Below, piece by piece: positions 1 to 64,000 of a stretch of DNA of 64,000 bases. The notes beneath the pieces were generated by a model. The model did not search any database, had not been told where the DNA came from, and worked only from the letters and a program-made list of their open reading frames with translations. Within the stretch, counting starts at the first letter, position 1; the number at the start of each line of letters is the position of its first letter. The DNA is from Sebaldella termitidis ATCC 33386 (lineage in GTDB: Bacteria; Fusobacteriota; Fusobacteriia; Fusobacteriales; Leptotrichiaceae), in assembly GCF_000024405.1 (NCBI RefSeq), contig NC_013517.1, positions 558,001 to 622,000 on the forward strand, written 5' to 3'. The position numbers and the translations under genes were made by a program.

Positions 1-1
1 T

Positions 2-607
2 ATACTTTACGTAGTCAAGGTTCCTATAATTTATTTACAGGATATGGTATCGGCATTTTTGAATTCATTGGCTGATAATAATACCGGAGCTATTGTGCTA
101 GGACTGGCATTCGGATGCTTATACTTTGATCTGGGGGGACCTGTTTCAAAAATGGTTTATTCATTTGCAATAGCTGCATATACGACAGGAATATATACAC
201 CTATGGGAGCAGCAATGGTTTGCGGAATGGTTCCGCCTATAGGAATGGCAATAGCGACATTTTTAAAGCCGAAGTTATTTTCTGAAGATGAACGTGAGGC
301 AGGAAAAACTGCATTGATTTTAGGATTCAGTTTTATTACTGAAGGAGCAATACCGTTTCTTATTTCCAAGCCAAAGGCAAGTATTATAGCAAATGCAGCT
401 GGAAGCTCTGTGGGATCAATAGTAGCGTTTCTTTTGAAGCTGGAAATAAAGGCTCCGCATGGAGGAATGTTTCTGGCAGTTATTCCTAATGCGGTAAGCA
501 GCGTACTTGGCTTATTAGTTGCTGTTTTGGCAGGAAGTCTGGTTACTGCACTTATTATGGTTGTGATTTTGAAATTTGAAGATAGAAAAAAACTTGTTAT
601 CGAATAA
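2..607 (+). CDS. PTS fructose-family EIIC, 3' part (cut by window edge)
   Basis: Membrane channel (IIC) part of a fructose-family phosphotransferase permease, which moves a sugar across the inner membrane for phosphorylation by IIB. The frame is open from base 2, so the gene begins left of the window; the ATG at 44 is an internal Met. The visible 201 residues are strongly hydrophobic and include the family features LGLAFGCLYFDLGGPV and the FITEGAIPF loop, ending in a short charged tail with no IIA or IIB domain after it. IIC in last position fits fused IIABC or IIBC proteins, whose other domains would lie upstream. The sugar cannot be told from this part. A terminator follows at 628. Confidence 0.88.
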   Translation: MLYVVKVPIIYLQDMVSAFLNSLADNNTGAIVLGLAFGCLYFDLGGPVSKMVYSFAIAAYTTGIYTPMGAAMVCGMVPPIGMAIATFLKPKLFSEDEREAGKTALILGFSFITEGAIPFLISKPKASIIANAAGSSVGSIVAFLLKLEIKAPHGGMFLAVIPNAVSSVLGLLVAVLAGSLVTALIMVVILKFEDRKKLVIE

Positions 608-627
608 AGATAAAAAAATAAATTTTG

Positions 628-666
628 AACAGAGCAGGATAATGAAATTTTGCTCTGTTTTTTTAT
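628..666 (+). terminator. intrinsic terminator of the PTS gene
   Basis: Perfect 9-bp stem AACAGAGCA (628-636) with TGCTCTGTT (651-659), followed by a T run. It sits 20 bp after the PTS stop codon. Confidence 0.88.
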
Positions 667-822
667 TAACAATAGAAGAGAAAAAAGATAACAGCCGGGC
701 GAGCACTACAGGAAGGAAAAGAACGCAGAATTAGTATATGAAGCTCTTACACATGAATACTGTAACTGAGACGTTAACTAAAAATTTGATATTAAATGAA
801 ATATATGTAAATGAAAGTAAAA

Positions 823-1092
823 ATGAAAAATATTATTAGTATTATTTCTTTTCTTATTATTGTATTTTTAGAAAGATGATAAAATAATGTTTTTTGAACG
901 GACAGTCCCGGAAGAAATGAATCAAGCAAAAGGAGCTGATCTAAAAGCTTTTGTCTTAAAGATAAGAGGAATTTTTATTATATAGGAAAATCAATAAAAG
1001 TGATAGATGGAGGAACATTAGAAGCAGTTAATATACAAAGAAAAAATCCGGAGACGGAGCTAAGATTCGAACTGTCTAAAATGACAGTTTAG
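823..1092 (+). pseudogene. decayed DKNYY-family secreted protein gene
   Basis: Remnant of a secreted protein built from DKNYY repeats, as in the intact gene at 12065-12511. An ATG at 823 opens a hydrophobic signal-like stretch (MKNIISIISFLIIVFLER) that hits a TGA at 877. In the next frame from 875 one reads DDKIMFFERTVPEEM, then AKGADLKAF. After about base 956 the frame shifts by one base and continues as LKDKRNFYYIGKSIKVIDG, ending at a TAG at 1090. The GADLKxF and DKxxFYY signatures match the repeat consensus. Two frameshifts, and probably a lost segment between signal peptide and repeats, make it non-functional. I see nothing else in 667-822. Confidence 0.7.
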
Positions 1093-1136
1093 ATTTATTT
1101 TAGAAAATAGAGAATATATTTTTATGTTTTATATAC

Positions 1137-1165
1137 TTGATTTTATTCATTAAATGAAATATAAT
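1137..1165 (+). promoter_or_regulatory. sigma-70-type promoter, shared secretome cassette
   Basis: TTGATT (1137-1142), 17-bp spacer, TATAAT (1160-1165). The spacer holds ATTCA-N5-TGAAA, and the following leader ends in ATTCAAAGGA. The same layout precedes genes on the minus strand at 11793-11821, 12557-12585 and 14473-14501. It drives the gene starting at 1292. A leader copy without a clear promoter lies at 2686-2728, before the gene at 2738. Confidence 0.75.
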
Positions 1166-1291
1166 TTATTGATGTTCAATGTTGAACAAAATCTATTCAA
1201 AGGATACTTGGTAGAAAAAACATTGATATTTATTTGTTTTTTAAATAGATCGAGTGTTCGGTTTAGAAAAATATTTTAAAGGAGATTTGAC

Positions 1292-1822
1292 ATGAAAAAG
1301 TTGTTATTTTTTATTTTAACGTTATTTGTAGTTACTAATGTTAAAATAATGGCTGATTGTTCACTTGTAAGTAAGATCAATGAAGATATTCTGGGTGGAA
1401 GTGTTTTGTCAGCAGTAAATTCTATAAATTTGAAAGGAGATATTTATTGCGACAAAGAAGGATATTATATGGTTTATTATTTACAAAACAATAATTATCT
1501 GCAGGTAGGATTGGAGTATAAGGTAAACAGTTTAGAGAGTTCTGTTCCTATAGGTTCTTTTATTTCTGATGCAGATAAAATCTATGGAAAAATAAAGGAA
1601 GATTTAAAAGGAAGAGATATTATTTTCAGAATGTATTTAAGAACAAACAAAAATATTTATCAGCACGGCAGTATTTCTATTAATAAAAAGGGTAAGGAAA
1701 CACATTATTCTAATGTTAATAATAAAGGGACGAGTGCAACAGGAGCACCATTCGGAGCCCGTAGAATCAAATACAGTTTCGCAGCCCCGAATTGGGATTA
1801 TACAGATGATATAATTTATTAA
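1292..1822 (+). CDS. small secreted protein of unknown function
   Basis: A 176-residue protein I do not recognise. Residues 1-21 form a typical signal peptide (KK, then LLFFILTLFVVTNVKIMA), so the mature protein starts near ADCSLVSKIN and is exported. The mature part has two cysteines (DCS and YCD) that could form a disulfide, alternating beta-like segments such as YYMVYYLQNNNYLQVGLEY, and a basic middle. The start has AAAGGAGA 8 bases upstream and the shared promoter cassette at 1137. It heads a run of five same-strand secreted or anchored proteins ending at 3607. No catalytic motif is visible. Confidence 0.8.
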   Translation: MKKLLFFILTLFVVTNVKIMADCSLVSKINEDILGGSVLSAVNSINLKGDIYCDKEGYYMVYYLQNNNYLQVGLEYKVNSLESSVPIGSFISDADKIYGKIKEDLKGRDIIFRMYLRTNKNIYQHGSISINKKGKETHYSNVNNKGTSATGAPFGARRIKYSFAAPNWDYTDDIIY

Positions 1823-1846
1823 AAAAAATAAAAAAGGAGAATTAGT

Positions 1847-2248
1847 ATGAAAAAAATTATGTTATTAATTACGTTATCAGGAATGTTAGCGGTAGTATCT
1901 TTTAGCTTTAATGTAGGAGGATTTATTAAAGACAAAGTGAGTGAAAAGGTAGATGAAACAATATCTAATCAAATGTATACGATGTCTAAGCCTGTAATCA
2001 AATATTCTAAAGATAAAAAAGAGGTTTTCATAACGGGTACAATAAAAAATTTAGGACCTAAGGTAAATAATGTATATGTATTTGTTCCTTGTTATGATTC
2101 TAAAGGCGGAACAATTCCGGATGCAGATGCACACATTGGAACAATCGGAGCCGGAGAAACTTGGAATTTTAGTGCTGAAGCTATGGCTACAAACGGTCTT
2201 ACAATAGGTTCATGTGACCTAAAGAGAATAAAAGTAAGAGGATTTTAG
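1847..2248 (+). CDS. secreted FxLYD-like domain protein
   Basis: A 133-residue exported protein. The signal peptide covers about residues 1-21 (MKKIMLLITLSGMLAVVSFS). The C-terminal 80 residues read VFITGTIKNLGPKVNNVYVF, a change to ..YDSKGGTIPDAD, IGTIGAGETWNFSAEAM. This is the pattern of FxLYD / immunoglobulin-like beta domains found in many bacterial surface proteins: GTIKNLG, then a strand with V.VFV, then GxGETWxF. The FxLYD assignment is by pattern only. It lies 24 bp after the previous gene with its own AAAGGAG, so co-transcription is likely. A binding or structural role is inferred. Confidence 0.75.
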   Translation: MKKIMLLITLSGMLAVVSFSFNVGGFIKDKVSEKVDETISNQMYTMSKPVIKYSKDKKEVFITGTIKNLGPKVNNVYVFVPCYDSKGGTIPDADAHIGTIGAGETWNFSAEAMATNGLTIGSCDLKRIKVRGF

Positions 2249-2288
2249 GGATAGCAATTAATTTATAAATATAAGGAGTGGAGTAAGA

Positions 2289-2624
2289 ATGAAAAAAGTA
2301 TTATTGTTGTTAATTATTGTATGCAGCGGATTTTTGTATTCAAATACGCGTTGTGAGCTTAAAGCTAAAAAAGAAGTAGAAACTTTTTTAGCTTTAACGG
2401 GACAAGACGGAATAAAGGCTGAATATTTAGGACAGAATAAAGGAAAGCCTCCGTATTATCTGTACGATGTTACAGGAGCTGAAAGCAAAGTATTACTTGC
2501 AATAGATATGGAAACCGGAAGTATCTATGCTGCCGAGAATTATTCAAGAAATGATCTAAGTTCCGGTAAGGCTGTAGACTTTGAATTACTAATTACAGAT
2601 GTAGAAAGTCTAAAATGTGAATAA
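2289..2624 (+). CDS. small secreted protein, paralogue of 3290-3607
   Basis: A 111-residue exported protein of unknown function. Signal peptide about residues 1-18 (MKKVLLLLIIVCSGFLYS). It shares an outline with the product of 3290-3607: a hydrophobic start, a KPPYYLYDV / KEYKYEIF segment, then LAIDMETGSIYAAEN against VILNMETGIVYREN, and a C-terminal SLKCE / NLSCK. The MET-G-x-x-Y block is the strongest shared element. Cysteines near both ends of the mature part could pair. It has an AAGGAGTGG ribosome site and follows the FxLYD-like gene by 40 bp. Confidence 0.78.
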   Translation: MKKVLLLLIIVCSGFLYSNTRCELKAKKEVETFLALTGQDGIKAEYLGQNKGKPPYYLYDVTGAESKVLLAIDMETGSIYAAENYSRNDLSSGKAVDFELLITDVESLKCE

Positions 2625-2737
2625 TAACTGATGCTGTATTAAAAAAATCAGAGAGTCCGGAATTCCTTTAGGCAGTAGATAAACAATAATTTATTACTGT
2701 TCAATTTTGGACAAAATGTATTGAAAGGTGATTTTTC

Positions 2738-3268
2738 ATGAAAAAAAATGTTATTTTTATAATAGGATTTGTGTTCTTTGTACTTATTCTTGCAGTCGGC
2801 ATTTTATCATATACTCTTATTTCAAGTAATAAGAAACTTGCTGATAAAGAAAATAATGACAAAGTAAATCAAAAAGTAGAAGAGTTAGTGGAGAAAAAGC
2901 TTCAGGAAAAAATAGATGAAGAAAAAATTGCAAAAGAGGAAAATGATAGAACAGAAAAAAAAGAAGCAAAAAATAAAACGAATTTTATTACAGCAAAAGA
3001 AGCTTTTGAAGGGGAGACTCAAAGAGGGGTGTCTTCTGATCCTATAGAATGTGTAATAACAGCAAAACAAAAAAGAATTCCAAGTAATGTTGACCAAAAA
3101 GCAGAAGGCGGAATGCTGACATGTGAAGGCTCAAAATACAGGGTTTATGTTGGTAATGACCGGAAATATAATTTGATGAGTGTCGGAGATCGCTATGGAT
3201 TTCAAGTAAGATGGATAGAGAGTAACCTTTATTATTTTTATGTGGATGTTATAGGAGGAACTTTTTAG
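2738..3268 (+). CDS. membrane-anchored coiled-coil protein
   Basis: A 176-residue protein with an N-terminal transmembrane helix or uncleaved signal (residues about 5-30, VIFIIGFVFFVLILAVGILS). A highly charged coiled coil follows (about 32-85, runs of K and E such as VEELVEKKLQEKIDEEKIAK). The C-terminal domain (about 90-176) has two cysteines and a beta-rich end, YGFQVRWIESNLYYFYVDV. I do not recognise the domain. The architecture suggests a periplasmic head held off the membrane by a stalk. The leader (2686-2728) copies that of the gene at 1292, including GTTCAA and ACAAAATxTATTxAAAGG. Confidence 0.75.
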   Translation: MKKNVIFIIGFVFFVLILAVGILSYTLISSNKKLADKENNDKVNQKVEELVEKKLQEKIDEEKIAKEENDRTEKKEAKNKTNFITAKEAFEGETQRGVSSDPIECVITAKQKRIPSNVDQKAEGGMLTCEGSKYRVYVGNDRKYNLMSVGDRYGFQVRWIESNLYYFYVDVIGGTF

Positions 3269-3289
3269 AAAAATATGGGAGTGATAGAA

Positions 3290-3607
3290 ATGAATAAATT
3301 AATAGTTGGGATATATTTAGTTTTTGGAATAATAAGTTTCTCAAATTGTGATTTAAATGCTGAAAAGTTATTGAAAACTGTAATAAAAGAAAAGCTTACT
3401 GTTTCTCCGGAAGATAATTTAAAATATTTCAACCCTGAAATAAACGGAAAAGAATATAAGTATGAAATATTTGAAGATCATGAAACACATATTGTAAACA
3501 GAGCTTATGTAATACTTAATATGGAAACAGGTATTGTATATAGAGAAAATATTGCAGAGGATAAAGTAGAAAAAATATATCAGAATAAAAATTTGAGCTG
3601 TAAATAA
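3290..3607 (+). CDS. small secreted protein, paralogue of 2289-2624
   Basis: A 105-residue exported protein of unknown function. I chose the ATG at 3290 over the one at 3275, because GGGAG (3277-3281) sits 8 bases before 3290 and the 3275 codon overlaps it. From 3290 the protein opens with a signal peptide, MNKLIVGIYLVFGIISFSN, with a Cys right after it. It shares the METGxVY block and terminal SLKC-like end with the protein at 2289. It begins 21 bp after the preceding stop and closes the five-gene run. A terminator lies at 3702. Confidence 0.75.
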   Translation: MNKLIVGIYLVFGIISFSNCDLNAEKLLKTVIKEKLTVSPEDNLKYFNPEINGKEYKYEIFEDHETHIVNRAYVILNMETGIVYRENIAEDKVEKIYQNKNLSCK

Positions 3608-3701
3608 AAAGAATTGAGTTCCATATAATGTAGAAAGCAATACTCATAAAAATATTCAAGTTTTTAGCGGTATGTGCAGCTAGCTTTCAATATTTAAAAT
3701 T

Positions 3702-3738
3702 AGAGACTAACAGATAATTACTGGAAGTCTCTTTTTTA
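3702..3738 (+). terminator. intrinsic terminator of the small secreted-protein run
   Basis: Stem AGAGACT (3702-3708) with AGTCTCT (3726-3732), followed by TTTTTT. Confidence 0.75.
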
Positions 3739-4353
3739 TTGATAAAAAATATATTTAATAATAAAATTTCAAAAAATTTACCTGTTTGTAATAAAAAATA
3801 CTTAACTTTAGTCAGCAGATTTTACGGCTTTCCAGATTTAGGGAAGTTAGAAAAACCCTGTCATTTATGGATTAATTACTATTATAAAGAAAAACATTGA
3901 CAGCGGGAAAGAAATGTTATAGAATGGAGTACTAAGTATTTTCTAAGGACATCTCGATTAAACATTTCTACAGCTTTTGGGGGAAATATAATAAAAATGG
4001 TGATTTTTTTTATCAAAAAACAATATGTAGGACAAGAATAACAAGGAACAAGCTGAAAATACCGGGATAATCAGTGTTTTTCAGGTTTTAAAATAGTTTG
4101 AATTGAAATATAAGAGAATCCGGCTAAATAGTTTTTTTAATTAAGCAAGTAAACGTTTACAAGATTAAGATAAAAAGAAAAGCATGAAATTAGCGGTTTA
4201 AGAAAGTATTTCAAATTTTATATTAGAATTAAGTTCAAATATTCAGCCTGTATAATAAGATGTTTTATACAGGAATTAAGTACAAAACATCATCTAATAT
4301 AAAAATATAAATTATTTTAAAAAAATATAATTAAAAATTATTAATAATTATAA
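3739..4353 (+). other. long intergenic gap with orphan promoter and LacI-type palindrome
   Basis: No gene is visible here. The stretch holds a good orphan promoter, TTGACA (3897-3902), 17-bp spacer, TAGAAT (3920-3925), with only a 14-codon frame downstream. It also holds a perfect 12-bp palindrome GTAAACGTTTAC (4149-4160), resembling LacI/CcpA-type operators. A 15-bp sequence TTTAGTCAGCAGATT near 3807-3821 recurs at about 26606. Possibly a place where a gene was lost. Confidence 0.45.
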
Positions 4354-4377
4354 TTCGCATATTTTATATTATGCGAA
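4354..4377. promoter_or_regulatory. 24-bp palindrome, distal copy before autotransporter 1
   Basis: TTCGC-N14-GCGAA, with 8-bp arms TTCGCATA and TATGCGAA. Its partner starts 142 bp downstream at 4496. Same motif family as 43395, 43536, 47050 and 47191. Confidence 0.65.
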
Positions 4378-4495
4378 ATATTTCATATATATATGATACT
4401 AAAATAATATATTGAAGTCAATTTAAATATATAAATAATATAAAATTTATTATTATGTATTATGTGGATATATTGATATTTTTGTAAATTTTGTA

Positions 4496-4519
4496 TTCGT
4501 GTAATATAAAATATACGAA
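4496..4519. promoter_or_regulatory. 24-bp palindrome, proximal copy overlapping autotransporter 1 promoter
   Basis: TTCGT-N14-ACGAA with arms TTCGTGTA and TATACGAA. It overlaps a plausible promoter, TTGTAA (4482-4487), 17-bp spacer, TATAAA (4505-4510). It ends 27 bp before the autotransporter start. A protein bound here would block RNA polymerase, so repression is inferred. Confidence 0.65.
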
Positions 4520-4546
4520 TAAAAACATGAAAATAAAGGAGTAAAA

Positions 4547-7500
4547 ATGAAAAAGAATGAAAAATTTCTAAAAACATTTTTAATGTTAAATGCAGTGATG
4601 ACAGGGGTTGCTGCTGCTGGTACAAATAATGTAAAATATGAAAAAATGTACGAAAAAATGACAAAAAATATAAGCACAAATAAATCAAATAAAGATAATT
4701 ATCAATTAATAGAACGAATACTTAATCAAAGAAATAAAGAATTAAAAGATTTGCACTTACAAGGAGACTATATAGTAAAACCAGAGTATCTGGAATGGCA
4801 GATATTTTTTAATAGTTTTGCTGATAAGATCAAAATAAACGGAAAACAGGAAAATGCTGTTACATATAATGAAGACCGTGTAAAAAGCGTAAACTTTGCA
4901 ATGATGCTGCCAATAAAAGGAATTCAGGATAAGAATATTAGTCTAGATATATCAGCAATACAGCCGCCGTATATCACTCCATCAATCAGCGCGGTAAATC
5001 CTGTAGCAATGACTTCACCGACAATAAATCATGACAGTTTTACATTACCGGCAGCACCGGCTCCAAAAGCACCATATTTTGGTACTGGTTCACAATCATA
5101 TAATACTCCGGTAGGAAAACTAACATCAAATGTGGTGTATAATACTACAGGAAACGCTGTATATGAAAACTTAAATGTCAGCTCAAGTGCAGCAGGTACA
5201 GAAATTCTTGTGAAAGGTACAGTAACTGATATTACCGGGACAGCAGATTATGAGAACGGCCTATACAGCGGGACGACATCTGCCCTGACTTCATATACAC
5301 ACAGTTTTGCAACGTTTGATGTAATAAATATCGGAAATAATGGAATGTTCGAGGTAAAAGGCGACTGGACTTACAGATCAAATTCAGTGATCAACGGACA
5401 CACCAGTTATGGTTTTTTAAGCTACAGACCTTATTATGTAAATACAGACAGTCAGGTGACTTTTTCCGGAAATTTAGCATTGCGTAATAAAGCCAACTAT
5501 GTCAATGGATCAGCAACCGGAATGGTGGGACTCAGTCTAAATGCAGATAATGTTACATCGAATCCTACGGGGAAAGCAACACTGGAGAATAAAGGTACTA
5601 TCACACTGGGGGTTTTAGATCCCGGTGATTCATATTATCGTATGGTGGGGATGCAGCTGGAAAGCGGAAGCACGTATAAAATAGACAGTGAACTTATCAA
5701 CAGCGGAACTATAATTTTGAATTCTAATTATACATCGAGCATGGCGGGGATGCAGATTAATCTTAGCAATGACAGCAGATATACAGGTAATTCACTGGTA
5801 AAAATCGGAAATATAAAGATGAAAAGTTCTGGAGAAAATTATACAAGTGCAATTGGTGTTATATTCGGTCATACTTCAAATTTAGGTCTGGTGGATTCTA
5901 ATGTGATAGTAGATGGTTCCGGAGGGCTGATAGATATTGAAGCATATTTGGGGAATGGAATACAAATAAATAGAGTCAATAAACCGCAGAGTTCTAATAA
6001 CGGAGTGGAAAATTTTAAAAACCTGAATATGTTAATAAATGGAAAAAGTATAATAGGAATATCAAGAAGTACAAATAATGCAGCTGAAAATGCAGTAGAT
6101 ATGATTATGACAGGAGATGTCATCAGCAGTATAAAATTTGGTCCAAATTCAGTTGAAAGTACGATGTTTATGCCTGTAAGAGATGTAATTATTCTTGATG
6201 CCAGTCTGAAAGACTCTGTGGGTGTGATAAATGAAGGAAGAGGTAATTCAGTAGGATATATTTATACAGCAGCTACAAATGCAACTGCAAATTATGCCAC
6301 ACTTAAAAACTATATGCCGATAGAAATAGGATCCGGAGCAGAAGCCATGACGGCTTTAGGCGTGAGAGTGGCAGGAACAGTAGAAAACTACGCAGATATA
6401 ATAAATAATTCCTCGCCTTATACAGAAAGCGGAGTAGTATATGGAGCTAAAGGACTGGTTTCAGATCTGAATCAGGCCGTAATGACAAATTATGGAAATA
6501 TTGATATGAACGGAAAAAATGCCACAGCTTTTTATAATGGCTTTTTGTTGAATTCTGCCAGTGATCATACAGTTATTAATAATGAAAAAGGAATAGTAAT
6601 ATACAGTACGGCAAGCCATAGAGGGAGCTCGCTCGGGTATGTGGCAGGAGAAAGTAATGTATCTGCCAATAAACTGGAAGTTAACGGCTCTGATGGTGTT
6701 GTTGCCTTTTCGCACGGGGGAAATATTACGCTGTCACCTTTAACAGCGGGTGGAACACTTGAACTAACTGCTAACGGGGAAAATACTTATGCTTTTTATC
6801 ATCAAAAAGGTGGAGGAAATATAGCAGGAAAAATAAAAATAAACGGTACAATAAATGCCAATGTGAAAAACGGAGGGATAGGACTTCACTATACAGGAAC
6901 GGGAGTTACTGCAGCTCCGGTGAATCTTGGGACTGAATTGGCTACAATAATAGATTCTTCAGGAGGAACTTTAAATATCATTACAGATTCGGATAGCTAT
7001 AATTTAACCTTGAAAAATACAACAGTTAATCTTTCTAATTTGTCAAACCTGAACTTTGATAATGTAACTTTTACTCCTGATGCAAAAACAAAGATGTATG
7101 ACGGCGGTCTTTTTGTAGACATAGACTCTAACATAGATAAAAATAACAATACAGGAAGTAAAGCATACAGAAATACAGGGATGAGCGCATCAAATGTAAC
7201 TGTAAACTCCGGTATAACAATAACAGGAACTGAAAATTCGTTAACAGCAGTAGGTCAGGATTTTTCAGATATAGTCAGATGGGGAGAGCTTGCCAACAAA
7301 GGTACAATTTCACTTTCCGGAGATGAAAGTACAGGAATATATGGTAAAAAGTCAACAATAGAAAATACAGGCAGTATAAATTTATCCGGAAAAGATACTA
7401 CTACAATATACAGCATAGATTCTTCGGTAAAAAATACAGGTGAGATAAAAACCGGGGATAAAGGTGTAGGTATCTATTCCGAAATAGATCCGTACAGTTT

Positions 7501-10500
7501 TGCGATACTTACTGTTGAAAATGACGGAAAGATAGAAGCCGGAACAGGGACAGGTGCAGTGGGAATATATTCCGTGTTAAAAAATACAAATATTCCTTAC
7601 TATAATCATGAAACAATTTTGAATACAAATTCAGATATAGATATGAGAAAATCACAGAATTCAGTGGGGATATATTCTATAGACAGAAATGTAAGCGGAA
7701 CTGATTCAGGAAAAATAAGTATAGGAAAAGACAGTTACGGAGTGTATGTCAATAATGGCGATGTCAGTCTTAATAATCTTACATTGAACATATCAGGGGA
7801 TAATTCTGTAGGAATTTATACAAACGGGACAGGATCATTCTCAGGAAACGGAACAGTAAATGTGGACGGAAAAGGGATAGTTATACTTAATATAGAATCT
7901 ACAGGAACATATAATCAAAACTTTGTGGTAAATTCTACAGCCGGTTCCAGCTATATATTTCAAAATTTGAAAAACAGAACACTGGTTTCAAATAATACTG
8001 TTAATCTTGGTGAGGGCGGAACATATATAAATGCTGTGGATTCTAACGTAACTTTGGATATTAATTCAGATTTGAATTCTTTTAATACAGCAACAGGAAA
8101 CTATGATTCCAGAATGATAGGTGCAGTATCTTCTGGAGGAACAGGAAGTATAACAAATAAAGGAATTATAAGTTTCGGAGATGAATCAGCAGGATTATAT
8201 GCCAGAGACGGCGGACAGATAATAAACGAAGGAAGTATAAGTCTGGGAGCAAACTCTGTAGGTTTATACGGAGAAGGAACAGGAGCCAATATTACCAATG
8301 ATATTTTGGCTGAAATAAATGTAAGGGATAATTCTGTAGGGATAGTATCAAATAACGGGGACAGCATAACAAGTTCGGGAAAAATAAACGGAACGGGTGA
8401 AAGACTTACCGGGATATATTCTGACAGTATTAATAATACAGTGATACAGGTTAACGGTGATATAACTCTCACGGGAAATAAATCTGTAGGAGCTTACCTT
8501 GCTGGAACAGGCCTGCAGACTTTTACAAATAATGCTGTTATTACATCAGGTTCCTCGAATTCTGATCTGGATCCGGCAATAGGGATTTATAATAACGGAA
8601 GCGGAAATAAAATAATAAATAATAACACAATAAAAACCGGGGATAACTCTGTAAGTATCTATAATAACAGCGGAGAGATTATTCAAAATTCAGGAAATAT
8701 AACAACAGGTCAAAACAGTGTAGGTATTTATACGAATTCCGGAAAAGTCTCGCTGCTGGCCGGCAGTATGAATATAAACGGTGCGGACAGTGTGGGAATA
8801 TATGCATCTGAAAATGCAGAAATAGAAAATAATCTTAGTATGACTTTTACAGATTCCAGCTACGGGATAGTGGCGAATTCAGGCTCAAAACTGATAAATA
8901 ACAGCGGTGCTGTAATAATGGGAGAAAGCAGTGTATTTATTTATTCAAAGGGTGGTAATGAAGTATTGAATAAAGCGGGTTCTGATATAACGCTTACTGG
9001 CTCAAACTCATCGGGTATATATACTACAGACGGGACAGACATAGAGAATCATGGTCATATCACGGCGGATACAGGATTAGGGAATATAGGTATTTCAAAT
9101 AAAGGCGGAAGTGTACTGAATACCGGGAATATTAAAACTGGAGATTCAATAATAATAGATGAGGAAAATACATTCCTAAATACATATTCAGTGGGAGTAT
9201 ACGGAGAAAATACCAAAGGCTTTAAAAATACCGGGAATATAGAAGCCGGATACAGAGGAATAGGGCTGTATATCAAAGATAATACCGGCGAAGCTCTGAA
9301 CAGCGGTGATATAAAGTCTGATAAAGAAGGAGTAATGGGTATTTATGCTGAAAACAGTACTGTAAAAAATACCGGAAATATAACTTTATCAGGTGATGAA
9401 TCTATAGGAATAGCAGCTGCCAAAAAAGTAACAGCTGTAAATTCAGGTGTGATAACTATGAATGGTAATAACAGCATAGGAATCTATGCTAATATCAGTT
9501 CAAAAATAATAAATGAAAAAACTGGTGTAATAAACATAAATGGTAATAACAGTACGGGAATACAATTATCATTAGGTTCGACCCTTGAGAATTACGGGCA
9601 GATAAATATGGCTTCCGGAATTTACGGGTCAAAGGATATTGCAATAGGTGATCAGGGGTATACACCTCCGAGTATAGTAAATGCCGGAGTTATAATGGTA
9701 GATGAAAAATTTGAAATAGACGGAATAAATCTTACTATAAAAGTAGATCCTGATTCACTGCGTCTTCCTACACTCGAAGAAATAACTCTGGGAGGATACT
9801 CGCCGGAAGACCTGAATGCAGGATTCCTGATATCAAACAGTACATCAATAAAAGCTCCAAGTTTTGATCTTGGCGGCAATACAACGAAAATTGATCCGAA
9901 TTTTACACAGGGAACTAACATGAGGGTATATAAATTCGTAAATGTATTCGATCCCTCTACTCCTGAAGGCGGCCCGAATACAGGAGAAGTAGCGGTAGAA
10001 AGCGGAAGTCTTACTTTTGATGCTATACCTGTGGTTAATAAAGATTCAGGCGGAATAGATATCTGGATGGAAAAAATTAATTATAATAAGTTTACACAGG
10101 GAACATGGTACAATGAGTTTTCTGAAAATATTGAATCAGGATACCTTAATGCAGCAGGAGATTCATTGAAATTATATGACAGGCTGGATCTTATAAGTAC
10201 TCAGAGTGCATTGAATAATGACTTTGAACAGCTTGCAGGGAATGTTTATTCAAATATAATGCAGAGAGAACAAAATATAGGCAGTATGTTCAATAATACT
10301 CTTGATATTCTCCAAAATTCTGAAAATAATACAAAAGAAAATGTGAAAATAGGCGTAGTAGCAGGATATGGAAGCAGGGAAGAAAAAACAAGCGGTGTTC
10401 CGGATTATGATTATAAAACATACGGAGTATTGGGGTTAAGAGAAGTAGAGAGAACTTATAAGCATAAATTCGGATATTCACTGGGATATACACAGACGAA

Positions 10501-11179
10501 TTTTGAATTTGATGATTCAGACAGTAAAGACAGAGCCGATACATTTCAGATAGGAGTTCACAATAAATACAGTACAAACGGATGGAATTTTAAAAATGAT
10601 CTGCTTGGAAGAATGAGTATCCACAATGTTGACAGAAATATAAAATGGAGCGACGGAAATAAATCGGAATTAAGCTCTGATTATAATGTTTACGGTGTAT
10701 CATCACTGAATAGTGCAGGCAGAGAAATAGATCTGGGGAATAACTTTACTTTGGAGCCGTATGCAGGTTTGGAATTAGGTTATGCTGTTCACTCTGACTT
10801 TGAAGAAAAGGACGGCATTGAAAAGCTGAAGGTCAGGGAAAATGATGCGTATTCAGTGAAACCAAGTGCAGGAATACGTTTTGGAGTAAAAAAGGATATA
10901 AAGGATTCGGGCTGGATGGTAAAAGGAAATCTCGGAGCAGCCTATGAATACGAACTGGGAGATATGAACAGACAGGAAGAAGCAAGTGTAATAAATATAG
11001 AAAATGGTTATCATAAACTTGCCAAAGTATCAGAAGATAAAGGGATGCTAAAAGTAAATGCTTCCGGCGGAGTGGAGTTCAAGGAAAGATACGGAATTTA
11101 TGTTACAGGTGAATATGCTGCTGGAAATGATGACAGGGAAGATTATAAAATAGGAGTAACGTTAAAAGCTTCATTTTAA
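4547..11179 (+). CDS. giant fusobacterial-type autotransporter 1
   Basis: Type Va secreted surface protein of 2210 residues. Parts in order: signal peptide (about 1-25); a conserved N-terminal segment (about 27-95) ending in LQGDYIVKPEYLEWQIFF; a long passenger (about 100-1850) made of beta-helix-like repeats with recurring N-x-G-x-I and S-x-G-I-Y turns; then a C-terminal outer-membrane beta barrel (about 1928-2210) ending in the usual aromatic residue (LKASF). The barrel inserts in the outer membrane and exposes the passenger. The N-terminal segment and barrel are close to those of the protein at 48050 (shared LREVERTYKH and SIHNVDRNI). Adhesion is the usual role of this family but the ligand cannot be told. 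Start: AAAGGAG 6 bases before ATG. Two palindromes precede it. Confidence 0.95.
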   Translation: MKKNEKFLKTFLMLNAVMTGVAAAGTNNVKYEKMYEKMTKNISTNKSNKDNYQLIERILNQRNKELKDLHLQGDYIVKPEYLEWQIFFNSFADKIKINGKQENAVTYNEDRVKSVNFAMMLPIKGIQDKNISLDISAIQPPYITPSISAVNPVAMTSPTINHDSFTLPAAPAPKAPYFGTGSQSYNTPVGKLTSNVVYNTTGNAVYENLNVSSSAAGTEILVKGTVTDITGTADYENGLYSGTTSALTSYTHSFATFDVINIGNNGMFEVKGDWTYRSNSVINGHTSYGFLSYRPYYVNTDSQVTFSGNLALRNKANYVNGSATGMVGLSLNADNVTSNPTGKATLENKGTITLGVLDPGDSYYRMVGMQLESGSTYKIDSELINSGTIILNSNYTSSMAGMQINLSNDSRYTGNSLVKIGNIKMKSSGENYTSAIGVIFGHTSNLGLVDSNVIVDGSGGLIDIEAYLGNGIQINRVNKPQSSNNGVENFKNLNMLINGKSIIGISRSTNNAAENAVDMIMTGDVISSIKFGPNSVESTMFMPVRDVIILDASLKDSVGVINEGRGNSVGYIYTAATNATANYATLKNYMPIEIGSGAEAMTALGVRVAGTVENYADIINNSSPYTESGVVYGAKGLVSDLNQAVMTNYGNIDMNGKNATAFYNGFLLNSASDHTVINNEKGIVIYSTASHRGSSLGYVAGESNVSANKLEVNGSDGVVAFSHGGNITLSPLTAGGTLELTANGENTYAFYHQKGGGNIAGKIKINGTINANVKNGGIGLHYTGTGVTAAPVNLGTELATIIDSSGGTLNIITDSDSYNLTLKNTTVNLSNLSNLNFDNVTFTPDAKTKMYDGGLFVDIDSNIDKNNNTGSKAYRNTGMSASNVTVNSGITITGTENSLTAVGQDFSDIVRWGELANKGTISLSGDESTGIYGKKSTIENTGSINLSGKDTTTIYSIDSSVKNTGEIKTGDKGVGIYSEIDPYSFAILTVENDGKIEAGTGTGAVGIYSVLKNTNIPYYNHETILNTNSDIDMRKSQNSVGIYSIDRNVSGTDSGKISIGKDSYGVYVNNGDVSLNNLTLNISGDNSVGIYTNGTGSFSGNGTVNVDGKGIVILNIESTGTYNQNFVVNSTAGSSYIFQNLKNRTLVSNNTVNLGEGGTYINAVDSNVTLDINSDLNSFNTATGNYDSRMIGAVSSGGTGSITNKGIISFGDESAGLYARDGGQIINEGSISLGANSVGLYGEGTGANITNDILAEINVRDNSVGIVSNNGDSITSSGKINGTGERLTGIYSDSINNTVIQVNGDITLTGNKSVGAYLAGTGLQTFTNNAVITSGSSNSDLDPAIGIYNNGSGNKIINNNTIKTGDNSVSIYNNSGEIIQNSGNITTGQNSVGIYTNSGKVSLLAGSMNINGADSVGIYASENAEIENNLSMTFTDSSYGIVANSGSKLINNSGAVIMGESSVFIYSKGGNEVLNKAGSDITLTGSNSSGIYTTDGTDIENHGHITADTGLGNIGISNKGGSVLNTGNIKTGDSIIIDEENTFLNTYSVGVYGENTKGFKNTGNIEAGYRGIGLYIKDNTGEALNSGDIKSDKEGVMGIYAENSTVKNTGNITLSGDESIGIAAAKKVTAVNSGVITMNGNNSIGIYANISSKIINEKTGVININGNNSTGIQLSLGSTLENYGQINMASGIYGSKDIAIGDQGYTPPSIVNAGVIMVDEKFEIDGINLTIKVDPDSLRLPTLEEITLGGYSPEDLNAGFLISNSTSIKAPSFDLGGNTTKIDPNFTQGTNMRVYKFVNVFDPSTPEGGPNTGEVAVESGSLTFDAIPVVNKDSGGIDIWMEKINYNKFTQGTWYNEFSENIESGYLNAAGDSLKLYDRLDLISTQSALNNDFEQLAGNVYSNIMQREQNIGSMFNNTLDILQNSENNTKENVKIGVVAGYGSREEKTSGVPDYDYKTYGVLGLREVERTYKHKFGYSLGYTQTNFEFDDSDSKDRADTFQIGVHNKYSTNGWNFKNDLLGRMSIHNVDRNIKWSDGNKSELSSDYNVYGVSSLNSAGREIDLGNNFTLEPYAGLELGYAVHSDFEEKDGIEKLKVRENDAYSVKPSAGIRFGVKKDIKDSGWMVKGNLGAAYEYELGDMNRQEEASVINIENGYHKLAKVSEDKGMLKVNASGGVEFKERYGIYVTGEYAAGNDDREDYKIGVTLKASF

Positions 11180-11213
11180 AAAATAAAGTTTTTATAATTT
11201 TAATTAGTACGCT

Positions 11214-11744
11214 TTATCCAAATTCATTTTTCGTGAATATTCGTAAGAATCAAAAAAAACTTTACATTTGATATCCCCCTTAGATGTACACTTTGATACT
11301 AATTTATCAAAATACGCCTGCTCTTTTTCTTGAGCAGTGGGTCTTTTACCTATAATTGAACTAAATCCATTATATTTTTCTGCTACATAAATACCATTAG
11401 AGGAAGTAACGACAACACCATGTGTGTAAGCTTTGTTAGTTAATAATACTTTGCAGTCATTGACACCACAATATTCTAAAGAATTTTGTGTAGCAATATT
11501 TTTATTCTTAATTATGTGCTAAACCATAATAACCTGTACTTGGACTATATGCAAAAATAATCCAGTCCACTGGTCTTGCTTTTTGTTTTGTAGGCGTTGT
11601 ATTTACTACAGCAGAACAATATTGACCAAATGTAACCCAACTTCCATTAGGACATGTACATATTTGTGAATTACAGGCATTTGCATAAGAAAGAGAAGTT
11701 GAAACACAAAATAGTACAAAGATAAATAACAATAATTTTTTCAT
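11214..11744 (-). pseudogene. frameshifted DUF4189-like secreted protein
   Basis: A gene of the same family as 12651-13181 and 13914-14423, broken by one indel. From the ATG at 11744 (AAGGAGA upstream) it encodes a signal peptide, the Cys-rich CNSQICTCPNGSWVTFGQYC block and WIIFAYSPSTGYYGLAHN. It then stops at about 11518-11520. One extra T at that point explains it: in the shifted frame the protein continues as NKNIATQNSLEYCGVNDCKV, VVVTSSNGIYVAEKYNGFSS, LVSKCTSKGDIKCKVFFDSY, to a TAA at 11214-11216. All parts of intact relatives are present, so the break looks recent. The promoter at 11793-11821 is intact. Confidence 0.85.
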
Positions 11745-11792
11745 ATACTTTCTCCTTTGAATAAATTTAATTCCTCTTTGAATCATGGGTAA

Positions 11793-11821
11793 ATTATAAT
11801 TCATTTAGTGAATAAAATCAA
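11793..11821 (-). promoter_or_regulatory. secretome cassette promoter
   Basis: On the minus strand: TTGATT (11821-11816), 17-bp spacer, TATAAT (11798-11793). The spacer contains the inverted repeat ATTCA-N5-TGAAT. Followed by the TTCAAAGGAG leader. Confidence 0.75.
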
Positions 11822-12009
11822 TAAAAAAACTGAGTACTTCAGGATATTAAAACAGAAGAATAGATGATAAAAATAGGCTTATTTATAAATTTGATAATGA
11901 AATAATACAATGTAAAACACACTATGGCGATAAATAATTGAATATAACGGCAACTGATAATACCAACTGTTTTTTTATAAGAAAATAGGCTAAAATTCCT
12001 TGAAAGTAT

Positions 12010-12042
12010 AAAAAAAAAGAGACTGAAAATTAGATGTCTCTT
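12010..12042 (-). terminator. terminator of the DKNYY gene
   Basis: On the minus strand, AGAGAC and GTCTCT (12018-12023 / 12036-12041) form a stem followed by a run of nine T. Confidence 0.7.
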
Positions 12043-12064
12043 CTTGTATTTCTTAGTTTTATGT

Positions 12065-12511
12065 TTAATTTAATGGAGTTTTATCAATGATATATTCATA
12101 AGCACCAAATTGAGTACTATATAATATTTTGTATTTGAAATTTTTATCAAAAAAATTTTTATCGTCTATATAATTGAAAGTTTTAGGGTCAGCTCCATCA
12201 ATTTTTGTTTCTTTATAGAAGACTGAATCTTTATCCAAAGAATAATATAATTCCAAAACTTTAAAAGTTTCAAGATCGGCTCCCAGAATTTTTGTACTTA
12301 GAAAATAAACTGAATTTTTATCTTTTCCATAAAGATATGATGATGGAATATTTTCAAAAGAATCCGGGTCAGCATCAATAATTTCAAGATCGGTATAATA
12401 AACAGTATTTCCTTTAACCCAATAACCAAATGACTCTACTTGCCTTGCATTTATAATAAAATTGAAAGTAGTAAAAAAAAATAATATAGTAATTAAAAAA
12501 AGTTTTCTCAT
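12065..12511 (-). CDS. secreted DKNYY-repeat protein
   Basis: A 148-residue exported protein made of DKNYY-family repeats. The signal peptide covers about residues 1-22. At least three repeats follow, each of the form DK(N/D)SV(Y/F)(F/Y), then I-x-GAD-x-x-TF: KGNTVYYTDLEIIDADPDSF, KDKNSVYFLSTKILGADLETF split by a residue, and DKDSVFYKETKIDGADPKTF. The family is common in surface or lipoproteins of host-associated bacteria and its biochemical role is unknown to me. Start: AAGGAGAATATTT before ATG, behind the shared promoter cassette (12557-12585). It has its own terminator, so it is a single-gene unit. The decayed gene at 823 is a relative. Confidence 0.85.
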   Translation of the reverse strand: MRKLFLITILFFFTTFNFIINARQVESFGYWVKGNTVYYTDLEIIDADPDSFENIPSSYLYGKDKNSVYFLSTKILGADLETFKVLELYYSLDKDSVFYKETKIDGADPKTFNYIDDKNFFDKNFKYKILYSTQFGAYEYIIDKTPLN

Positions 12512-12556
12512 AAATATTCTCCTTTGAATAATTTTTTATAACTAAATAATCAATAA

Positions 12557-12585
12557 ATTATAATTCATTTAGTAAATAAAAGCAA
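12557..12585 (-). promoter_or_regulatory. secretome cassette promoter
   Basis: On the minus strand: TTGCTT (12585-12580), 17-bp spacer, TATAAT (12562-12557). The spacer has a degenerate form of the ATTCA-N5-TGAAT repeat. Confidence 0.7.
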
Positions 12586-12602
12586 TAAAAAAACTGAGTG
12601 CT

Positions 12603-12637
12603 AAAAAAAGAGACTTTTAACTTTCAATCTCTTTTTT
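12603..12637 (-). terminator. terminator of the DUF4189-like gene at 12651
   Basis: AAAAAAAGAGA and TCTCTTTTTT flank a short loop, with T runs in both directions. It lies 14 bp after the stop of the gene at 12651. Confidence 0.65.
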
Positions 12638-12650
12638 GTGTTTCTTAGTT

Positions 12651-13181
12651 TTAATTTCTTCGTCCAAATTTTTCCTCATATGCTTTACTGTTATGTAACA
12701 GTATTCTTGAATTAAAAACAACTTTACAATCTATACCGCCTTTATCTTTACATTTTTTTAATAAATCTTCATAATAAGAGGTGCTCTTGTCATAAAAATA
12801 GTGATTAAATGATTTAAATTCCATTATATTATTTGATGAAAGTGCAATAAGTAAAGTTTTATCGTGTTCTTTTACAGATTTAATGACTTTACATTCCGAA
12901 GAACCACAATTTTTTAGTGATTCGCTTTCAGATGTTTTTTTATCCTTACCCTTACCAATACCATAACTTTTTCGAGTACTATCATAAGAAAAACTAAACC
13001 AAACCTTAGGAAGACTATAATCAGGTGAATATGTAGGTTGGTTATAGGCAGGACAATATTGCCCTGTAGTAACATATCCACCGCCGGGGCACATACATAC
13101 CTGTGCATTGCACCCTGCAGCTAAGCCTTTTATATTTATCATTTCAAATAATATTAGTATAAATAAAAATAATTTTTTCAT
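12651..13181 (-). CDS. secreted DUF4189-like protein with Cys-rich block
   Basis: A 176-residue exported protein. Signal peptide about residues 1-20. The mature part opens with CNAQVCMCPGGGYVTTGQYC, a four-cysteine block nearly identical in the proteins at 13914 and 11214. A DUF4189-like core follows: WFSFSYDSTRKSYGIGKG, then DKKTSESESLKNCGSSECKV, then a Ser/Asn-rich turn. The C-terminal third has a second cysteine pair, KCKDKGGIDCKVVF. Even numbers of paired cysteines suggest disulfides outside the cytoplasm. Function unknown. It follows the gene at 13342 by 160 bp with AAGGAGAATATC before its ATG. Confidence 0.85.
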   Translation of the reverse strand: MKKLFLFILILFEMINIKGLAAGCNAQVCMCPGGGYVTTGQYCPAYNQPTYSPDYSLPKVWFSFSYDSTRKSYGIGKGKDKKTSESESLKNCGSSECKVIKSVKEHDKTLLIALSSNNIMEFKSFNHYFYDKSTSYYEDLLKKCKDKGGIDCKVVFNSRILLHNSKAYEEKFGRRN

Positions 13182-13341
13182 TGATATTCTCCTTTTAGCT
13201 TTTTATATAAAATCTCTGTACATCATTAAATAATACCTACACCTGTTCTATGAATATTAAAATTAAAAGAAGCCACAGCATTATTTTTGAAACTATCAAT
13301 AACTTTAAGACAATAGCCAGAAAGCTATAATTTACTTAGAA

Positions 13342-13842
13342 TTATTTCATGTAGGAGCAAATGCTTGTTTCTATTTTACATGATTTTCCATTTTTATTCT
13401 TACATTTTGTTAATGCTCTATCTTCTGCTTTTTTTAACAGTTCTTGTTGTGTAGCCTGACCTGTCCACCAAAAGCCAGTTGCTTCATAGGCAGAAATTTC
13501 ATCTACTTTTGAATAAGCAAATGCTCCACATTCACTTGGAGACATTTGAATTACTTTACAATTACCTTGGCATCTCTCTTCAACAGATTTCTTTGCAGAT
13601 TTCTTATCTGTATAATTATATGCAGTTGCCCAATTTCCAGTCTTTTCATTTATGGCTATTGCTCCGTAATAAGTTGGTGAATAAGAATTATTGTTAGTAT
13701 TGCTGCCAGTATTGTTTTGGGTACCACTAGGATTTCTACAAACTTCAATAGGTATAGTTACTCCGCATCCATAAGGATCTGAGAGAGATTGAAGACTCAA
13801 GGTAATAAATAATATCATAATAGTAAATAGTAATTTTTTCAT
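13342..13842 (-). CDS. secreted DUF4189 protein
   Basis: A 166-residue exported protein and the clearest DUF4189 member here. Signal peptide about 1-21. A short Asn/Ser/Thr-rich linker follows (about 40-55), then the domain: YYGAIAINEKTGNWATAYNY, DKKSAKKSVEERCQGNCKVI and ECGAFAYSK, the usual order of tryptophan, Ala-rich helix and two cysteine pairs. It ends KCKNKNGKSCKIETSICSYM, parallel to the C-terminus of its neighbours. The four-cysteine CPGG block is replaced by GCGVTIPIEVCRNPSG. It lies 71 bp after the gene at 13914 with AAGGAGAATATTT before ATG and no clear own promoter, so it is probably co-transcribed with that gene. Confidence 0.87.
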   Translation of the reverse strand: MKKLLFTIMILFITLSLQSLSDPYGCGVTIPIEVCRNPSGTQNNTGSNTNNNSYSPTYYGAIAINEKTGNWATAYNYTDKKSAKKSVEERCQGNCKVIQMSPSECGAFAYSKVDEISAYEATGFWWTGQATQQELLKKAEDRALTKCKNKNGKSCKIETSICSYMK

Positions 13843-13913
13843 AAATATTCTCCTTTGAATTATTTTTATAATTAGATAGTTTTTTATGTATATATAGTCT
13901 TAATTCTTATTTT

Positions 13914-14423
13914 TTAGTAACCTAAATTTTTATCTTTTCGATAAAGATAAGCAGAATCAAATACAAGTTTACAATTTGACCCGCCTTTAGCTTTGCATTT
14001 TTTAATTAAGTTATCAATTCTTTTCTCGTATTGTTCCCAAGTAGAACTTCCGAATGATGAATATGTTACCATTACACCGTTGGATGAAACTGCAGCAAGG
14101 GAAATGCCACCAGGAACTTTTTGTGATTTTTCAATTTTACATTCAGCTGTTCCACATTTTTTTAAAGCTTCATTTTGTGCTGTTTTTTTGTCATAACCAG
14201 TTCCTACTCCATAAATATTTTTATTTTTGTCATAAGAAAAAGCATACCATTTGGTTAAAACTGACTGACTAGGTGTATTATTATTATAAACAGGACAATA
14301 TTGACCAGTAGTAACATAGCCACCACCAGGACATGTACATATTTGAGCACTGCAGCCATTAGCTAAAGATTGCACGCTAAGAATACCAAATAATATTAAA
14401 ATAAAAAACAATAATTTTTTCAT
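13914..14423 (-). CDS. secreted DUF4189-like protein with Cys-rich block
   Basis: A 169-residue exported protein. Signal peptide about 1-21. Next comes the block CSAQICTCPGGGYVTTGQYC, then WYAFSYDKNKNIYGVGTGY, DKKTAQNEALKKCGTAECKI, LAAVSSNGVMVTYSS and KCKAKGGSNCKLVFDSAYLY. Order and cysteines match the proteins at 12651 and 11214. Start: AAGGAGAAAAATAT before ATG, behind the shared promoter cassette at 14473-14501. It probably heads a transcript that also covers 13342. Function unknown. Tandem paralogues beside a giant autotransporter suggest a duplicated surface-associated family. Confidence 0.85.
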   Translation of the reverse strand: MKKLLFFILILFGILSVQSLANGCSAQICTCPGGGYVTTGQYCPVYNNNTPSQSVLTKWYAFSYDKNKNIYGVGTGYDKKTAQNEALKKCGTAECKIEKSQKVPGGISLAAVSSNGVMVTYSSFGSSTWEQYEKRIDNLIKKCKAKGGSNCKLVFDSAYLYRKDKNLGY

Positions 14424-14472
14424 ATATTTTTCTCCTTTGAATAAATTTAATTCTTATCTGAATCATGGATAA

Positions 14473-14501
14473 ATTATAATTCATTTAGTGAATAAAATCA
14501 A
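14473..14501 (-). promoter_or_regulatory. secretome cassette promoter
   Basis: On the minus strand: TTGATT (14501-14496), 17-bp spacer, TATAAT (14478-14473). The spacer contains ATTCA-N5-TGAAT, identical to the copy at 11793. Confidence 0.75.
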
Positions 14502-14668
14502 TAAAAAGTCTAAGTGCCAAAAATGCTGAAAAATATTGGAGAATATAATATAATTTCCATTATCAGATGTTGAAAGTGATTAGAATTACATTGAGACGAT
14601 CAGTCAAGAAAACAAGGAAATCATTTCATAAAATTTTTTTTAATTATAAATTATTTAATATAGTATAG

Positions 14669-14697
14669 TTGACAGGAAATTATATATATAGTAAAAT
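14669..14697 (+). promoter_or_regulatory. promoter of the DUF4260 remnant
   Basis: TTGACA (14669-14674), 17-bp spacer, TAAAAT (14692-14697), 30 bp before the ATG at 14727. Confidence 0.65.
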
Positions 14698-14726
14698 GAT
14701 TGTATTTACAAAAAAGTAGGCGCATT

Positions 14727-14918
14727 ATGGTAAAATTTATTTTAAAACTAGAGTCATTATGTTTTTTTCTGTTGCTCATAATTGGATTTATTATGAAAAA
14801 TAATTTGATTGTAAGTTTTGGTGTAATATATGGTTCTCATATTAGTTTTGATAGAATGATTGGCTATGGATTAAAATATAATGATTCTTTCAAAAATACT
14901 CATTTATCTAATATATAA
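14727..14918 (+). pseudogene. DUF4260 membrane protein gene with internal deletion
   Basis: DUF4260 proteins are membrane proteins of about 115 residues with a conserved end. Here the ATG at 14727 opens VKFILKLESLCFFLLLIIGF, the family's first helix. After a short middle the frame goes straight to GVIYGSHISFDRMIGYGLKY and FKNTHL, the family's C-terminal signature. Only 63 residues remain, so roughly 50 residues holding the central helices are missing. The frame is kept and the promoter survives, so a short protein could still be made. I call it a pseudogene because the core is gone. The ATG at 14700 lies too close to the promoter to be the start. Confidence 0.7.
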
Positions 14919-15094
14919 AAGAGAATTCAATCTATAAAATTATAGTAAATAAACATATACCTTTTTTAAGTGTAGAAGAGGTATATTTCCATGTAAAAAA
15001 AGACATGGTTTTCTATTTATATAAATGTGTAAAAATATCTTGAAAATATATTGTTATGAAAAAAGTACGGCTCTCCCAAGTCCGTACTAAGGAA

Positions 15095-15405
15095 CTATTT
15101 TAGAATGAACAGATCAATTCAGCTAGAAGGATCATTTGGAGTAATAAAAGAAAACTATAAATTCAGACAATTTTTACGGAGAGGAAAAAAAAGTAAAAAT
15201 AGAATTTTTATTGATATTTAGAACTTTTAATATAAGAAAATTCAATAGAAAGATGAAAATTGATCGTTTAGGAGTCGCTTTTCATCAAAAGAACTTATGT
15301 TGGAAAAGCAGAAGAATATTATTTTGAAAAAGAAAAATTTTTTAATTTTTTGTTTGTTTAAAATTATGGATATGTTTAAATGTAAAATGACAGGAACTGT
15401 GTCAA
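15095..15405 (+). pseudogene. IS1182-type transposase C-terminal remnant
   Basis: Decayed 3' end of a DDE transposase. From about 15103 the frame reads MNRSIQLEGSFGVIKENYKF then RQFLRRGKKSKNRIF. This matches the C-terminal NRSIQVEGAFGVLK...FRRFLxRGKK signature of IS1182-family transposases. It then shifts frame to FLLIFRTFNIRKFNRKM and LGVAFHQ, and shifts again to KELMLEKQKNIILKKK. At least two frameshifts and the missing catalytic part show it is dead. It sits beside the broken DUF4260 gene, so insertion and later decay may explain the gap at 14919-15475. Confidence 0.72.
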
Positions 15406-15435
15406 AAAAATTCATTTTGACACAGTTCTTTCTAT
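15394..15435 (+). terminator. strong hairpin after the transposase remnant
   Basis: Perfect 14-bp stem GAACTGTGTCAAAA (15394-15407) with TTTTGACACAGTTC (15415-15428), then TTTCTATTTT. Probably a terminator; it could also be a trace of the insertion element's end. Confidence 0.65.
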
Positions 15436-15475
15436 TTTATAATCTTATTTATTATGTATAATAAATATACATAAT

Positions 15476-15892
15476 TTAAATAAACTTTTGAATTATCAGG
15501 CCGATACCAATCACTATTATACCTATAAAAGTATTGAGAACAAAAACGTTATTAACTGCAAAATCTAAAATCAGACCTGTACTCATCTGACCTATAAACA
15601 GTAATACGGTCATATTGACAGAAGATACGGCTTTTAAAGAATAGCTGAGTAAAAAAACAACTGATACGCTGATAACACCGCCTAAAAGCATCCATAGCTC
15701 GAAATGCCGGCTGCCGGCAAGCTGCGGTTTATGAAAATATATAAGTAAGATTATTGAAAATAATAATCCTGATACAAAATTAAAAAATGTACTTTTTAAT
15801 AAGCCTGTTTTACCGGAAAGCTTTGAATTTACACTTCTTGATAAAACTTTGGCAGTTCCTGCCGTTAAAGCACAGAATATAGAAAAAATCAT
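15476..15892 (-). CDS. YdcZ/DMT-type membrane transporter, subunit 2
   Basis: A 138-residue inner-membrane protein with four to five helices, of the YdcZ (DUF606) branch of the drug/metabolite transporter superfamily. Five-helix members usually act as pairs, and this gene follows a second member (15907-16326) by 14 bp with AAGGAGGAATTACC before its ATG. Visible features are the small-residue-rich helices LLGGVISVSVVFLLSYSLKA and LLFIGQMSTGLILDF and a C-terminal helix rich in Ile and Gly. The substrate is unknown. The divergent Crp/Fnr gene at 16415 probably controls the pair. Confidence 0.8.
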   Translation of the reverse strand: MIFSIFCALTAGTAKVLSRSVNSKLSGKTGLLKSTFFNFVSGLLFSIILLIYFHKPQLAGSRHFELWMLLGGVISVSVVFLLSYSLKAVSSVNMTVLLFIGQMSTGLILDFAVNNVFVLNTFIGIIVIGIGLIIQKFI

Positions 15893-15906
15893 GGTAATTC
15901 CTCCTT

Positions 15907-16326
15907 TTAATAAAATATTATAAATATTCCTGAAAGCATAATAAGAAGCGACAGGATTTTCTTTTTATTAATCTTCCTTTTCTCAAGGCTGAAAAAGCCA
16001 AATTGGTCTATAATTAAGGATGCTGTTATTTCTCCTAAAAAACTCAATACTAAAATACTTGAAATGCTGATATGTCCGAAGGCCATATTATTAAATAATG
16101 TTGTTCCCACTCCTATTACTCCTCCAAGATACATCCATACAGGCAGTTTATGATTTTCAAATATTTTTTGTTTTTTTATGCTGATAAAAATAAAACAAAT
16201 GATCACTCCCACTGTATGAATTATTACTGTTGCCAGATAACTTCCAACAGCCTGTGATAGCATCCCGTTAAAAAATACCATTAATGCTATAAGCATTCCA
16301 ATAATAACTGCTGTTATATTATACAT
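15907..16326 (-). CDS. YdcZ/DMT-type membrane transporter, subunit 1
   Basis: A 139-residue membrane protein of the same YdcZ family as its downstream partner. The shared pattern is MYLGGVIGVGTTLFNNMAFG and ILVLSFLGEITASLIIDQFG, against LLGGVISVSV and FIGQMSTGLILDF in the partner. I use the ATG at 16326, preceded by AGAGGTG, rather than a start 19 codons upstream that would read through the operator. Two such small proteins encoded together likely assemble as an antiparallel heterodimer. Substrate unknown. Confidence 0.82.
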   Translation of the reverse strand: MYNITAVIIGMLIALMVFFNGMLSQAVGSYLATVIIHTVGVIICFIFISIKKQKIFENHKLPVWMYLGGVIGVGTTLFNNMAFGHISISSILVLSFLGEITASLIIDQFGFFSLEKRKINKKKILSLLIMLSGIFIIFY

Positions 16327-16370
16327 AAAATACACCTCTTTATAATAAGTATAGAATTTTTTCATTGAAA

Positions 16371-16396
16371 AAGAGTATGACATATGTCATACTCTT
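16371..16396. promoter_or_regulatory. 26-bp perfect palindrome between YdcZ pair and Crp/Fnr gene
   Basis: Half-site AAGAGTATGACAT followed directly by its exact complement. It lies between divergent genes, 18 bp before the regulator start at 16415, and is the likely operator of that regulator. Confidence 0.75.
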
Positions 16397-16414
16397 ATGA
16401 AGAGAGGTGATTAT

Positions 16415-17089
16415 ATGAAGTCAGTAAAAATAACGTCAGATCATTTTTTAATATTAGAAAAAATGAAACTCGGAGAAATTGACGGAAAAAATTTGTATAT
16501 TAAAACGTATAAAAAAGGAGAGTATATTTTTTATCAAAATGAGGAAATAAAAAATATTCTTATTATATATTCTGGAAAAGTGGGGGTTACTTTAGATTCA
16601 AGCAAGGGACACAGACTTCTTCTAGCAATATATTCCCCGAATTCAATGCTTGGAGATATAGAGTTTTTTAATAAAAGCTGTACTGTAAGTAATGCACAGG
16701 CATTATCCGATACAGCCGTTATCTGTATATCTTATTCAGATATAGAAAAGCTTCGGAATCATAATGAATTTATATATTTACTGGGACAGATACTGGCTAA
16801 AAAGTTGACAAGAAACATAAAGAATAATTCAATTAATATTCTCAATGCTGCCGATATTAAAATAGCGGCATATATTGCGGGAATCTGTGAAAATAACATA
16901 TTTGACGTAAATTTATCCAAGCTTTCAGAATTATTAGGAATCAGCTATCGTCATCTGCTTAGGCGGCTGAAAGCTTTTTGTGAAAATGGGTATCTTCTTA
17001 AAATAAAAGATGCATATAAAATTACAGATTTGAATTCTTTAAAGGAGCTTGCCGGTGATTATTACATAACAGATGACTGGCAGATATAA
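16415..17089 (+). CDS. Crp/Fnr-family transcription regulator
   Basis: A 224-residue cytoplasmic DNA-binding protein. Residues about 15-120 form the cyclic-nucleotide-binding-like barrel (KKGEYIFYQNEEIKNILIIY, SGKVGV, SMLGDIEFF). Residues about 140-205 form the winged helix (LSKLSELLGISYRHLLRRLK is the helix-turn-helix). The FNR cysteine cluster is absent, so it is not an oxygen sensor of that type; any effector is unknown. I use the ATG at 16415, because GAGAGGTG lies just before it and the ATG at 16397 precedes that site. It is transcribed away from the YdcZ pair across a perfect palindrome, so autoregulation and control of the transporter are likely. Confidence 0.88.
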   Translation: MKSVKITSDHFLILEKMKLGEIDGKNLYIKTYKKGEYIFYQNEEIKNILIIYSGKVGVTLDSSKGHRLLLAIYSPNSMLGDIEFFNKSCTVSNAQALSDTAVICISYSDIEKLRNHNEFIYLLGQILAKKLTRNIKNNSINILNAADIKIAAYIAGICENNIFDVNLSKLSELLGISYRHLLRRLKAFCENGYLLKIKDAYKITDLNSLKELAGDYYITDDWQI

Positions 17090-17131
17090 TAATGATCTCC
17101 GGATAGTAAATATATTATGTATTTAGAATAT

Positions 17132-17377
17132 TTATTCATCGTGATCTTTTATTTTAAAAATGAAGGAGGCTGATTTTTTTATGAAGCCGGGCAGGAATAA
17201 TGAAATCAGATAAGCCAGTAAAAATACTAATTTCCATGTTCCCAGCCATGTATAAAAAGGGAAGGTTTTCTGCTCATTATTTAAAAAAGTCAGTGTAAAA
17301 GAGATTATAGCCGTAGTTAATAATATCGTTATGACAGAAATTATCCTGTTATAGAGAACTACTGATATGCTCAGCAT
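17132..17377 (-). CDS. DUF2798-like small membrane protein
   Basis: An 81-residue membrane protein with two helices (about 8-30 and 45-68). The pattern FYTWLGTWKLVFLLAYLISL followed by PGFIKK resembles DUF2798 proteins, small two-helix membrane proteins of unknown role. The ATG overlaps the stop of the upstream gene as TAATG, so translation is coupled to the monooxygenase-like gene at 17377-17688. The stop is followed by a gap up to the convergent Crp/Fnr gene. Confidence 0.7.
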   Translation of the reverse strand: MLSISVVLYNRIISVITILLTTAIISFTLTFLNNEQKTFPFYTWLGTWKLVFLLAYLISLFLPGFIKKSASFIFKIKDHDE

Positions 17378-17688
17378 TATAAGTCTACCTTTCTTGAACT
17401 TTCAAATAATATAATCTCAGTTATTTTTTTTGCAAATAATTCCTGAGTATATATTTTTTTATGATGCTCATAAAATGCCACATCATCTTCCCAGATTTCC
17501 CACAGTGCAAACTTTTTTTCTTCGGGATTTAACGGTGAAATAAAAAACTGAATACATCCTGCTTCCTGATTAGTTTTCTCTTCTAATTCAAGCAGTTCAT
17601 TTTTTACTATCTCATAGTCTGTACCTTCCGTTGCTCTGATTATAGCTGTACAATACAGGTAAGACGGATTTTTTTCATTTCTTTTCAT
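17377..17688 (-). CDS. antibiotic-biosynthesis-monooxygenase (ABM) domain protein
   Basis: A 103-residue protein with a single ABM-type dimeric ferredoxin-like domain: LYCTAIIRATEGTDYEIVKN, then EAGCIQFFISP, then KFALWEIWEDDVAFYEHHK. The G-C-x-x-F strand and the WExWxDxxAFxxH helix are the family hallmarks. Members are cofactor-free monooxygenases or heme- or quinone-handling enzymes; the substrate here is unknown. AGGAGG-like GGAGGTTAC precedes the ATG. It is translationally coupled to the small membrane protein downstream. A second dimeric-barrel protein lies at 55794. Confidence 0.82.
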   Translation of the reverse strand: MKRNEKNPSYLYCTAIIRATEGTDYEIVKNELLELEEKTNQEAGCIQFFISPLNPEEKKFALWEIWEDDVAFYEHHKKIYTQELFAKKITEIILFESSRKVDL

Positions 17689-17850
17689 TTTTGTAACCTC
17701 CTGTTATTTTAGTGTTGTTAATAATATCATGAGGAGTCCGCTCCATGTCAAGCTTTTTAAATATTTTTAACAGCAGTCAAAAAAAATATGGTTTTTTTCA
17801 CAGGTTTCAGTAAAATAAAAAGAAACTTGAAGAATTTTATTTCAGTTTTT

Positions 17851-18681
17851 CTATTTATTCATTAAAATCTCCATTTTTTGTTTTGTACTTTCAGTAAGTG
17901 AGGTATGTACAAATATTTTTAAATTTGTGTTATTAGCAACATCTAAAACTATACATTCAAATTCTAAACTACCGGCTTCGGGATGGGAAAAATATTTGTT
18001 TACAGAGTCAATACTCTGAATCTGATGCTGAGACCACCAATAATCAAATTTTTTGCTCATTTTACACATTTTTTTTATAAAATCCAAAATCCAATTATCC
18101 ATGGTATAATGACTGTATACGGATCTGAAACGCGCCACAAGATCTTCGGCATGTTTCTCCCAGTCTGTAAATAAATTTTTATAATAATCATCCATAAACA
18201 TAAGCCATACCGCGTTTCTTTCTCCTTCAATTTTCTGATTAAAATCTCCGAACAAATAACAGGCAGCTTTATTCCATGCAAGTATATTCCATCTTTGATC
18301 AAGGATATAAGCCGGGGATAATTTTAAACTGTCTATAAAATTCTGAATGCTTTTATCAATATTTATCTGAACTGTCAATAAATCAGTCGGAATGCTTTGA
18401 TGGGCTAAAGCGAAAAGATATCTTTTCTCTTCCTGGGAAAGCATTAAAGCATTTGATAATTTATTCAGTATTTCAATTGAAACCTTTATTTGTCTTCCCT
18501 GTTCCAGCCATGTATACCATGTAAGTCCTATATCTGCGAGATAAGCCACTTCCTCACGGCGTAATCCCGGGGTTCTTCTTCTGATTCCTTCCGGCAGATT
18601 AACCTGAGAAGGAAGTATTTTAGAACGTTTCAGCTTTAAAAAACCAGCTAGTTCCGTACGGTTTTTTTTGTCAATATCCAA
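17851..18681 (-). CDS. XRE-type regulator with MmyB-like ligand domain
   Basis: A 276-residue transcription regulator. Residues about 8-75 are a helix-turn-helix with the typical linker RRRTPGLRREEVAYLADIGL and WYTWLEQGR. The rest (about 105-270) is the PAS-like MmyB-type ligand-binding domain (SPAYILDQRWNILAWNKAAC, WLMFMDDYY). Such regulators usually control a divergent oxidoreductase or transport gene. Here the divergent gene, 172 bp away, encodes an OsmC-family protein, its likely target. The ATG has AGGAGG 6 bases upstream. Ligand unknown. Confidence 0.9.
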   Translation of the reverse strand: MDIDKKNRTELAGFLKLKRSKILPSQVNLPEGIRRRTPGLRREEVAYLADIGLTWYTWLEQGRQIKVSIEILNKLSNALMLSQEEKRYLFALAHQSIPTDLLTVQINIDKSIQNFIDSLKLSPAYILDQRWNILAWNKAACYLFGDFNQKIEGERNAVWLMFMDDYYKNLFTDWEKHAEDLVARFRSVYSHYTMDNWILDFIKKMCKMSKKFDYWWSQHQIQSIDSVNKYFSHPEAGSLEFECIVLDVANNTNLKIFVHTSLTESTKQKMEILMNK

Positions 18682-18852
18682 AGATATCCTCCTATCGTAT
18701 TACAATTTATACTGGTATAACCAGATATCTGTTTATATTATAAACAATGTGGTAGGATATGTCCAGATGAAAGGAAGTGATTATAATGTAAGAAATTAGC
18801 AAAGAAATATAAAACATAAAATTTATTAACTGTAATAAGAAAGGAGCAAAAA

Positions 18853-19287
18853 ATGAATGAGCATAAAACAGAAATAGAATTAAATCTGATAAATGATAAG
18901 GTAAAGTTTTTGGGGAAATCAGGAGAAAATCAGGATATAACAATTGATTATGTGCCGCCTTTTGGAGATGGAGAGGGATATACCGCATTAGAATTGTTTC
19001 TTATAAGTTTTGCTTCATGCCTTAGCACAACACTTCTGGCACTTATAAAAAAAGAGCTGCAAAAAAATGTAATTTCTATGAAAGTAAAGGGGTATGGTGA
19101 GAGAAGAAAAGAGCATCCTAAAAATTTTTCAAATATTTGTTTTAAATATCATATAGTTTCAAATGATTTGACAGAATCAGAGCTTAGAAAGTTAGTAACT
19201 TTATCTGAAACAAAATACTGTCCTGTCTGGTCAATGATAAATGAAAATGTTAAGACTAATGTTGAATTTATAATTGAAAAAGGTTAA
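18853..19287 (+). CDS. OsmC-family thiol peroxidase-like protein
   Basis: A 144-residue cytoplasmic protein of the OsmC/Ohr superfamily, which reduces organic hydroperoxides with a cysteine pair. Both family cysteines are present: SFASCLSTTLLALI (about residue 56) and KYCPVWSMI (about residue 126). The conserved GEGYTALELFLISFA helix start is also present. Length is normal. AAAGGAGC precedes the ATG. It lies opposite the XRE regulator at 17851, so the regulator probably senses a compound linked to oxidative or thiol stress. Whether this is a peroxidase or another OsmC subgroup cannot be told. Confidence 0.88.
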   Translation: MNEHKTEIELNLINDKVKFLGKSGENQDITIDYVPPFGDGEGYTALELFLISFASCLSTTLLALIKKELQKNVISMKVKGYGERRKEHPKNFSNICFKYHIVSNDLTESELRKLVTLSETKYCPVWSMINENVKTNVEFIIEKG

Positions 19288-19311
19288 TCTATATATTTTA
19301 GGAGGAAATTT

Positions 19312-19365
19312 ATGAAAATATTTTCTATTTGTAAAAAATTTTTTTGTAAAATTTTTAACAGATAA
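19312..19365 (+). CDS. possible 17-residue peptide or gene stump
   Basis: A strong AGGAGGAAATTT precedes ATG AAA ATA and a frame encoding MKIFSICKKFFCKIFNR, then TAA. The peptide is basic and has two cysteines. It may be a real mini-peptide, a leader, or the start of a lost gene. No longer frame follows. Confidence 0.3.
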   Translation: MKIFSICKKFFCKIFNR

Positions 19366-19403
19366 ATATTACTTATATAAAAAGTGACTGTGACAGTCAT
19401 AAG

Positions 19404-19454
19404 AAAATACACCTTTAATGGCTAGTCTGAACTAGCCTTTCGAGGTGCATTTTA
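19404..19454. terminator. long imperfect hairpin between convergent genes
   Basis: Inner stem GGCTAGT (19420-19426) with ACTAGCC (19431-19437), and outer arms AAATACACCT and AGGTGCATTTT. It lies between OsmC and the minus-strand lipoprotein gene, so it probably ends transcription from both sides. A smaller TGACTG/CAGTCA hairpin precedes it at 19385. Confidence 0.6.
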
Positions 19455-19555
19455 ATATACAGAATTGCTTAATTTTTACTCCGGTATTTTTTACATCTGT
19501 CTGTTTTATGTTCCTAAATATATCTTTGGCTTCTGTGATATACTCAAAAAAATTA

Positions 19556-21073
19556 TTACTGTGAAAAAATCATTTTCATTCTGTCAAAATCAATTGTCCA
19601 GCTGTATTTTTTTAAGAAATTATGACTGACAAGACCGTCTATAATAAATCCTCTTGATTCCTCAAAATTAAAGGCAGCTTCTAAAGCACCGTGTTCAGCC
19701 CAAATATTTTTTTCAGCCGGAAGGTCGCCTAGTCTGAACTGATTAATCCTGAATTCGCTTACTTCAAAATCACTGCCGCCCAATCCGCCGACATTATCTA
19801 AATCATCCGGCTTTTTTTGAGCTTTCAGCATAGGAATTCCGGTAAATGACATTGTTTGTTCCAATAGGATAAGTCCTGTTTTTTCACTTGCCAGCCCGGA
19901 ATCCATAAAGAAGTTTAACGATTCCTTTCCGTTAATAGACCCCTTGGCAGTCATAAAATGAGATGTTGCAAGAGTAAACGGAACGTCTTTCGTTTTTTTA
20001 TACTTAGATGTATATTGCTGTAAAAGAGTACGTCCGGCTTGATTTCTCGGTCTTAAAATAAGTCTGCTGTTTGGATAATCCATTGTTGCTAAAAATTGTT
20101 TCAGGACAGCTGTTGTTATAATACCGTCAATTTCAATTTCATTATTATAAATGGCTGAAAATTGTTTAATGGGTGCTAATATAACAGGAACAGATTTTAT
20201 TGTAACTCCGTTCAGTGATATGGAATCCAGCTTTCCATATCCGGTTTCGACAGATATTCCGCCTGCATATGTTCCTTTGACAGTAGAAATAGTTTTTATA
20301 TTCAGGGAAGATGCAACGGTTTCATCAAGATAAAATATATCTCCTCCTGTGTCGATTATTGCATTGATTTTTCGTCCGTTCACTTCCATCGAAACAGCCG
20401 GAAGATATTCATCGGCAATAAACGGGACGACTGCTTCTGATTTACCGTTCCAATTAATATTATACGGCTTAGTTTCCTTAAAAGCCTCCATGACTTCTTT
20501 TAATGGTTTGTCACCGTCTTCTTCCAGAGCAGCGGTGAGATTTTTGGCTTTATTAAACTGGTTTGTCTGATAGTAAGTATATAATAAACCTGTTTCAGCT
20601 TTTAAATAATAATCCTTAAAGTTTCTCATTCTTAATTTATTAAATAAATCTTCTGCCCCTTTATAATTGCCGGTAATATATTCTATCTGTCCTGAAAGAT
20701 AAACAGCCTCCGGTATGATTTCATTTCCTTTGAGCATTGGAGAAATAATTTTCTTTGATTCGGAAAAATCTCCCAGCTGAAAAAGTTTTCTGGCATATGA
20801 AAGCCTTGTTTCATTGTCATCAGGATTTTTAGTGAGTCTGTTTTTCAGTCCGTCTGTTTGAGCCAGAATATTTTGCCGGGTAAGTGCTTCCGGCGATTCA
20901 GCCTTTGGATGTTTGGACAGACTGAACATGTCAGATTCAAAAAAACGGGTATCTGCTGTCTTACCTTCAGATGTATCTGATTTTAAAGATTGACAGTTTA
21001 CCATTGTACTGATTATAAAAGAACAGCATAAAAGCCGAAACAGGTATTTTTTTAATATAATATTTTTATTCAT
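19556..21073 (-). CDS. TPR lipoprotein with retropepsin-like aspartyl protease domain
   Basis: A 505-residue exported protein. I use the ATG at 21073, 7 bases after AAGGAG. The signal peptide ends near STMVNCQSLK, where the Cys could be lipidated although Asn before it is unusual. Residues about 60-200 are helical repeats of TPR type (TRLSYARKLFQLGDFSESKK, AVYLSGQIEYITGNYKGAED). Residues about 215-505 hold a retropepsin-like fold with one DTG (NAIIDTGGDIFYLDETV) and a second FFMDSG, each aspartate belonging to one half-site. A single chain with D-T/S-G twice suggests a pepsin-like duplicated active site in the periplasm. It ends next to the kinase gene at 21150, but has its own ribosome site. 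Confidence 0.82.
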   Translation of the reverse strand: MNKNIILKKYLFRLLCCSFIISTMVNCQSLKSDTSEGKTADTRFFESDMFSLSKHPKAESPEALTRQNILAQTDGLKNRLTKNPDDNETRLSYARKLFQLGDFSESKKIISPMLKGNEIIPEAVYLSGQIEYITGNYKGAEDLFNKLRMRNFKDYYLKAETGLLYTYYQTNQFNKAKNLTAALEEDGDKPLKEVMEAFKETKPYNINWNGKSEAVVPFIADEYLPAVSMEVNGRKINAIIDTGGDIFYLDETVASSLNIKTISTVKGTYAGGISVETGYGKLDSISLNGVTIKSVPVILAPIKQFSAIYNNEIEIDGIITTAVLKQFLATMDYPNSRLILRPRNQAGRTLLQQYTSKYKKTKDVPFTLATSHFMTAKGSINGKESLNFFMDSGLASEKTGLILLEQTMSFTGIPMLKAQKKPDDLDNVGGLGGSDFEVSEFRINQFRLGDLPAEKNIWAEHGALEAAFNFEESRGFIIDGLVSHNFLKKYSWTIDFDRMKMIFSQ

Positions 21074-21149
21074 TCTCATTCTCCTTAAAAAGTTTTTATA
21101 CTGTGATATTATCATATGAACCTTTAGGAAACCTTGAATGAATATAAAA

Positions 21150-22427
21150 TCAAACAGGTATTTTGACTGTGAATATTGTTTTTTTATTTTCTATGCTGAT
21201 AACTTCTATACTGCCGCCAAGTTTTTCTATGCCGGTTTTTGCTATGGACAGCCCCAGACCATGTCCGCCGTCTGTTCTGGATGTATCAGAACGGAAAAAA
21301 CGATCGAAAATTTTTGGCAGATCATATTCTGATATGCCGCGTCCGCTGTTTTCTATTTTTAGCAAAACAATGGATTTTGTTTTATCCAGTAAAATATTAA
21401 TTGTTCCGTTTCGGGGTGTATACCGGACAGCATTGTCAATAAGAATATGAATGCATTGTTCTATCAAGGCAGGATAGGTAAAGGCAGTTACTTCCGCAGG
21501 AATATGTCGTTCAATAGTAATATTTTTATCATCAGCAGTGATTTGGAATAAACTGACTGTATTATTCAAAATATTGCCTATATTAACAGCGGATTTATTT
21601 AGCAGTGTATTTTCTGTTTCTGCTTTGGAAAGTGCGAGCATGCTTTGCACCAGACCGGACATTCTCTTCACTCCTTTAGAGGCATAATCAATCCATTTCA
21701 ACTGACTGGCAATTGTTTCATCTTTATTTGCATATAAGACATCAAGATTTGCACTGATAATACTCAGAGGAGTTTTTAGCTCATGTGAAGCATCCGCTAT
21801 AAAACGCTGTTGGTTTTCCCATGTTTCTTTCATAGGCTTTATGGCACGGTTGGAAAAATAGACACTCATAATATAAAATGCGGCAAGTAAGACACTTCCC
21901 ATTAATAACAAAGTATTTCTCAGAATTATTAAGCTTTTTTTTGCTTCGGTCACATCAACAAAGCGGATTTGATAAGTTTCACCGTTTGACACAGATTCAT
22001 TATCCAAAATAAGCAGAGCTGAAGCAGGAGTTATTTTATACTGCCACAATCTTCCGCTGATTTTTACAGTTTTATTTTTATGCTCTTTCCATGCTCTGCG
22101 GGCAGCCAGTTCGTAATCTTCAAGGGGCAATTTTAATGCGGAATCTATTACCAGTACTTTTCCTTCTTCATTTGTAAGCAGGTTAAAGTAGATTCCTCTG
22201 TCCGGAAATATTCTGTTGATAATAACAGCATCTGTTTTTTCACTGCCTAATGCGACACTGCCTGCAGCCATAACCTCCAGCTCTTCATGAAAGTTTAGTT
22301 TGTCATTTATCTCAGAAGCAGTTTTGAAATATGAAATAGCGTAAACAGCAAGAAACGCAGTGATGAGGGCAGTACTGGTAAGTCCGAACATCAGGAACAA
22401 AAATTTATTTCTAAGCTTTATCAGCAA
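21150..22427 (-). CDS. membrane sensor histidine kinase
   Basis: A 425-residue inner-membrane kinase. Helix 1 is about residues 8-33 and helix 2 about 167-190. Between them lies a periplasmic sensor of about 130 residues with no recognised fold. The dimerisation/phosphorylation box is FIADASHELKTPLSIISANL, with the phospho-accepting His near residue 215. The ATPase domain has DNAVRYTPRNG (N box), GRGISEYDLPKIFDRFFR (G1/F) and GGHGLGLSIAKTGIEKLGG (G2). The gene overlaps the response regulator stop by 7 bp (22421-22427), so the two are coupled. The signal is unknown. Confidence 0.93.
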   Translation of the reverse strand: MLIKLRNKFLFLMFGLTSTALITAFLAVYAISYFKTASEINDKLNFHEELEVMAAGSVALGSEKTDAVIINRIFPDRGIYFNLLTNEEGKVLVIDSALKLPLEDYELAARRAWKEHKNKTVKISGRLWQYKITPASALLILDNESVSNGETYQIRFVDVTEAKKSLIILRNTLLLMGSVLLAAFYIMSVYFSNRAIKPMKETWENQQRFIADASHELKTPLSIISANLDVLYANKDETIASQLKWIDYASKGVKRMSGLVQSMLALSKAETENTLLNKSAVNIGNILNNTVSLFQITADDKNITIERHIPAEVTAFTYPALIEQCIHILIDNAVRYTPRNGTINILLDKTKSIVLLKIENSGRGISEYDLPKIFDRFFRSDTSRTDGGHGLGLSIAKTGIEKLGGSIEVISIENKKTIFTVKIPV

Positions 22428-23113
22428 GCTGATTCCTCCTCCGGGTATTTTATAATATATCCTATTCCTCTGATTGCCTTTATTAAAAGCACGCTGCCTG
22501 CCTGCTTCAGTTTTTTGCGTAATAAGGATATATGAATTTCTGCATGATTATCTTCTGCTTCAGAGTCATAGCCCCATAATTTTTCTATGATAGTTTCTTT
22601 AGAAACAGCAGTATTTTTATTTGTAATAAGTAATTCCAAAGCCTGTGATTCCTTTAATGTAAGGTTTATTTTATTATCCCGGCAGGAAAGCAGCAGCAGA
22701 TGAGGATTCAGACTTATATCCCCGAATTTCATGATTCCGTCAAAAATCAGTTCTCCTTTTCTTCTCGTTAATGCTCTTAGTCTTGCTAAAAGCTCCTCCA
22801 TTTGAAAAGGCTTTTCCAGATAATCATCTGCTCCGAAATCCAGACCCTGTACCTTGTCTTCTGTCTGGCTTTTGGCAGTCAGTAAAATGACAGGAACAGG
22901 TATCTTAGACTCTCTTAATAATTTCAGTACACTAAGACCGTCTCTTTTGGGAAGCATTATATCAAGAATCACTGCATCATATATTCCTGATAAAGCACAA
23001 TCCAGACCATCTTCCCCGTCAGCTGCTATGTCAACACTGTAATTATTTTTTCTGAGAACCTGTGCAACAGCCTCTGCAATCATAATCTCGTCTTCTACTA
23101 TAAGTATTTTCAT
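22421..23113 (-). CDS. OmpR-family response regulator
   Basis: A 230-residue two-component regulator. The receiver domain (1-115) has the acidic pocket VEDE, phospho-acceptor Asp51 (AVILDIMLPKRDG), the Thr/Lys switch LLTAKS and DYLEKPF. The C-terminal winged helix (about 130-225) has LTLKESQALELLI and HAEIHISLLRKKLKQAG then IRGIGYII, typical of OmpR/PhoB DNA-binding domains. It is the first gene of a two-gene unit with the kinase at 21150. AAAGGGTTCGAT precedes the ATG. The neighbouring retropepsin-like lipoprotein is a possible target, inferred from position only. Confidence 0.94.
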   Translation of the reverse strand: MKILIVEDEIMIAEAVAQVLRKNNYSVDIAADGEDGLDCALSGIYDAVILDIMLPKRDGLSVLKLLRESKIPVPVILLTAKSQTEDKVQGLDFGADDYLEKPFQMEELLARLRALTRRKGELIFDGIMKFGDISLNPHLLLLSCRDNKINLTLKESQALELLITNKNTAVSKETIIEKLWGYDSEAEDNHAEIHISLLRKKLKQAGSVLLIKAIRGIGYIIKYPEEESAC

Positions 23114-23458
23114 ATCGAACCCTTTCTTTAGAGTATATTTTTAGGATTTATCTGAACATAATTACTCATATCCGTTAATAATTAACATTAAAAAAATTTA
23201 TCTTTCGACCATTATAGCATTCTCTTTTCTTATATATCAACCGGTTTTTATAATAAGGAAAATGGACTATTATGTCTTCTCTTCTTTTTATCTTTTAGTC
23301 TATATTAATTCTGTTAAGATTTTATGTATTTTTCAAATATTATGATATAATTAATAAATAAAATGAAAAACGGCTGTTTTATTATATAATATTTGCCGGG
23401 GAAATTTGGGAAACAGCTGAAAACTGACTAGTGCAAAATAAATGGAGTGTAGAATTTA
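23114..23458. other. divergent intergenic region
   Basis: 345 bp of AT-rich DNA between the response regulator (minus) and the gene at 23459 (plus). A TATAAT at about 23345-23350 faces right, but no convincing -35 partner was found. No gene or clear hairpin seen. Confidence 0.4.
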
Positions 23459-24688
23459 ATGGGGATATTCGATTTTTTTAAGAGAAAAACAGATATAGAA
23501 GAATATTATGAAAAAAGGGAAAAAGAAAAGAGAAGGGAAAGATACAGAAATTTTAATAATTATACAGAAATACCAAGAAAAAATACAAAGCTTTACGAAA
23601 GAAACGAGACTGATAAAATCAGCAGGAGCTTTAAGAAGAAAAGGCTAATAGCATTTTTAATAATTACAGGTATAGCCTTATTTCTTTTAAATACTTTCAG
23701 GTATGAAAGTTATTACGCTGAAGATTATGATTTTGTGTTAATGGAGCAAGGGAAAACCTGTAAGCTGAATGATAATATTTATATGGGGAAGGACAGGCTG
23801 ACCGGCAGAGTGTACATAAATGCAGATGAACTCTGGAAAATTTTTAAAATAGAAGAATTTGAATATGAAGCTGTCAGAGACAAAGATTTTAAATGGGAGT
23901 ATTTTGATGAAGAACCTGTGAGGATAACAGTAAGCAGTAATAAAAAGAAAGCAACACTAAACTATATCAGCAAGAGAAAAATTCTTTATGCAGATCAAAA
24001 AATATTTTCTGTCTGGAGCTGTCCGGATATAACTGATATTAATAATTGTAGAATACAGAAAAGATACGGCGTATCTTATAATGAACTGAAAAAAGAATTT
24101 TATATGACTTTGGATATAAAAGCGGATAAAAAGAAAAAAATAATTTATTTTATAAAAAATGATAATGGTTCTTGGAAAAAAGCAAATAAAGAGATGGAAA
24201 AAATGAGAAAGAAAAAGGCAGCTGAGGAGAAAAAATATAATAATTATATTCGTTTATATGACCGGCTGGAGTTTTATTCCGAGGATTTTGATTACTATTT
24301 TTCTGGTGCCGGCAGAGAAGAAAAGTTTACAGATAAATATAAAAGAATCAGGTTCAGATTAGATCAAAACTATATAAATAAACTGGAGAATACAGTAAAA
24401 GAAGAACCTGAAATACCGGAGGCAGATATTGCAGCCAAAAATCTGGTCTTAGTTTTGAATGAATTATTAATTCTTTTTGATAAAACAAAAAGTTATTATA
24501 AAAATGCGGAATATTTGAATGACGGGTATGAGGGGGCACAGAAACTGCATACGGAAATTTTAGAAGGATCAGAAAGGTATAAAGCATCTGTCTGCGATTT
24601 TCGAAGAATTTTAGAAAAAAATGGAATGCAGGAGGTAACAGAGAGCTGGTATAATAATGTGGAGGAGTATAAAATAGACTGTTATTGA
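23459..24688 (+). CDS. membrane-anchored protein, DUF3829-like C-terminus
   Basis: A 409-residue protein I recognise only in part. Residues 1-60 are strongly charged and cytoplasmic (IEEYYEKREKEKRRERYRN). A single membrane helix follows (about 62-80, RLIAFLIITGIALFLLNTF). The large rest is probably periplasmic. Its end (about 260-405) shows helical features of DUF3829 proteins: NNYIRLYDRLEFYSEDFDYY, SYYKNAEYLNDGYEGAQKLH. That assignment is tentative. The sequence is Lys/Glu/Tyr-rich. GGAG lies 13 bases before the ATG, rather far. It is followed 55 bp later by a small membrane protein gene. Confidence 0.7.
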   Translation: MGIFDFFKRKTDIEEYYEKREKEKRRERYRNFNNYTEIPRKNTKLYERNETDKISRSFKKKRLIAFLIITGIALFLLNTFRYESYYAEDYDFVLMEQGKTCKLNDNIYMGKDRLTGRVYINADELWKIFKIEEFEYEAVRDKDFKWEYFDEEPVRITVSSNKKKATLNYISKRKILYADQKIFSVWSCPDITDINNCRIQKRYGVSYNELKKEFYMTLDIKADKKKKIIYFIKNDNGSWKKANKEMEKMRKKKAAEEKKYNNYIRLYDRLEFYSEDFDYYFSGAGREEKFTDKYKRIRFRLDQNYINKLENTVKEEPEIPEADIAAKNLVLVLNELLILFDKTKSYYKNAEYLNDGYEGAQKLHTEILEGSERYKASVCDFRRILEKNGMQEVTESWYNNVEEYKIDCY

Positions 24689-24743
24689 GAATAAACCTGT
24701 AAATAAATTTCAAAATAAAAAAATATCAAAATGGAGGGAAAAA

Positions 24744-25100
24744 ATGAAAATACCAATTTCACTGATAATAATCAGTGTATTAATTATTATAACGGGGGTC
24801 TTAAGAATTTTTGTAGGAATATTCGGAATGGCGTATATTGAAAACCCCGGAATGTATCTTACTGTGGCTTTTTATTTAGACAATTTATTATTCGGAATTT
24901 TGGCTGTTGTATCAGGTGTTTTGATACTGCTGAGTAAAAAGCAGGGTATGATAATTTATACTATATCTGTTGTTTTATTATTCATATTTTATTTAGCTGT
25001 TTCAGGAATATTAAGAGCAATAAATTATACAATACTTCCGGTAATACTTTTGATTATATTAATAATAATAGTGAGAGTAACAGGATATTTTAAAAAATAA
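24744..25100 (+). CDS. small four-helix membrane protein
   Basis: A 118-residue, almost wholly hydrophobic protein with four predicted membrane helices (about 5-27, 42-64, 70-90, 94-112). No soluble domain or motif is recognised. A good GGAGGG precedes the ATG by 7 bases. It probably shares a transcript with the gene at 23459. It converges on the gene at 25186, with only a short gap and no obvious terminator. Function unknown. Confidence 0.72.
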   Translation: MKIPISLIIISVLIIITGVLRIFVGIFGMAYIENPGMYLTVAFYLDNLLFGILAVVSGVLILLSKKQGMIIYTISVVLLFIFYLAVSGILRAINYTILPVILLIILIIIVRVTGYFKK

Positions 25101-25185
25101 ATACCGCGCTCAAAGCAATGGAATTTATTAAAATAATTCCGGAAAATCCGGCTGTTATTACAATTATTTCTGCTTATTTTTAGGA

Positions 25186-26106
25186 TTATAATTTTCCAAA
25201 TCCTTGAAGATAAAGCATATTAGCAATAATTAAGCCGGATTTCCACCAATTTTTACTGACTGCCCATTCCTGCGGAAAATCTTTCCATTTCCATGGAATA
25301 TCCCATGAACCGTCTTCTAACTGAGTTTTGATGATATATTCACATTCATACTCCGCAATATCTTCATTATTGATGTAAAAAATACTGTTACTTGAGTTAA
25401 AAAACTGAGACGGCTTACAAATATATGAAGTTTTCCATTCTGTAGTATCTCTTGTAAGTAAATTATTAACCTGTTCTGTTAGTTTATTTTCAAGTGCCTG
25501 CAAATTGATGATTTCATTTGTTTTTGTCTCTGTGCAGTATTGCAGGAATCGGATATAGCAGGATATTGTGTGCATATCATTTTTTCTTTCATCAGACAAA
25601 AGCTGTGCAGCAGCTTCTTTTGCTATCCGGCAGCCCAATTGAAAAAGTCTGCTGTTTTTATCTGCAAAGCGAATTATGAAACCGGCCAGACAGACAGTAG
25701 GATTATAATTAGTACAAGTAATATTATTATCATCTTTGGCATACCACCATTGTGCATGCGGGAAATCATTGTTGCTTTTTACGATATTATACCAAAAGTG
25801 TCCGTCAAAATCTCGGCCGCTTTGAAGATAATCCAGTATTCCTTTTATAATTTTGTGATTACTGTCAGAAAAATTAATTTTTTTCAAAATTTCTGTAGCA
25901 GCCCATGTTTGAACAGGCGAAGAATTTGGATTCCATGAATCTGCCTCCAGAGCATGACCAAAGCCCCCGTCTTTATTTTGATAGAAGGATAGTACCGCCA
26001 AAACATTTTCTTTGCTGCCATTTTCAAAATGATACTGCCATTGTGCTAATTCAAGAGGGCGTGCATTTCGATAGATAAATTCTCTTGCTTTTTCCATAAC
26101 TGACAT
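25186..26106 (-). CDS. terpenoid-cyclase/prenyltransferase-like toroid protein
   Basis: A 306-residue protein with the repeat pattern of alpha/alpha toroid folds seen in squalene cyclases and prenyltransferase subunits: VLAVLSFYQNKDGGFGHALE near the N-terminus and YIIKTQLEDGSWDIPWKW near the C-terminus, each a QxxDG-x-(F/W) turn. Members without catalytic residues are common in Firmicutes and Fusobacteria and have unknown roles. I see no DxDD cyclase motif, so an enzyme role is not supported. Start: AAGGAG 7 bases before the ATG at 26106, seven codons inside the longest frame. No signal peptide. Confidence 0.72.
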   Translation of the reverse strand: MSVMEKAREFIYRNARPLELAQWQYHFENGSKENVLAVLSFYQNKDGGFGHALEADSWNPNSSPVQTWAATEILKKINFSDSNHKIIKGILDYLQSGRDFDGHFWYNIVKSNNDFPHAQWWYAKDDNNITCTNYNPTVCLAGFIIRFADKNSRLFQLGCRIAKEAAAQLLSDERKNDMHTISCYIRFLQYCTETKTNEIINLQALENKLTEQVNNLLTRDTTEWKTSYICKPSQFFNSSNSIFYINNEDIAEYECEYIIKTQLEDGSWDIPWKWKDFPQEWAVSKNWWKSGLIIANMLYLQGFGKL

Positions 26107-26368
26107 AGCATTTCTCCTTTCTTTCAAATTTTAAGTTATCCTTTGATTAAGAGTTTTATATGAAAACTATAGCATAAAATATTTAATAAATCTATCTGGT
26201 GCTTTCAGAGCTGATTAATCAGATAAAGATAAGGAAATAATTATATTGAAAAAATCTAATGAATTTTAGAAATTCTTATGAAATTCTAAGGAAAAAGACA
26301 CGAAAATGCCATATTGATATTATATAATAATCATAACCAAAAACACACTATATTTAGGAGGTAACAAC

Positions 26369-26497
26369 ATGAAAAAACTGATTTTAGTTTCGGCTTTATT
26401 TGCTCTCACAACATTTTCAGTAATGGCAGATGCAATAACTTATGATACGCCTGAAGAAATAATAGGGAGAATTCAAATGGAAATGAAGCATAAATAA
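26369..26497 (+). CDS. secreted mini-peptide, copy 1 (42 residues)
   Basis: A 42-residue precursor. AGGAGG precedes the ATG by 8 bases. Residues 1-20 are a signal peptide (MKKLILVSALFALTTFSVMA) with an AxA-type end, leaving DAITYDTPEEII then GRIQMEMKHK, a 22-residue mature peptide. Two further copies at 32379 and 32560 have the same length and the same frame of conserved residues (A-x-T-Y-D, E-I-I-x-R-x-Q-x-E-M-x-H-K). Three copies with conserved ends and strong ribosome sites show it is a real gene family. Role unknown; a signalling or surface peptide is possible. A terminator follows at 26502. Confidence 0.82.
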   Translation: MKKLILVSALFALTTFSVMADAITYDTPEEIIGRIQMEMKHK

Positions 26498-26501
26498 TAT
26501 A

Positions 26502-26542
26502 AACGGGAAGATGTATCACGAATACACCTTCCCGTTTTAATT
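26502..26542 (+). terminator. terminator of mini-peptide copy 1
   Basis: Perfect stem AACGGGAAG (26502-26510) with CTTCCCGTT (26528-26536), an inner GTAT/ATAC pairing, and TTTTAATTT. Confidence 0.85.
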
Positions 26543-26706
26543 TATACATATTTTTAAAATATACTTTAGTAATTTAACATTATATTTGAAATAATCTTTA
26601 TATTTTAGTCAGCAGATTATTGGCTGCAAGTCTTTGAAGCTAAAATAAAGCCAAATTTCAAAAAAAAATAGAATTATAAAATGTCCTTTGGAATTTCCGG
26701 TAATCA

Positions 26707-27063
26707 TTATTCAAATTCTTTGAAAGATTTTTTTATGAGCTCTAAAGCATACTTTTTTACATCTTCCTCTACCGCATTAAACTGGTAAACAAAAAATTTG
26801 CCAAACTGGGTCAGTTCAGAGCCTCCGCCCTTAGTTCCGCCGATAGACTTTTCAATTAATTTTTTCCCCAGCTTAGCCTCCGCTCTTTTAATAATATTGA
26901 GAGCTTTTTTATAATTCATTCCGATATTTTGGGCAGCCTTATTAATGGAACCAAGCTGGTCAATTTTTTGAAGCAGTTCGGAGATACCGCTTCCATAAGT
27001 AACAATATTGTCTATTTTGATTCTTATCCTTATATCAATATCATAATAATCATTATTATTCAT
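26707..27063 (-). CDS. ModE-like winged-helix regulator
   Basis: A 118-residue DNA-binding protein matching the N-terminal LysR-like winged helix of the molybdate regulator ModE: YGSGISELLQKIDQLGSINK, AAQNIGMNYKKALNIIKRAE, then GGTKGGGSELTQFGKFF. The molybdate-binding MOP domains of full ModE are absent, so any effector is unknown. I use the ATG at 27063 after GAGGGAAATT. A TTAAAG-AA-CTTTAA palindrome (27106-27119) just upstream may be its operator. The divergent ABC operon at 27315 is the likely target. Confidence 0.82.
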   Translation of the reverse strand: MNNNDYYDIDIRIRIKIDNIVTYGSGISELLQKIDQLGSINKAAQNIGMNYKKALNIIKRAEAKLGKKLIEKSIGGTKGGGSELTQFGKFFVYQFNAVEEDVKKYALELIKKSFKEFE

Positions 27064-27135
27064 AATTTCCCTCACAAACAGTTATAATAACATAATAGCA
27101 GAAAATTAAAGAACTTTAAAGCGAAAAAAAATTCA

Positions 27136-27163
27136 TTGACTAAATAATAATACAAGGTATAAT
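27136..27163 (+). promoter_or_regulatory. promoter of the MetN-type operon
   Basis: TTGACT (27136-27141), 16-bp spacer, TATAAT (27158-27163), leaving a leader of about 145 bases before the ATP-binding subunit. A 14-bp palindrome at 27106-27119 lies just upstream of the -35 box. Confidence 0.6.
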
Positions 27164-27314
27164 AAAGTGTTGTGTAAAAAAGGCATAACGATAGATGCAA
27201 TAAAATAAAGATTAATTATAAAAAAAATACGAAAATTATTTGAAAAAAGAAAAACTTATGATATTCTTTAATAGTTCGGTTTAATGAATTTAAAGCCGCT
27301 AAACATAAAGGAGG

Positions 27315-28301
27315 ATGACTAAAATAATTAATGTACAAAATGTAACAAAATCTTATAACAAACAGATAATTTTAAAGCAGATAAATATGACCGTAAAACC
27401 GGGAGAAATATACGGACTCATAGGACTTAGCGGTTCCGGAAAGTCAACATTGCTGAGATGTATAAACGGAATAGAAAAGTTTGACAGCGGGGAAATACAT
27501 ATTGAGAATGAGTTAATCTCTTATGATGACAGTATAAAAAGCAGAAGGATCAAAAAGAGAATCGGAATGATCTTTCAGAATTTTGCATTGCTGGAACGTA
27601 AAACAGTTTTTGAAAATATAGCTCTGCCGTTGAAGTGCTGGAAGGAAGAGAAGAATAAAACAGAGAACAGAGTAAAAGAGCTTATGGAATTTGTAGGGAT
27701 AAGTCATATAGCCGGGAAAAGACCCTCACAGATCAGCGGCGGACAGAAACAGAGAGTGGCAATAGCACGTGCTCTTTCATTATCTCCCAAAATTTTATTA
27801 TGCGATGAGGCAACCTCAGCTTTGGATCCTAATACTACGAAGTCTATTTTGGAGCTTTTGAAAGAAATAAACAGGAAACTAAATATTACTGTTATTATTG
27901 TTACTCATGAAATGGAAGTAATAAGATCTGTCTGTGATAAAATGTCAATAATAGAAAATGGTGAAATTAAGATATCCGGTGATACACAGGAAATATTCCT
28001 TATGAATCCGGAACCTCTTCAGAATGTCACAGGTAAAAAAAGAATACAGCTTTCAGAGGATAAAACAGTTTTGAAAATAAGCTTTACTTCTCAGGAAGAT
28101 ACTGCTGTCCTGTCATATATGCCACAGGATCTGAAAACAGGATTTTCTATTTTATCAGCAGATATTGATAATTATAATGAAAAAACAACAGGTAATGTTT
28201 TTATCTCTTTCAAAGCAGAAAATAAAGCGCTGATAATGAATTATCTGCTGGAAAAGAAAATCATGTTTAGTGAAATATTTGACAAAGAAGGTGATGAATA
28301 A
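27315..28301 (+). CDS. metN: MetN-like ABC transporter ATP-binding protein
   Basis: A 328-residue ATPase driving an importer of the methionine (MetNIQ) family. Walker A is GLSGSGKST (about 37-45), the Q-loop IGMIFQNFALLERKTVFENI, the signature ISGGQKQRVAIARAL and Walker B ILLCDEATSALD. The C-terminal 75 residues look like the regulatory domain of MetN. The ATG at 27315 directly abuts GGAGG, leaving no spacer. A start at the in-frame ATA or ATT codons 3-4 positions on would give normal spacing and a typical MetN N-terminus, so the start is uncertain. It joins the permease gene through TAATG. Substrate may be methionine or another sulfur or selenium compound. Confidence 0.88.
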   Translation: MTKIINVQNVTKSYNKQIILKQINMTVKPGEIYGLIGLSGSGKSTLLRCINGIEKFDSGEIHIENELISYDDSIKSRRIKKRIGMIFQNFALLERKTVFENIALPLKCWKEEKNKTENRVKELMEFVGISHIAGKRPSQISGGQKQRVAIARALSLSPKILLCDEATSALDPNTTKSILELLKEINRKLNITVIIVTHEMEVIRSVCDKMSIIENGEIKISGDTQEIFLMNPEPLQNVTGKKRIQLSEDKTVLKISFTSQEDTAVLSYMPQDLKTGFSILSADIDNYNEKTTGNVFISFKAENKALIMNYLLEKKIMFSEIFDKEGDE

Positions 28302-28969
28302 TGAATTTTTCATCAACAAGATTATTTGAATATATTCCTAAAATTATTGTTCCGGCTTTATTTGCCACATTAAGAATGCTGCTGTTTTCCATGCTTATTT
28401 CAGTTATATTTGGAACAATAATCGGAATTATATTGACAGTAACAGGGTCGGGTGATTTGAAGGAGAATAAAAAAATATATAATACTGTTGGTTTTTTCGT
28501 AAATACAATAAGAGCTTTTCCGGTTATTATCCTAATAGTGGCAATTACTCCGCTGACTAAATTTATAGTCGGAACATCAATAGGAGAACAGGCGGCCATT
28601 GTTCCGCTGAGTATAGCAGCTACACCTGTTATAGCAAGACTTATACAGAATAGCTTTGACGAAGTAGACAGGGATCTCATAATAGCGGCTAAATCCTTCG
28701 GAGCGAGTACAATACAGATTATATTTAAGGTTTTATTTGTTGAGGCTCTTCCGTCTATTATTTCCGGACTTACAACAACAACGATTTTATTTCTGGGGTC
28801 GATTACTCTGGCAGGAGCCGTGGGTGCCGGAGGACTTGGAGCCGTGGCTTTGACATATGGTTATCAGCGTTTTGATGATGCTGTAATGTACACAATAGTA
28901 TTTATATTATGTATTCTGGTTTTTTTAATTCAGGGTACCGGAAGTTTATTATATAAAAAATTAAAATAG
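28301..28969 (+). CDS. metI: MetI-like ABC transporter permease
   Basis: A 222-residue inner-membrane permease with five helices. The conserved cytoplasmic loop FGASTIQIIFKVLFVEALPS matches the EAA loop that docks to the ATPase, and GAVGAGGLGAVALTYGYQRF is typical of MetI. Its start codon overlaps the ATPase stop (TAATG), so the two are made together. The lipoprotein gene follows 11 bp later. Confidence 0.93.
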   Translation: MNFSSTRLFEYIPKIIVPALFATLRMLLFSMLISVIFGTIIGIILTVTGSGDLKENKKIYNTVGFFVNTIRAFPVIILIVAITPLTKFIVGTSIGEQAAIVPLSIAATPVIARLIQNSFDEVDRDLIIAAKSFGASTIQIIFKVLFVEALPSIISGLTTTTILFLGSITLAGAVGAGGLGAVALTYGYQRFDDAVMYTIVFILCILVFLIQGTGSLLYKKLK

Positions 28970-28980
28970 GGAGATTGTTT

Positions 28981-29802
28981 ATGAAAAGAAATTTTTATTT
29001 ATCAAAAGTAATAGTTATCACAATTCTGGTTTTAGGATTACTGGGATGCGGAAGCAAGAAAGAGGAGCCGTCATCGGAAGAGAAAAAAGAGGTAAGCATA
29101 GCAGTAACAGAAATATCAGAGGTATCTCTAAAGGCAGCGGAGAGTGAGTTTCAAAATAAAGGATTTAAAGAAAAACTCATTCTGGTTGATTCAAATGTTG
29201 CATTATTAAAAAGTATAAATGACGGAAGTGTAGATGCAGGAATGGCTGTGCATAAAGCATTTATGGAAAAATTTAACAGGGAAAATAACGGGGATCTGGT
29301 TATGGTTCAGCCATATACATATTATACAGGGATCGGACTGTATTCGGAAAAGTATAAATCGCTGGATGAAATACCGCAGAAAGCAAGAATTTCTATTATG
29401 AATGATGCAATGAATATGGATAAGGGCCTTAGAATGCTGGAGGATGCAGGATTAATAACCTTGGATAAATCAAAAAATGATCAGTATACACTTTTGGATA
29501 TAAAAGAAAATCCTAGAAATATAGAGATTATCGAAATGGATCAGGCACAGACGGTAAAAAGTCTGGAGGAGCTGGACGGAGCTGTTGTCTTTTTTACACA
29601 TATGAGAAATGCCGGAAAAGACTACACGACTTATTTATTCAGGGATCAGGACGCAAAAGATTATCCTATTGCTTTAGTGGTAAAAAAAGGAAATGAAAAT
29701 GCACCTTGGGCAGTAGCTTTGGCGGAATCTTTGAGATCGGAAGAAGCTGCGAAAGTAATAAAAGAATATTTTGGCGGAGTGTTTACGACATATGAGGACT
29801 AG
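28981..29802 (+). CDS. metQ: MetQ-like substrate-binding lipoprotein
   Basis: A 273-residue periplasmic binding lipoprotein of the NlpA/MetQ family. The signal ends in the lipobox LLGC (VLGLLGCGSKK). Family features include KSINDGSVDAGMAVHKAFME, YTYYTGIGLYSEKYKSLDEI, ARISIMNDAMNMDKGLRMLE and VVKKGNENAPWAVALAESL. I start at the ATG at 28981, 8 bases after GGGAG, instead of an upstream TTG. Its last bases overlap the DUF169 gene. The ligand could be methionine; the DUF169 and YedE neighbours leave other sulfur or selenium compounds open. Confidence 0.9.
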   Translation: MKRNFYLSKVIVITILVLGLLGCGSKKEEPSSEEKKEVSIAVTEISEVSLKAAESEFQNKGFKEKLILVDSNVALLKSINDGSVDAGMAVHKAFMEKFNRENNGDLVMVQPYTYYTGIGLYSEKYKSLDEIPQKARISIMNDAMNMDKGLRMLEDAGLITLDKSKNDQYTLLDIKENPRNIEIIEMDQAQTVKSLEELDGAVVFFTHMRNAGKDYTTYLFRDQDAKDYPIALVVKKGNENAPWAVALAESLRSEEAAKVIKEYFGGVFTTYED

Positions 29803-30610
29803 AATAAAAGCCGGCGAATCAGATGAATGGCTGGAAATACTGCTGGAACTAAAAAGAAAAGCTGTAGGAGTACGTTTTTTATTTGACAGAAATGATTATG
29901 AAAAAAGCAGCTCTGCTGGTAGAAACGGCACTGTTCCATACTGTACAGCCGTGCGAAATGCATCAGAAGGAAAAAGCATAAAGCTTCATCTCGGTAATTT
30001 TGCATGTCTGGCTGCTGCCAGAGGACTGGGACTAATGGAAAATGATGAAATCAGCAGGTCAGGGAAAAGACACAGCGATATGGGTGTTTATGAAAATGTA
30101 CTTGTCAGCAGAAATATTGCAAAAGATATGGTTTATTGCGGACATTTCGTTTATGGTGTAGAAATCAGGCCGTTAGAGGATTATAAGGAGCATAATCCGG
30201 ATATAATAATTATTATTACCAATCCTTATAATGCAATGAGAATAGTACAGGCACATGCATATACCAAAGGACAGCTGAAAAATATAAAAATGGCAGGTAT
30301 GCAGGCAGTATGTCAGGAATGCACGTCCTATGTTTATGAACGAAATGAAATAAACTTATCTATGCTGTGCTCGGGGACAAGATGTGTAGCACAATGGAGC
30401 AAAGAGGAGATGGGAGTGGGGATTCCTTTTCAGCAGATTAATGATATTATTTACGGACTTGTGCAGACTGTAAATCCTATGGAAAATAACCATGATAAAA
30501 AATTAATTCAGGAAAAGCTAAAATCAGCAGGAAAAGATCTGGAATTTGAAATTGAGTATAATAAAAATTATTATACAGGAGTATTTGTAAGCAGTAATTC
30601 TAAAAAATAA
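29792..30610 (+). CDS. DUF169 family protein
   Basis: A 272-residue cytoplasmic protein of the DUF169 family. Visible features are VGVRFLFDRNDYE near the start, the cysteine at VPYCTAVRNASEGK, ACLAAARGLGL, and the C-terminal MQAVCQECTSYVYE with MLCSGTRCV. The repeated cysteines suggest metal or Fe-S binding; this is inference. The start at 29792 overlaps the binding-protein gene by 11 bp, with GGCGGAG upstream, so it belongs to the operon. DUF169 genes often travel with ABC transporters, but the reaction is not known to me. Confidence 0.82.
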   Translation: MRTRIKAGESDEWLEILLELKRKAVGVRFLFDRNDYEKSSSAGRNGTVPYCTAVRNASEGKSIKLHLGNFACLAAARGLGLMENDEISRSGKRHSDMGVYENVLVSRNIAKDMVYCGHFVYGVEIRPLEDYKEHNPDIIIIITNPYNAMRIVQAHAYTKGQLKNIKMAGMQAVCQECTSYVYERNEINLSMLCSGTRCVAQWSKEEMGVGIPFQQINDIIYGLVQTVNPMENNHDKKLIQEKLKSAGKDLEFEIEYNKNYYTGVFVSSNSKK

Positions 30611-30704
30611 CGAATTTTGGATATTAATTCCGGTTAGAATAAAAAAATTCAAAATTTTTGTTAATGGATATACATTAAACTTATAAAATGGAGGTTTTAG
30701 AAAA

Positions 30705-31778
30705 ATGAAACAATTGACAAAAAAATCTATGATTTATACAATAACAGGAATTATTTTTGCTTTGATTATCTTTTATTTGACTTTTACAGGAAATCCTAAA
30801 AATATGGGTGTTTGTGTAGGGTGTTTTATAAGAGATACTTCTGGAGCTGTTAATTTACATAATGCAAAAGCGTTTCAATACATAAGACCTGAAATAATCG
30901 GGATGATTTTCGGAAGTTTTATTGTATCTTTATTAATCAGAGAAAAATTCAGTGTTCATTTATATCCGGTTATTTACTTTTTCGGCGGGGTATTTACAAT
31001 GATAGGAGTACTTATTTTTCTGGGATGTACTGTAAGAGTTTTTGTTCGTCTCGGCGGCGGCGACCTGAATGCTGTATTTGGTTTATTAGGCATGATAACA
31101 GGTATAGGGACAGGAACGTTTTTTATAAAGAAAGGTTTTTCACTGCCTGAAAAGGAAAAAACTTTTAACAGTAAAAGCTACACATACATCATGCCTGTGA
31201 TTTCTGCTATATTGTTTTTATTACTGATTTTGAAGCCGGGCTTTGTTTCCTTCAGCGAGAAAGGAATTGGTTCCCAGCACTCGCCGATTATTCTGGCTCT
31301 TATCGGAGGGCTTATTATAGGAATATTGACAAACTATTTTGATTTGGGATTTAACTCGGGATTTAGAAATTTATTAAGCGGGAAAATGGAAAATCCACAG
31401 ATATTATTTCCGGTTTCAATAATTGTTTTTCTTCTGATATTGAATTTTGTATCGAAAAATTTGAACATAGGATTTGCAGATCAGCCGGCTGCTCATTCTT
31501 TTCAGCTTTGGAATTTTTTAGGACTGTTTATTGTGGGATGGATAGGATCTTTGCTGCAGGGGTGTCCGCTGCAGCAGCTGGTGAAATCAGCCAAAGGAAA
31601 TTTGAATTCTATATTTTTTATAACAGGAATGTTTTTGGGAGCCGGATTTCTACATAGAATAGACGGAGTATCCACACCTAAAGCAGTTCCGTTTAACGGA
31701 AAAATATCACTGATCGCAGGATTAATATTTATGCTGGTTATTTCTGTTTATTACAGCAGAAAGAAAAATAATGCATAG
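30705..31778 (+). CDS. yedE: YedE-family sulfur/selenium transporter
   Basis: A 357-residue membrane protein with about nine helices, of the YeeE/YedE family that carries thiosulfate or a selenium species. Family cysteines and Gly-rich loops are clear in both halves: VCVGCFIRDTSGAVNLH, GCTVRVFVRLGGGDLNAVFG and LQGCPLQQLVKSAKGNLNS. AATGGAGG precedes the ATG. It follows the DUF169 gene by 94 bp, so a link to the ABC operon is plausible. No YedF or selenophosphate gene is present in the window, so selenium is inferred from the family alone. Confidence 0.87.
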   Translation: MKQLTKKSMIYTITGIIFALIIFYLTFTGNPKNMGVCVGCFIRDTSGAVNLHNAKAFQYIRPEIIGMIFGSFIVSLLIREKFSVHLYPVIYFFGGVFTMIGVLIFLGCTVRVFVRLGGGDLNAVFGLLGMITGIGTGTFFIKKGFSLPEKEKTFNSKSYTYIMPVISAILFLLLILKPGFVSFSEKGIGSQHSPIILALIGGLIIGILTNYFDLGFNSGFRNLLSGKMENPQILFPVSIIVFLLILNFVSKNLNIGFADQPAAHSFQLWNFLGLFIVGWIGSLLQGCPLQQLVKSAKGNLNSIFFITGMFLGAGFLHRIDGVSTPKAVPFNGKISLIAGLIFMLVISVYYSRKKNNA

Positions 31779-31805
31779 CTGTTAAACAGAATATATTAAA
31801 TAATT

Positions 31806-31848
31806 ACAGGTGTTTATTACTTCATGGGAAGCAGTAAACACCTGTTTT
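31806..31848. terminator. bidirectional terminator between yedE and merR-type gene
   Basis: Stem ACAGGTGTTTA (31806-31816) with TAAACACCTGT (31835-31845), an inner CTTC/GAAG pairing, and T-rich flanks. Confidence 0.78.
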
Positions 31849-31852
31849 AATA

Positions 31853-32188
31853 TTACTTTTTATAATTATTATCATCACTCATTAATTCTGAGAAAGTTTT
31901 GAAAAATGTTTCTATATTTTTCTCGACTTTTGCAGCGGCAGCATCTAAAGTGTAGCCTTCCTCCACTAACTCTTTTATTGATAATATTTTTTTTATATTA
32001 AGATAGTTATATTTTCTTGTCTCTCCGTCAGAACCTTTTTCTGATTTAATAATTCCCTTTTCTTCCCAATAACGTAGTTTTCTCGTAGGAACTCCTGTGA
32101 TTTCCGAAACCTCTCCTATTCCGACGATAAGCTTTCTTAATAACTCAGAATCAATAAGAACTTCTTTTCCTTGTTTTTCATTTTTCAT
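31853..32188 (-). CDS. MerR-family transcription regulator
   Basis: A 111-residue regulator. The winged helix (about 22-90) reads GIGEVSEITGVPTRKLRYWE then EKGIIKSEKG, RKYNYLNIKKILSIKELVEE and GYTLDAAAAKV, the MerR pattern. Only a short helix follows, so no effector domain is visible. I use the ATG at 32188 after GGGAGAT. It is transcribed away from two mini-peptide genes, and the shared 190-bp region holds several TGTAA/TTACA inverted repeats, its likely binding sites. Confidence 0.87.
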   Translation of the reverse strand: MKNEKQGKEVLIDSELLRKLIVGIGEVSEITGVPTRKLRYWEEKGIIKSEKGSDGETRKYNYLNIKKILSIKELVEEGYTLDAAAAKVEKNIETFFKTFSELMSDDNNYKK

Positions 32189-32227
32189 AAATAATCTCCC
32201 TTTCCAACTTAAATTCACAACATCTTA

Positions 32228-32327
32228 TGTAATTATTTTACAATAAAAGAAAAAAAATTGCAAATTATTCTTGACATTATTTTGTAAATAAGTTACAATA
32301 ATTTTATTAAAGTTACAGTTGATGTAA
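32228..32327. promoter_or_regulatory. cluster of TGTAA/TTACA inverted repeats with promoter
   Basis: Three inverted repeats with 5-bp centres: TGTAA-N5-TTACA at 32228-32242, the same at 32283-32297 (extended to TTGTAA/TTACAA), and TTACA-N5-TGTAA at 32313-32327. The middle one overlaps the promoter TTGACA (32271-32276), 17-bp spacer, TACAAT (32294-32299) that faces the mini-peptides. Likely operators of the divergent MerR regulator. Confidence 0.65.
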
Positions 32328-32378
32328 TTTTAAACACGAAAAAAGATTAAATAAAATGATTACATAAGGAGGTACAGT

Positions 32379-32507
32379 ATGAAAAAGACATTACTAATTC
32401 TTACGCTAACACTGGCAGCATCATACACAGCATTAGCGGAAGCCGTGACATATGACTCATCAAAAGAAATAATTGAGAGAATACAGTTTGAAATGAGACA
32501 TAAATAA
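32379..32507 (+). CDS. secreted mini-peptide, copy 2 (42 residues)
   Basis: A 42-residue precursor: signal peptide MKKTLLILTLTLAASYTALA, then a 22-residue mature part EAVTYDSSKEII plus ERIQFEMRHK. AGGAGG lies 8 bases before the ATG. It differs from copy 3 (32560) by one residue (Ile against Thr in the mature peptide) and from copy 1 (26369) mostly in the signal peptide. Conservation of the mature end, including a net mixed charge and terminal HK, argues for selection. It is the first gene of the transcript divergent from the MerR regulator. Confidence 0.83.
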   Translation: MKKTLLILTLTLAASYTALAEAVTYDSSKEIIERIQFEMRHK

Positions 32508-32559
32508 ATATCTGAAATATAAATGAAAATATAAAATAAACTATATAAGGAGGAACAAC

Positions 32560-32688
32560 ATGAAAAAAACACTATTAATTTTGACATTAACACTGGCAGC
32601 ATCATACACAGCTTTAGCGGAAGCTGTGACATATGACTCATCAAAAGAAATAATTGAGAGAACACAGTTTGAAATGAGACATAAATAA
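32560..32688 (+). CDS. secreted mini-peptide, copy 3 (42 residues)
   Basis: Tandem duplicate of copy 2, 52 bp downstream, with its own AGGAGG. The precursor is identical except for one residue in the mature part (ERTQ instead of ERIQ). Near-identity at both DNA and protein level shows a recent duplication. Both copies likely share the MerR-linked promoter. A hairpin GGAGGTATGA / TCATACTTCC follows at 32732-32758. Confidence 0.83.
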   Translation: MKKTLLILTLTLAASYTALAEAVTYDSSKEIIERTQFEMRHK

Positions 32689-32863
32689 ATTTATGTAAAA
32701 AGATAAAAACAGAATAAAAGATTTTAGTTTTGGAGGTATGAGTTTATTCATACTTCCTTGCTTAAATAAAAAAGAGAACAAATATAAACATCATAAAAAT
32801 AATTGATGAATACATAAAATAAGCCGGGCAGTTAAAAAAATATATAAATTGGAGGTTTAGCTT

Positions 32864-33151
32864 ATGAGTTTAAATATCGAACAAAAAAAACAAACCAGTA
32901 TAGAATTACATGAAAATTATAAAATTTCAGGATTAACACCGGAAGATATTCAGTCTGATTTAGGTCTGGATCCGAATCAGCTGGAAAATATACTGAATAT
33001 CAAATCGATATCAGATCCCACTGCTGTATGGCGTTTACGGGATTATATGGAAGAAAAGATAACGGAACAGGGGAAAACTCCTTATCCATACTCTGTGCTT
33101 ATAGAAAATATTTATTTTCCCTATAAAAAAGAAAAAAAGTGGGAAGAATGA
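32864..33151 (+). CDS. DUF2316 family protein
   Basis: A 95-residue helical cytoplasmic protein of the DUF2316 family: MSLNIEQKKQTSIELHENYK, ISGLTPEDIQSDLGLDPNQL, then RLRDYMEEKITEQGKTPYPY. The ISGLTxEDIxxDLG segment looks like a helix-turn-helix, so a DNA-binding role is possible but unproven. GGAGG precedes the ATG by 8 bases. Its stop overlaps the start of the metallo-hydrolase gene (ATGA), so the two are translationally coupled. Confidence 0.85.
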   Translation: MSLNIEQKKQTSIELHENYKISGLTPEDIQSDLGLDPNQLENILNIKSISDPTAVWRLRDYMEEKITEQGKTPYPYSVLIENIYFPYKKEKKWEE

Positions 33152-33939
33152 AAATCAAGACAGCGGGCGTAATGATATTGCTGGTTACAGTTGCATGCGG
33201 CAAAATTGAAGAAGGGAAAAACTTTATTTCATATTCTTCAAATGAAACTGTGATACAGGGCAATGATAAAATGTCTGGAGAAGTAACCTTACTTTCGGGG
33301 AAAGCATCAATACAGGGCGAAGTACGAAGCTTTCAGAATAAAGGAAGATTTTCCAGTACAGTTCACGTTCTAAGTTCTGAAAAAGGCAATATTCTTATTG
33401 ATCCGGGACATTATTCAGAGGAGCTTTCAAGGTATGCGGAGTCAATCGGCGGGCTGGATGCAATATTAATTACACACGGACATTGGGATAATATATATTC
33501 CTTAGATGAGGCTGCCGCAGCTAATCCAAACGCTAAAATATATATACATGAACTGGATTATAATTTTCTGCGTGATCCTGTACTAAACTGTTCGGATATA
33601 AACGGATTTTCCCTGATGCTGGACACAAAGCCTCTGACTTTTACAGAAGGTACATATACAATCGGAGGATATACATTTGAAATTATACATACGCCGGGGC
33701 ATACCTGCGGCTCGAGTATATTTTACTTTGAAGAGGAAAATGTACTGTTTGGCGGGGATACCATAATGTCTGAACTCGTAGGCAGTGCAAAACATCCCAC
33801 AGGTAATGAAAAGGAAAGAGAAAATACGATAAAAAAGTTTAAGCAGCTGAAATTTTCCGATGATATGAAAGTTTTTGGCGGTCATAGGAAAAATACTGTC
33901 TATAAGGAATTGATGAAAATAAATAAGGATCTGCAGTAA
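33148..33939 (+). CDS. metallo-beta-lactamase-fold lipoprotein hydrolase
   Basis: A 263-residue exported hydrolase. The signal peptide ends in the lipobox VTVACG. The metal motif is THGHWDN (H-x-H-x-D-N, where most members have His in the last place), followed by HTPGHTCGSSIFY, FGGDTIM and GGHRKNT, which supply the remaining His and Asp ligands. I start at 33148, where ATGA couples it to the DUF2316 gene and GGGAAG lies upstream; the ATG at 33139 would lengthen the signal peptide only slightly. The substrate cannot be told. Terminator at 33968. Confidence 0.85.
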   Translation: MKIKTAGVMILLVTVACGKIEEGKNFISYSSNETVIQGNDKMSGEVTLLSGKASIQGEVRSFQNKGRFSSTVHVLSSEKGNILIDPGHYSEELSRYAESIGGLDAILITHGHWDNIYSLDEAAAANPNAKIYIHELDYNFLRDPVLNCSDINGFSLMLDTKPLTFTEGTYTIGGYTFEIIHTPGHTCGSSIFYFEEENVLFGGDTIMSELVGSAKHPTGNEKERENTIKKFKQLKFSDDMKVFGGHRKNTVYKELMKINKDLQ

Positions 33940-33967
33940 AAATAAAGGCAAAAATACTGTAAATAAG

Positions 33968-34013
33968 AAAAGCCTTCTGTGATAAAACAGCAATATCATA
34001 GAAGGCTTTTTTT
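33968..34013 (+). terminator. terminator of the DUF2316-hydrolase operon
   Basis: AAAAGCCTTCT (33968-33978) pairs with AGAAGGCTTTT (34000-34010), followed by more T. Confidence 0.88.
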
Positions 34014-34119
34014 ATATTTTCTATATCATACTAAGATTCTTAATCTTTAGAAAAATATTTTTTAGAATGAATAATCTTTCTACAGAGATAAGCTTAAAAA
34101 ATGAAAGAAACTACTAAAA

Positions 34120-34866
34120 TTATGACTTATCCCTCTCAATTAATAATTTAATTCCTTCGCATGCAGTACGTATAGCTTTATCTACAGCGGATGCCTGATC
34201 TTCAATATCGGAAAAAGCCATAATGCCGCCGGCTCTTACATTTCGTATAGATGAAATAACAAACAGTGCTGCTGACTCCATTTCGGAGCACATTACGTTA
34301 CCGGCTTTCCAGGCTTCGATTCTGTCATGAATACGATTTTTCGAAGGGACAGTATCTGTAAAAACCTGACTGTAGAAAGAATCTTTACTGTGTGTAATCC
34401 CTTCGTCAAAATTAAGGTTAAGCTTTTTAGCCGCATCTGCAAGTGCCCCTACTATATGACGGTCTGCTACTGCAGGATATTCTATTGGTATATACTGGCG
34501 TGTAGTTCCTTCATCACGCACTGCTGCTGTAATAATAACTCCTGTTAAGTCCGGATTCTGTGATTTTTCAGAAACCCGTCCCGAAGTTCCTACTCTGATA
34601 AAAGTATCTGCTCCGCATGCTATTAGTTCCTCAAGGGCAATTGCTGCAGAGGGACACCCCATACCGGTAGAAGTTACTGATACTTTTTCTCCGTTCAAAA
34701 ATCCTGTCCATGTCTTATGCTCGCGATTATGAGCTATAAGTACCGGATTATCAAGATATTCGGCGATTTTATCAGTACGGAACGGATCTCCCGGCAGCAG
34801 CACATAACGTCCTACATCACCTTCCTTGCAGTGAATATGATAAAATACCCCGTCTCTTTTTAACAA
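34120..34866 (-). CDS. udp: uridine phosphorylase
   Basis: A 248-residue cytoplasmic enzyme that splits uridine with phosphate into uracil and ribose-1-phosphate for pyrimidine salvage. Family features: VLLPGDPFRTDKIAEYLDN (phosphate-binding Gly and Arg), VTSTGMGCPSAAIALEEL, FIRVGTSGRVS, and the ribose-binding GNVMCSEMESAALF. Length is normal for the family. AGGAGGAGTCATATT precedes the ATG. A promoter lies at 34921-34949. A related nucleoside phosphorylase specificity is possible, but the motifs fit Udp best. Confidence 0.9.
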   Translation of the reverse strand: MLKRDGVFYHIHCKEGDVGRYVLLPGDPFRTDKIAEYLDNPVLIAHNREHKTWTGFLNGEKVSVTSTGMGCPSAAIALEELIACGADTFIRVGTSGRVSEKSQNPDLTGVIITAAVRDEGTTRQYIPIEYPAVADRHIVGALADAAKKLNLNFDEGITHSKDSFYSQVFTDTVPSKNRIHDRIEAWKAGNVMCSEMESAALFVISSIRNVRAGGIMAFSDIEDQASAVDKAIRTACEGIKLLIERDKS

Positions 34867-34920
34867 TATGACTCCTCCTTTATAATTTTATTTTTAATGT
34901 TTCCTGCTTTCTTTTATAAA

Positions 34921-34949
34921 ATATAACCTCATAACTCTTTGGATGTCAA
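34921..34949 (-). promoter_or_regulatory. promoter of uridine phosphorylase
   Basis: On the minus strand: TTGACA (34949-34944), 17-bp spacer, TTATAT (34926-34921). Confidence 0.7.
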
Positions 34950-34965
34950 TAAATATTTATATGTT

Positions 34966-36219
34966 TTATAAATCCTCCAGTTTTTTTCCTCTGTCGCTTA
35001 CCAGCTTAAAGTGCTTATACCAGCCTACTTTCTGCGAATCATATATACCTGTATGTCCTGAAAATAAGTATGCGACAACACATGATACTGCTGCATAAAT
35101 TCCTATTTTATCGCCAAACAGCTCCATCGCCATTACAATACACGCAAGAGGAGTATTTGCAGCAGCTGAAAAAACAGAAACCAGTCCCATTCCTGCCATC
35201 AAATCCATAGGAAGTCTTATTATCCGCGACAGTGTATTGCCTAATGCAGAGCCTATGAAGAATAAGCAGGTTACCTCCCCGCCTTTATAACCGGATCCCA
35301 GAGTTATAAGCGTAAATAGTATTTTGAAAATGAAAACTTCAGCAAATATCTGGCTGGTGAAGCTTTTGGATATTATTTCCAGTCCAAGACCGTTATAATC
35401 ATAGGTTCCTAATAATTTTGTAAGAAATACTATAATGATTCCGCCGATAACTGCACTGTAAGGTGAAAATTTTATATATTTTGAAAAAAGGGATTTTATA
35501 AAATTCAGCCCGAGTGAAAAGATTTTTCCTGTTAAGCCGAAAATAACTCCTGCCAGACAGGCAAAAATTATATTTTTTATATTTATTTCAGGGAAAAAAT
35601 TTATTTTATATATCGGGTGTACTATGCCCCACCAGTTTTTTGAAACCACGTCGGCTATTACTGCCGAGAGAAAAGCAGGTATCAGGGCTTCATATTTTAA
35701 ACGTCCCAAGACAGCAGCCTCAAGACCGAATACCGCCCCTGCCAAGGGTGTCCCAAAAACAGAGCCGAATCCTGCCGCCATTCCGGAAATGAGGATTATT
35801 CTTCTGTCTGATTTGTTAAATTTGAAAATAAGGCTTAACTGGTCAGCGATGGAAGAGCCTATTTGTATTCCGCTTCCTTCTCTTCCAGCCGAACCGCCGA
35901 AAAGATGTGTGATAACAGTTCCGAATAAGATCATGGGAGCCATTCGAAGCTTTATTACTTTTTTGGGGCTGTTTATTTCATCTAATATTAAATTATTTCC
36001 TTTACTTACTTCCTTGCCGTAAAAGTAATAAATTAAGCTGACGATAAAGCCTCCGGCCGGTAAAAAATAAATTAGAAAAGGATTATATTCTCTGGTTTTA
36101 GTTGCCCATTCAAGCATTAACAGAAAAACTGCCGATGCACTTCCTGAAAGTATCCCTATAATTAAAGAGAATGTAAACCATTTTATCAGATATATGACTA
36201 AATCAAGTTCTTTTTTCAT
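34966..36219 (-). CDS. CLC-family antiporter of the fluoride (CLC-F) type
   Basis: A 417-residue, ten-or-more-helix membrane protein of the CLC family. GSAGREGSGIQIGSS holds the gating glutamate. GSGYKGGEVTCLFFIGSALG carries Glu and Thr in the positions that, as I recall, are diagnostic of CLC-F fluoride/proton antiporters, where chloride channels have a different loop. The end VFSAAANTPLACIVMAMELF and YLFSGHTGIYDSQ also fits that branch. The role would be export of toxic fluoride. The leader at 36299-36394 looks like a fluoride riboswitch, which supports this independently. A weak GAGGAA precedes the ATG. Ordinary chloride transport is the alternative. Confidence 0.85.
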   Translation of the reverse strand: MKKELDLVIYLIKWFTFSLIIGILSGSASAVFLLMLEWATKTREYNPFLIYFLPAGGFIVSLIYYFYGKEVSKGNNLILDEINSPKKVIKLRMAPMILFGTVITHLFGGSAGREGSGIQIGSSIADQLSLIFKFNKSDRRIILISGMAAGFGSVFGTPLAGAVFGLEAAVLGRLKYEALIPAFLSAVIADVVSKNWWGIVHPIYKINFFPEINIKNIIFACLAGVIFGLTGKIFSLGLNFIKSLFSKYIKFSPYSAVIGGIIIVFLTKLLGTYDYNGLGLEIISKSFTSQIFAEVFIFKILFTLITLGSGYKGGEVTCLFFIGSALGNTLSRIIRLPMDLMAGMGLVSVFSAAANTPLACIVMAMELFGDKIGIYAAVSCVVAYLFSGHTGIYDSQKVGWYKHFKLVSDRGKKLEDL

Positions 36220-36298
36220 TTTTATTCCTCATTTCTTTTGTTAAAAATATTTCAGCTGCAGCGGTTAAGAAAATAGTAACGATTTGGAAGCACTGATA

Positions 36299-36394
36299 TA
36301 AAAAAATAGCTTCCACAATAAAAGAATACTGCAGAAGCTATTAACAATCTATAATTGTAGTTTTAGTTTTTATACTACGGAGAGCTTCATCTCC
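36299..36394 (-). promoter_or_regulatory. fluoride-riboswitch-like leader with terminator
   Basis: Reading the minus strand: GGAGATGAAGCTCTCC (36394-36379) forms a short stem whose loop GAAGC can pair with GCTTC further on. An AAACT, an ACAAT/ATTGT hairpin, then TTAATAGCTTCTGCAG follow. This is the order of the crcB/fluoride aptamer (GATG loop, AAAC, hairpin, then the loop-complementary strand). The AGCTTC strand is also part of a terminator, AATAGCTTC / GAAGCTATT plus T7 (36341-36299). About 15 extra bases lie between the first stem and AAAC compared with the forms I know. It precedes the CLC-F-type gene by 80 bp. Confidence 0.62.
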
Positions 36395-36400
36395 TTTTTT

Positions 36401-36429
36401 AATATAACATATATTTATTTAAAACTCAA
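36401..36429 (-). promoter_or_regulatory. promoter of the fluoride-leader transcript
   Basis: On the minus strand: TTGAGT (36429-36424), 17-bp spacer, TATATT (36406-36401), starting transcription just before the aptamer-like stem. Confidence 0.65.
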
Positions 36430-36555
36430 ATAGTATTTACAAAAAAAATTAGATTCAGGCTGATCATGAATCAGCTGCTGAAGGATATTTTATTGATGAT
36501 TATTTCGATTATATATGCTATTATATAATTGTATTTTAATATTATATGCAGCTAA

Positions 36556-36723
36556 GAATTAAGCGACAGTCAAAGTACCGATCCTAAGGTACAGGGTGTG
36601 AGACAGTATGTGAAAAATCCGGTTAATAATCCTGATATAATACCTGCAGGACTGCAAACTGTGGATTGTAAAGGGTATGACGGTTTTACACTAAGTATTG
36701 TAAATAAATATAAAAAAGAGTAA
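36556..36723 (+). pseudogene. orphan C-terminal gene fragment
   Basis: An open frame with protein-like composition but no start codon, following a TAA. It reads ELSDSQSTDPKVQGVRQYVK then NPVNNPDIIPAGLQTVDCKG, YDGFTLSIVNKYKKE and TAA. It looks like the last 55 residues of a lost gene. I do not recognise the family. The upstream 36430-36555 shows nothing else. Confidence 0.4.
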
Positions 36724-36768
36724 AATAGATAATGAAAATAATAGATAATGAGAGGAGAGTAATGAAAT

Positions 36769-37326
36769 ATGGATACAATAGAATGTATTAATTCGAAACG
36801 AAGTATCAGAGCATATGAGGAAACTCAAATTCCTTATGAAACAGTCATGGAGCTTCTGACATTGGGAACAAAGGCATCTACAGGCTCGAATCATCAGCCG
36901 TGGGGATTTGTTGTAATTCAGGATGCCCGGGAGATTGAAGATTTATCAAAAAATATAAAAGCCTATCTTTTGGAAAATCTTGAAAAATATCCTTATTTAT
37001 CACAATATGAAACATGGCTTCAAAGTGAAAAGTACAGTATCTTTAATAATGCATCTACTCTGATTGTAGTATATGGAAATACAGATTCCCACTGGTATAT
37101 ATATGACTGTACACTGGCAGCGGGAAATATAATGCTTGCAGCATACAGCAAAGGGATTGGTACCTGCTGGATAGGTTTTGCAGAATATTACTTTAATACA
37201 CCGGAATTCAAAAAGAAATACAAAATCCCGGAAAATTATGAGCTGGTCGCACCATTGAGCTGCGGTTATATAAAAGGAACTGTAAAGCCGCCTGAGAGAA
37301 AACCGCCCGTTGTTTTTAACAGATAA
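36769..37326 (+). CDS. nitroreductase-family flavoprotein
   Basis: A 185-residue FMN-dependent oxidoreductase of the nitroreductase superfamily. Features: the start IECINSKRSIRAYEETQIPY (FMN phosphate-binding SKRSxR), GTKASTGSNHQPWGFVVIQD, AAGNIMLAAYSKGIGTCWIG and a C-terminal GYIKGTVKPPERK. These enzymes reduce nitro groups, quinones or flavins with NAD(P)H and work as dimers. The substrate is not predictable. GAGGAGAG lies 11 bases before the ATG. A terminator follows at 37349. Confidence 0.92.
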   Translation: MDTIECINSKRSIRAYEETQIPYETVMELLTLGTKASTGSNHQPWGFVVIQDAREIEDLSKNIKAYLLENLEKYPYLSQYETWLQSEKYSIFNNASTLIVVYGNTDSHWYIYDCTLAAGNIMLAAYSKGIGTCWIGFAEYYFNTPEFKKKYKIPENYELVAPLSCGYIKGTVKPPERKPPVVFNR

Positions 37327-37348
37327 ATAATTACTGATGTGATGCCAA

Positions 37349-37394
37349 GGCAGAGATGTATAAAATCTTTTTTGAATACAGCTCTGTCTTTTTC
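37349..37394 (+). terminator. terminator of the nitroreductase gene
   Basis: GGCAGAG (37349-37355) pairs with CTCTGTC (37382-37388, one G-T pair), followed by TTTTT. Confidence 0.65.
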
Positions 37395-37413
37395 TGTCCT
37401 GAATGTTTAAAAC

Positions 37414-37442
37414 TTGACAATGAAAAAATACTGTGGTATAGT
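37414..37442 (+). promoter_or_regulatory. promoter of the MATE leader transcript
   Basis: TTGACA (37414-37419), 17-bp spacer, TATAGT (37437-37442). Transcription would begin about 25 bp before the leader peptide. Confidence 0.78.
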
Positions 37443-37472
37443 CCTTCTATAACGCGGAGGGTATATTAAATT

Positions 37473-37574
37473 ATGCTGGATAAGCGAATATTTCTTTGCA
37501 GTGAACAGTTCATTGCGAAAAGGATTATTGGCTTATCCTTTTTATTTTTGAACTGTTATTTGCTAAAAAAATAA
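37473..37574 (+). CDS. 33-residue leader peptide of the MATE exporter gene
   Basis: A short frame with its own GGAGGG site: MLDKRIFLCSEQFIAKRIIG then LSFLFLNCYLLKK and TAA. The stop is immediately followed by AAGGAGG of the exporter gene, so the two are translationally adjacent. A hairpin-plus-T-run terminator lies inside the frame (37478-37549). A leader peptide read through a terminator is the layout of ribosome-mediated attenuation, used by several drug-resistance genes: a stalled or slowed ribosome would prevent the terminator and turn on the exporter. The peptide itself is not recognised. Confidence 0.6.
   Translation: MLDKRIFLCSEQFIAKRIIGLSFLFLNCYLLKK
37478..37549 (+). terminator. attenuator terminator within the leader peptide
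   Basis: GGATAAGC (37478-37485) pairs with GCTTATCC (37531-37538), followed by TTTTTATTTTT. Between them a second hairpin, GCAGTGAAC (37498-37506) with GTTCATTGC (37508-37516), is possible, giving alternative folds. Confidence 0.65.
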
Positions 37575-37587
37575 AGGAGGAGTAATA

Positions 37588-38967
37588 ATGACTGTTACAA
37601 AAATAAAAAACGGAAGTATGTCGAAGGAATTTATAAAGTTTGTTATTCCGGCAATTATCAGCATGGTCGTAACTTCGATGTATAGTATTATCGACGGTAT
37701 TTTCGTGGGACGGGGAGTAGGTGAAAATGCTCTTGCTGCTGTAAATATTGCCTATCCTCTGATCATGCTTCATATTGCACTTGCTATGCTTGTGGCAATA
37801 GGCGGTGCCAATGCATTTTCCATTAATAAAGGCAGGGGAGATATAAAAAATGCCAACAGAATATTTTTGCAGAGTATGATTCTGATAGTCGGAATCAGTG
37901 TTATCCTTAATGTTTTGATACTGGTATTTCCAACACAGGTCAGCAGACTTCTGGGGGCAGATGACATGCTGCTTCCTTATGTGCGTGATTATATAAAATG
38001 GGTAGCGTTATTTGCAGTTATTTATATGCCCGGACTTGCACTCAGCATTTTTATCCGGAACGATGATGCTCCAAAGCGTGAGATGACAGGAACTTTAATC
38101 GGAGCAGTAACCAATATAGTACTTGACTATTTGTTTATCATGGTATTTGATATGGGTGTTTCCGGAGCTGCGATTGCTACAGGAATAGGGCAGTTGGTTT
38201 CGACATTTATTTTTATGACACATTTTACAAAGAAAAACCGGTTATTGAAAATAGAAAAAGTAAAATTCTACATTGATGATATAAAATATATATTTATAAA
38301 TGGAAGTCCGTCATTTTTGATGGAATTCAGCCAGGCAGCAGTAGCTTTCAGTTTTAATATTGTTCTGCTGTCACGTATCGGAGCTCTGGGAGTATCAGCT
38401 TACAGCATTGTTATGTATATATGTTCAATATTTAATATGATACTTATTGGTCTTGTGCAGGGAATACAGCCGATTATGAGCTTTAATTACGGGAAGGGCA
38501 ACAGAGAAAATATCCAAAAAGTTTATAAAATGGCGGTAAGGACATCATTATGCCTGACGGTTATCGTATATATAGCAGTATTTATTTTCGGAAAAGCATT
38601 ATCAGATATTTTTATACGAAATAATACGCAGGTTACAAATATGGCCTTGAATATGATGAGATACTATTTTCTGGCCTTTTTCCCAATTGGTATTTCGCTG
38701 ATTAATATTTTATATTTTCAAATAATAAGACATGAAAAATGGGCTGTTTTTCTTTCATTTATAAGGTGTATAGGCTTCGTTCAGCTGTCGCTTCTTATAA
38801 TGCCGGAATTGTTTGGAATTACAGGTATATTTCTTTCGTTTTTATGCGGCGAGCTTGCCAATTGTTTTATTTCCGTCATACTTTATAAATATGCAGAGAA
38901 AAGTCAGAGTAATACAGTAAAAATTTCAGATAAAAAAGTTTTATTCAGAAATATTGAAACAGATTAG
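37588..38967 (+). CDS. MATE-family multidrug efflux transporter
   Basis: A 459-residue inner-membrane exporter with twelve helices of the MATE (MOP) family, which expels cationic drugs or metabolites using Na+ or H+. Features: FVIPAIISMVVTSMYSIIDG, FVGRGVGENALAAVNIAYPL, GGANAFSINKGRGDIKNANR, GLVQGIQPIMSFNYGKGNRE. Length is normal. AAGGAGGAGTAATA lies directly after the leader peptide stop. The attenuator leader suggests induction by a compound that affects ribosomes. Substrate unknown. Terminator at 39031. Confidence 0.93.
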   Translation: MTVTKIKNGSMSKEFIKFVIPAIISMVVTSMYSIIDGIFVGRGVGENALAAVNIAYPLIMLHIALAMLVAIGGANAFSINKGRGDIKNANRIFLQSMILIVGISVILNVLILVFPTQVSRLLGADDMLLPYVRDYIKWVALFAVIYMPGLALSIFIRNDDAPKREMTGTLIGAVTNIVLDYLFIMVFDMGVSGAAIATGIGQLVSTFIFMTHFTKKNRLLKIEKVKFYIDDIKYIFINGSPSFLMEFSQAAVAFSFNIVLLSRIGALGVSAYSIVMYICSIFNMILIGLVQGIQPIMSFNYGKGNRENIQKVYKMAVRTSLCLTVIVYIAVFIFGKALSDIFIRNNTQVTNMALNMMRYYFLAFFPIGISLINILYFQIIRHEKWAVFLSFIRCIGFVQLSLLIMPELFGITGIFLSFLCGELANCFISVILYKYAEKSQSNTVKISDKKVLFRNIETD

Positions 38968-39030
38968 AAAAATTATTATAAAAATTGAAATAAAAAATAC
39001 AGAATACAAAGAAAAAAATATATTTTTTAA

Positions 39031-39072
39031 AATTAAGCTGTTTAAAAATAATAAAGACAGCTTAATTTTTTT
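39031..39072 (+). terminator. terminator of the MATE gene
   Basis: Perfect 10-bp stem AATTAAGCTG (39031-39040) with CAGCTTAATT (39058-39067), followed by TTTTT. Confidence 0.88.
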
Positions 39073-39115
39073 ATGAATATATATATAACTGTATATACCG
39101 TAAAATATTTTTTTC

Positions 39116-39162
39116 TTTACAAATTAATATCTGAATGATATAATTAAGAAACTTAATTAAGT
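39116..39162 (+). promoter_or_regulatory. promoter and palindrome before the ROK gene
   Basis: TTTACA (39116-39121), 17-bp spacer, TATAAT (39139-39144), then the perfect palindrome ACTTAATTAAGT (39151-39162) at the expected transcription start. The palindrome is a likely operator for autoregulation by the ROK protein. Confidence 0.7.
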
Positions 39163-39196
39163 GTATTAATTATATTGCCGGAAAGGAGATATCTTA

Positions 39197-40198
39197 GTGA
39201 ATGATGCAGGAAATAATTATTTAAAAGAAAGAAACTTGAAAATACTGAAAAGGATTTTATTTGAGAAAAAAACAGCTACAAAAACGGAATTATCGAATAT
39301 TTCCACTTTAAGCACAGTAACTGTAAATTCACTTGTTAAAGTTCTGGTGGAAACCGGTGAATTTATTGAAGGTGAATTAATACAGCAAAAAATGGGGAGA
39401 CCGGCTGTTATTTATTCATTTAATTATAACTTTCAAAAATATCTTCTTCTTTCAATTCAGGAGGAAAAAAATAAATTATATATAAATACGGTAATAACCA
39501 ATATGGCCGGCGAAATAACAGACAGAAAGCTGTATTCCTTTGAGAATATCGAAATGCAGGCGATAATAGAAATTATAGACGAAGCAGTTAAGGGAAATAA
39601 CAGCATAGCAGCGATAGGGATATCTATTCCCGGGCAGACTAAAGATGAGAAAATATTTGTAAGCTGGAATGAGAAGCTGAACGGCTGGAATTTGAAAAAG
39701 GAAATAAGCTCAAAATATGATATTCCGGTAAAAGTAGAGAATGATGCCAATTTAGTAACTGTAGGTTACTGTATAAAAAATAATATATACAGCAGAGAAT
39801 CTGTGGTAGGTATATATTTTCCAAAAGACAGCCTTCCCGGAGCCAGTATATTTTGGGACGGAAAGATTTTTACGGGGAAAGACGGTCTGGCAGGAGAGAT
39901 AAAATATCTTCCCGACTTTATTAATTACAGAAAGATAACTTCGGTTGACAGTGTCATAGAAAAGCTGATTAATACCATTGTTTTGTTTAACAGTATTACA
40001 GCACCTGGACTGTTTATAATTTATGCAGAAAATATAAATGAGGATGAATTTCAGAAGAGGGTATATGATAATGAAATCATAAAGAGACAGCCTAATGTAC
40101 CGGTTATAAAGGTGGCGGATACTTTCGGGGAAGATATAATTACAGGTCTGCAATGGCTGGTAGCATCAGATATTGATGTACAGGAAAGTGTCGATTAA
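39197..40198 (+). CDS. ROK-family transcription regulator
   Basis: A 333-residue sugar-responsive regulator. Residues about 8-70 form the winged helix (KKTATKTELSNISTLSTVTV). The rest is a ROK kinase-like fold (IAAIGISIPGQTKDEKIFVS, VKVENDANLVTVGYC, GLAGEIKYLP). The C-terminal part is shorter than in full-size ROK proteins and the zinc-binding GHxxxxxxxxxCxCxxxGC motif is not visible, so kinase activity is unlikely. The start is GTG at 39197, 8 bases after GGAGAT. It is followed 58 bp later by a HAD phosphatase, possibly in one transcript. Confidence 0.86.
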   Translation: MNDAGNNYLKERNLKILKRILFEKKTATKTELSNISTLSTVTVNSLVKVLVETGEFIEGELIQQKMGRPAVIYSFNYNFQKYLLLSIQEEKNKLYINTVITNMAGEITDRKLYSFENIEMQAIIEIIDEAVKGNNSIAAIGISIPGQTKDEKIFVSWNEKLNGWNLKKEISSKYDIPVKVENDANLVTVGYCIKNNIYSRESVVGIYFPKDSLPGASIFWDGKIFTGKDGLAGEIKYLPDFINYRKITSVDSVIEKLINTIVLFNSITAPGLFIIYAENINEDEFQKRVYDNEIIKRQPNVPVIKVADTFGEDIITGLQWLVASDIDVQESVD

Positions 40199-40256
40199 TA
40201 CACAGGAATTTTTTCAGAAATAAAAATCATAATATAAAATCCGGGAGGTATATAAA

Positions 40257-41099
40257 ATGGGAATAAAAGCTATTGTTATGGATGTTGACGGGACATTAAC
40301 AAATGACAAAAAGGAAATCACGCCGAAAACGAGAGAAGTTTTGCTGAAAGCACAAGAACAAGGAATTCTACTGATTTTAGCTTCGGGCAGACCGACAACA
40401 GGCTTGGTTGAAATGGGGAAAGTGCTTGAGATGGATAAAAACAACGGACTGTTTATTTCATATAACGGTTCAAAGGTAATAAATTTTCAGACAGGGGAGG
40501 AATTATTTAATGAGCCTCTGAAGCTGGAAGACGCTAAAGCAGTATTGGAGCATATGAAAAAATTCGAGATAAAACCAATGATTGATAAGGGCGATTATAT
40601 GTATGTAAACGATGTTTATAACTGTATGATTAGATTCAGAGGGGAACCCTTTAATGTTATAAAATATGAATCAAGAGGCGGCAATTATAAATTATGCGAG
40701 ATTGATGATCTGGCAGCATTTGTGGATTACCCGCTGAATAAGATACTTACTGCCGGCGAGCCTGAGTATCTGCAGGAGCACTATATTGAAATGATGGAGC
40801 CGTTTAAAGATAAGCTGAATTGTATGTTTACAGGACCATTTTATTTTGAATTTACTGCGAAGGATATAGATAAGGCAAAAGCACTGGATACTGTGCTGAA
40901 GCCGCTGGATATAACAGCTGACGAAGTGATTGCATTTGGTGACGGGCATAATGACATCTCTATTATAAAGTATGCCGGAACAGGTGTAGCTATGGAAAAT
41001 GCCGTAGCTGACCTGAAAGAGGCGGCAGATGAGATTACTTTGTCAAATGAACAGGACGGAATTGCGGAGTCTTTATTAAAGCATATTTCCAATCTTTGA
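40257..41099 (+). CDS. Cof-type HAD-superfamily phosphatase
   Basis: A 280-residue cytoplasmic phosphatase. HAD motif I is MDVDGTLTNDKKEITPKTRE, motif II LASGRPTTGL, and motifs III/IV are the Lys region followed by VIAFGDGHNDISIIKYAGTG and VAMENAVADLKEAADEIT. The C2-type cap domain (about 85-190) marks it as Cof/YidA-like, acting on small sugar or nucleotide phosphates. GGGAGG precedes the ATG. It follows the ROK regulator and may be regulated with it. A paralogue is at 62250. Confidence 0.92.
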   Translation: MGIKAIVMDVDGTLTNDKKEITPKTREVLLKAQEQGILLILASGRPTTGLVEMGKVLEMDKNNGLFISYNGSKVINFQTGEELFNEPLKLEDAKAVLEHMKKFEIKPMIDKGDYMYVNDVYNCMIRFRGEPFNVIKYESRGGNYKLCEIDDLAAFVDYPLNKILTAGEPEYLQEHYIEMMEPFKDKLNCMFTGPFYFEFTAKDIDKAKALDTVLKPLDITADEVIAFGDGHNDISIIKYAGTGVAMENAVADLKEAADEITLSNEQDGIAESLLKHISNL

Positions 41100-41146
41100 T
41101 TGAAATTAATGTATATAATATCAGATACGGAGTAAATATTAAGAAC

Positions 41147-41182
41147 CGAGGATCAGGCTGAATGCTGAGATCCTCGATTTTA
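41147..41182 (+). terminator. terminator of the HAD gene
   Basis: CGAGGATC (41147-41154) pairs with GATCCTCG (41169-41176), followed by ATTTTA. Confidence 0.7.
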
Positions 41183-41249
41183 CTATGGGAATTTGATAAT
41201 TGTGAAAGGAAACATATTGCTTTTCAACAGAGTAAATTATTGGTTATTA

Positions 41250-41519
41250 TCAATATAAATATTTGTATTTTCTTAAGTACATACCAGATGTATCATAACC
41301 TATTATTTCTTCAAACCAAATCTTATATGTGCTTCCTTTTTTTAGAGCACGCGCTTCTTTAGCTGTAATATAAAATCCAAATTCTTTTCCGCTCTGCTTA
41401 CTTCTACAAAGCATGAAAGGAATTTCGGGAGATACTGAAGTAACAGTACAGGCTTCTATAAATCTTGCAAATCCTGTTAAATTAATAATAAAAAATAGAA
41501 AAACAAGAAATTTTTTCAT
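41250..41519 (-). CDS. small secreted protein, paralogue of 41949-42221
   Basis: An 89-residue exported protein. Signal peptide about residues 1-18 (MKKFLVFLFFIINLTGFA). The mature part shares its layout with the protein at 41949: RFIEAC against RFVNEC, CRSKQSGKEFGFY against CRSLESGKIFTFH, then YKIWFEE and a C-terminal LY. Two cysteines probably pair. AAAAGGAGG precedes the ATG. It is the last gene of a minus-strand group of exported proteins (41250-43155). No known domain is recognised. Confidence 0.78.
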   Translation of the reverse strand: MKKFLVFLFFIINLTGFARFIEACTVTSVSPEIPFMLCRSKQSGKEFGFYITAKEARALKKGSTYKIWFEEIIGYDTSGMYLRKYKYLY

Positions 41520-41554
41520 ATAACCTCCTTTTAGTAATTTGTTTTTTATTTGTC

Positions 41555-41923
41555 TTAATATTCAAGAATATCACTCAGACTTATTTTTTCTTTCCCGTCA
41601 GTTATTACATAGATATTAACAGGAGTAACTTCTATATAATCACCGTCATTTTCAACAGGAATATGCACCACATGATTTTTGAAAGCTGCTGTTATTACCT
41701 TTCCATTCTTTGTATTTCCCTGAACCTCCCATTTTATTTTCTCTTTGTTTACATCCTCGCCGGAAACTGCCGTGAGAATTTCTTTTGTCAAATCCTCGAC
41801 AGAATTGGAATTTAGTAACTTATTCGGTAAAATTATACTTTTTGTTGTTTCGATATAATCTGAGTTAGTACCGCAGCCGATAAAAAATAATGCCGTTAAA
41901 AAAAGTAAAAAATATTTTTTCAC
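41555..41923 (-). CDS. small lipoprotein
   Basis: A 122-residue lipoprotein: the signal ends in the lipobox FFIGCG. The mature part has an acidic helical segment (SNSVEDLTKEILTAVSGED) and a beta-rich end (KIKWEVQGNTKNGKVITAAF, DYIEVTPVNIYVITDG). I do not recognise the domain. AGAGGTGATTATG precedes the start. It lies between the two small paralogues 41250 and 41949 on the same strand, so a common transcript is likely. Confidence 0.77.
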   Translation of the reverse strand: MKKYFLLFLTALFFIGCGTNSDYIETTKSIILPNKLLNSNSVEDLTKEILTAVSGEDVNKEKIKWEVQGNTKNGKVITAAFKNHVVHIPVENDGDYIEVTPVNIYVITDGKEKISLSDILEY

Positions 41924-41948
41924 ATAATCACCTCTAATCTAATAATTT

Positions 41949-42221
41949 TTAATATAAAAAAGTAGAATTTTCCAAAATATAGCTTCCGTATTCTTCATGG
42001 AAAAAAATCTTATAAACTCTTCCGATTTTATGGTACTCTGTCCATGCATATCCGTTAACTCCGCTTGGCATATGAAATGTAAATATCTTACCGCTCTCCA
42101 GACTGCGGCAGCGAAAATTATAATTATTCAGATTTCTGGAAAGAACCCTGCATTCATTAACAAACCTTGAAAATGAAAAACTTGATAATAACAAAAAAAG
42201 TACTAAAAATTTCTTTAACAT
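41949..42221 (-). CDS. small secreted protein, paralogue of 41250-41519
   Basis: A 90-residue exported protein. I use the ATG at 42221 (MLKKFLVLFLLLSSFSFS), preceded by AGGAGG, rather than an upstream ATG that would overlap the previous gene and hide the signal peptide. The mature part matches the protein at 41250 at RFxxxCxV, the C-R-S-x-x-SGK-x-F block and the YKIxFxEExGxY region. Both have two cysteines. Function unknown. Confidence 0.78.
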   Translation of the reverse strand: MLKKFLVLFLLLSSFSFSRFVNECRVLSRNLNNYNFRCRSLESGKIFTFHMPSGVNGYAWTEYHKIGRVYKIFFHEEYGSYILENSTFLY

Positions 42222-42273
42222 ACATCCTCCTAAAATTTTATATATTATATGGGTATACCGAAAGGCATACCGG

Positions 42274-43155
42274 TTACAAACTGTCATAAATTCTGGATAA
42301 TTCCAGTGTTCTCTTTTTTGTTTCCTCTAAAAATACACTTCTCCCGGTGACTCTGCCCATTGAACCGCCTTCAAATTCAGCAGCTGCTTCATTTATTTTG
42401 GAGTCTCTCATTTTTATCCAGTTCCGCTGTTTGTCTCTTAATGAAATCTGTTCCTCTTTTGAAAGTTTTTCCATTAAAAGCTTATAAATAATATTAAGCT
42501 CTGTATCCCATGCTCCGGAAGCATAATTTATAGCAGCAGTCATATCAGCAGTTGACTGTGAATAGGACAGCATATCATCTAATTCCTGATCAACAGGCTT
42601 CATTTTTGCAATCAGATTTTTTTCATAATTTGTATTTTTGGAGACACTCTTTTTTTTCTTTATATTTTCATCTGAAATCAGGTCACTTTCCAAAACTAAT
42701 TTCCAGTCTCCGTTTATATTTTCAAAAATAAGGTATGACGGGTAGTCATTTGTTCCGTTTTTCGTGGTTACTTCTTTCAAAAAATCAACCTTAACCTGTC
42801 TCTCTGAAAGAATTTTATATTCAATATCCCCTTTTATTTCCTGACCATAAATATTATTTTTTTCAAAAAACTTCTTTTTGTCTGAAATATACTCTGCTTT
42901 GGTAACTGTTTGCTGATAATACTCTATTTTATCAGCCAGTATTGATTCTAATGCTGTAATATCCTTGTTGCTCGTGGCACTATTCCATTTTCTGACTATT
43001 TTTTCTATCTTCTGATTAACTGAATCAGCTTTATTTTTTTCTATACTGTCTGTCTGCTTTGTTTTTTTATCTAATATCTTGTTAAAGATATTGTTCTTAC
43101 AGGAAATTAAAGAAAAAAATAAAAGAAAAAGAAAAATTTTTTTTGATTTAGACAA
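42274..43155 (-). CDS. lipoprotein with NTF2-like and LprI-type domains
   Basis: A 293-residue lipoprotein. Start is TTG at 43155, 8 bases after AGGAGGG. The signal ends in the lipobox LISC. Residues about 45-170 look like an NTF2/SnoaL-type fold (VRKWNSATSNKDITALESIL, PSYLIFENINGDWKLVLESD). Residues about 185-293 match the LprI/DUF1311 lysozyme-inhibitor-like domain (LDDMLSYSQSTADMTAAINY, EEQISLRDKQRNWIKMRDSK), whose RxxQRxWIxxRD helix is diagnostic. LprI domains can protect cells from lysozyme; a role at the envelope is inferred. It heads the 43155-41250 group. Confidence 0.82.
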   Translation of the reverse strand: MSKSKKIFLFLLFFSLISCKNNIFNKILDKKTKQTDSIEKNKADSVNQKIEKIVRKWNSATSNKDITALESILADKIEYYQQTVTKAEYISDKKKFFEKNNIYGQEIKGDIEYKILSERQVKVDFLKEVTTKNGTNDYPSYLIFENINGDWKLVLESDLISDENIKKKKSVSKNTNYEKNLIAKMKPVDQELDDMLSYSQSTADMTAAINYASGAWDTELNIIYKLLMEKLSKEEQISLRDKQRNWIKMRDSKINEAAAEFEGGSMGRVTGRSVFLEETKKRTLELSRIYDSL

Positions 43156-43178
43156 CTATAACCCTCCTGTTCTGTTTT

Positions 43179-43286
43179 TTATTTTTCAGATTTAAATTCA
43201 ATATTAAAAATATATCTTTCGCGATTTTCTGGATCAGTATACATGATTAAACATACTCTGCTTCTATAATTATTTTTTATTATCAT
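43179..43286 (-). CDS. possible 35-residue protein or fragment
   Basis: Frame from ATG at 43286: MIIKNNYRSRVCLIMYTDPE then NRERYIFNIEFKSEK and TAA, 23 bp before the lipoprotein start codon. AGAGG lies only 2 bases before the ATG. Composition is protein-like. An upstream in-frame ATG is separated by a TGA, so this may be the end of a decayed gene. No family recognised. Confidence 0.3.
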   Translation of the reverse strand: MIIKNNYRSRVCLIMYTDPENRERYIFNIEFKSEK

Positions 43287-43394
43287 CTCCTCTCATAATA
43301 AATATTTCATTTTTTCTATTTCTGATTTTTCTCTATATTTTATTTTAAAAAAATTATAGATTAATTTTATAAATTAGATTTTTTGCTTAAAATG

Positions 43395-43418
43395 TTCGTA
43401 TATTATAAATTTCACGAA
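43395..43418. promoter_or_regulatory. 24-bp palindrome, asrA upstream region, copy 1
   Basis: TTCGT-N14-ACGAA, extended to GTTCGT/ACGAAC (43394-43419). The partner starts 141 bp to the right. Confidence 0.62.
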
Positions 43419-43491
43419 CAAAAAAATAAGAATTATGCTGATAAATATAAATTTTCTTTTATATTCCGGTCATATTATTTTTATATTAAAT

Positions 43492-43520
43492 TTGACATTG
43501 TTAGTTAATTTTAGTATAAT
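43492..43520 (+). promoter_or_regulatory. consensus promoter facing asrA
   Basis: TTGACA (43492-43497), 17-bp spacer, TATAAT (43515-43520). The second palindrome (43536-43559) begins about 9 bases after the expected transcription start, so a bound protein could block elongation. Confidence 0.75.
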
Positions 43521-43535
43521 ATATTGACTTAAATA

Positions 43536-43559
43536 TTCGTAAAATTTATAAAATACGAA
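43536..43559. promoter_or_regulatory. 24-bp palindrome, asrA upstream region, copy 2
   Basis: TTCGT-N14-ACGAA, extended to ATTCGT/ACGAAT. Lies just downstream of the promoter at 43492-43520. Confidence 0.62.
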
Positions 43560-43988
43560 TTTGATTTTTTGAAAAAATATATTAAATTTTATAATTGCAA
43601 CACTGAATTTATTCAGCTGATAAACCTTCATCCGACTATTTGTCCATTCTATATTTCTTCTGTTATTAATCTCCAATCCTGAATTTAATTAACAGCAGCA
43701 ATTCCTGATATACCCGAATTTATTAAGATAATCTTTTGGATACATACTTTGAAAATAGCTTTTAAATATGTATTTATTAATGTAGTGGGATTTTTTATAA
43801 TACATAAAGTAACAAGCGTAATTTATGAAAAAAAATAAGGGTATTTTTAATAGATCAATCATTCTAAAAAATATTATAAAAATAATGTTTCGTATCATCA
43901 GTTACATTATTTTTCATTTATACATGCTAAAATTATAAAAACTTTACTGTATAAGTTTAGTAGATACAGCGGGAAGAAAGGAGATTTT

Positions 43989-45014
43989 ATGAAAATTAGC
44001 TTAACAAAGGAAGACTTTAATATTGCTTTGGAAAAACTGAAAAAAGATTACAGAATTTTTGCTCCGAAACTTTTACCTTTTAAAGGAACTTTTTCTGATA
44101 CACCAGTAATACGGTATGAGGAAATAAATTCATTTGAAGAGATCTGTTTTGACCAGAAATCGGATTTTTCACCAAAAGAAGTTCTTCTGCCGATTACTCA
44201 GAGAATGTTTTATTTTACAGAAAATGACTATAAAGAGCCTGATGTTGATAATAAGAAAATTCTATTATTTTTAAGAAGCTGTGACTTACATTCTGTAAAA
44301 AGAGTTGATGAAATTTATTTGAGAAATAAATTTTCTGATAAATATTATGAAACATTGAGAAACAAAGTAAAATTCGCAGTTATGGGATGTGCCGAATCAT
44401 TTGAAAATTGTTTTTGCGTGGATATGGGAACTAATAAAACGGATGAATATGATATGGGAGTGAAAACAGACGGCGAAAAAATATTTTTAGATATAAGAAC
44501 AGAGGAATTTTTAACGGAATTTTCCGGAAATGAAGAGGAATTCGGGATGGATTTTGTGAAAAAAAATAAAGTTCATGTTTCGATACCTGAAAATATTAAT
44601 CTGGAAGATGTAATAGACTTGGATTTATGGCGGGAATATGACAGCAGATGTATAGCCTGCGGAAAATGTAATTTTGTCTGTCCGACTTGCACATGCACCA
44701 CTACACAGGATATCTTCTATAAAGAAAACAGCAGTAACGGAGAACGTAGAAGAGTATGGGCGTCATGTCATGTAGATGGTTTTAGTGATATGGCAGGCGG
44801 ACACAGCTTTAGACAAAAGCACGGGGACAGAATGAGATTTAAGGTAATGCATAAGATTTCGGACTTTAGGAAAAGATTTGGATACCAGATGTGTACAGGC
44901 TGCGGAAGATGTGACGACGGCTGTCCTGAATATATATCTTTTTCAAACTGTATAAATAAATTAAATAAGGTATTGAAAGAAAAAAGCGCCGGTCTGGAGG
45001 GAAAAGATGAATAA
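43989..45014 (+). CDS. asrA: anaerobic sulfite reductase subunit A
   Basis: A 341-residue Fe-S protein of the AsrABC complex, which reduces sulfite to sulfide in anaerobes. Two ferredoxin-type clusters lie near the C-terminus: CIACGKCNFVCPTC (about 220-235) and CTGCGRCDDGCPEY (about 303-316). The N-terminal part has SCDLHSVKRVDEIYL and CAESFENCFCVDMG, typical of AsrA. It passes electrons from AsrB to AsrC. GAAAGGAG precedes the ATG. It overlaps asrB by 8 bp. The palindrome pair and promoter upstream are its most obvious control region. Confidence 0.95.
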   Translation: MKISLTKEDFNIALEKLKKDYRIFAPKLLPFKGTFSDTPVIRYEEINSFEEICFDQKSDFSPKEVLLPITQRMFYFTENDYKEPDVDNKKILLFLRSCDLHSVKRVDEIYLRNKFSDKYYETLRNKVKFAVMGCAESFENCFCVDMGTNKTDEYDMGVKTDGEKIFLDIRTEEFLTEFSGNEEEFGMDFVKKNKVHVSIPENINLEDVIDLDLWREYDSRCIACGKCNFVCPTCTCTTTQDIFYKENSSNGERRRVWASCHVDGFSDMAGGHSFRQKHGDRMRFKVMHKISDFRKRFGYQMCTGCGRCDDGCPEYISFSNCINKLNKVLKEKSAGLEGKDE

Positions 45015-45807
45015 TATATATTTGCCTGAGGCTTCCGAGATACTTTCAGTAGAGAAAGTAACTCCTATAGAATGGCTTTTCAGGGTAAAATTTGATAAAA
45101 AAGTGAAAAGCGGGCAGTTTATACAGATTTCTATTCCAAAAGTCGGGGAAGCACCTATTTCCATAGCTAATTTTAATGAAAGAGAAGGCTGGATAGATTT
45201 TCTCATAAGAAAAGTAGGAAAAGTAACTGATGAAATATTTAACAAGCAGGCAGGGGAAAAATTATTTTTAAGAGGGCCTTACGGGAACGGCTTTTCAATA
45301 GAGAATTTTGAAAACAAACACTTGGTAATAGTAGCCGGCGGAAGCGGTGTAGCTCCTGTAAGACCGATTATAGAGCATTTTTATGAAAACAGGGAAAAGC
45401 TGAAGTCTTTTAGAATGATAGCGGGTTTCAAAGATCTTGAGAGTGTAATATTCAAAGATGATTTCACAAGATGGAGAAAAAAGATAGATGTTCTGGTAAC
45501 TCTGGATAAGGCATGCAGCCTTGAGGGAATATGTGACGGACTGGTAACCAAATATATACCGGAAACTATACTTCCGGCTGATCTCATTGATGTAGAGTAT
45601 ATAATAGTGGGACCGCCTGTTATGATGAAGTTTTCGTGTCAGGAGGTTTTGAGACGGGGATTATCGAAAGAACAGATATGGGTATCCTTTGAAAGGAAAA
45701 TGTCATGTGCAGTAGGCAAATGCGGGCATTGTAAGATAGACGAGACATACATCTGTCTTGAAGGGCCTGTATTCAGATATGATTTTGCGGAAAAACTGCT
45801 GGATTAG
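45007..45807 (+). CDS. asrB: anaerobic sulfite reductase subunit B
   Basis: A 266-residue flavoprotein subunit that takes electrons from NADH. The FAD-binding region has EAPISIANFN, the NAD(P)-binding region HLVIVAGGSGVAPVRPIIEH and VEYIIVGPPVMMKF, and the C-terminal [2Fe-2S] cluster CAVGKCGHCKIDETYICLEG. It belongs to the dihydroorotate-dehydrogenase electron-transfer subunit superfamily, in the AsrB branch by context. Its start overlaps asrA and asrC follows 9 bp later. Confidence 0.95.
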   Translation: MNNIYLPEASEILSVEKVTPIEWLFRVKFDKKVKSGQFIQISIPKVGEAPISIANFNEREGWIDFLIRKVGKVTDEIFNKQAGEKLFLRGPYGNGFSIENFENKHLVIVAGGSGVAPVRPIIEHFYENREKLKSFRMIAGFKDLESVIFKDDFTRWRKKIDVLVTLDKACSLEGICDGLVTKYIPETILPADLIDVEYIIVGPPVMMKFSCQEVLRRGLSKEQIWVSFERKMSCAVGKCGHCKIDETYICLEGPVFRYDFAEKLLD

Positions 45808-45816
45808 GAGGGAATT

Positions 45817-46785
45817 ATGGATATAAACAGAAAAAAAGTCACTAAAAATGCTTTCAGAGTCACTAAGATAAGAGATAAAACAGCTCTCAGAGTAAGGGTT
45901 CCCGGAGGGGAAATATCCGGAGACCTTATGTCAGTAGTGGTAAATATAGCAAATACTTACGGTAACGGACAAATACATATGACTACAAGACAGGGATTTG
46001 AAATACTGGGTATAAACTGGGAAGATATGGATAAGGTAAATAAAATGCTGCAGCCTCTTCTTGACGGACTTGAAATAAATTATGACAAAAAAGGGGACGG
46101 GTATCCTGCGGCCGGGACTAGAAATATAGCAGCCTGTGTAGGAAATAAGGTATGTCCTAAGGGACAGTACAATACTACTGAATTTGCACGAAAGATAGAA
46201 AAGGCGGTGTTTCCGAATGATTTTCATTTCAAAGTCGCATTGACAGGCTGTCCTAATGACTGCCAAAAGGTAAGAATGCATGATTTCGGAATAATAGGTA
46301 TGACTAAGCCTGTTCTTGATGATACGAAGTGTGTGTCATGCGGAATGTGTGTCAGAAAATGCCAGAAATTATCTACAGGTGCTATTAAAGCTGAAAACTA
46401 CAGACCTGTCAGAGATCATGACAGATGCATAGGATGCGGGGAATGTGTGCTGAACTGTCCTACCGGAGCCTGGACAAGAGATGAAAAAAAATATTTCAGA
46501 CTAGCGGTAATGGGAAGAACAGGGAAAAAGAATCCGCGTCTTGCCGAGGATTTCGTTCTTTGGTGTAATGAGGAATCAATAATAAAAATAATACTGAATA
46601 CATATGAATATGTGGATAAATATATAGACAGATCACTGCCGAAAGAGCATATAGGCTATATAGTGGACAGAACTGGTTTTATGGAGTTTAAAAAATGGGT
46701 TTTAAAAGATGTAGTGTTTCCGGATATTGCCGTTGTCAAACAAATGATAAACTGGAGCGGAATAAAATATCCCGGAATAGAATAA
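45817..46785 (+). CDS. asrC: anaerobic sulfite reductase subunit C (siroheme)
   Basis: A 322-residue catalytic subunit. The siroheme/[4Fe-4S] cysteines are in the usual C-x5-C and C-x3-C spacing: ACVGNKVCPKG and TGCPNDCQKV. Two ferredoxin clusters are inserted after them (CVSCGMCVRKC and CIGCGECVLNC). GNGQIHMTTRQGFEI is the conserved sulfite/nitrite reductase half-domain. AGGAGGGAATT precedes the ATG. It reduces sulfite with six electrons supplied by AsrA and AsrB. A terminator follows at 46959. Confidence 0.95.
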   Translation: MDINRKKVTKNAFRVTKIRDKTALRVRVPGGEISGDLMSVVVNIANTYGNGQIHMTTRQGFEILGINWEDMDKVNKMLQPLLDGLEINYDKKGDGYPAAGTRNIAACVGNKVCPKGQYNTTEFARKIEKAVFPNDFHFKVALTGCPNDCQKVRMHDFGIIGMTKPVLDDTKCVSCGMCVRKCQKLSTGAIKAENYRPVRDHDRCIGCGECVLNCPTGAWTRDEKKYFRLAVMGRTGKKNPRLAEDFVLWCNEESIIKIILNTYEYVDKYIDRSLPKEHIGYIVDRTGFMEFKKWVLKDVVFPDIAVVKQMINWSGIKYPGIE

Positions 46786-46958
46786 TATACTATAACAGCT
46801 GTTATTTAAAGAGAAAAGGCATATTTAGCCGAATATTGGAAGAAATTAACGCATAAGTAGGATTTAGGTGCTAATTATCATTAATTTTAACAAAGGGAAG
46901 AATTTTTTTGATAATAAAAAAAATGATAAAGAGAATTTTTTATTAATATAATTGACAG

Positions 46959-46997
46959 AAAACTATTTTCATATCTTGAAAATAGTTTTTTTATTTT
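46959..46997 (+). terminator. terminator of asrABC
   Basis: AAAACTATTTTC (46959-46970) pairs with GAAAATAGTTTT (46978-46989), then TTATTTTATT. The gap before it (46786-46958) holds only a small palindrome ATAACAG/CTGTTAT (46792-46805). Confidence 0.82.
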
Positions 46998-47049
46998 ATT
47001 AATATATAATAATGTGAAAAAATTAATTATACGAATTATTAAAAAAACA

Positions 47050-47073
47050 GACGTATTTGTAAAATTTTACGAA
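47050..47073. promoter_or_regulatory. 24-bp palindrome (one degenerate arm), distal copy before autotransporter 2 operon
   Basis: GACGT-N14-ACGAA: the right arm is exact and the left differs from TTCGT at two bases. Its partner starts 141 bp downstream. AAGTCAAT follows 38 bp after its end, as it does after the distal site of autotransporter 1. Confidence 0.5.
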
Positions 47074-47190
47074 TATACTGATATAAATATTCTACTAAAT
47101 TTTAGCTTTAAAGTCAATTTTAATAAAAAAAGAATAAAACAATAATAATTTGTCCGACTTATCAATGTTATCTAAGGCATTTTTTTTTAA

Positions 47191-47214
47191 TTCGTAAAAT
47201 TTTACAAATGCGAA
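47191..47214. promoter_or_regulatory. 24-bp palindrome, proximal copy before autotransporter 2 operon
   Basis: TTCGT-N14-GCGAA, ending 46 bp before the first start codon of the operon (47261). Confidence 0.62.
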
Positions 47215-47260
47215 TATTTAAATACATATATAAATATTGTTATTTTGGAAAGGAGGTTTA

Positions 47261-47467
47261 ATGAAAAAGATCATAATTTTGATGTCTATTATTGGGTGTT
47301 TTTCACTGGCAGCCAAAAAGAACGAAAAAACTCCTGAGATACCTGATATGAATGCACAAATGGAGAAAGCCGATAAAATAGAAAGCTATAGAGCCAAAAA
47401 AGATGTAGCATGGCATAAAACAGAATATAACAAGGTACTGAAATATCTTAACAAATCCAGAAAGTAG
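47261..47467 (+). CDS. small secreted protein 1 of the autotransporter 2 operon
   Basis: A 68-residue exported protein. I start at the ATG at 47261, 5 bases after AGGAGG; the longer frame from 47237 would place the ribosome site inside the gene. Signal peptide about residues 1-17 (MKKIIILMSIIGCFSLA), possibly with the Cys used for lipidation. The mature part is short, charged and helical (MEKADKIESYRAKKDVAWHK). Three such small genes before a giant autotransporter recall the fusobacterial radABCD layout. They may assist export or assembly; this is inferred from position. Confidence 0.75.
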   Translation: MKKIIILMSIIGCFSLAAKKNEKTPEIPDMNAQMEKADKIESYRAKKDVAWHKTEYNKVLKYLNKSRK

Positions 47468-47475
47468 GAGACAGA

Positions 47476-47754
47476 ATGAAAAGGATAATTTTGATTTTTT
47501 CACTGTTAACACTGTCATTAATGGCTTTTGGCGAGGAAGTAAAAGTAGACAGATCAGTGGAAGAAAGTATAACAAAAGACTATGATCAGGACGGAGTTTA
47601 TTCCTCATATGAAAAAGCTTTGAGAAGAGCTCAGGAGTCAGTATATGTAAAGCTTCCTGAAAAAAGAGGGTACTGGTATACAATACTGGACAGAGTAAAA
47701 GCAGAGGAAGAGGAACTGATGCCGGAAGAAATTAACAGAATGAGAAGAAGGTAG
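47476..47754 (+). CDS. small secreted protein 2 of the autotransporter 2 operon
   Basis: A 92-residue exported protein. Signal peptide about residues 1-19 (MKRIILIFSLLTLSLMAFG). The mature part is rich in charged residues and probably helical, with DRSVEESITKDYDQDGVYSS, YEKALRRAQESVYVKLPEKR and a Glu/Arg-rich tail. The DQDGVYSSYE stretch resembles a calcium-binding loop, but only one is present. It starts 8 bp after the previous stop with GTAGGAGA, so it is in the same operon. No known domain recognised. Confidence 0.77.
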   Translation: MKRIILIFSLLTLSLMAFGEEVKVDRSVEESITKDYDQDGVYSSYEKALRRAQESVYVKLPEKRGYWYTILDRVKAEEEELMPEEINRMRRR

Positions 47755-47770
47755 CACTTAGGGAGGAAAA

Positions 47771-48037
47771 ATGAAAAAAACAATAATCTTGATATTTTTG
47801 ACAGTAATGGGAACGATGCTTTATTCAGCGCCGACTTATGAATATAAAAGAGAATTAAGGGAAGGTGCAAGAGGAAAGTGGACAAATCTGAGAAAACATC
47901 TGAACAGCGGTCAAAGACTGGAAAAAGAGCTTATAAAAGTAGATAAACAGATAGATAAAAAAGTAAATGAAATACAGGAAATAGAAGATTTATTATTCAG
48001 AATAGAACAGTACAAGGCAGCAAATAATATAAGATAA
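47771..48037 (+). CDS. small secreted coiled-coil protein, FadA-like in layout
   Basis: An 88-residue exported protein. Signal peptide about residues 1-19, cut near YSAPTYEYK. The rest is one predicted coiled coil with heptad leucines and isoleucines (RLEKELIKVDKQIDKKVNEI, QEIEDLLFRIEQ). Size, signal and helix recall FadA-type adhesins of fusobacteria but the sequence is too short and different to assign. GGGAGG precedes the ATG. It lies 12 bp before the autotransporter gene. Confidence 0.75.
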   Translation: MKKTIILIFLTVMGTMLYSAPTYEYKRELREGARGKWTNLRKHLNSGQRLEKELIKVDKQIDKKVNEIQEIEDLLFRIEQYKAANNIR

Positions 48038-48049
48038 CAGGGAGGAATA

Positions 48050-51000
48050 ATGAAAAGAAATAAGAAATTATTAGTATCATTTCTAGCACTGAATGCGATA
48101 CTAACATCTTATGCACAGGCAGAAACAGTACAATCGGCAAGATATGAACGAATGTATAACAGTATAGTAAAAAATATGGAAAAAGGAAGTCCAAACGAGC
48201 AGACCTACCAGACGATACAGAGAATACTGAATCAAAAAAATAAAGAATTAAAGGATTTGTATTTACAGGGAGATTATATAGTAAAGCCGGAATATCTGGA
48301 ATGGCAGGTATTTTTTACAGGGTTTTATGAAGAATATAATGAAGGAGTGGATAATTCCAAGGAGAATGCAAAATATCACTCAAAGGTAACAGGATATTAT
48401 GATGCGAGCGGGAATTATGTGACAACGAGCGGTAGCATAAGCGGACTGTCAGGAAAGCCTTATCAGCCGCTGCAGCAGCCGAAGGATATTAATTTAGGAG
48501 TGAGTATTCCGTTGAAAGGGTTGACAAGGGAGCCTATAAATCTTAATTTGACAGGAGTTTCGGGTCCAAGCTTTAATCCGATATACTCAATACCGAATGA
48601 TCCTACTAAAACTATTACTGCTAATGTAGATGTAGATACATTTTCGATAAATATACCGGTAATAACTATTCCGCCAGTACCAACTATACCGTCATTTTCT
48701 GTTACAGTTCCAAGTACAGGAAATGGTGATGACAGTTTTAATAGCCTGGGAAATGCCAGTACATCGGATCCTGGAGGAATAACATCATTTGTAGGGAATT
48801 ATAATTTTTCAGATGGGGAATTATCAGGAGTATGGAATACAAATGGTAATATATCGTCATATTCATATGATAATCTTACAGGAACATCTAACTGGAGGTC
48901 AGGATCAGATTCGATGTCCAGTGCAACAAGTTCCGGTACGATAAATGTAATAGGTAATGTACCAGCTTTATATGAGATTACAGGTGCTGATAATGTAACT
49001 TTTGGAAATAATTTTAAAATAAAGATTACTAGTAATGTTGCAACTGGTTATACTGGAACATTACCGCATCTTATTCAGTATGATCCTCATGGGACAAGAA
49101 GTACTTACAAACCTTTTCCAACTGATTATTACGGAAACGCACCAACAACATCTACAATATGGGACTCATATGGAGAATTAGTAAATAAGGGTACTATAGA
49201 AGGTGAAGGGAATTCCCTTTTGATGATAAGTCTTCAAATGCATGGAGGAAATTTTAGTCCAACTGTTAAAAATGAGAATATAATTCGTGGATTATATGTA
49301 GGTGGCGGGTATGGTGGTAATGGTGGTGAAAGACACGTAGCCTTTTCATTTACTACAGCTAGAAATGGAACAGCAACAGACGACAGAAGATTAGAGTTTT
49401 ATAACAGAAGTACCGGAAAGATAGAAATGCAGGCACGAGAAAGTATTGCACTTAATTATGCCAATCAAAGTAAAGGTCATTTATCAGTATATAATGAGGG
49501 AGATATTGTTTTATATGGAAATAGTAGTGTAGGAATAAAAACTGCACAAGCAACAGCTAATACTTTGACTACTTCAAAAATTGTATTAAAGACTCCGATT
49601 AGAATAAATGGAGATTCCAGTGTAGGTGTGGAATTAGCACAGGTGATGGATGACGGGTATGATACAAGTGCTAATCCGTCATATATAGCCAACACTTATG
49701 ATAAACAGCCAGCAGAAATAAGAGTAACTATAGGTGATGAGGCAAATCAATATGCAGGAAATATATCTGGGATAAATCCAAGTACATCACTGCCGTATGA
49801 TTCCAATTTTGTGGAAGGAGCAGTAGGATTATTTGTAAATCATGCGTCATTAGATTATAGATTAAAGGAATATGAGCTTAAATTTGGAGATTATGCTAAA
49901 AATAGTGTTTTGGCATATATAAATAATGGAAAATTGACACTGGATAATATAAAGTACCCTACAATTAATATAGAAAATGGTGCAGATAATGTAGGTCTTG
50001 TTGTTACTGGTACAAGCTCTGAATTAAATCTGTACCCTGATATAAAAGTAGGAACTGCTTCTTCAGCAGTGGACGGAACAGTAGCATTGATAGCTAAAGC
50101 CGGAAGTAAAGTAAATCTGCTGGGGGCTAATACTATAGAAACAAATGGGGAAAAATCTCACGGATTGGTAATTCTTGATACAGGAACAACATTGAGTACA
50201 GGAACTGTTACAGGAGGAAGTTATAACTTCAAAACAGCAGGAGAAAGCAGTGCTACACTTTATGTGAAGGATGGGACATTGAATCTTGGATCTGCCAGTA
50301 ACATCAATATTTCTGCTGTCGGTAATAAATCAATAGGTGTGTATAACAACGGCGGAACAGTTACCTTAGGAGCTGCCGCAAGTACAGGAACTTATGAAGT
50401 AGGTACAAACGGAGTACTTTTATATAATTCAGGCGGAGGGACTCTCTCTACTGCAGGGTCTAGCTTTTCTGTGGGAAGCGGATCAATATTCTCTATAGCT
50501 AGTGGAGCAGGAACAACAACTAACTTTACAAGTCCAAGTACATTAAATCTGCTGTCAGGGTCAACAGGATTCATAGTAGACGGTGCATTAGGAATTCCTA
50601 CTTATTTTTCTACATATTATACAGGTTTGAATACTAATATGGATGTTGTACTTACATCAGGAGCTACATTAATAGCTCTTCAGAATGCTAATTCGACTTT
50701 GTCATCTCTGAGCTTTGGTTCGATAGGATCGAATTTTAAAAGTGTAACATTAAACGGCGGAAATATGGCTTCACTTTTGGAAGGAACACTTACAATTGAT
50801 CAGAATGTAAATCTTGACAATGCTGCAGATGCATATAATACAATTGAAAAATCACTTATAGGTCTTACTGTTAATGCCCCTGTTACTATCACAGGAACAC
50901 AGGCAAATCAGGTAGGACTGGCAGATAATTTTTCTTCTGTAACAGCAGTGACATATAATAATATGATAAATAACGGGACAGTAAGCCTAAGCGGAAATGG

Positions 51001-54000
51001 TTCCGTGGGAATATATACAAATAACGGGAATGCAACAAACAACAATGTTATTTCTGCTGTCGGAGCAAACAGCTTCGGAATATATGGAGAAAACGGAACA
51101 ACTACGTTAAATTCAGGAACAGGAAATATAACAGTAGGAGATCAGGGAATAGGTATATATGGCGTAAGTTATCAGAATCCTGCTGCTCCGGGACTGCACG
51201 GCGGAGGAACAATAAATATATCAAATGCAGGAACTATCACAGGAAACGGCGGTTCAGGAACAATAGGAATATACTCGCATGTAAATAAAGCCGGAGGATT
51301 AAAGACTGATGCCTCAGTAACATTAACAGGGGGAACAATAAATCTTGGAAGTGTTACGGGAGCAATAGGGGTTTATGTCAATAAAGGTCAGGTAACTGAT
51401 GCAGGGTCTATAATAACAGTAGGAAATAACGGAATCGGAATTTATGCCAAGGATGCAGATCTGAATCTAAACGGGACGACTATAAATCTTCATGGAAATA
51501 ATGCTTTAGGTATGTATTTGGAAGGAGATACAAATTTATTCACGGGAAATGGAACTATAGATATAAACGGGCAGAATGTGGTGCTGTTTTATATGGATAC
51601 AGCAGCAGGAAATACAATAAATAATAACTTTGTGGTTACTTCAACAGCAGGTTCTACATATACTCTGGGTAATATAAAAGGCGGAGCTTTTGAATATACT
51701 GGAAACAGTGTGCTTGCTTCAAACGGAACACTGGTATCAGGACAAAACTCAGCAGTTTATCTAAACGTATCTACAATTACCGCACCGGGAACAACAAATG
51801 TAGCAGCAGTTTCACTTAACGGTCAGTATAGTGGAGGGCTTCCTGCCGGCATGACTCTGGGAATGGACGGAGAAAATAACGGAAGTATTGCATTGGAAGA
51901 CAGCTCAGTAGGAATATACGGTAAAAATGGATCAAGAATAAGTAACAGAGGAACTATAACAACAGGTAACAGCTCGGCTGGATTAGTAACATCAGGACTA
52001 AACTCGGAAGTAAAAAACAGCGGATTAATAACAATGGGAGCAGCTTCACACGGAGTTTATCTGCAGGACGGGCTTATAGTACAAAATCAGGCATCTGGAA
52101 ATATATTAAGTGCAGGAGCAGGGTCTATAGGGATGTTTGCTGATAATAATGCCGCTACAGTAATGCAGGTAATCAACGATGGTAATATTGACCTTACAGG
52201 TGACGACTCATTGGGTATATATGCAACAGGTACAAACAGTCAATTAATAGACAATAATTTGGGAGCATCAATAAAGGTAGGGAATTCTACAAATGCTTCA
52301 GATCCCGGTATAGGAATATACAGCGGTGCAGCAGGAAGTACTGTAAAAAATGACGGAACAATAACTTCTGGAGTAAATTCTATAGGAATTTATAATAATC
52401 AGGGGACTACAACTATAAATGGTACAGCTGTACATAATATAGATAATTCAGGAGTAGGAATATATGCTACAGGAGGAATTGTTAATTTAAATTCAGGTTC
52501 TGCATTTAATATGGGAACAAACGGAGCAGTGGCAGTATACGGAATAAATTCCGGAGTAACTAATTCAACAAATCTTAATATAGGAAACAGCAACTACGGA
52601 TATATTCTAAAAGGCGGATCACTGACAAATGCAGCAGGAACAAGTGCATCTATGGGAAGTGACTCTGTGTATATGTACAGTACAGAAGGAACAACGGTAA
52701 CTAATGACGGAACTTTGATAATGTCAGGAGCAGATAACGTAGGCTTCTATATGGCACAGGATCCGACAAGCGGAGCAGGCGGAGCTATCATGATTAATAA
52801 TGCTGGAGGTAATATTTCAGGAACTGTAGGGAATAATAATGTCGGAATATATAATTATGGCGGTACAGTGGATAACTACGGTAATGTGGCTGTGGGCGAT
52901 TCGGATATTGAATTTATAACAGGGACTACAGATGTAGATGTCAAAGCCAGCAAGTATTCAGTTGGGATTTATGGAGAAAATGCAACAATTATAAACCGAG
53001 CAGGAGCTAATATATCAGCAGGCTACGGCGGATATGGAATAGTGGCTAAGGGCGGAGCTGCGAGCAACTTTGGAACAGTAACAACTACAGGTGATTATTC
53101 TACGGGTATGTATACAGAAAACGGAGTAATAACAAATGAATCAGGCGGAATTATAAATGTTTCAGGTAATAATACAATAGGAATGGCAGGAAAAGGAGCC
53201 GGTTCACATATAATAAACAATGGAGTAATTAACATAACAGGTAATGACGCAATAGGTATGTATGGTAATCTTGGAACAGTAATAACGAATACAGGGACAA
53301 TTAATATAACAGGGCTAAACAGCCAGATATTCGTATCATCAGATCCAAGTGATGCTGCACATACAGTAGGAGCAGGAACAGCTACTATAAACGGAGGAAC
53401 TGCAGCAAATGTAATAAGCTCAATAGGAAATGTTCATGCCCTTCCTGCACTGATAAATGCTGGAATCATAAAATCAAGCGGTGTACTGGCATTAGATGGT
53501 GTACAGGTAATGATAAAACCAGACCCTACAACAAAACAGCCGTCATCAGATCCTAATTATGATTTTGAATTATCTGGAACATCAATAATAGCAGATGAAA
53601 TACTGACATCAAAGCCGATAGTAATACTTCCCGGATTTGCAGACGGTACAAATGCTAATGTATATAAGCTGGAAGGATTAATAAAGGCATCATCAGGACA
53701 GTATGATTTCATAAGCGGATCGTTATTATGGGAAGCAACACCAAAAGCAACAGGAACAGGTTCAGATGTATATATGTCAAGAAAAGCATTTACAGATTTC
53801 ACAGACGGATTATGGTTTGAAGACTTCGGAACAGCTTTGGAAAATAACTATCTGACAGCAACAGGCGATGGAGTAACAATATATAATAAGACAGGCTATA
53901 TAACAAATGAAACAGATTTCAGACATATAATGGGAAGTCTTGCAGGAAATGTATATGCTAATATAAACCAAAGAGAAGACGACATAGCCAAAACATTTGA

Positions 54001-54892
54001 AAATTCATTGCATTTATTACAGGATTCAACAAATAATACAAAAGAAAATGTAAAAATAAGTGTAATAGCAGGAAAAGGTAAAAATAAAGAAGAAACAGAC
54101 GGTGTAACAGGGTATGACTATACAACAACAGGAGTACTTGCATTAAGAGAAGTGGAAAGAACATATAAACATACATTCGGATATTCATTAGGATATGTTC
54201 ATACAGGCTTTGAATTCAAAGACGGAAATGAAAGTGAAGAATGGGTAGATACAATCCAGCTTGGAGTACATAATAAGTATAGATCAAATGGATGGAAAGT
54301 AGTAAATGACCTGACAGGAAGAGCAAGTATCCATAATGTGGACAGAAATATAGACTGGCCTTCACCGTTAGAAAGATCAGAAATGAACGGAACATATGAA
54401 ACATACAGTATAACAAGTGACAATATACTAGGGAAAGAATTCGGATTAGGGAAAAAAGCGAGTATAATGCCATATGGAGCATTCAGAGCAATGTATGTGA
54501 CAAGACCTACATTTAATGAAAGCGGACTGGAAGCCCTTGAGGTGGAAGGAAATGATGCATGGAGTGCTAAGCCTAGAGCCGGGGTAGAGCTGAAAGGAGC
54601 AATACCTTTAGGAGCTAAGACAGCATGGCAGCTGAAAGGAACACTTGACCTTGCATACGAATATGAGCTTGCAGACCTTAATGAAAGAGAAAAGGCAAGA
54701 CTGATAGCCATAGAAGACGGTTATCATAAATTATCGAAGCCGGAAGATGAAAAAGGAACATTCAGAACAAAAGCGGCAATAGGAGTAGAGGTAGAAGACA
54801 GATACGGAATATTCCTTACAGGAGAGTACTCAACAGGAAATGATAAGGAAAATGATTACAGAGCAGGAGTAACTTTAAAGGCAGTATTTTAA
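48050..54892 (+). CDS. giant fusobacterial-type autotransporter 2
   Basis: A 2280-residue type Va autotransporter. Signal peptide about 1-24 (ending SYAQAE). The conserved N-terminal segment (about 30-90) ends LQGDYIVKPEYLEWQVFF, nearly the same as in the protein at 4547. A Pro-rich linker follows (about 190-225, repeated IPP, PTIP), then a repeat-rich passenger with many NNGxxxxxG and S(V/I)GIY turns up to about 1900. The outer-membrane barrel (about 1996-2280) ends in LKAVF. The barrel shares LREVERTYKHxFGYSLGY and SIHNVDRNI with autotransporter 1. GGAGGAATA precedes the ATG. It is the fourth gene of its operon and is followed by a terminator and a TetR gene. Confidence 0.95.
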   Translation: MKRNKKLLVSFLALNAILTSYAQAETVQSARYERMYNSIVKNMEKGSPNEQTYQTIQRILNQKNKELKDLYLQGDYIVKPEYLEWQVFFTGFYEEYNEGVDNSKENAKYHSKVTGYYDASGNYVTTSGSISGLSGKPYQPLQQPKDINLGVSIPLKGLTREPINLNLTGVSGPSFNPIYSIPNDPTKTITANVDVDTFSINIPVITIPPVPTIPSFSVTVPSTGNGDDSFNSLGNASTSDPGGITSFVGNYNFSDGELSGVWNTNGNISSYSYDNLTGTSNWRSGSDSMSSATSSGTINVIGNVPALYEITGADNVTFGNNFKIKITSNVATGYTGTLPHLIQYDPHGTRSTYKPFPTDYYGNAPTTSTIWDSYGELVNKGTIEGEGNSLLMISLQMHGGNFSPTVKNENIIRGLYVGGGYGGNGGERHVAFSFTTARNGTATDDRRLEFYNRSTGKIEMQARESIALNYANQSKGHLSVYNEGDIVLYGNSSVGIKTAQATANTLTTSKIVLKTPIRINGDSSVGVELAQVMDDGYDTSANPSYIANTYDKQPAEIRVTIGDEANQYAGNISGINPSTSLPYDSNFVEGAVGLFVNHASLDYRLKEYELKFGDYAKNSVLAYINNGKLTLDNIKYPTINIENGADNVGLVVTGTSSELNLYPDIKVGTASSAVDGTVALIAKAGSKVNLLGANTIETNGEKSHGLVILDTGTTLSTGTVTGGSYNFKTAGESSATLYVKDGTLNLGSASNINISAVGNKSIGVYNNGGTVTLGAAASTGTYEVGTNGVLLYNSGGGTLSTAGSSFSVGSGSIFSIASGAGTTTNFTSPSTLNLLSGSTGFIVDGALGIPTYFSTYYTGLNTNMDVVLTSGATLIALQNANSTLSSLSFGSIGSNFKSVTLNGGNMASLLEGTLTIDQNVNLDNAADAYNTIEKSLIGLTVNAPVTITGTQANQVGLADNFSSVTAVTYNNMINNGTVSLSGNGSVGIYTNNGNATNNNVISAVGANSFGIYGENGTTTLNSGTGNITVGDQGIGIYGVSYQNPAAPGLHGGGTINISNAGTITGNGGSGTIGIYSHVNKAGGLKTDASVTLTGGTINLGSVTGAIGVYVNKGQVTDAGSIITVGNNGIGIYAKDADLNLNGTTINLHGNNALGMYLEGDTNLFTGNGTIDINGQNVVLFYMDTAAGNTINNNFVVTSTAGSTYTLGNIKGGAFEYTGNSVLASNGTLVSGQNSAVYLNVSTITAPGTTNVAAVSLNGQYSGGLPAGMTLGMDGENNGSIALEDSSVGIYGKNGSRISNRGTITTGNSSAGLVTSGLNSEVKNSGLITMGAASHGVYLQDGLIVQNQASGNILSAGAGSIGMFADNNAATVMQVINDGNIDLTGDDSLGIYATGTNSQLIDNNLGASIKVGNSTNASDPGIGIYSGAAGSTVKNDGTITSGVNSIGIYNNQGTTTINGTAVHNIDNSGVGIYATGGIVNLNSGSAFNMGTNGAVAVYGINSGVTNSTNLNIGNSNYGYILKGGSLTNAAGTSASMGSDSVYMYSTEGTTVTNDGTLIMSGADNVGFYMAQDPTSGAGGAIMINNAGGNISGTVGNNNVGIYNYGGTVDNYGNVAVGDSDIEFITGTTDVDVKASKYSVGIYGENATIINRAGANISAGYGGYGIVAKGGAASNFGTVTTTGDYSTGMYTENGVITNESGGIINVSGNNTIGMAGKGAGSHIINNGVINITGNDAIGMYGNLGTVITNTGTINITGLNSQIFVSSDPSDAAHTVGAGTATINGGTAANVISSIGNVHALPALINAGIIKSSGVLALDGVQVMIKPDPTTKQPSSDPNYDFELSGTSIIADEILTSKPIVILPGFADGTNANVYKLEGLIKASSGQYDFISGSLLWEATPKATGTGSDVYMSRKAFTDFTDGLWFEDFGTALENNYLTATGDGVTIYNKTGYITNETDFRHIMGSLAGNVYANINQREDDIAKTFENSLHLLQDSTNNTKENVKISVIAGKGKNKEETDGVTGYDYTTTGVLALREVERTYKHTFGYSLGYVHTGFEFKDGNESEEWVDTIQLGVHNKYRSNGWKVVNDLTGRASIHNVDRNIDWPSPLERSEMNGTYETYSITSDNILGKEFGLGKKASIMPYGAFRAMYVTRPTFNESGLEALEVEGNDAWSAKPRAGVELKGAIPLGAKTAWQLKGTLDLAYEYELADLNEREKARLIAIEDGYHKLSKPEDEKGTFRTKAAIGVEVEDRYGIFLTGEYSTGNDKENDYRAGVTLKAVF

Positions 54893-54911
54893 TTAATAAA
54901 AGGAGAAAGTA

Positions 54912-54964
54912 GAGGGTTTCCGGAAAAAACCTGGTATGTTCACACCGGAAACACTCTTTTCTTA
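54912..54964 (+). terminator. terminator between autotransporter 2 and tetR-type gene
   Basis: GAGGGTTTCCGG (54912-54923) pairs with CCGGAAACACTC (54945-54956, one mismatch), followed by TTTTCTT. The TetR start is only 18 bp further, so the regulator depends on read-through or a promoter I cannot see. Confidence 0.78.
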
Positions 54965-54981
54965 TCTCTGAAAGGATAAGA

Positions 54982-55575
54982 ATGGATAAAAAGGATGTAA
55001 TTAAAATAACGTTGGAACTGATAAAAGAGAAGAAGCTGGAAAAGACCTCAATAGGGGAAATAGTGAAAAAACTGGATTCAAGTCCGGGAAATCTGTATTA
55101 TCATTTCAAAAGTAAAAATGAGATTTATAAAGAAACAGCGGATTATTCTTATACTGAAATAATAAAAAGCCTGAATAATGTAAAATCAGAAAATAACAGG
55201 CAGAGTTATTTATTCAGACTGACAAAAACACTGATAAAATTTTTTGAAGAGAGGGAAGATATATTATATTTTCTGATGAGTATAAGAGGCTCATATTTCT
55301 TTGATAAAGAATCAGGTCAGCAGAATTTTTTAGCAAAATTTCAAAAAATACTATCTGAGGAAAAACCAAATACTGAACAAGAGAAACAAATATCATTAAA
55401 GCTGAATATGTTTTTGGGCTCTGTATATGAAGTGCTGTATGTAAATAAATTAGTAAATAAGAGAAATTTAAATGAAGAAGAAATAAAAGAGATGTGTATG
55501 TCATTCTGGGGAAACATAGAAATGGAAAATTATAAAACATGTGAGCAGAATAGTCTGAAAGTAGGATTATCTTAG
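54982..55575 (+). CDS. TetR-family regulator
   Basis: A 197-residue regulator. The N-terminal helix-turn-helix (about 5-50) reads KTSIGEIVKKLDSSPGNLYY then HFKSKNEIYKETADYSY, a clear TetR pattern. The C-terminal ligand domain is divergent, as usual. AAAGGATAAG precedes the ATG. It lies 89 bp after autotransporter 2 on the same strand, separated by a terminator. It is the best candidate to bind the 24-bp palindromes found before both autotransporter units, because TetR dimers bind palindromes of about this size; that link is inference. Confidence 0.88.
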   Translation: MDKKDVIKITLELIKEKKLEKTSIGEIVKKLDSSPGNLYYHFKSKNEIYKETADYSYTEIIKSLNNVKSENNRQSYLFRLTKTLIKFFEEREDILYFLMSIRGSYFFDKESGQQNFLAKFQKILSEEKPNTEQEKQISLKLNMFLGSVYEVLYVNKLVNKRNLNEEEIKEMCMSFWGNIEMENYKTCEQNSLKVGLS

Positions 55576-55636
55576 AGGCTTGATGTTTTATGAATTCTAA
55601 TAATTATGCAATTATCAAAATGAAAATTTTATTTTC

Positions 55637-55682
55637 ACAGGCTGTATTAAAAGTAAAGTTTCTTTTAACACAGCCTGTTTAT
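55637..55682 (+). terminator. terminator of the tetR-type gene
   Basis: A 17-bp stem with one mismatch: ACAGGCTGTATTAAAAG (55637-55653) with CTTTTAACACAGCCTGT (55662-55678), then TTT. Confidence 0.8.
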
Positions 55683-55793
55683 TATAAATCCGGATATCAC
55701 AGGAATTATAAAATCACTGTCAGATCCGGTTAGTTTTTTATTGTTATTAATTAATATTCACAGTTATTTTTTAGAATCAGACTTAGTGGGAAT

Positions 55794-56090
55794 CTATACT
55801 GCTTCATATATTCTGACATCAGGGTCTGTAGTCCAAAGGTCTTTTAAACCAACGAAAACATCATTTTGGAACATTTCGCTTTTTAAGTATTCCCCGGCAG
55901 CTTCCACACTTGAAAATCCGTGTAAAACCTGAATATCTTCCGTTCTGATTAAAAGATCCTTACTAAGAGCTCCGTTTATTTCTGAGAGAAAGGGCTGTTT
56001 GAAAGCTGTATAAACTTTAGCGGCAGCAGCTCTGTTTTCCTCTTTTATATTCATAGTTATTTCAAGAAATGCTTTTACTTGTGTCTGCAT
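55794..56090 (-). CDS. small dimeric-barrel (ABM-like) protein
   Basis: A 98-residue protein with the pattern of the dimeric alpha/beta barrel superfamily: VKAFLEITMNIKEENRAAAA, PFLSEINGALSKDLLIRTED, VLHGFSSVEAAGEYLKSEMF. This fits monooxygenase-like or stress-response barrel proteins. I see no catalytic residue that decides the reaction. AGGAGGAATCAAA precedes the ATG. The minus-strand HxlR regulator at 56261 lies upstream of it and may control it. Confidence 0.7.
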   Translation of the reverse strand: MQTQVKAFLEITMNIKEENRAAAAKVYTAFKQPFLSEINGALSKDLLIRTEDIQVLHGFSSVEAAGEYLKSEMFQNDVFVGLKDLWTTDPDVRIYEAV

Positions 56091-56212
56091 TTTGATTCCT
56101 CCTAATTATATTTTTTGAGATCGATCTTCTTAAATATACTGTATCAGCAATACTCGAAAAAATAAAGTATTAATAAATTTATTAGTAACTATGTTTTTTA
56201 ATAGTATGAAAT

Positions 56213-56251
56213 AAAAAATGATCTGAATCAAAACGATTTGGATCATTTTTT
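56213..56251. terminator. terminator of the HxlR gene
   Basis: AAATGATC..GAATC (56217-56230) pairs with GATT..GATCATTT (56235-56248), with A and T runs on both sides. Works for the minus strand, where the HxlR gene ends at 56261. Confidence 0.65.
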
Positions 56252-56260
56252 GAATTAATA

Positions 56261-56635
56261 TTAAAATTGACTGCATGTCTTGCAGGAAGACAAAATCTTC
56301 TCTTTGTCTACCTCTGTATAATTTTTTGACCATTGACAGATATACTGAAGAATAGGTAAAACGGAATCTCCTTTTTCTGTAAGGGAATATTCCACTTTAG
56401 GAGGCATTTCATTGTATTGCTTTCTGTTTATCAGCCCGTCGGAAATCATTTCTTTCAGCATAGCAGCAAGAACAGCATCAGTAACATTCGTGAGCTCCCG
56501 TCGAAGAGCATTATAGCGGATAATGCCATTAGCAGCAATGACACAGATAATCCGCGATTTCCATTTTCCTCCGAAAACATCCAGACCATATTCAATAGGA
56601 CACCATATTTCTTTTTCCAGTTTATGTTCATACAT
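56261..56635 (-). CDS. HxlR-family transcription regulator
   Basis: A 124-residue winged-helix regulator of the HxlR/MarR-like group: CPIEYGLDVFGGKWKSRIIC, then RYNALRRELTNVTDAVLAAM and LKEMISDGLINRKQYNEMPP with KVEYSLTEKGDSVLPIL. A cysteine in CPIEY near the N-terminus and a CKTC pair at the end are the kind of residues that sense electrophiles or redox stress in this family. Its likely target is the monooxygenase-like gene at 55794 downstream. AAAGGAATGAATAACT precedes the ATG. Confidence 0.9.
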   Translation of the reverse strand: MYEHKLEKEIWCPIEYGLDVFGGKWKSRIICVIAANGIIRYNALRRELTNVTDAVLAAMLKEMISDGLINRKQYNEMPPKVEYSLTEKGDSVLPILQYICQWSKNYTEVDKEKILSSCKTCSQF

Positions 56636-56796
56636 AGTTATTCATTCCTTTAAAAATTAAATATTTTTATACCTGCCCCAAGTATAATACAGGAAAATTT
56701 AAAATACAAGAAAAAATTCAGCAATTCAAATTTTATTACTGAATAAAAAATAATAATTTATTTACGAAAGTTATCATAAAAATAATAAATATAAAT

Positions 56797-56825
56797 TTGA
56801 CTAATCGATATATATGGTATATTAT
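56797..56825 (+). promoter_or_regulatory. promoter of the amtB leader
   Basis: TTGACT (56797-56802), 17-bp spacer, TATTAT (56820-56825), giving a leader that begins near 56832. Confidence 0.75.
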
Positions 56826-56858
56826 TTATCTGTAATAATTAGAAAAAGGAGCAATATT

Positions 56859-56933
56859 ATGACTATATATAAAATAAACAAATTTGATAATAATAACAAT
56901 AATAATAATTATACAAGGCTTGGTGTATTTTGA
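56859..56933 (+). CDS. asparagine-rich leader peptide before amtB
   Basis: A 24-residue frame with AAAGGAG 8 bases before the ATG: MTIYKINKFD, then seven Asn codons in a row, then YTRLGVF and TGA. Eight of 24 codons are Asn, six of the run AAT and one AAC. It is followed by two hairpins, the second a terminator, and then by the ammonium transporter gene. This is the layout of amino-acid biosynthetic leader peptides, where ribosome pausing at one codon reports the level of that charged tRNA. Here Asn supply would act on nitrogen uptake. Confidence 0.7.
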   Translation: MTIYKINKFDNNNNNNNYTRLGVF

Positions 56934-56952
56934 GATAAATTATCTTAATAAT

Positions 56953-57026
56953 TACGAGCCATTTTGGATTTTTAACAAATGGCTTGTATCTGAGATCTTC
57001 CTGATATAAGTCAGGAAGATTTTTTA
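56953..57026 (+). terminator. hairpin plus terminator in the amtB leader
   Basis: Hairpin 1: TACGAGCCATTT (56953-56964) with AAATGGCTTGTA (56977-56988). Hairpin 2: ATCTTCCTGA (56995-57004) with TCAGGAAGAT (57011-57020), then T7, a typical terminator. GGCTTGGTGTA at 56917-56927, inside the leader peptide, resembles the 3' arm of hairpin 1 and could compete for its 5' arm. Confidence 0.75.
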
Positions 57027-57078
57027 TTTTTCGTTATTCACTTTATGAATATAAATAATACAGAAAGGAGTGATCAAT

Positions 57079-58694
<1,616 letters not shown>

Positions 58695-58727
58695 TATATA
58701 TAAAATTACTTGTAAGGTTAATCTCTG

Positions 58728-58828
58728 AAAAAAGGCTGGTTTTATAAATGCAGGCAGTAAGAGATAATACTTCTAGCGCGGTATTATCTTAAGCTGCCTA
58801 TGGATATAATTTTTATACAGCCTTTTTT
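58728..58828 (+). terminator. large multi-stem terminator after glnK
   Basis: Three nested stems: AAAAAAGGCTG / CAGCCTTTTTT outside, AGGCAG / CTGCCT next, and AGATAATAC / GTATTATCT inside. The outer stem ends in a T run, so it can terminate transcription. The elaborate 100-base structure might also be a stable 3' RNA. Confidence 0.65.
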
Positions 58829-58848
58829 CTTATAAAAAATAACAGAAT

Positions 58849-60018
58849 TCAGATAAGGTCCTCTCTGATAAAAATCTGTATAGAGCTGCTTTTATTCTGT
58901 AAAAATTCTACAAATATTTCAAAATCTTCATTTTTATAAGTAAAAAAAGAACCGTCCTCAAGGTTTTTAATTTCATTGATTACTTCAAAGGAATAGAGCT
59001 CTTCCAGCGAAGATGTAATATACAGAATGCTGTTGATATATTTATACAGATCATTCTGGAGTGTTACGGAATTTTTATAAACATGATATTTTTCAAAAAA
59101 ACTGATAAATTTGCTTTCCGGCTTTATATTTTTTAAATTAGAGGAATAAAGATCATAAAGCAGTGCCTTTCTCAGATGTGCATCAAAATTCTGGATATTT
59201 TTCAGGCTGTTAATGTAGGAGACATTATTATTAACATAGCTGAGCCCTCTTTTTTCCAGATAATTAAGTATAAGATTATAAACATTTTCATAGTTAATAA
59301 TTTTTGATTTTACAGTATCTATAATTTCCTTTGTCTTTTCAAAAATATTTTCACGATATGTACTTTTAAAAGTAAAATTAATTACTGAGCCGGAATGTGC
59401 CGGTTTTTCATATTTTACCTCAAGATCGGTATATTTATTTATATTTTTCACTATTTTTTTCAAAATATACTTTTCAAAATCATAAATTCTGTTATAGGAA
59501 TCTTCCAGTCCGAATAATTCCTTAAGCTCTGTAACAGTGACAGAAAGTGTGTTTGCCGGAAGAATATTATTTAAATGATTATATAAAATAAGAGAAAGGT
59601 TTTTTTCCATAAAAATAAATTTTTTAAAATTAAAGTGGGAAAAAATATTTTCTTCTGTAAGAAACAATTTCAGCTCTTCGGCAGTAAAAATATATATTTT
59701 TTCTTTCTTTTGAAAATAGGAAGATACAGGTGAAAAGGCTCCGCTGTATATCACAGCGTCTTCTTCCGTAATAGAGTAAAGAACCTTTTTGTCGGTAATT
59801 TTGTGAAGAAAGTCCTGCAGTTTTGAATCAGTATCCAGATTCAGCACCTTTATCAGATCTTTAGAGTCAAGACTTATATATGGTGAAGCAAGATCAAAAT
59901 TAAAAATCAGAAGCTCGAAAAATTCCTTCTCGCTTTTGGAAAAATTCTTATTTAGCTTTATGTTTACAATAAAATTTTTCGATTTTTTTGTTGGGGTAAA
60001 ATTAAATATATCAATCAT
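58849..60018 (-). CDS. Rep_3-type replication initiator protein
   Basis: A 389-residue protein resembling plasmid RepB/RepA initiators with two winged helices. The clearest part is MEKNLSLILYNHLNNILPAN, LSVTVTELKELFGLEDSYNR, IYDFEKYILKKIVKNINKYT, then DLEVKYEK and VINFTFK, the Rep_3 WH1-like signature. The C-terminal half is less conserved. The start at 60018 follows AAAGGAAT; the longer frame lacks a site. In a chromosomal setting it may be a relic of an integrated plasmid or a domesticated regulator. I see no iterons within 400 bp upstream. Confidence 0.72.
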   Translation of the reverse strand: MIDIFNFTPTKKSKNFIVNIKLNKNFSKSEKEFFELLIFNFDLASPYISLDSKDLIKVLNLDTDSKLQDFLHKITDKKVLYSITEEDAVIYSGAFSPVSSYFQKKEKIYIFTAEELKLFLTEENIFSHFNFKKFIFMEKNLSLILYNHLNNILPANTLSVTVTELKELFGLEDSYNRIYDFEKYILKKIVKNINKYTDLEVKYEKPAHSGSVINFTFKSTYRENIFEKTKEIIDTVKSKIINYENVYNLILNYLEKRGLSYVNNNVSYINSLKNIQNFDAHLRKALLYDLYSSNLKNIKPESKFISFFEKYHVYKNSVTLQNDLYKYINSILYITSSLEELYSFEVINEIKNLEDGSFFTYKNEDFEIFVEFLQNKSSSIQIFIREDLI

Positions 60019-60450
60019 TTTTTTTATTCCTTTCAATATCAAAAAACAAAAATTTATTAAAAATAAAAATTTCAAAAGTCAGTGTTTTATATATATTCAG
60101 AATTATAACATAAAAAACGAAAAAAAATAATAGGTAATATTCTCATATAAATAATTATTTTATAATTTATATTTATTTTTAAAATAAGTAAAAATGAGAA
60201 ATTTTATTGTAAAGTGTAAAGTGGATATAAAAAAAATATTGACATAACAAATGCTATTATATATACTAATATAAGATGAATTGATATGCTTTTGAAATAT
60301 AGATAAGAAAAATTAAAACACTTTTATGTTTAATGTTTATTTAAAATGATTGGATTGGAAAATCAGAAAAAATAAAAATTAAGATAATAAAAATTTGTTG
60401 AAAATCAGGGAATTAAAAGTGTTTTATGATAATTTTTAGGAGGAAAATTT
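60019..60450. other. intergenic region with ptsG promoter and long-range inverted repeat
   Basis: 432 bp of AT-rich DNA. It holds the ptsG promoter (60239-60267) and AAAACACTTTTA (60315-60326), whose exact complement TAAAAGTGTTTT lies at 60414-60425 just before the ribosome site. These could pair across the leader and hide or expose the start. No gene is seen. Confidence 0.5.
60239..60267 (+). promoter_or_regulatory. promoter of ptsG
   Basis: TTGACA (60239-60244), 17-bp spacer, TATACT (60262-60267), with a leader of about 175 bases. Confidence 0.75.
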
Positions 60451-62190
60451 ATGGAAAAGAAAAAAAATGCTTTATTTGGAAAAATGTTTGCCATATTGCA
60501 AAAGATAGGAAGATCACTTATGATTCCTGTGGCAATTCTTCCGGCAGCCGGTCTTCTTCTAGGAATCGGAGCAGGTCTGCAGCAGAGTGAACTTATTGCA
60601 AGACTGCCTTTTCTGGGAAATCATTTTATACAATATGGTGCGTTACTGATGACTCAGGCCGGAGATATAGTTTTTGGGAATCTGCCGTTATTATTTGCCA
60701 TCGGTGTAGCAATCGGTTTTGCTAATAATGGTGATGGTGTAGGAGCACTGGCAGCTGTTTTGGGATTTTTGATCATGAATGTAATAGCAGGAATAGTTTC
60801 TAATGCAGGGGCCGTATTATCAGGAGTAGATACGATAAGAACAGCACTTCAGCTTAATACAATACCTAATATGGACTTCAGCAGTATGGACAGTATATAT
60901 AAAGCCGGCGAGTATATACTGCAGAATAGCTCACAGTTTTCAGATACGCTTGTAGGAGCGGCTACAAGTATCAAGGGTCTTACAGTAGGACAGCTTTACG
61001 GTTATACAAGGGTAATGGGAATTCCTACATTACAGACAGGAGTTTTCGGCGGTATAATAGCAGGTCTTCTTGGTGCTGCAATATTTAATAAATATTATAA
61101 AATAGAACTTCCTCAGTTTCTGGGATTTTTTGCAGGGAAAAGATTCGTGCCGATAATGACATCAGTGTTTGCAATACTGCTTGGTCTGGTACTTCCTTTT
61201 GTATGGCAGCCTATACAGTATCTGCTTACATTATGTTCAGATCTTGCGAATAACGGTAATACAAATGTGTCTACATTTATTTTCGGGATTATTGAAAGAG
61301 CGCTGATTCCTTTTGGTCTTCACCATGTATTTTACTCGCCTTTCTGGTATCAGTTCGGGGAATATACTTCCAATGCAGGACAGATAGTGAATGGAGATCA
61401 GAGAATATGGTTTGCAATGTATGCTGACGGAGTTAAGAATTTCAGCAGTGCTTCATATTCCGGAGCAGGAAAATTTATGACAGGAAAATTTGTATTTATG
61501 ATGTTCGGACTTCCGGCGGCGGCTCTGGCAATGTATCATGAAGCCAAAGATAATAAAAAGAAGCTTGTGGCAGGTGTATTATTTTCAGCAGCTCTTACCT
61601 CATTTTTAACAGGAATAACAGAACCGATAGAATTTTTATTTCTGTTTATAGCACCGGTATTGTACGGTCTTCACGTTTTACTTGCAGGTTTGTCTTTTAT
61701 GATTATGAATATGCTTCAGGTAAGAATAGGAATGACATTTTCCGGCGGATTTATAGATTATACATTATTCGGAATATTTCCGGGAATTACCGGAGGATTT
61801 CAGACAAGATGGTATTTAGTTCCGGTTGTGGGAGTATTTTATGCAGTAATATATTATTTCTTATTTAGATTTTTCATTAGAAAATTTAATTTGAAAACAC
61901 CGGGACGTGAGGACGACACAGAAGTTTCACCTGTAGGAACTATATCGAAGTCTAAAAGTGAACAGGCAAAAGCAGTATTGGAAGCACTCGGAGGAAAAGA
62001 AAATATAAAAAGTCTGGATGCATGTATTACAAGATTGAGAGTAACAGTAGCAGATACCAAAAAAGTAAATGACGACGAGCTGAAAAAACTAGGTGCAAAA
62101 GGTGTACTGAAAGTCGGAGAAGAAGGGGTACAGGCTATATTTGGAACACATTCCGAGATATTGAAGGATGAAATAAAGACATTACTATAA
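60451..62190 (+). CDS. ptsG: PTS glucose-type EIICB
   Basis: A 579-residue glucose-family permease: an N-terminal membrane IIC channel (about 1-470) and a C-terminal IIB domain (about 500-579). IIC features are [52 protein letters not shown] and [10 protein letters not shown]. The IIB phospho-cysteine is Cys525 in [10 protein letters not shown]. The linker [10 protein letters not shown] is nearly that of E. coli PtsG. There is no IIA domain, so IIA comes from another gene. About 50 extra residues after residue 110 are unlike E. coli PtsG. AGGAGGAAAATTT precedes the ATG. Confidence 0.9.
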
Positions 62191-62212
62191 TTATATATAA
62201 AACTAAAAAAAT

Positions 62213-62250
62213 AAGGACTGCCGGCAGAATACCGCACAGTCCTTTTGTTT
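62213..62250. terminator. bidirectional terminator between ptsG and HAD gene
   Basis: AAGGACTG (62213-62220) pairs with CAGTCCTT (62237-62244) with an inner CGG/CCG. A run precedes and T run follows, so it serves both convergent genes. Confidence 0.82.
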
Positions 62251-63065
62251 TATAAGTCTAAAAATTTTTCCAGAGCTTCTGTAAGTCCGTTTTCATCATT
62301 GTTTTTTTCAGTAATATAATCAGCATATTTTTTGACATGCTTGTACGCATTCTGCATGGCAACACTGTAGCCGGCTGTTTTTAACATTTCTATATCATTT
62401 TCAGCATCACCTACAGCAAGTACAGAAGTAAGCGGAACATTCAAATATTCGGAAAGCCACTTTAAGGCAACTGATTTATCAGAAGCGGCAGGAAGAACTT
62501 CAAGGAGCATGTCAAGGGAAAACATTGTTTTTATAGTGTCGCCGATTTCACTTTGCTTAAGAATTTCGGCGGCATATTCTAACTTTTTATGTTCCCCTAC
62601 CAAAAGTATTTTCATGAATTTTTTTCCTGAAAGGTCTTCTATATCATTAATAAGCACCTTTGTCTGATGATTGCTTTCAGCTTCAAGCGTAGTTATTTCA
62701 TTATCCTGAGTTACATAAATAAACTCGTCTTCATGAAGGCAGAAGCAAAGATCAGAGATATTCTGCAATATCAGATTGTAGATTTTTTTTATTATTTCAA
62801 AATCCATGATCTTTGTGTAGATATTTTTTTTATTTTCTGTATCATAAACAATGCCGCCGTTATAAGCAATAAAGTATCTGATTTTATCTGTGAGTCCGGC
62901 ATCGCCTATTTTCAGATTTATACCATAAACAGGTCTGCCTGATGCAAAAATGAATTCTGCTCCTGTATCAATGACCTTTTTTATTGTTTTTATATTTGCT
63001 TCCGAGATATTTTCATCTGTTCCAAGACTTGTACCATCCATATCTGCTGCTACTATTTTTATCAT
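62250..63065 (-). CDS. Cof-type HAD-superfamily phosphatase
   Basis: A 271-residue phosphatase. Motif I is IVAADMDGTSLGTDENISEA, motif II FIFASGRPVYG, and motif IV SVLAVGDAENDIEMLKTAGY followed by SVAMQNAYKHVKKYADYITE. A C2 cap lies between. Motif I has DMDGT with Ser after it, where most relatives have Leu, which does not touch catalysis. I start at 63065, after AAGGAGAGCTCATA. Substrate is probably a sugar phosphate. It is divergent from the ROK regulator at 63251 and shares its control region. Confidence 0.9.
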   Translation of the reverse strand: MIKIVAADMDGTSLGTDENISEANIKTIKKVIDTGAEFIFASGRPVYGINLKIGDAGLTDKIRYFIAYNGGIVYDTENKKNIYTKIMDFEIIKKIYNLILQNISDLCFCLHEDEFIYVTQDNEITTLEAESNHQTKVLINDIEDLSGKKFMKILLVGEHKKLEYAAEILKQSEIGDTIKTMFSLDMLLEVLPAASDKSVALKWLSEYLNVPLTSVLAVGDAENDIEMLKTAGYSVAMQNAYKHVKKYADYITEKNNDENGLTEALEKFLDL

Positions 63066-63192
63066 TATGAGCTCTCCTTGCTTAAGAAATTTTGTATATA
63101 CATTATACACTATAAAATATTTTATTGTAAGATATTTGAATAAGATAAAATTATAAAAGAGATTGACTGAATTACTTTTTTATAGTAAAATA

Positions 63193-63229
63193 AAATATAC
63201 TTTTAAAAGATTATTTTAAAAGTATATTT
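63193..63229. promoter_or_regulatory. long palindrome between HAD and ROK genes
   Basis: Perfect 16-bp arms around a 5-bp centre (core ATACTTTTAAAA / TTTTAAAAGTAT). It lies 21 bp before the ROK start and is a candidate operator for the ROK protein; it could also be an RNA hairpin. Confidence 0.6.
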
Positions 63230-63250
63230 AAAAAGTTTACGAGGTATAAG

Positions 63251-64000
63251 ATGGATAAAACAACTAAAATAACAGGAAAACCCAAATTTATGAAAGAACT
63301 GAATATTTCGGAAATAAAAAGGGCTATTCTGAAAAATCCTATGATAACAAGATCAAATATAGCATCTTTGACAAATATCAGCCTTACGACAGTGGGGAAT
63401 ATTCTGACAGAGCTGATAAGAAATGAAGATATATTTACAGGTGGATATGAAGAGTCAAGCGGAGGAAGAAAGGCGGAAAGATATTATTTTAATAAGGAAA
63501 AGTATCATAGTCTGTCATTTTGCATAGATAATAAAAGTATTAAATACATAATTTCGAATATTCTGAATGAAGAAACAGAGCATGGTGAACTGGAAGTAAA
63601 TGACAGAGCTGTTCGGGAAGTTATTACAGAGTTTACAGAATACACACTGAAACAAAAAGATATAAAAGCTATAGCTCTCGGAGTTCCCGGAATTGTAAAG
63701 GACAGCAGCTACTTAATCAAGGGACCGGACGGGGAATGGATAAAAAATGATATAGGGGAATTTCTCCGGAATAAATTCGGCATACCGGTAATTCTGGAAA
63801 ATGACCTGAATTCTACAGTATTAGGCTTTAGTATAAATTTTGCCGGTAAAAATAAAGATAAGGAACTGAAAAATCTGAGTTCTGTATATATAGATTTTTC
63901 AGATGACTGTACTGGTGCGGGAATTATCACAAATGGCGAAATTGTACGGGGGAAATATAATTTTGCCGGTGAATTTGGTTTTATTCCTATGGACGGGGGC
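63251..64000 (+). CDS. ROK-family regulator, 5' part (cut by window edge)
   Basis: First 250 residues of a ROK-family protein; the frame is open to the window end. The ATG at 63251 follows GAGGTATAAG. The winged helix is about residues 18-75 (ISEIKRAILKNPMITRSNIA, SLTNISLTTVGNILTELI). The ROK core follows: IKAIALGVPGIVKDSSYLIK, IPVILENDLNSTVLG and NFAGEFGFIPMDGG. The last block is where sugar kinases carry catalytic residues, so the missing part decides activity. Probably controls the adjacent HAD or a downstream sugar gene. About 18% longer N-terminal tail than the ROK at 39197. Confidence 0.9.
   Translation, partial: MDKTTKITGKPKFMKELNISEIKRAILKNPMITRSNIASLTNISLTTVGNILTELIRNEDIFTGGYEESSGGRKAERYYFNKEKYHSLSFCIDNKSIKYIISNILNEETEHGELEVNDRAVREVITEFTEYTLKQKDIKAIALGVPGIVKDSSYLIKGPDGEWIKNDIGEFLRNKFGIPVILENDLNSTVLGFSINFAGKNKDKELKNLSSVYIDFSDDCTGAGIITNGEIVRGKYNFAGEFGFIPMDGG

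Follow-up and report, generated by a model that had tools for sequence, protein, structure and literature searches.

A candidate asparagine-codon attenuator upstream of the amtB-glnK genes of Sebaldella termitidis

Known leader-peptide attenuators and the amtB leader

In the classical cases, a leader-peptide attenuator controls operons that make the very amino acid it reads. Those of the trp, his, thr, ilv, leu and phe operons of E. coli, and of trp, ilvB and leuS of Actinobacteria, have a Shine-Dalgarno (SD) site and a short ORF carrying a run of regulatory codons; these are followed by alternative helices and by an intrinsic terminator before the first gene, and the position of the ribosome decides the outcome. 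T-boxes with an Asn specifier read the charging of tRNA-Asn via a terminator and an antiterminator, as the leader described here would; unlike it, a T-box binds the uncharged tRNA directly, without translation. Leader-peptide attenuation also acts on an inorganic-ion transporter in the case of the mgtCBR leader of Salmonella, whose signal and RNA are unrelated to the present ones. Those Mg2+ transport genes are preceded by proline-codon leaders (PMC3641672). In bacilli, a His leader peptide that precedes hisZ and hisS* was reported in 2010 as new outside the Proteobacteria and Actinobacteria (PMC2965389).

Analysis of a 64,000-nt window of the genome of Sebaldella termitidis (4,486,650 bases; chromosome, 4,418,842 bases), the type strain of which is a termite-gut anaerobe (PMC3035275), suggested that amtB and glnK are probably the target of a ribosome-mediated transcription attenuator with Asn regulatory codons. 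The locus has the SD site, the short ORF and the codon run of the attenuators listed above; the alternative helices, the intrinsic terminator and the decision by ribosome position were recovered in computed folds. It differs from the trp/his type in its Asn codons, in its target, which is an ammonium transporter and a P-II protein and not the biosynthesis of the sensed amino acid, and in having five segments, the first of which would be left free by a stalled ribosome and masked by a ribosome that finishes the leader. The host phylum, Fusobacteriota, also sets it apart from the amino-acid-operon attenuators listed. With the His leader of bacilli it shares a homocodon-run leader peptide outside the Proteobacteria and Actinobacteria, and it differs from it in amino acid, gene and phylum, a comparison made without a test of sequence relation. 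The switch thus appears to be of a known type for which no earlier description with Asn, or with these target genes, was found: a literature search, mostly without subscription journals, yielded no report of an Asn leader, of amtB attenuation or of such leaders in the phylum Fusobacteriota.

The features of the locus are collected in Table 1, together with their state in a second genome of the same genus, designated G001.

Table 1. Features of the amtB-glnK leader and downstream genes (window coordinates)
Feature	Position	Strand	Remarks
Conserved block before -35 box	56746..56796	+	48/51 bases same in G001
Promoter, sigma-70-type, TTGACT-17-TATTAT	56797..56825	+	10/12 matches; both hexamers same in G001
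SD site of leader ORF, AAAAGGAGC	56844..56852	+	just 5' of ATG; 56845-56852 same in G001
Leader peptide ORF, 24 codons, MTIYKINKFDNNNNNNNYTRLGVF then stop	56859..56933	+	G001 version MTIYKINKFDNNNNNNNYTRLDVL then stop
Seven Asn codons (putative regulatory), AAT AAT AAC AAT AAT AAT AAT	56889..56909	+	0/21 bases changed in G001
Segment A', GGCUUG	56917..56922	+	pairs with B when ribosome-free; same in G001
Small hairpin X across stop codon	56931..56947	+	computed fold; 5-bp hairpin kept in G001
Segment B, 5' arm of hairpin 1, ACGAGCCAUUU	56954..56964	+	2 G001 substitutions keep pairing with A' and C
Segment C, 3' arm of hairpin 1	56976..56990	+	0/15 changed in G001
Intrinsic terminator hairpin, 14 pairs, then T-rich tail TTATTTTT	56992..57023	+	between ORF and amtB
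Segment D, antiterminator 3' arm, GAUAUAAGUCA	57003..57013	+	overlaps top and loop of terminator
amtB, ammonium transporter	57080..58347	+	TIGR00836, 391 bits, above cut-off
glnK, P-II nitrogen regulator	58359..58694	+	P-II models, E 1e-37

An earlier note on this DNA had placed a promoter, an SD site, a frame of 24 codons, seven of them for Asn, two hairpins and a T-run terminator before amtB-glnK, and each of these parts was found there, the promoter lying upstream of the span 56859-57026 that the note covered. The AT-rich block before the -35 box is conserved above the level of the flanking genes, whereas 9 of the 17 bases of the promoter spacer differ in G001; from this pattern the block is a possible activator (regulator) site or UP element.

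The Asn run, six AAT and one AAC, goes beyond what chance would provide. Asn makes up 6.9% of the residues (4450 AAT and 1288 AAC codons), so that the probability of seven consecutive Asn residues at one given position is about 7.5e-9. A search of both strands of the whole 4.49-Mb genome found (AAY)6 in the leader only. Background rates were taken from a 464-kb sample of the genome, in which 1043 ORFs of 8-41 codons are preceded by an SD site. Runs of at least four equal residues were present in 12 of these ORFs; the amtB leader ORF was the only one with a run longer than five, and also the only one combining a run of at least four with a terminator within 160 nt.

Alternative helices and the position of the ribosome

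The antiterminator 5' arm, UGGCUUGUAUC (56980-56990), is contained in segment C and pairs with D in a helix of 11 bp (9 Watson-Crick and 2 G-U). Segment A' lies just past the Asn run, has a sequence that recurs in C and can pair with B; hairpin X, which is absent from the earlier note, is nested inside the A':B hairpin. As C is used either by B:C or by C:D, and D either by C:D or by the terminator, two mutually exclusive states result: A':B with C:D, which is the computed read-through state, and B:C with the terminator. An antiterminator that excludes the terminator is therefore present, as C:D, in the computed structures. The note had suspected an alternative pairing of GGCTTGG; this is the A':B helix, which engages the 5' side of hairpin 1 (56953-56988) and so sets C free. 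It had left unclear how hairpin 1 would act on the terminator: the two compete, since the 3' arm of hairpin 1 supplies the 5' arm of the antiterminator. A further pairing, A:C (AUACAAG with CUUGUAU, 7 bp), is possible in principle and was dismissed, its probability being about 0 at all lengths tested.

The leader folded more stably than all of 200 dinucleotide shuffles (z -4.2). The terminator at 56992-57023 was the sole such site in the region, where shuffled sequences had an average of 0.0 terminator-like sites. Among 3000 random terminators of the same composition, 0.13% acquired an equally strong antiterminator (P >= 0.9). Shuffling the region between the Asn run and B left the switch in place in 5% of 2000 cases; the A':B helix alone, of just 6 bp, is not rare by this measure (5%), and the assignment of A' rests less on statistics than on its position and conservation.

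According to the proposed mechanism, RNA polymerase would start at about 56832 and a ribosome would initiate on the leader ORF. With charged Asn-tRNA in short supply, the ribosome would stall on the Asn codons before reaching A'; A' and B would then pair and leave C free, C:D would form and block the terminator, and amtB-glnK would be transcribed. With plentiful Asn-tRNA the ribosome would reach the stop codon and cover A'; B:C (hairpin 1) would form, leaving D free, and the terminator would form and stop transcription. We infer that the attenuator works in this way in the cell. An untranslated leader is predicted to be ON, unlike those of trp and his.

The likeness to amino-acid attenuators proposed in the note was borne out by the calculations, in which masking of A' shifted the computed ensemble from antiterminator to terminator. 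With the RNA exposed to 57013, P(C:D) was 0.99 when A' was free and 0.2 to 0.01 when A' was masked, hairpin 1 and then the terminator forming instead. For a ribosome with a 30-nt footprint, P(C:D) was 0.80-1.00 as long as the A-site lay within codons 1-16 and 0.05-0.00 when it lay within codons 17-25, with a sharp drop from 0.99 at codon 16 to 0.05 at codon 17; the flip point is the last of the seven Asn codons. When the leading edge was varied from +9 to +16 nt, a variation that took in only the RNA downstream of the ribosome, the flip in the S. termitidis sequence stayed within codons 16-20. With the 30-nt footprint the G001 leader flipped at the identical place; its OFF state was leakier at some lengths, with P(C:D) of about 0.63 when A' was masked. 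In the model, the position of the ribosome, on the regulatory codons or at the stop codon, decides the fold.

At equilibrium with the whole terminator exposed (from 57015 on), the terminator was always the more stable structure, even with A' free, and the ON state was favoured only while the RNA ended at 57011-57014. A terminator that is more stable at equilibrium is usual for attenuators. The ON state would thus depend on kinetics and be reached co-transcriptionally, a route made plausible by path estimates. Conversion of A':B to hairpin 1 faced a barrier of 6.5 kcal/mol for RNA ending at 56990, when C has just emerged, and of 11 kcal/mol for RNA ending at 57000-57006; once C:D had formed, the return to hairpin 1 faced barriers of 10-14 kcal/mol.

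The leader in a second Sebaldella genome and in other bacteria

The leader was found in two Sebaldella genomes among the 96 Fusobacteriales genomes searched and was absent from the other 94. The note had expected the ORF and the Asn run to be kept across the Leptotrichiaceae; they are kept in the single relative that has the leader, and the expectation was borne out only in part. Conservation was assessed on two closely related sequences, those of S. termitidis and G001, which share 84-85% identity in the flanking DNA and about 88% in the leader block. The promoter hexamers, the SD core, the Asn run, A', C and the 5' arm and loop of the terminator were unchanged, while the loop of hairpin 1 had diverged at 4 of 11 positions. 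In the ORF one change was silent and two were replacements, both located behind the Asn run.

All six changed pairs of A':B, B:C and C:D are still paired in G001. Segment D carries two substitutions, both of which keep C:D. One of them, T to C at 57011, converts a G-U pair of the antiterminator into G-C and breaks a pair of the terminator, and is thus evidence, from one pair of sequences, for C:D itself.

In G001 (locus L002 1400-1530, C46) the terminator runs straight into the final ~60 bp of glnK, and no amt gene was found elsewhere in this genome. Judged by its sequence, the G001 leader is an orphan after deletion of amtB-glnK; the deletion may be recent, or may be an assembly fault. The glnK remnant, read as a deletion scar, indicates that the leader was formerly an amtB leader.

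The retention of the leader in G001 without amtB-glnK, together with the great strength of the terminator, could also be taken to mean that the leader is a free-standing gene for a small protein or sRNA, which ends at the terminator, with amtB-glnK transcribed separately. We consider this unlikely. The glnK scar lies directly after the terminator, no promoter-like site was found on the + strand between the terminator and amtB, and an antiterminator would be pointless in such a gene, yet C:D has been kept by pair-preserving changes.

Between glnK and a convergent rep-like gene, positions 58727-58828 form a single-copy long hairpin of ~100 nt (-41.6 kcal/mol), which may act as a terminator in both directions or be a separate RNA. 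It is retained in G001 despite the deletion of amtB-glnK: the apical CUUCUAGCGCGG is identical, and substitutions in the stem compensate each other (GGCAG..CUGCC to GACAG..CUGUC and UAC..GUA to UGC..GCA). The neighboring gene adjoining glnK (58849-60075, - strand), also present in G001, codes for a plasmid-type replication initiator, RepM/RepE-like (E 4e-7), in a chromosomal location.

No convincing poly-Asn or other codon-run leader was found before 80 related AmtB genes (Clostridia and others), and none of the leaders of other Fusobacteriales amt genes had an Asn run. An upstream ORF before amt in Leptotrichia proved to be the tail of polA, and a look for Asn runs elsewhere in the genus turned up an Asn-rich secreted protein of G001, which is unrelated. 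In another Fusobacteriales genus (g17; L174, L176-L178) the amt genes have a terminator hairpin right before the start codon, with a T-run at -24 and without an Asn ORF in the last 70 bases; this hairpin is perhaps another attenuator.

The signal probably read by the leader

A translation-coupled attenuator could respond to a signal other than Asn-tRNA charging, such as a nascent peptide that stalls the ribosome, queuosine modification of tRNA-Asn or a slow-down of translation in general. In the folding model the ON state follows from any stall before codon 17, and AAU accounts for six of the seven codons of the run. Seven codons for one residue just before the flip point suit an amino-acid sensor, and as regards queuosine, AAU is merely the commoner Asn codon here; we regard such signals as a shade less likely even than a free-standing gene.

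Nitrogen-related riboswitches, the glnA RNA and glutamine-II of cyanobacteria, precede such genes in other phyla. By analogy, the leader might be a ligand-binding riboswitch, or a protein-binding RNA, for glutamine or ammonium, with the ORF incidental. This is improbable: no Rfam family, including the amino-acid leaders, the T-box and both glutamine riboswitches, matched the leader even at the relaxed threshold of E <= 5, the RNA consists of short hairpins with no conserved core, and the ORF with its SD site has been kept. AAT repeats are simple sequence and the genome has 33% GC, which would suit an AT-rich microsatellite that came to lie in frame by chance and regulates nothing. This is hardly credible: the run is the sole (AAY)6 of the genome, the parts stand in order, from the SD site and ORF through the Asn codons and three alternative helices to the terminator, and the whole is conserved in G001.

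For an attenuator that reads Asn-tRNA charging, a parallel was found in the same genome. A T-box leader upstream of asnB (L144 554-787; C1, about 428 kb) was matched with E 7e-17, although its 76 bits fall short of the Rfam gathering score. Its specifier, placed by eye on the Rfam alignment, is AAC (Asn), and the specifier region is identical in the congeners G001 and G003. In a 2008 survey the T-box count for the Fusobacteria/Thermotogae genomes included was zero (PMC2494555). The asnB T-box with its AAC specifier indicates that the genus probably already uses the charging of tRNA-Asn as a regulatory signal. In the asnA leader no attenuator was noticed; asnA closely follows another gene.

The note had taken charged Asn-tRNA as a sign of nitrogen supply. 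The genome does contain asnA, which codes for an aspartate-ammonia ligase (TIGR00669), and the T-box asnB, and this part of the suggestion stands on inference from gene content. AsnA makes Asn from ammonium and so ties Asn to it directly, while amtB imports ammonium; the link of Asn to the regulated genes is thus indirect, via AsnA. With an ammonia-dependent asnA and the asnB T-box, a coupling of Asn-tRNA to ammonium makes sense, and the amtB leader may read Asn-tRNA to gauge the ammonium supply. Because Asn is a common residue, such a device would be expected to be less sensitive (Elf and Ehrenberg, PMC1183508). We tentatively raise, as a real possibility, the wider proposal that Sebaldella gauges ammonium by tRNA-Asn charging, the Asn attenuator on amtB-glnK and the asnB T-box forming a translation-based nitrogen circuit that replaces protein sensors or works beside them. 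If so, aminoacyl-tRNA charging would serve as a nitrogen gauge with ammonium uptake and a P-II protein as its output.

Besides asnA, the genome codes for a glutamine-type AsnB, AspRS and GatB. Three PF00152 proteins are present, of AspRS, LysRS and AsnRS size; the third class II synthetase, of 474 aa, reads as a putative AsnRS by length and elimination. The AspRS score passed the bacterial cut-off but did not reach that for the non-discriminating enzyme. An indirect Asn-tRNA route, with AsnRS missing and GatCAB making Asn-tRNA a direct glutamine sensor, was dropped in view of the AsnRS-sized third PF00152 protein and the AspRS scores.
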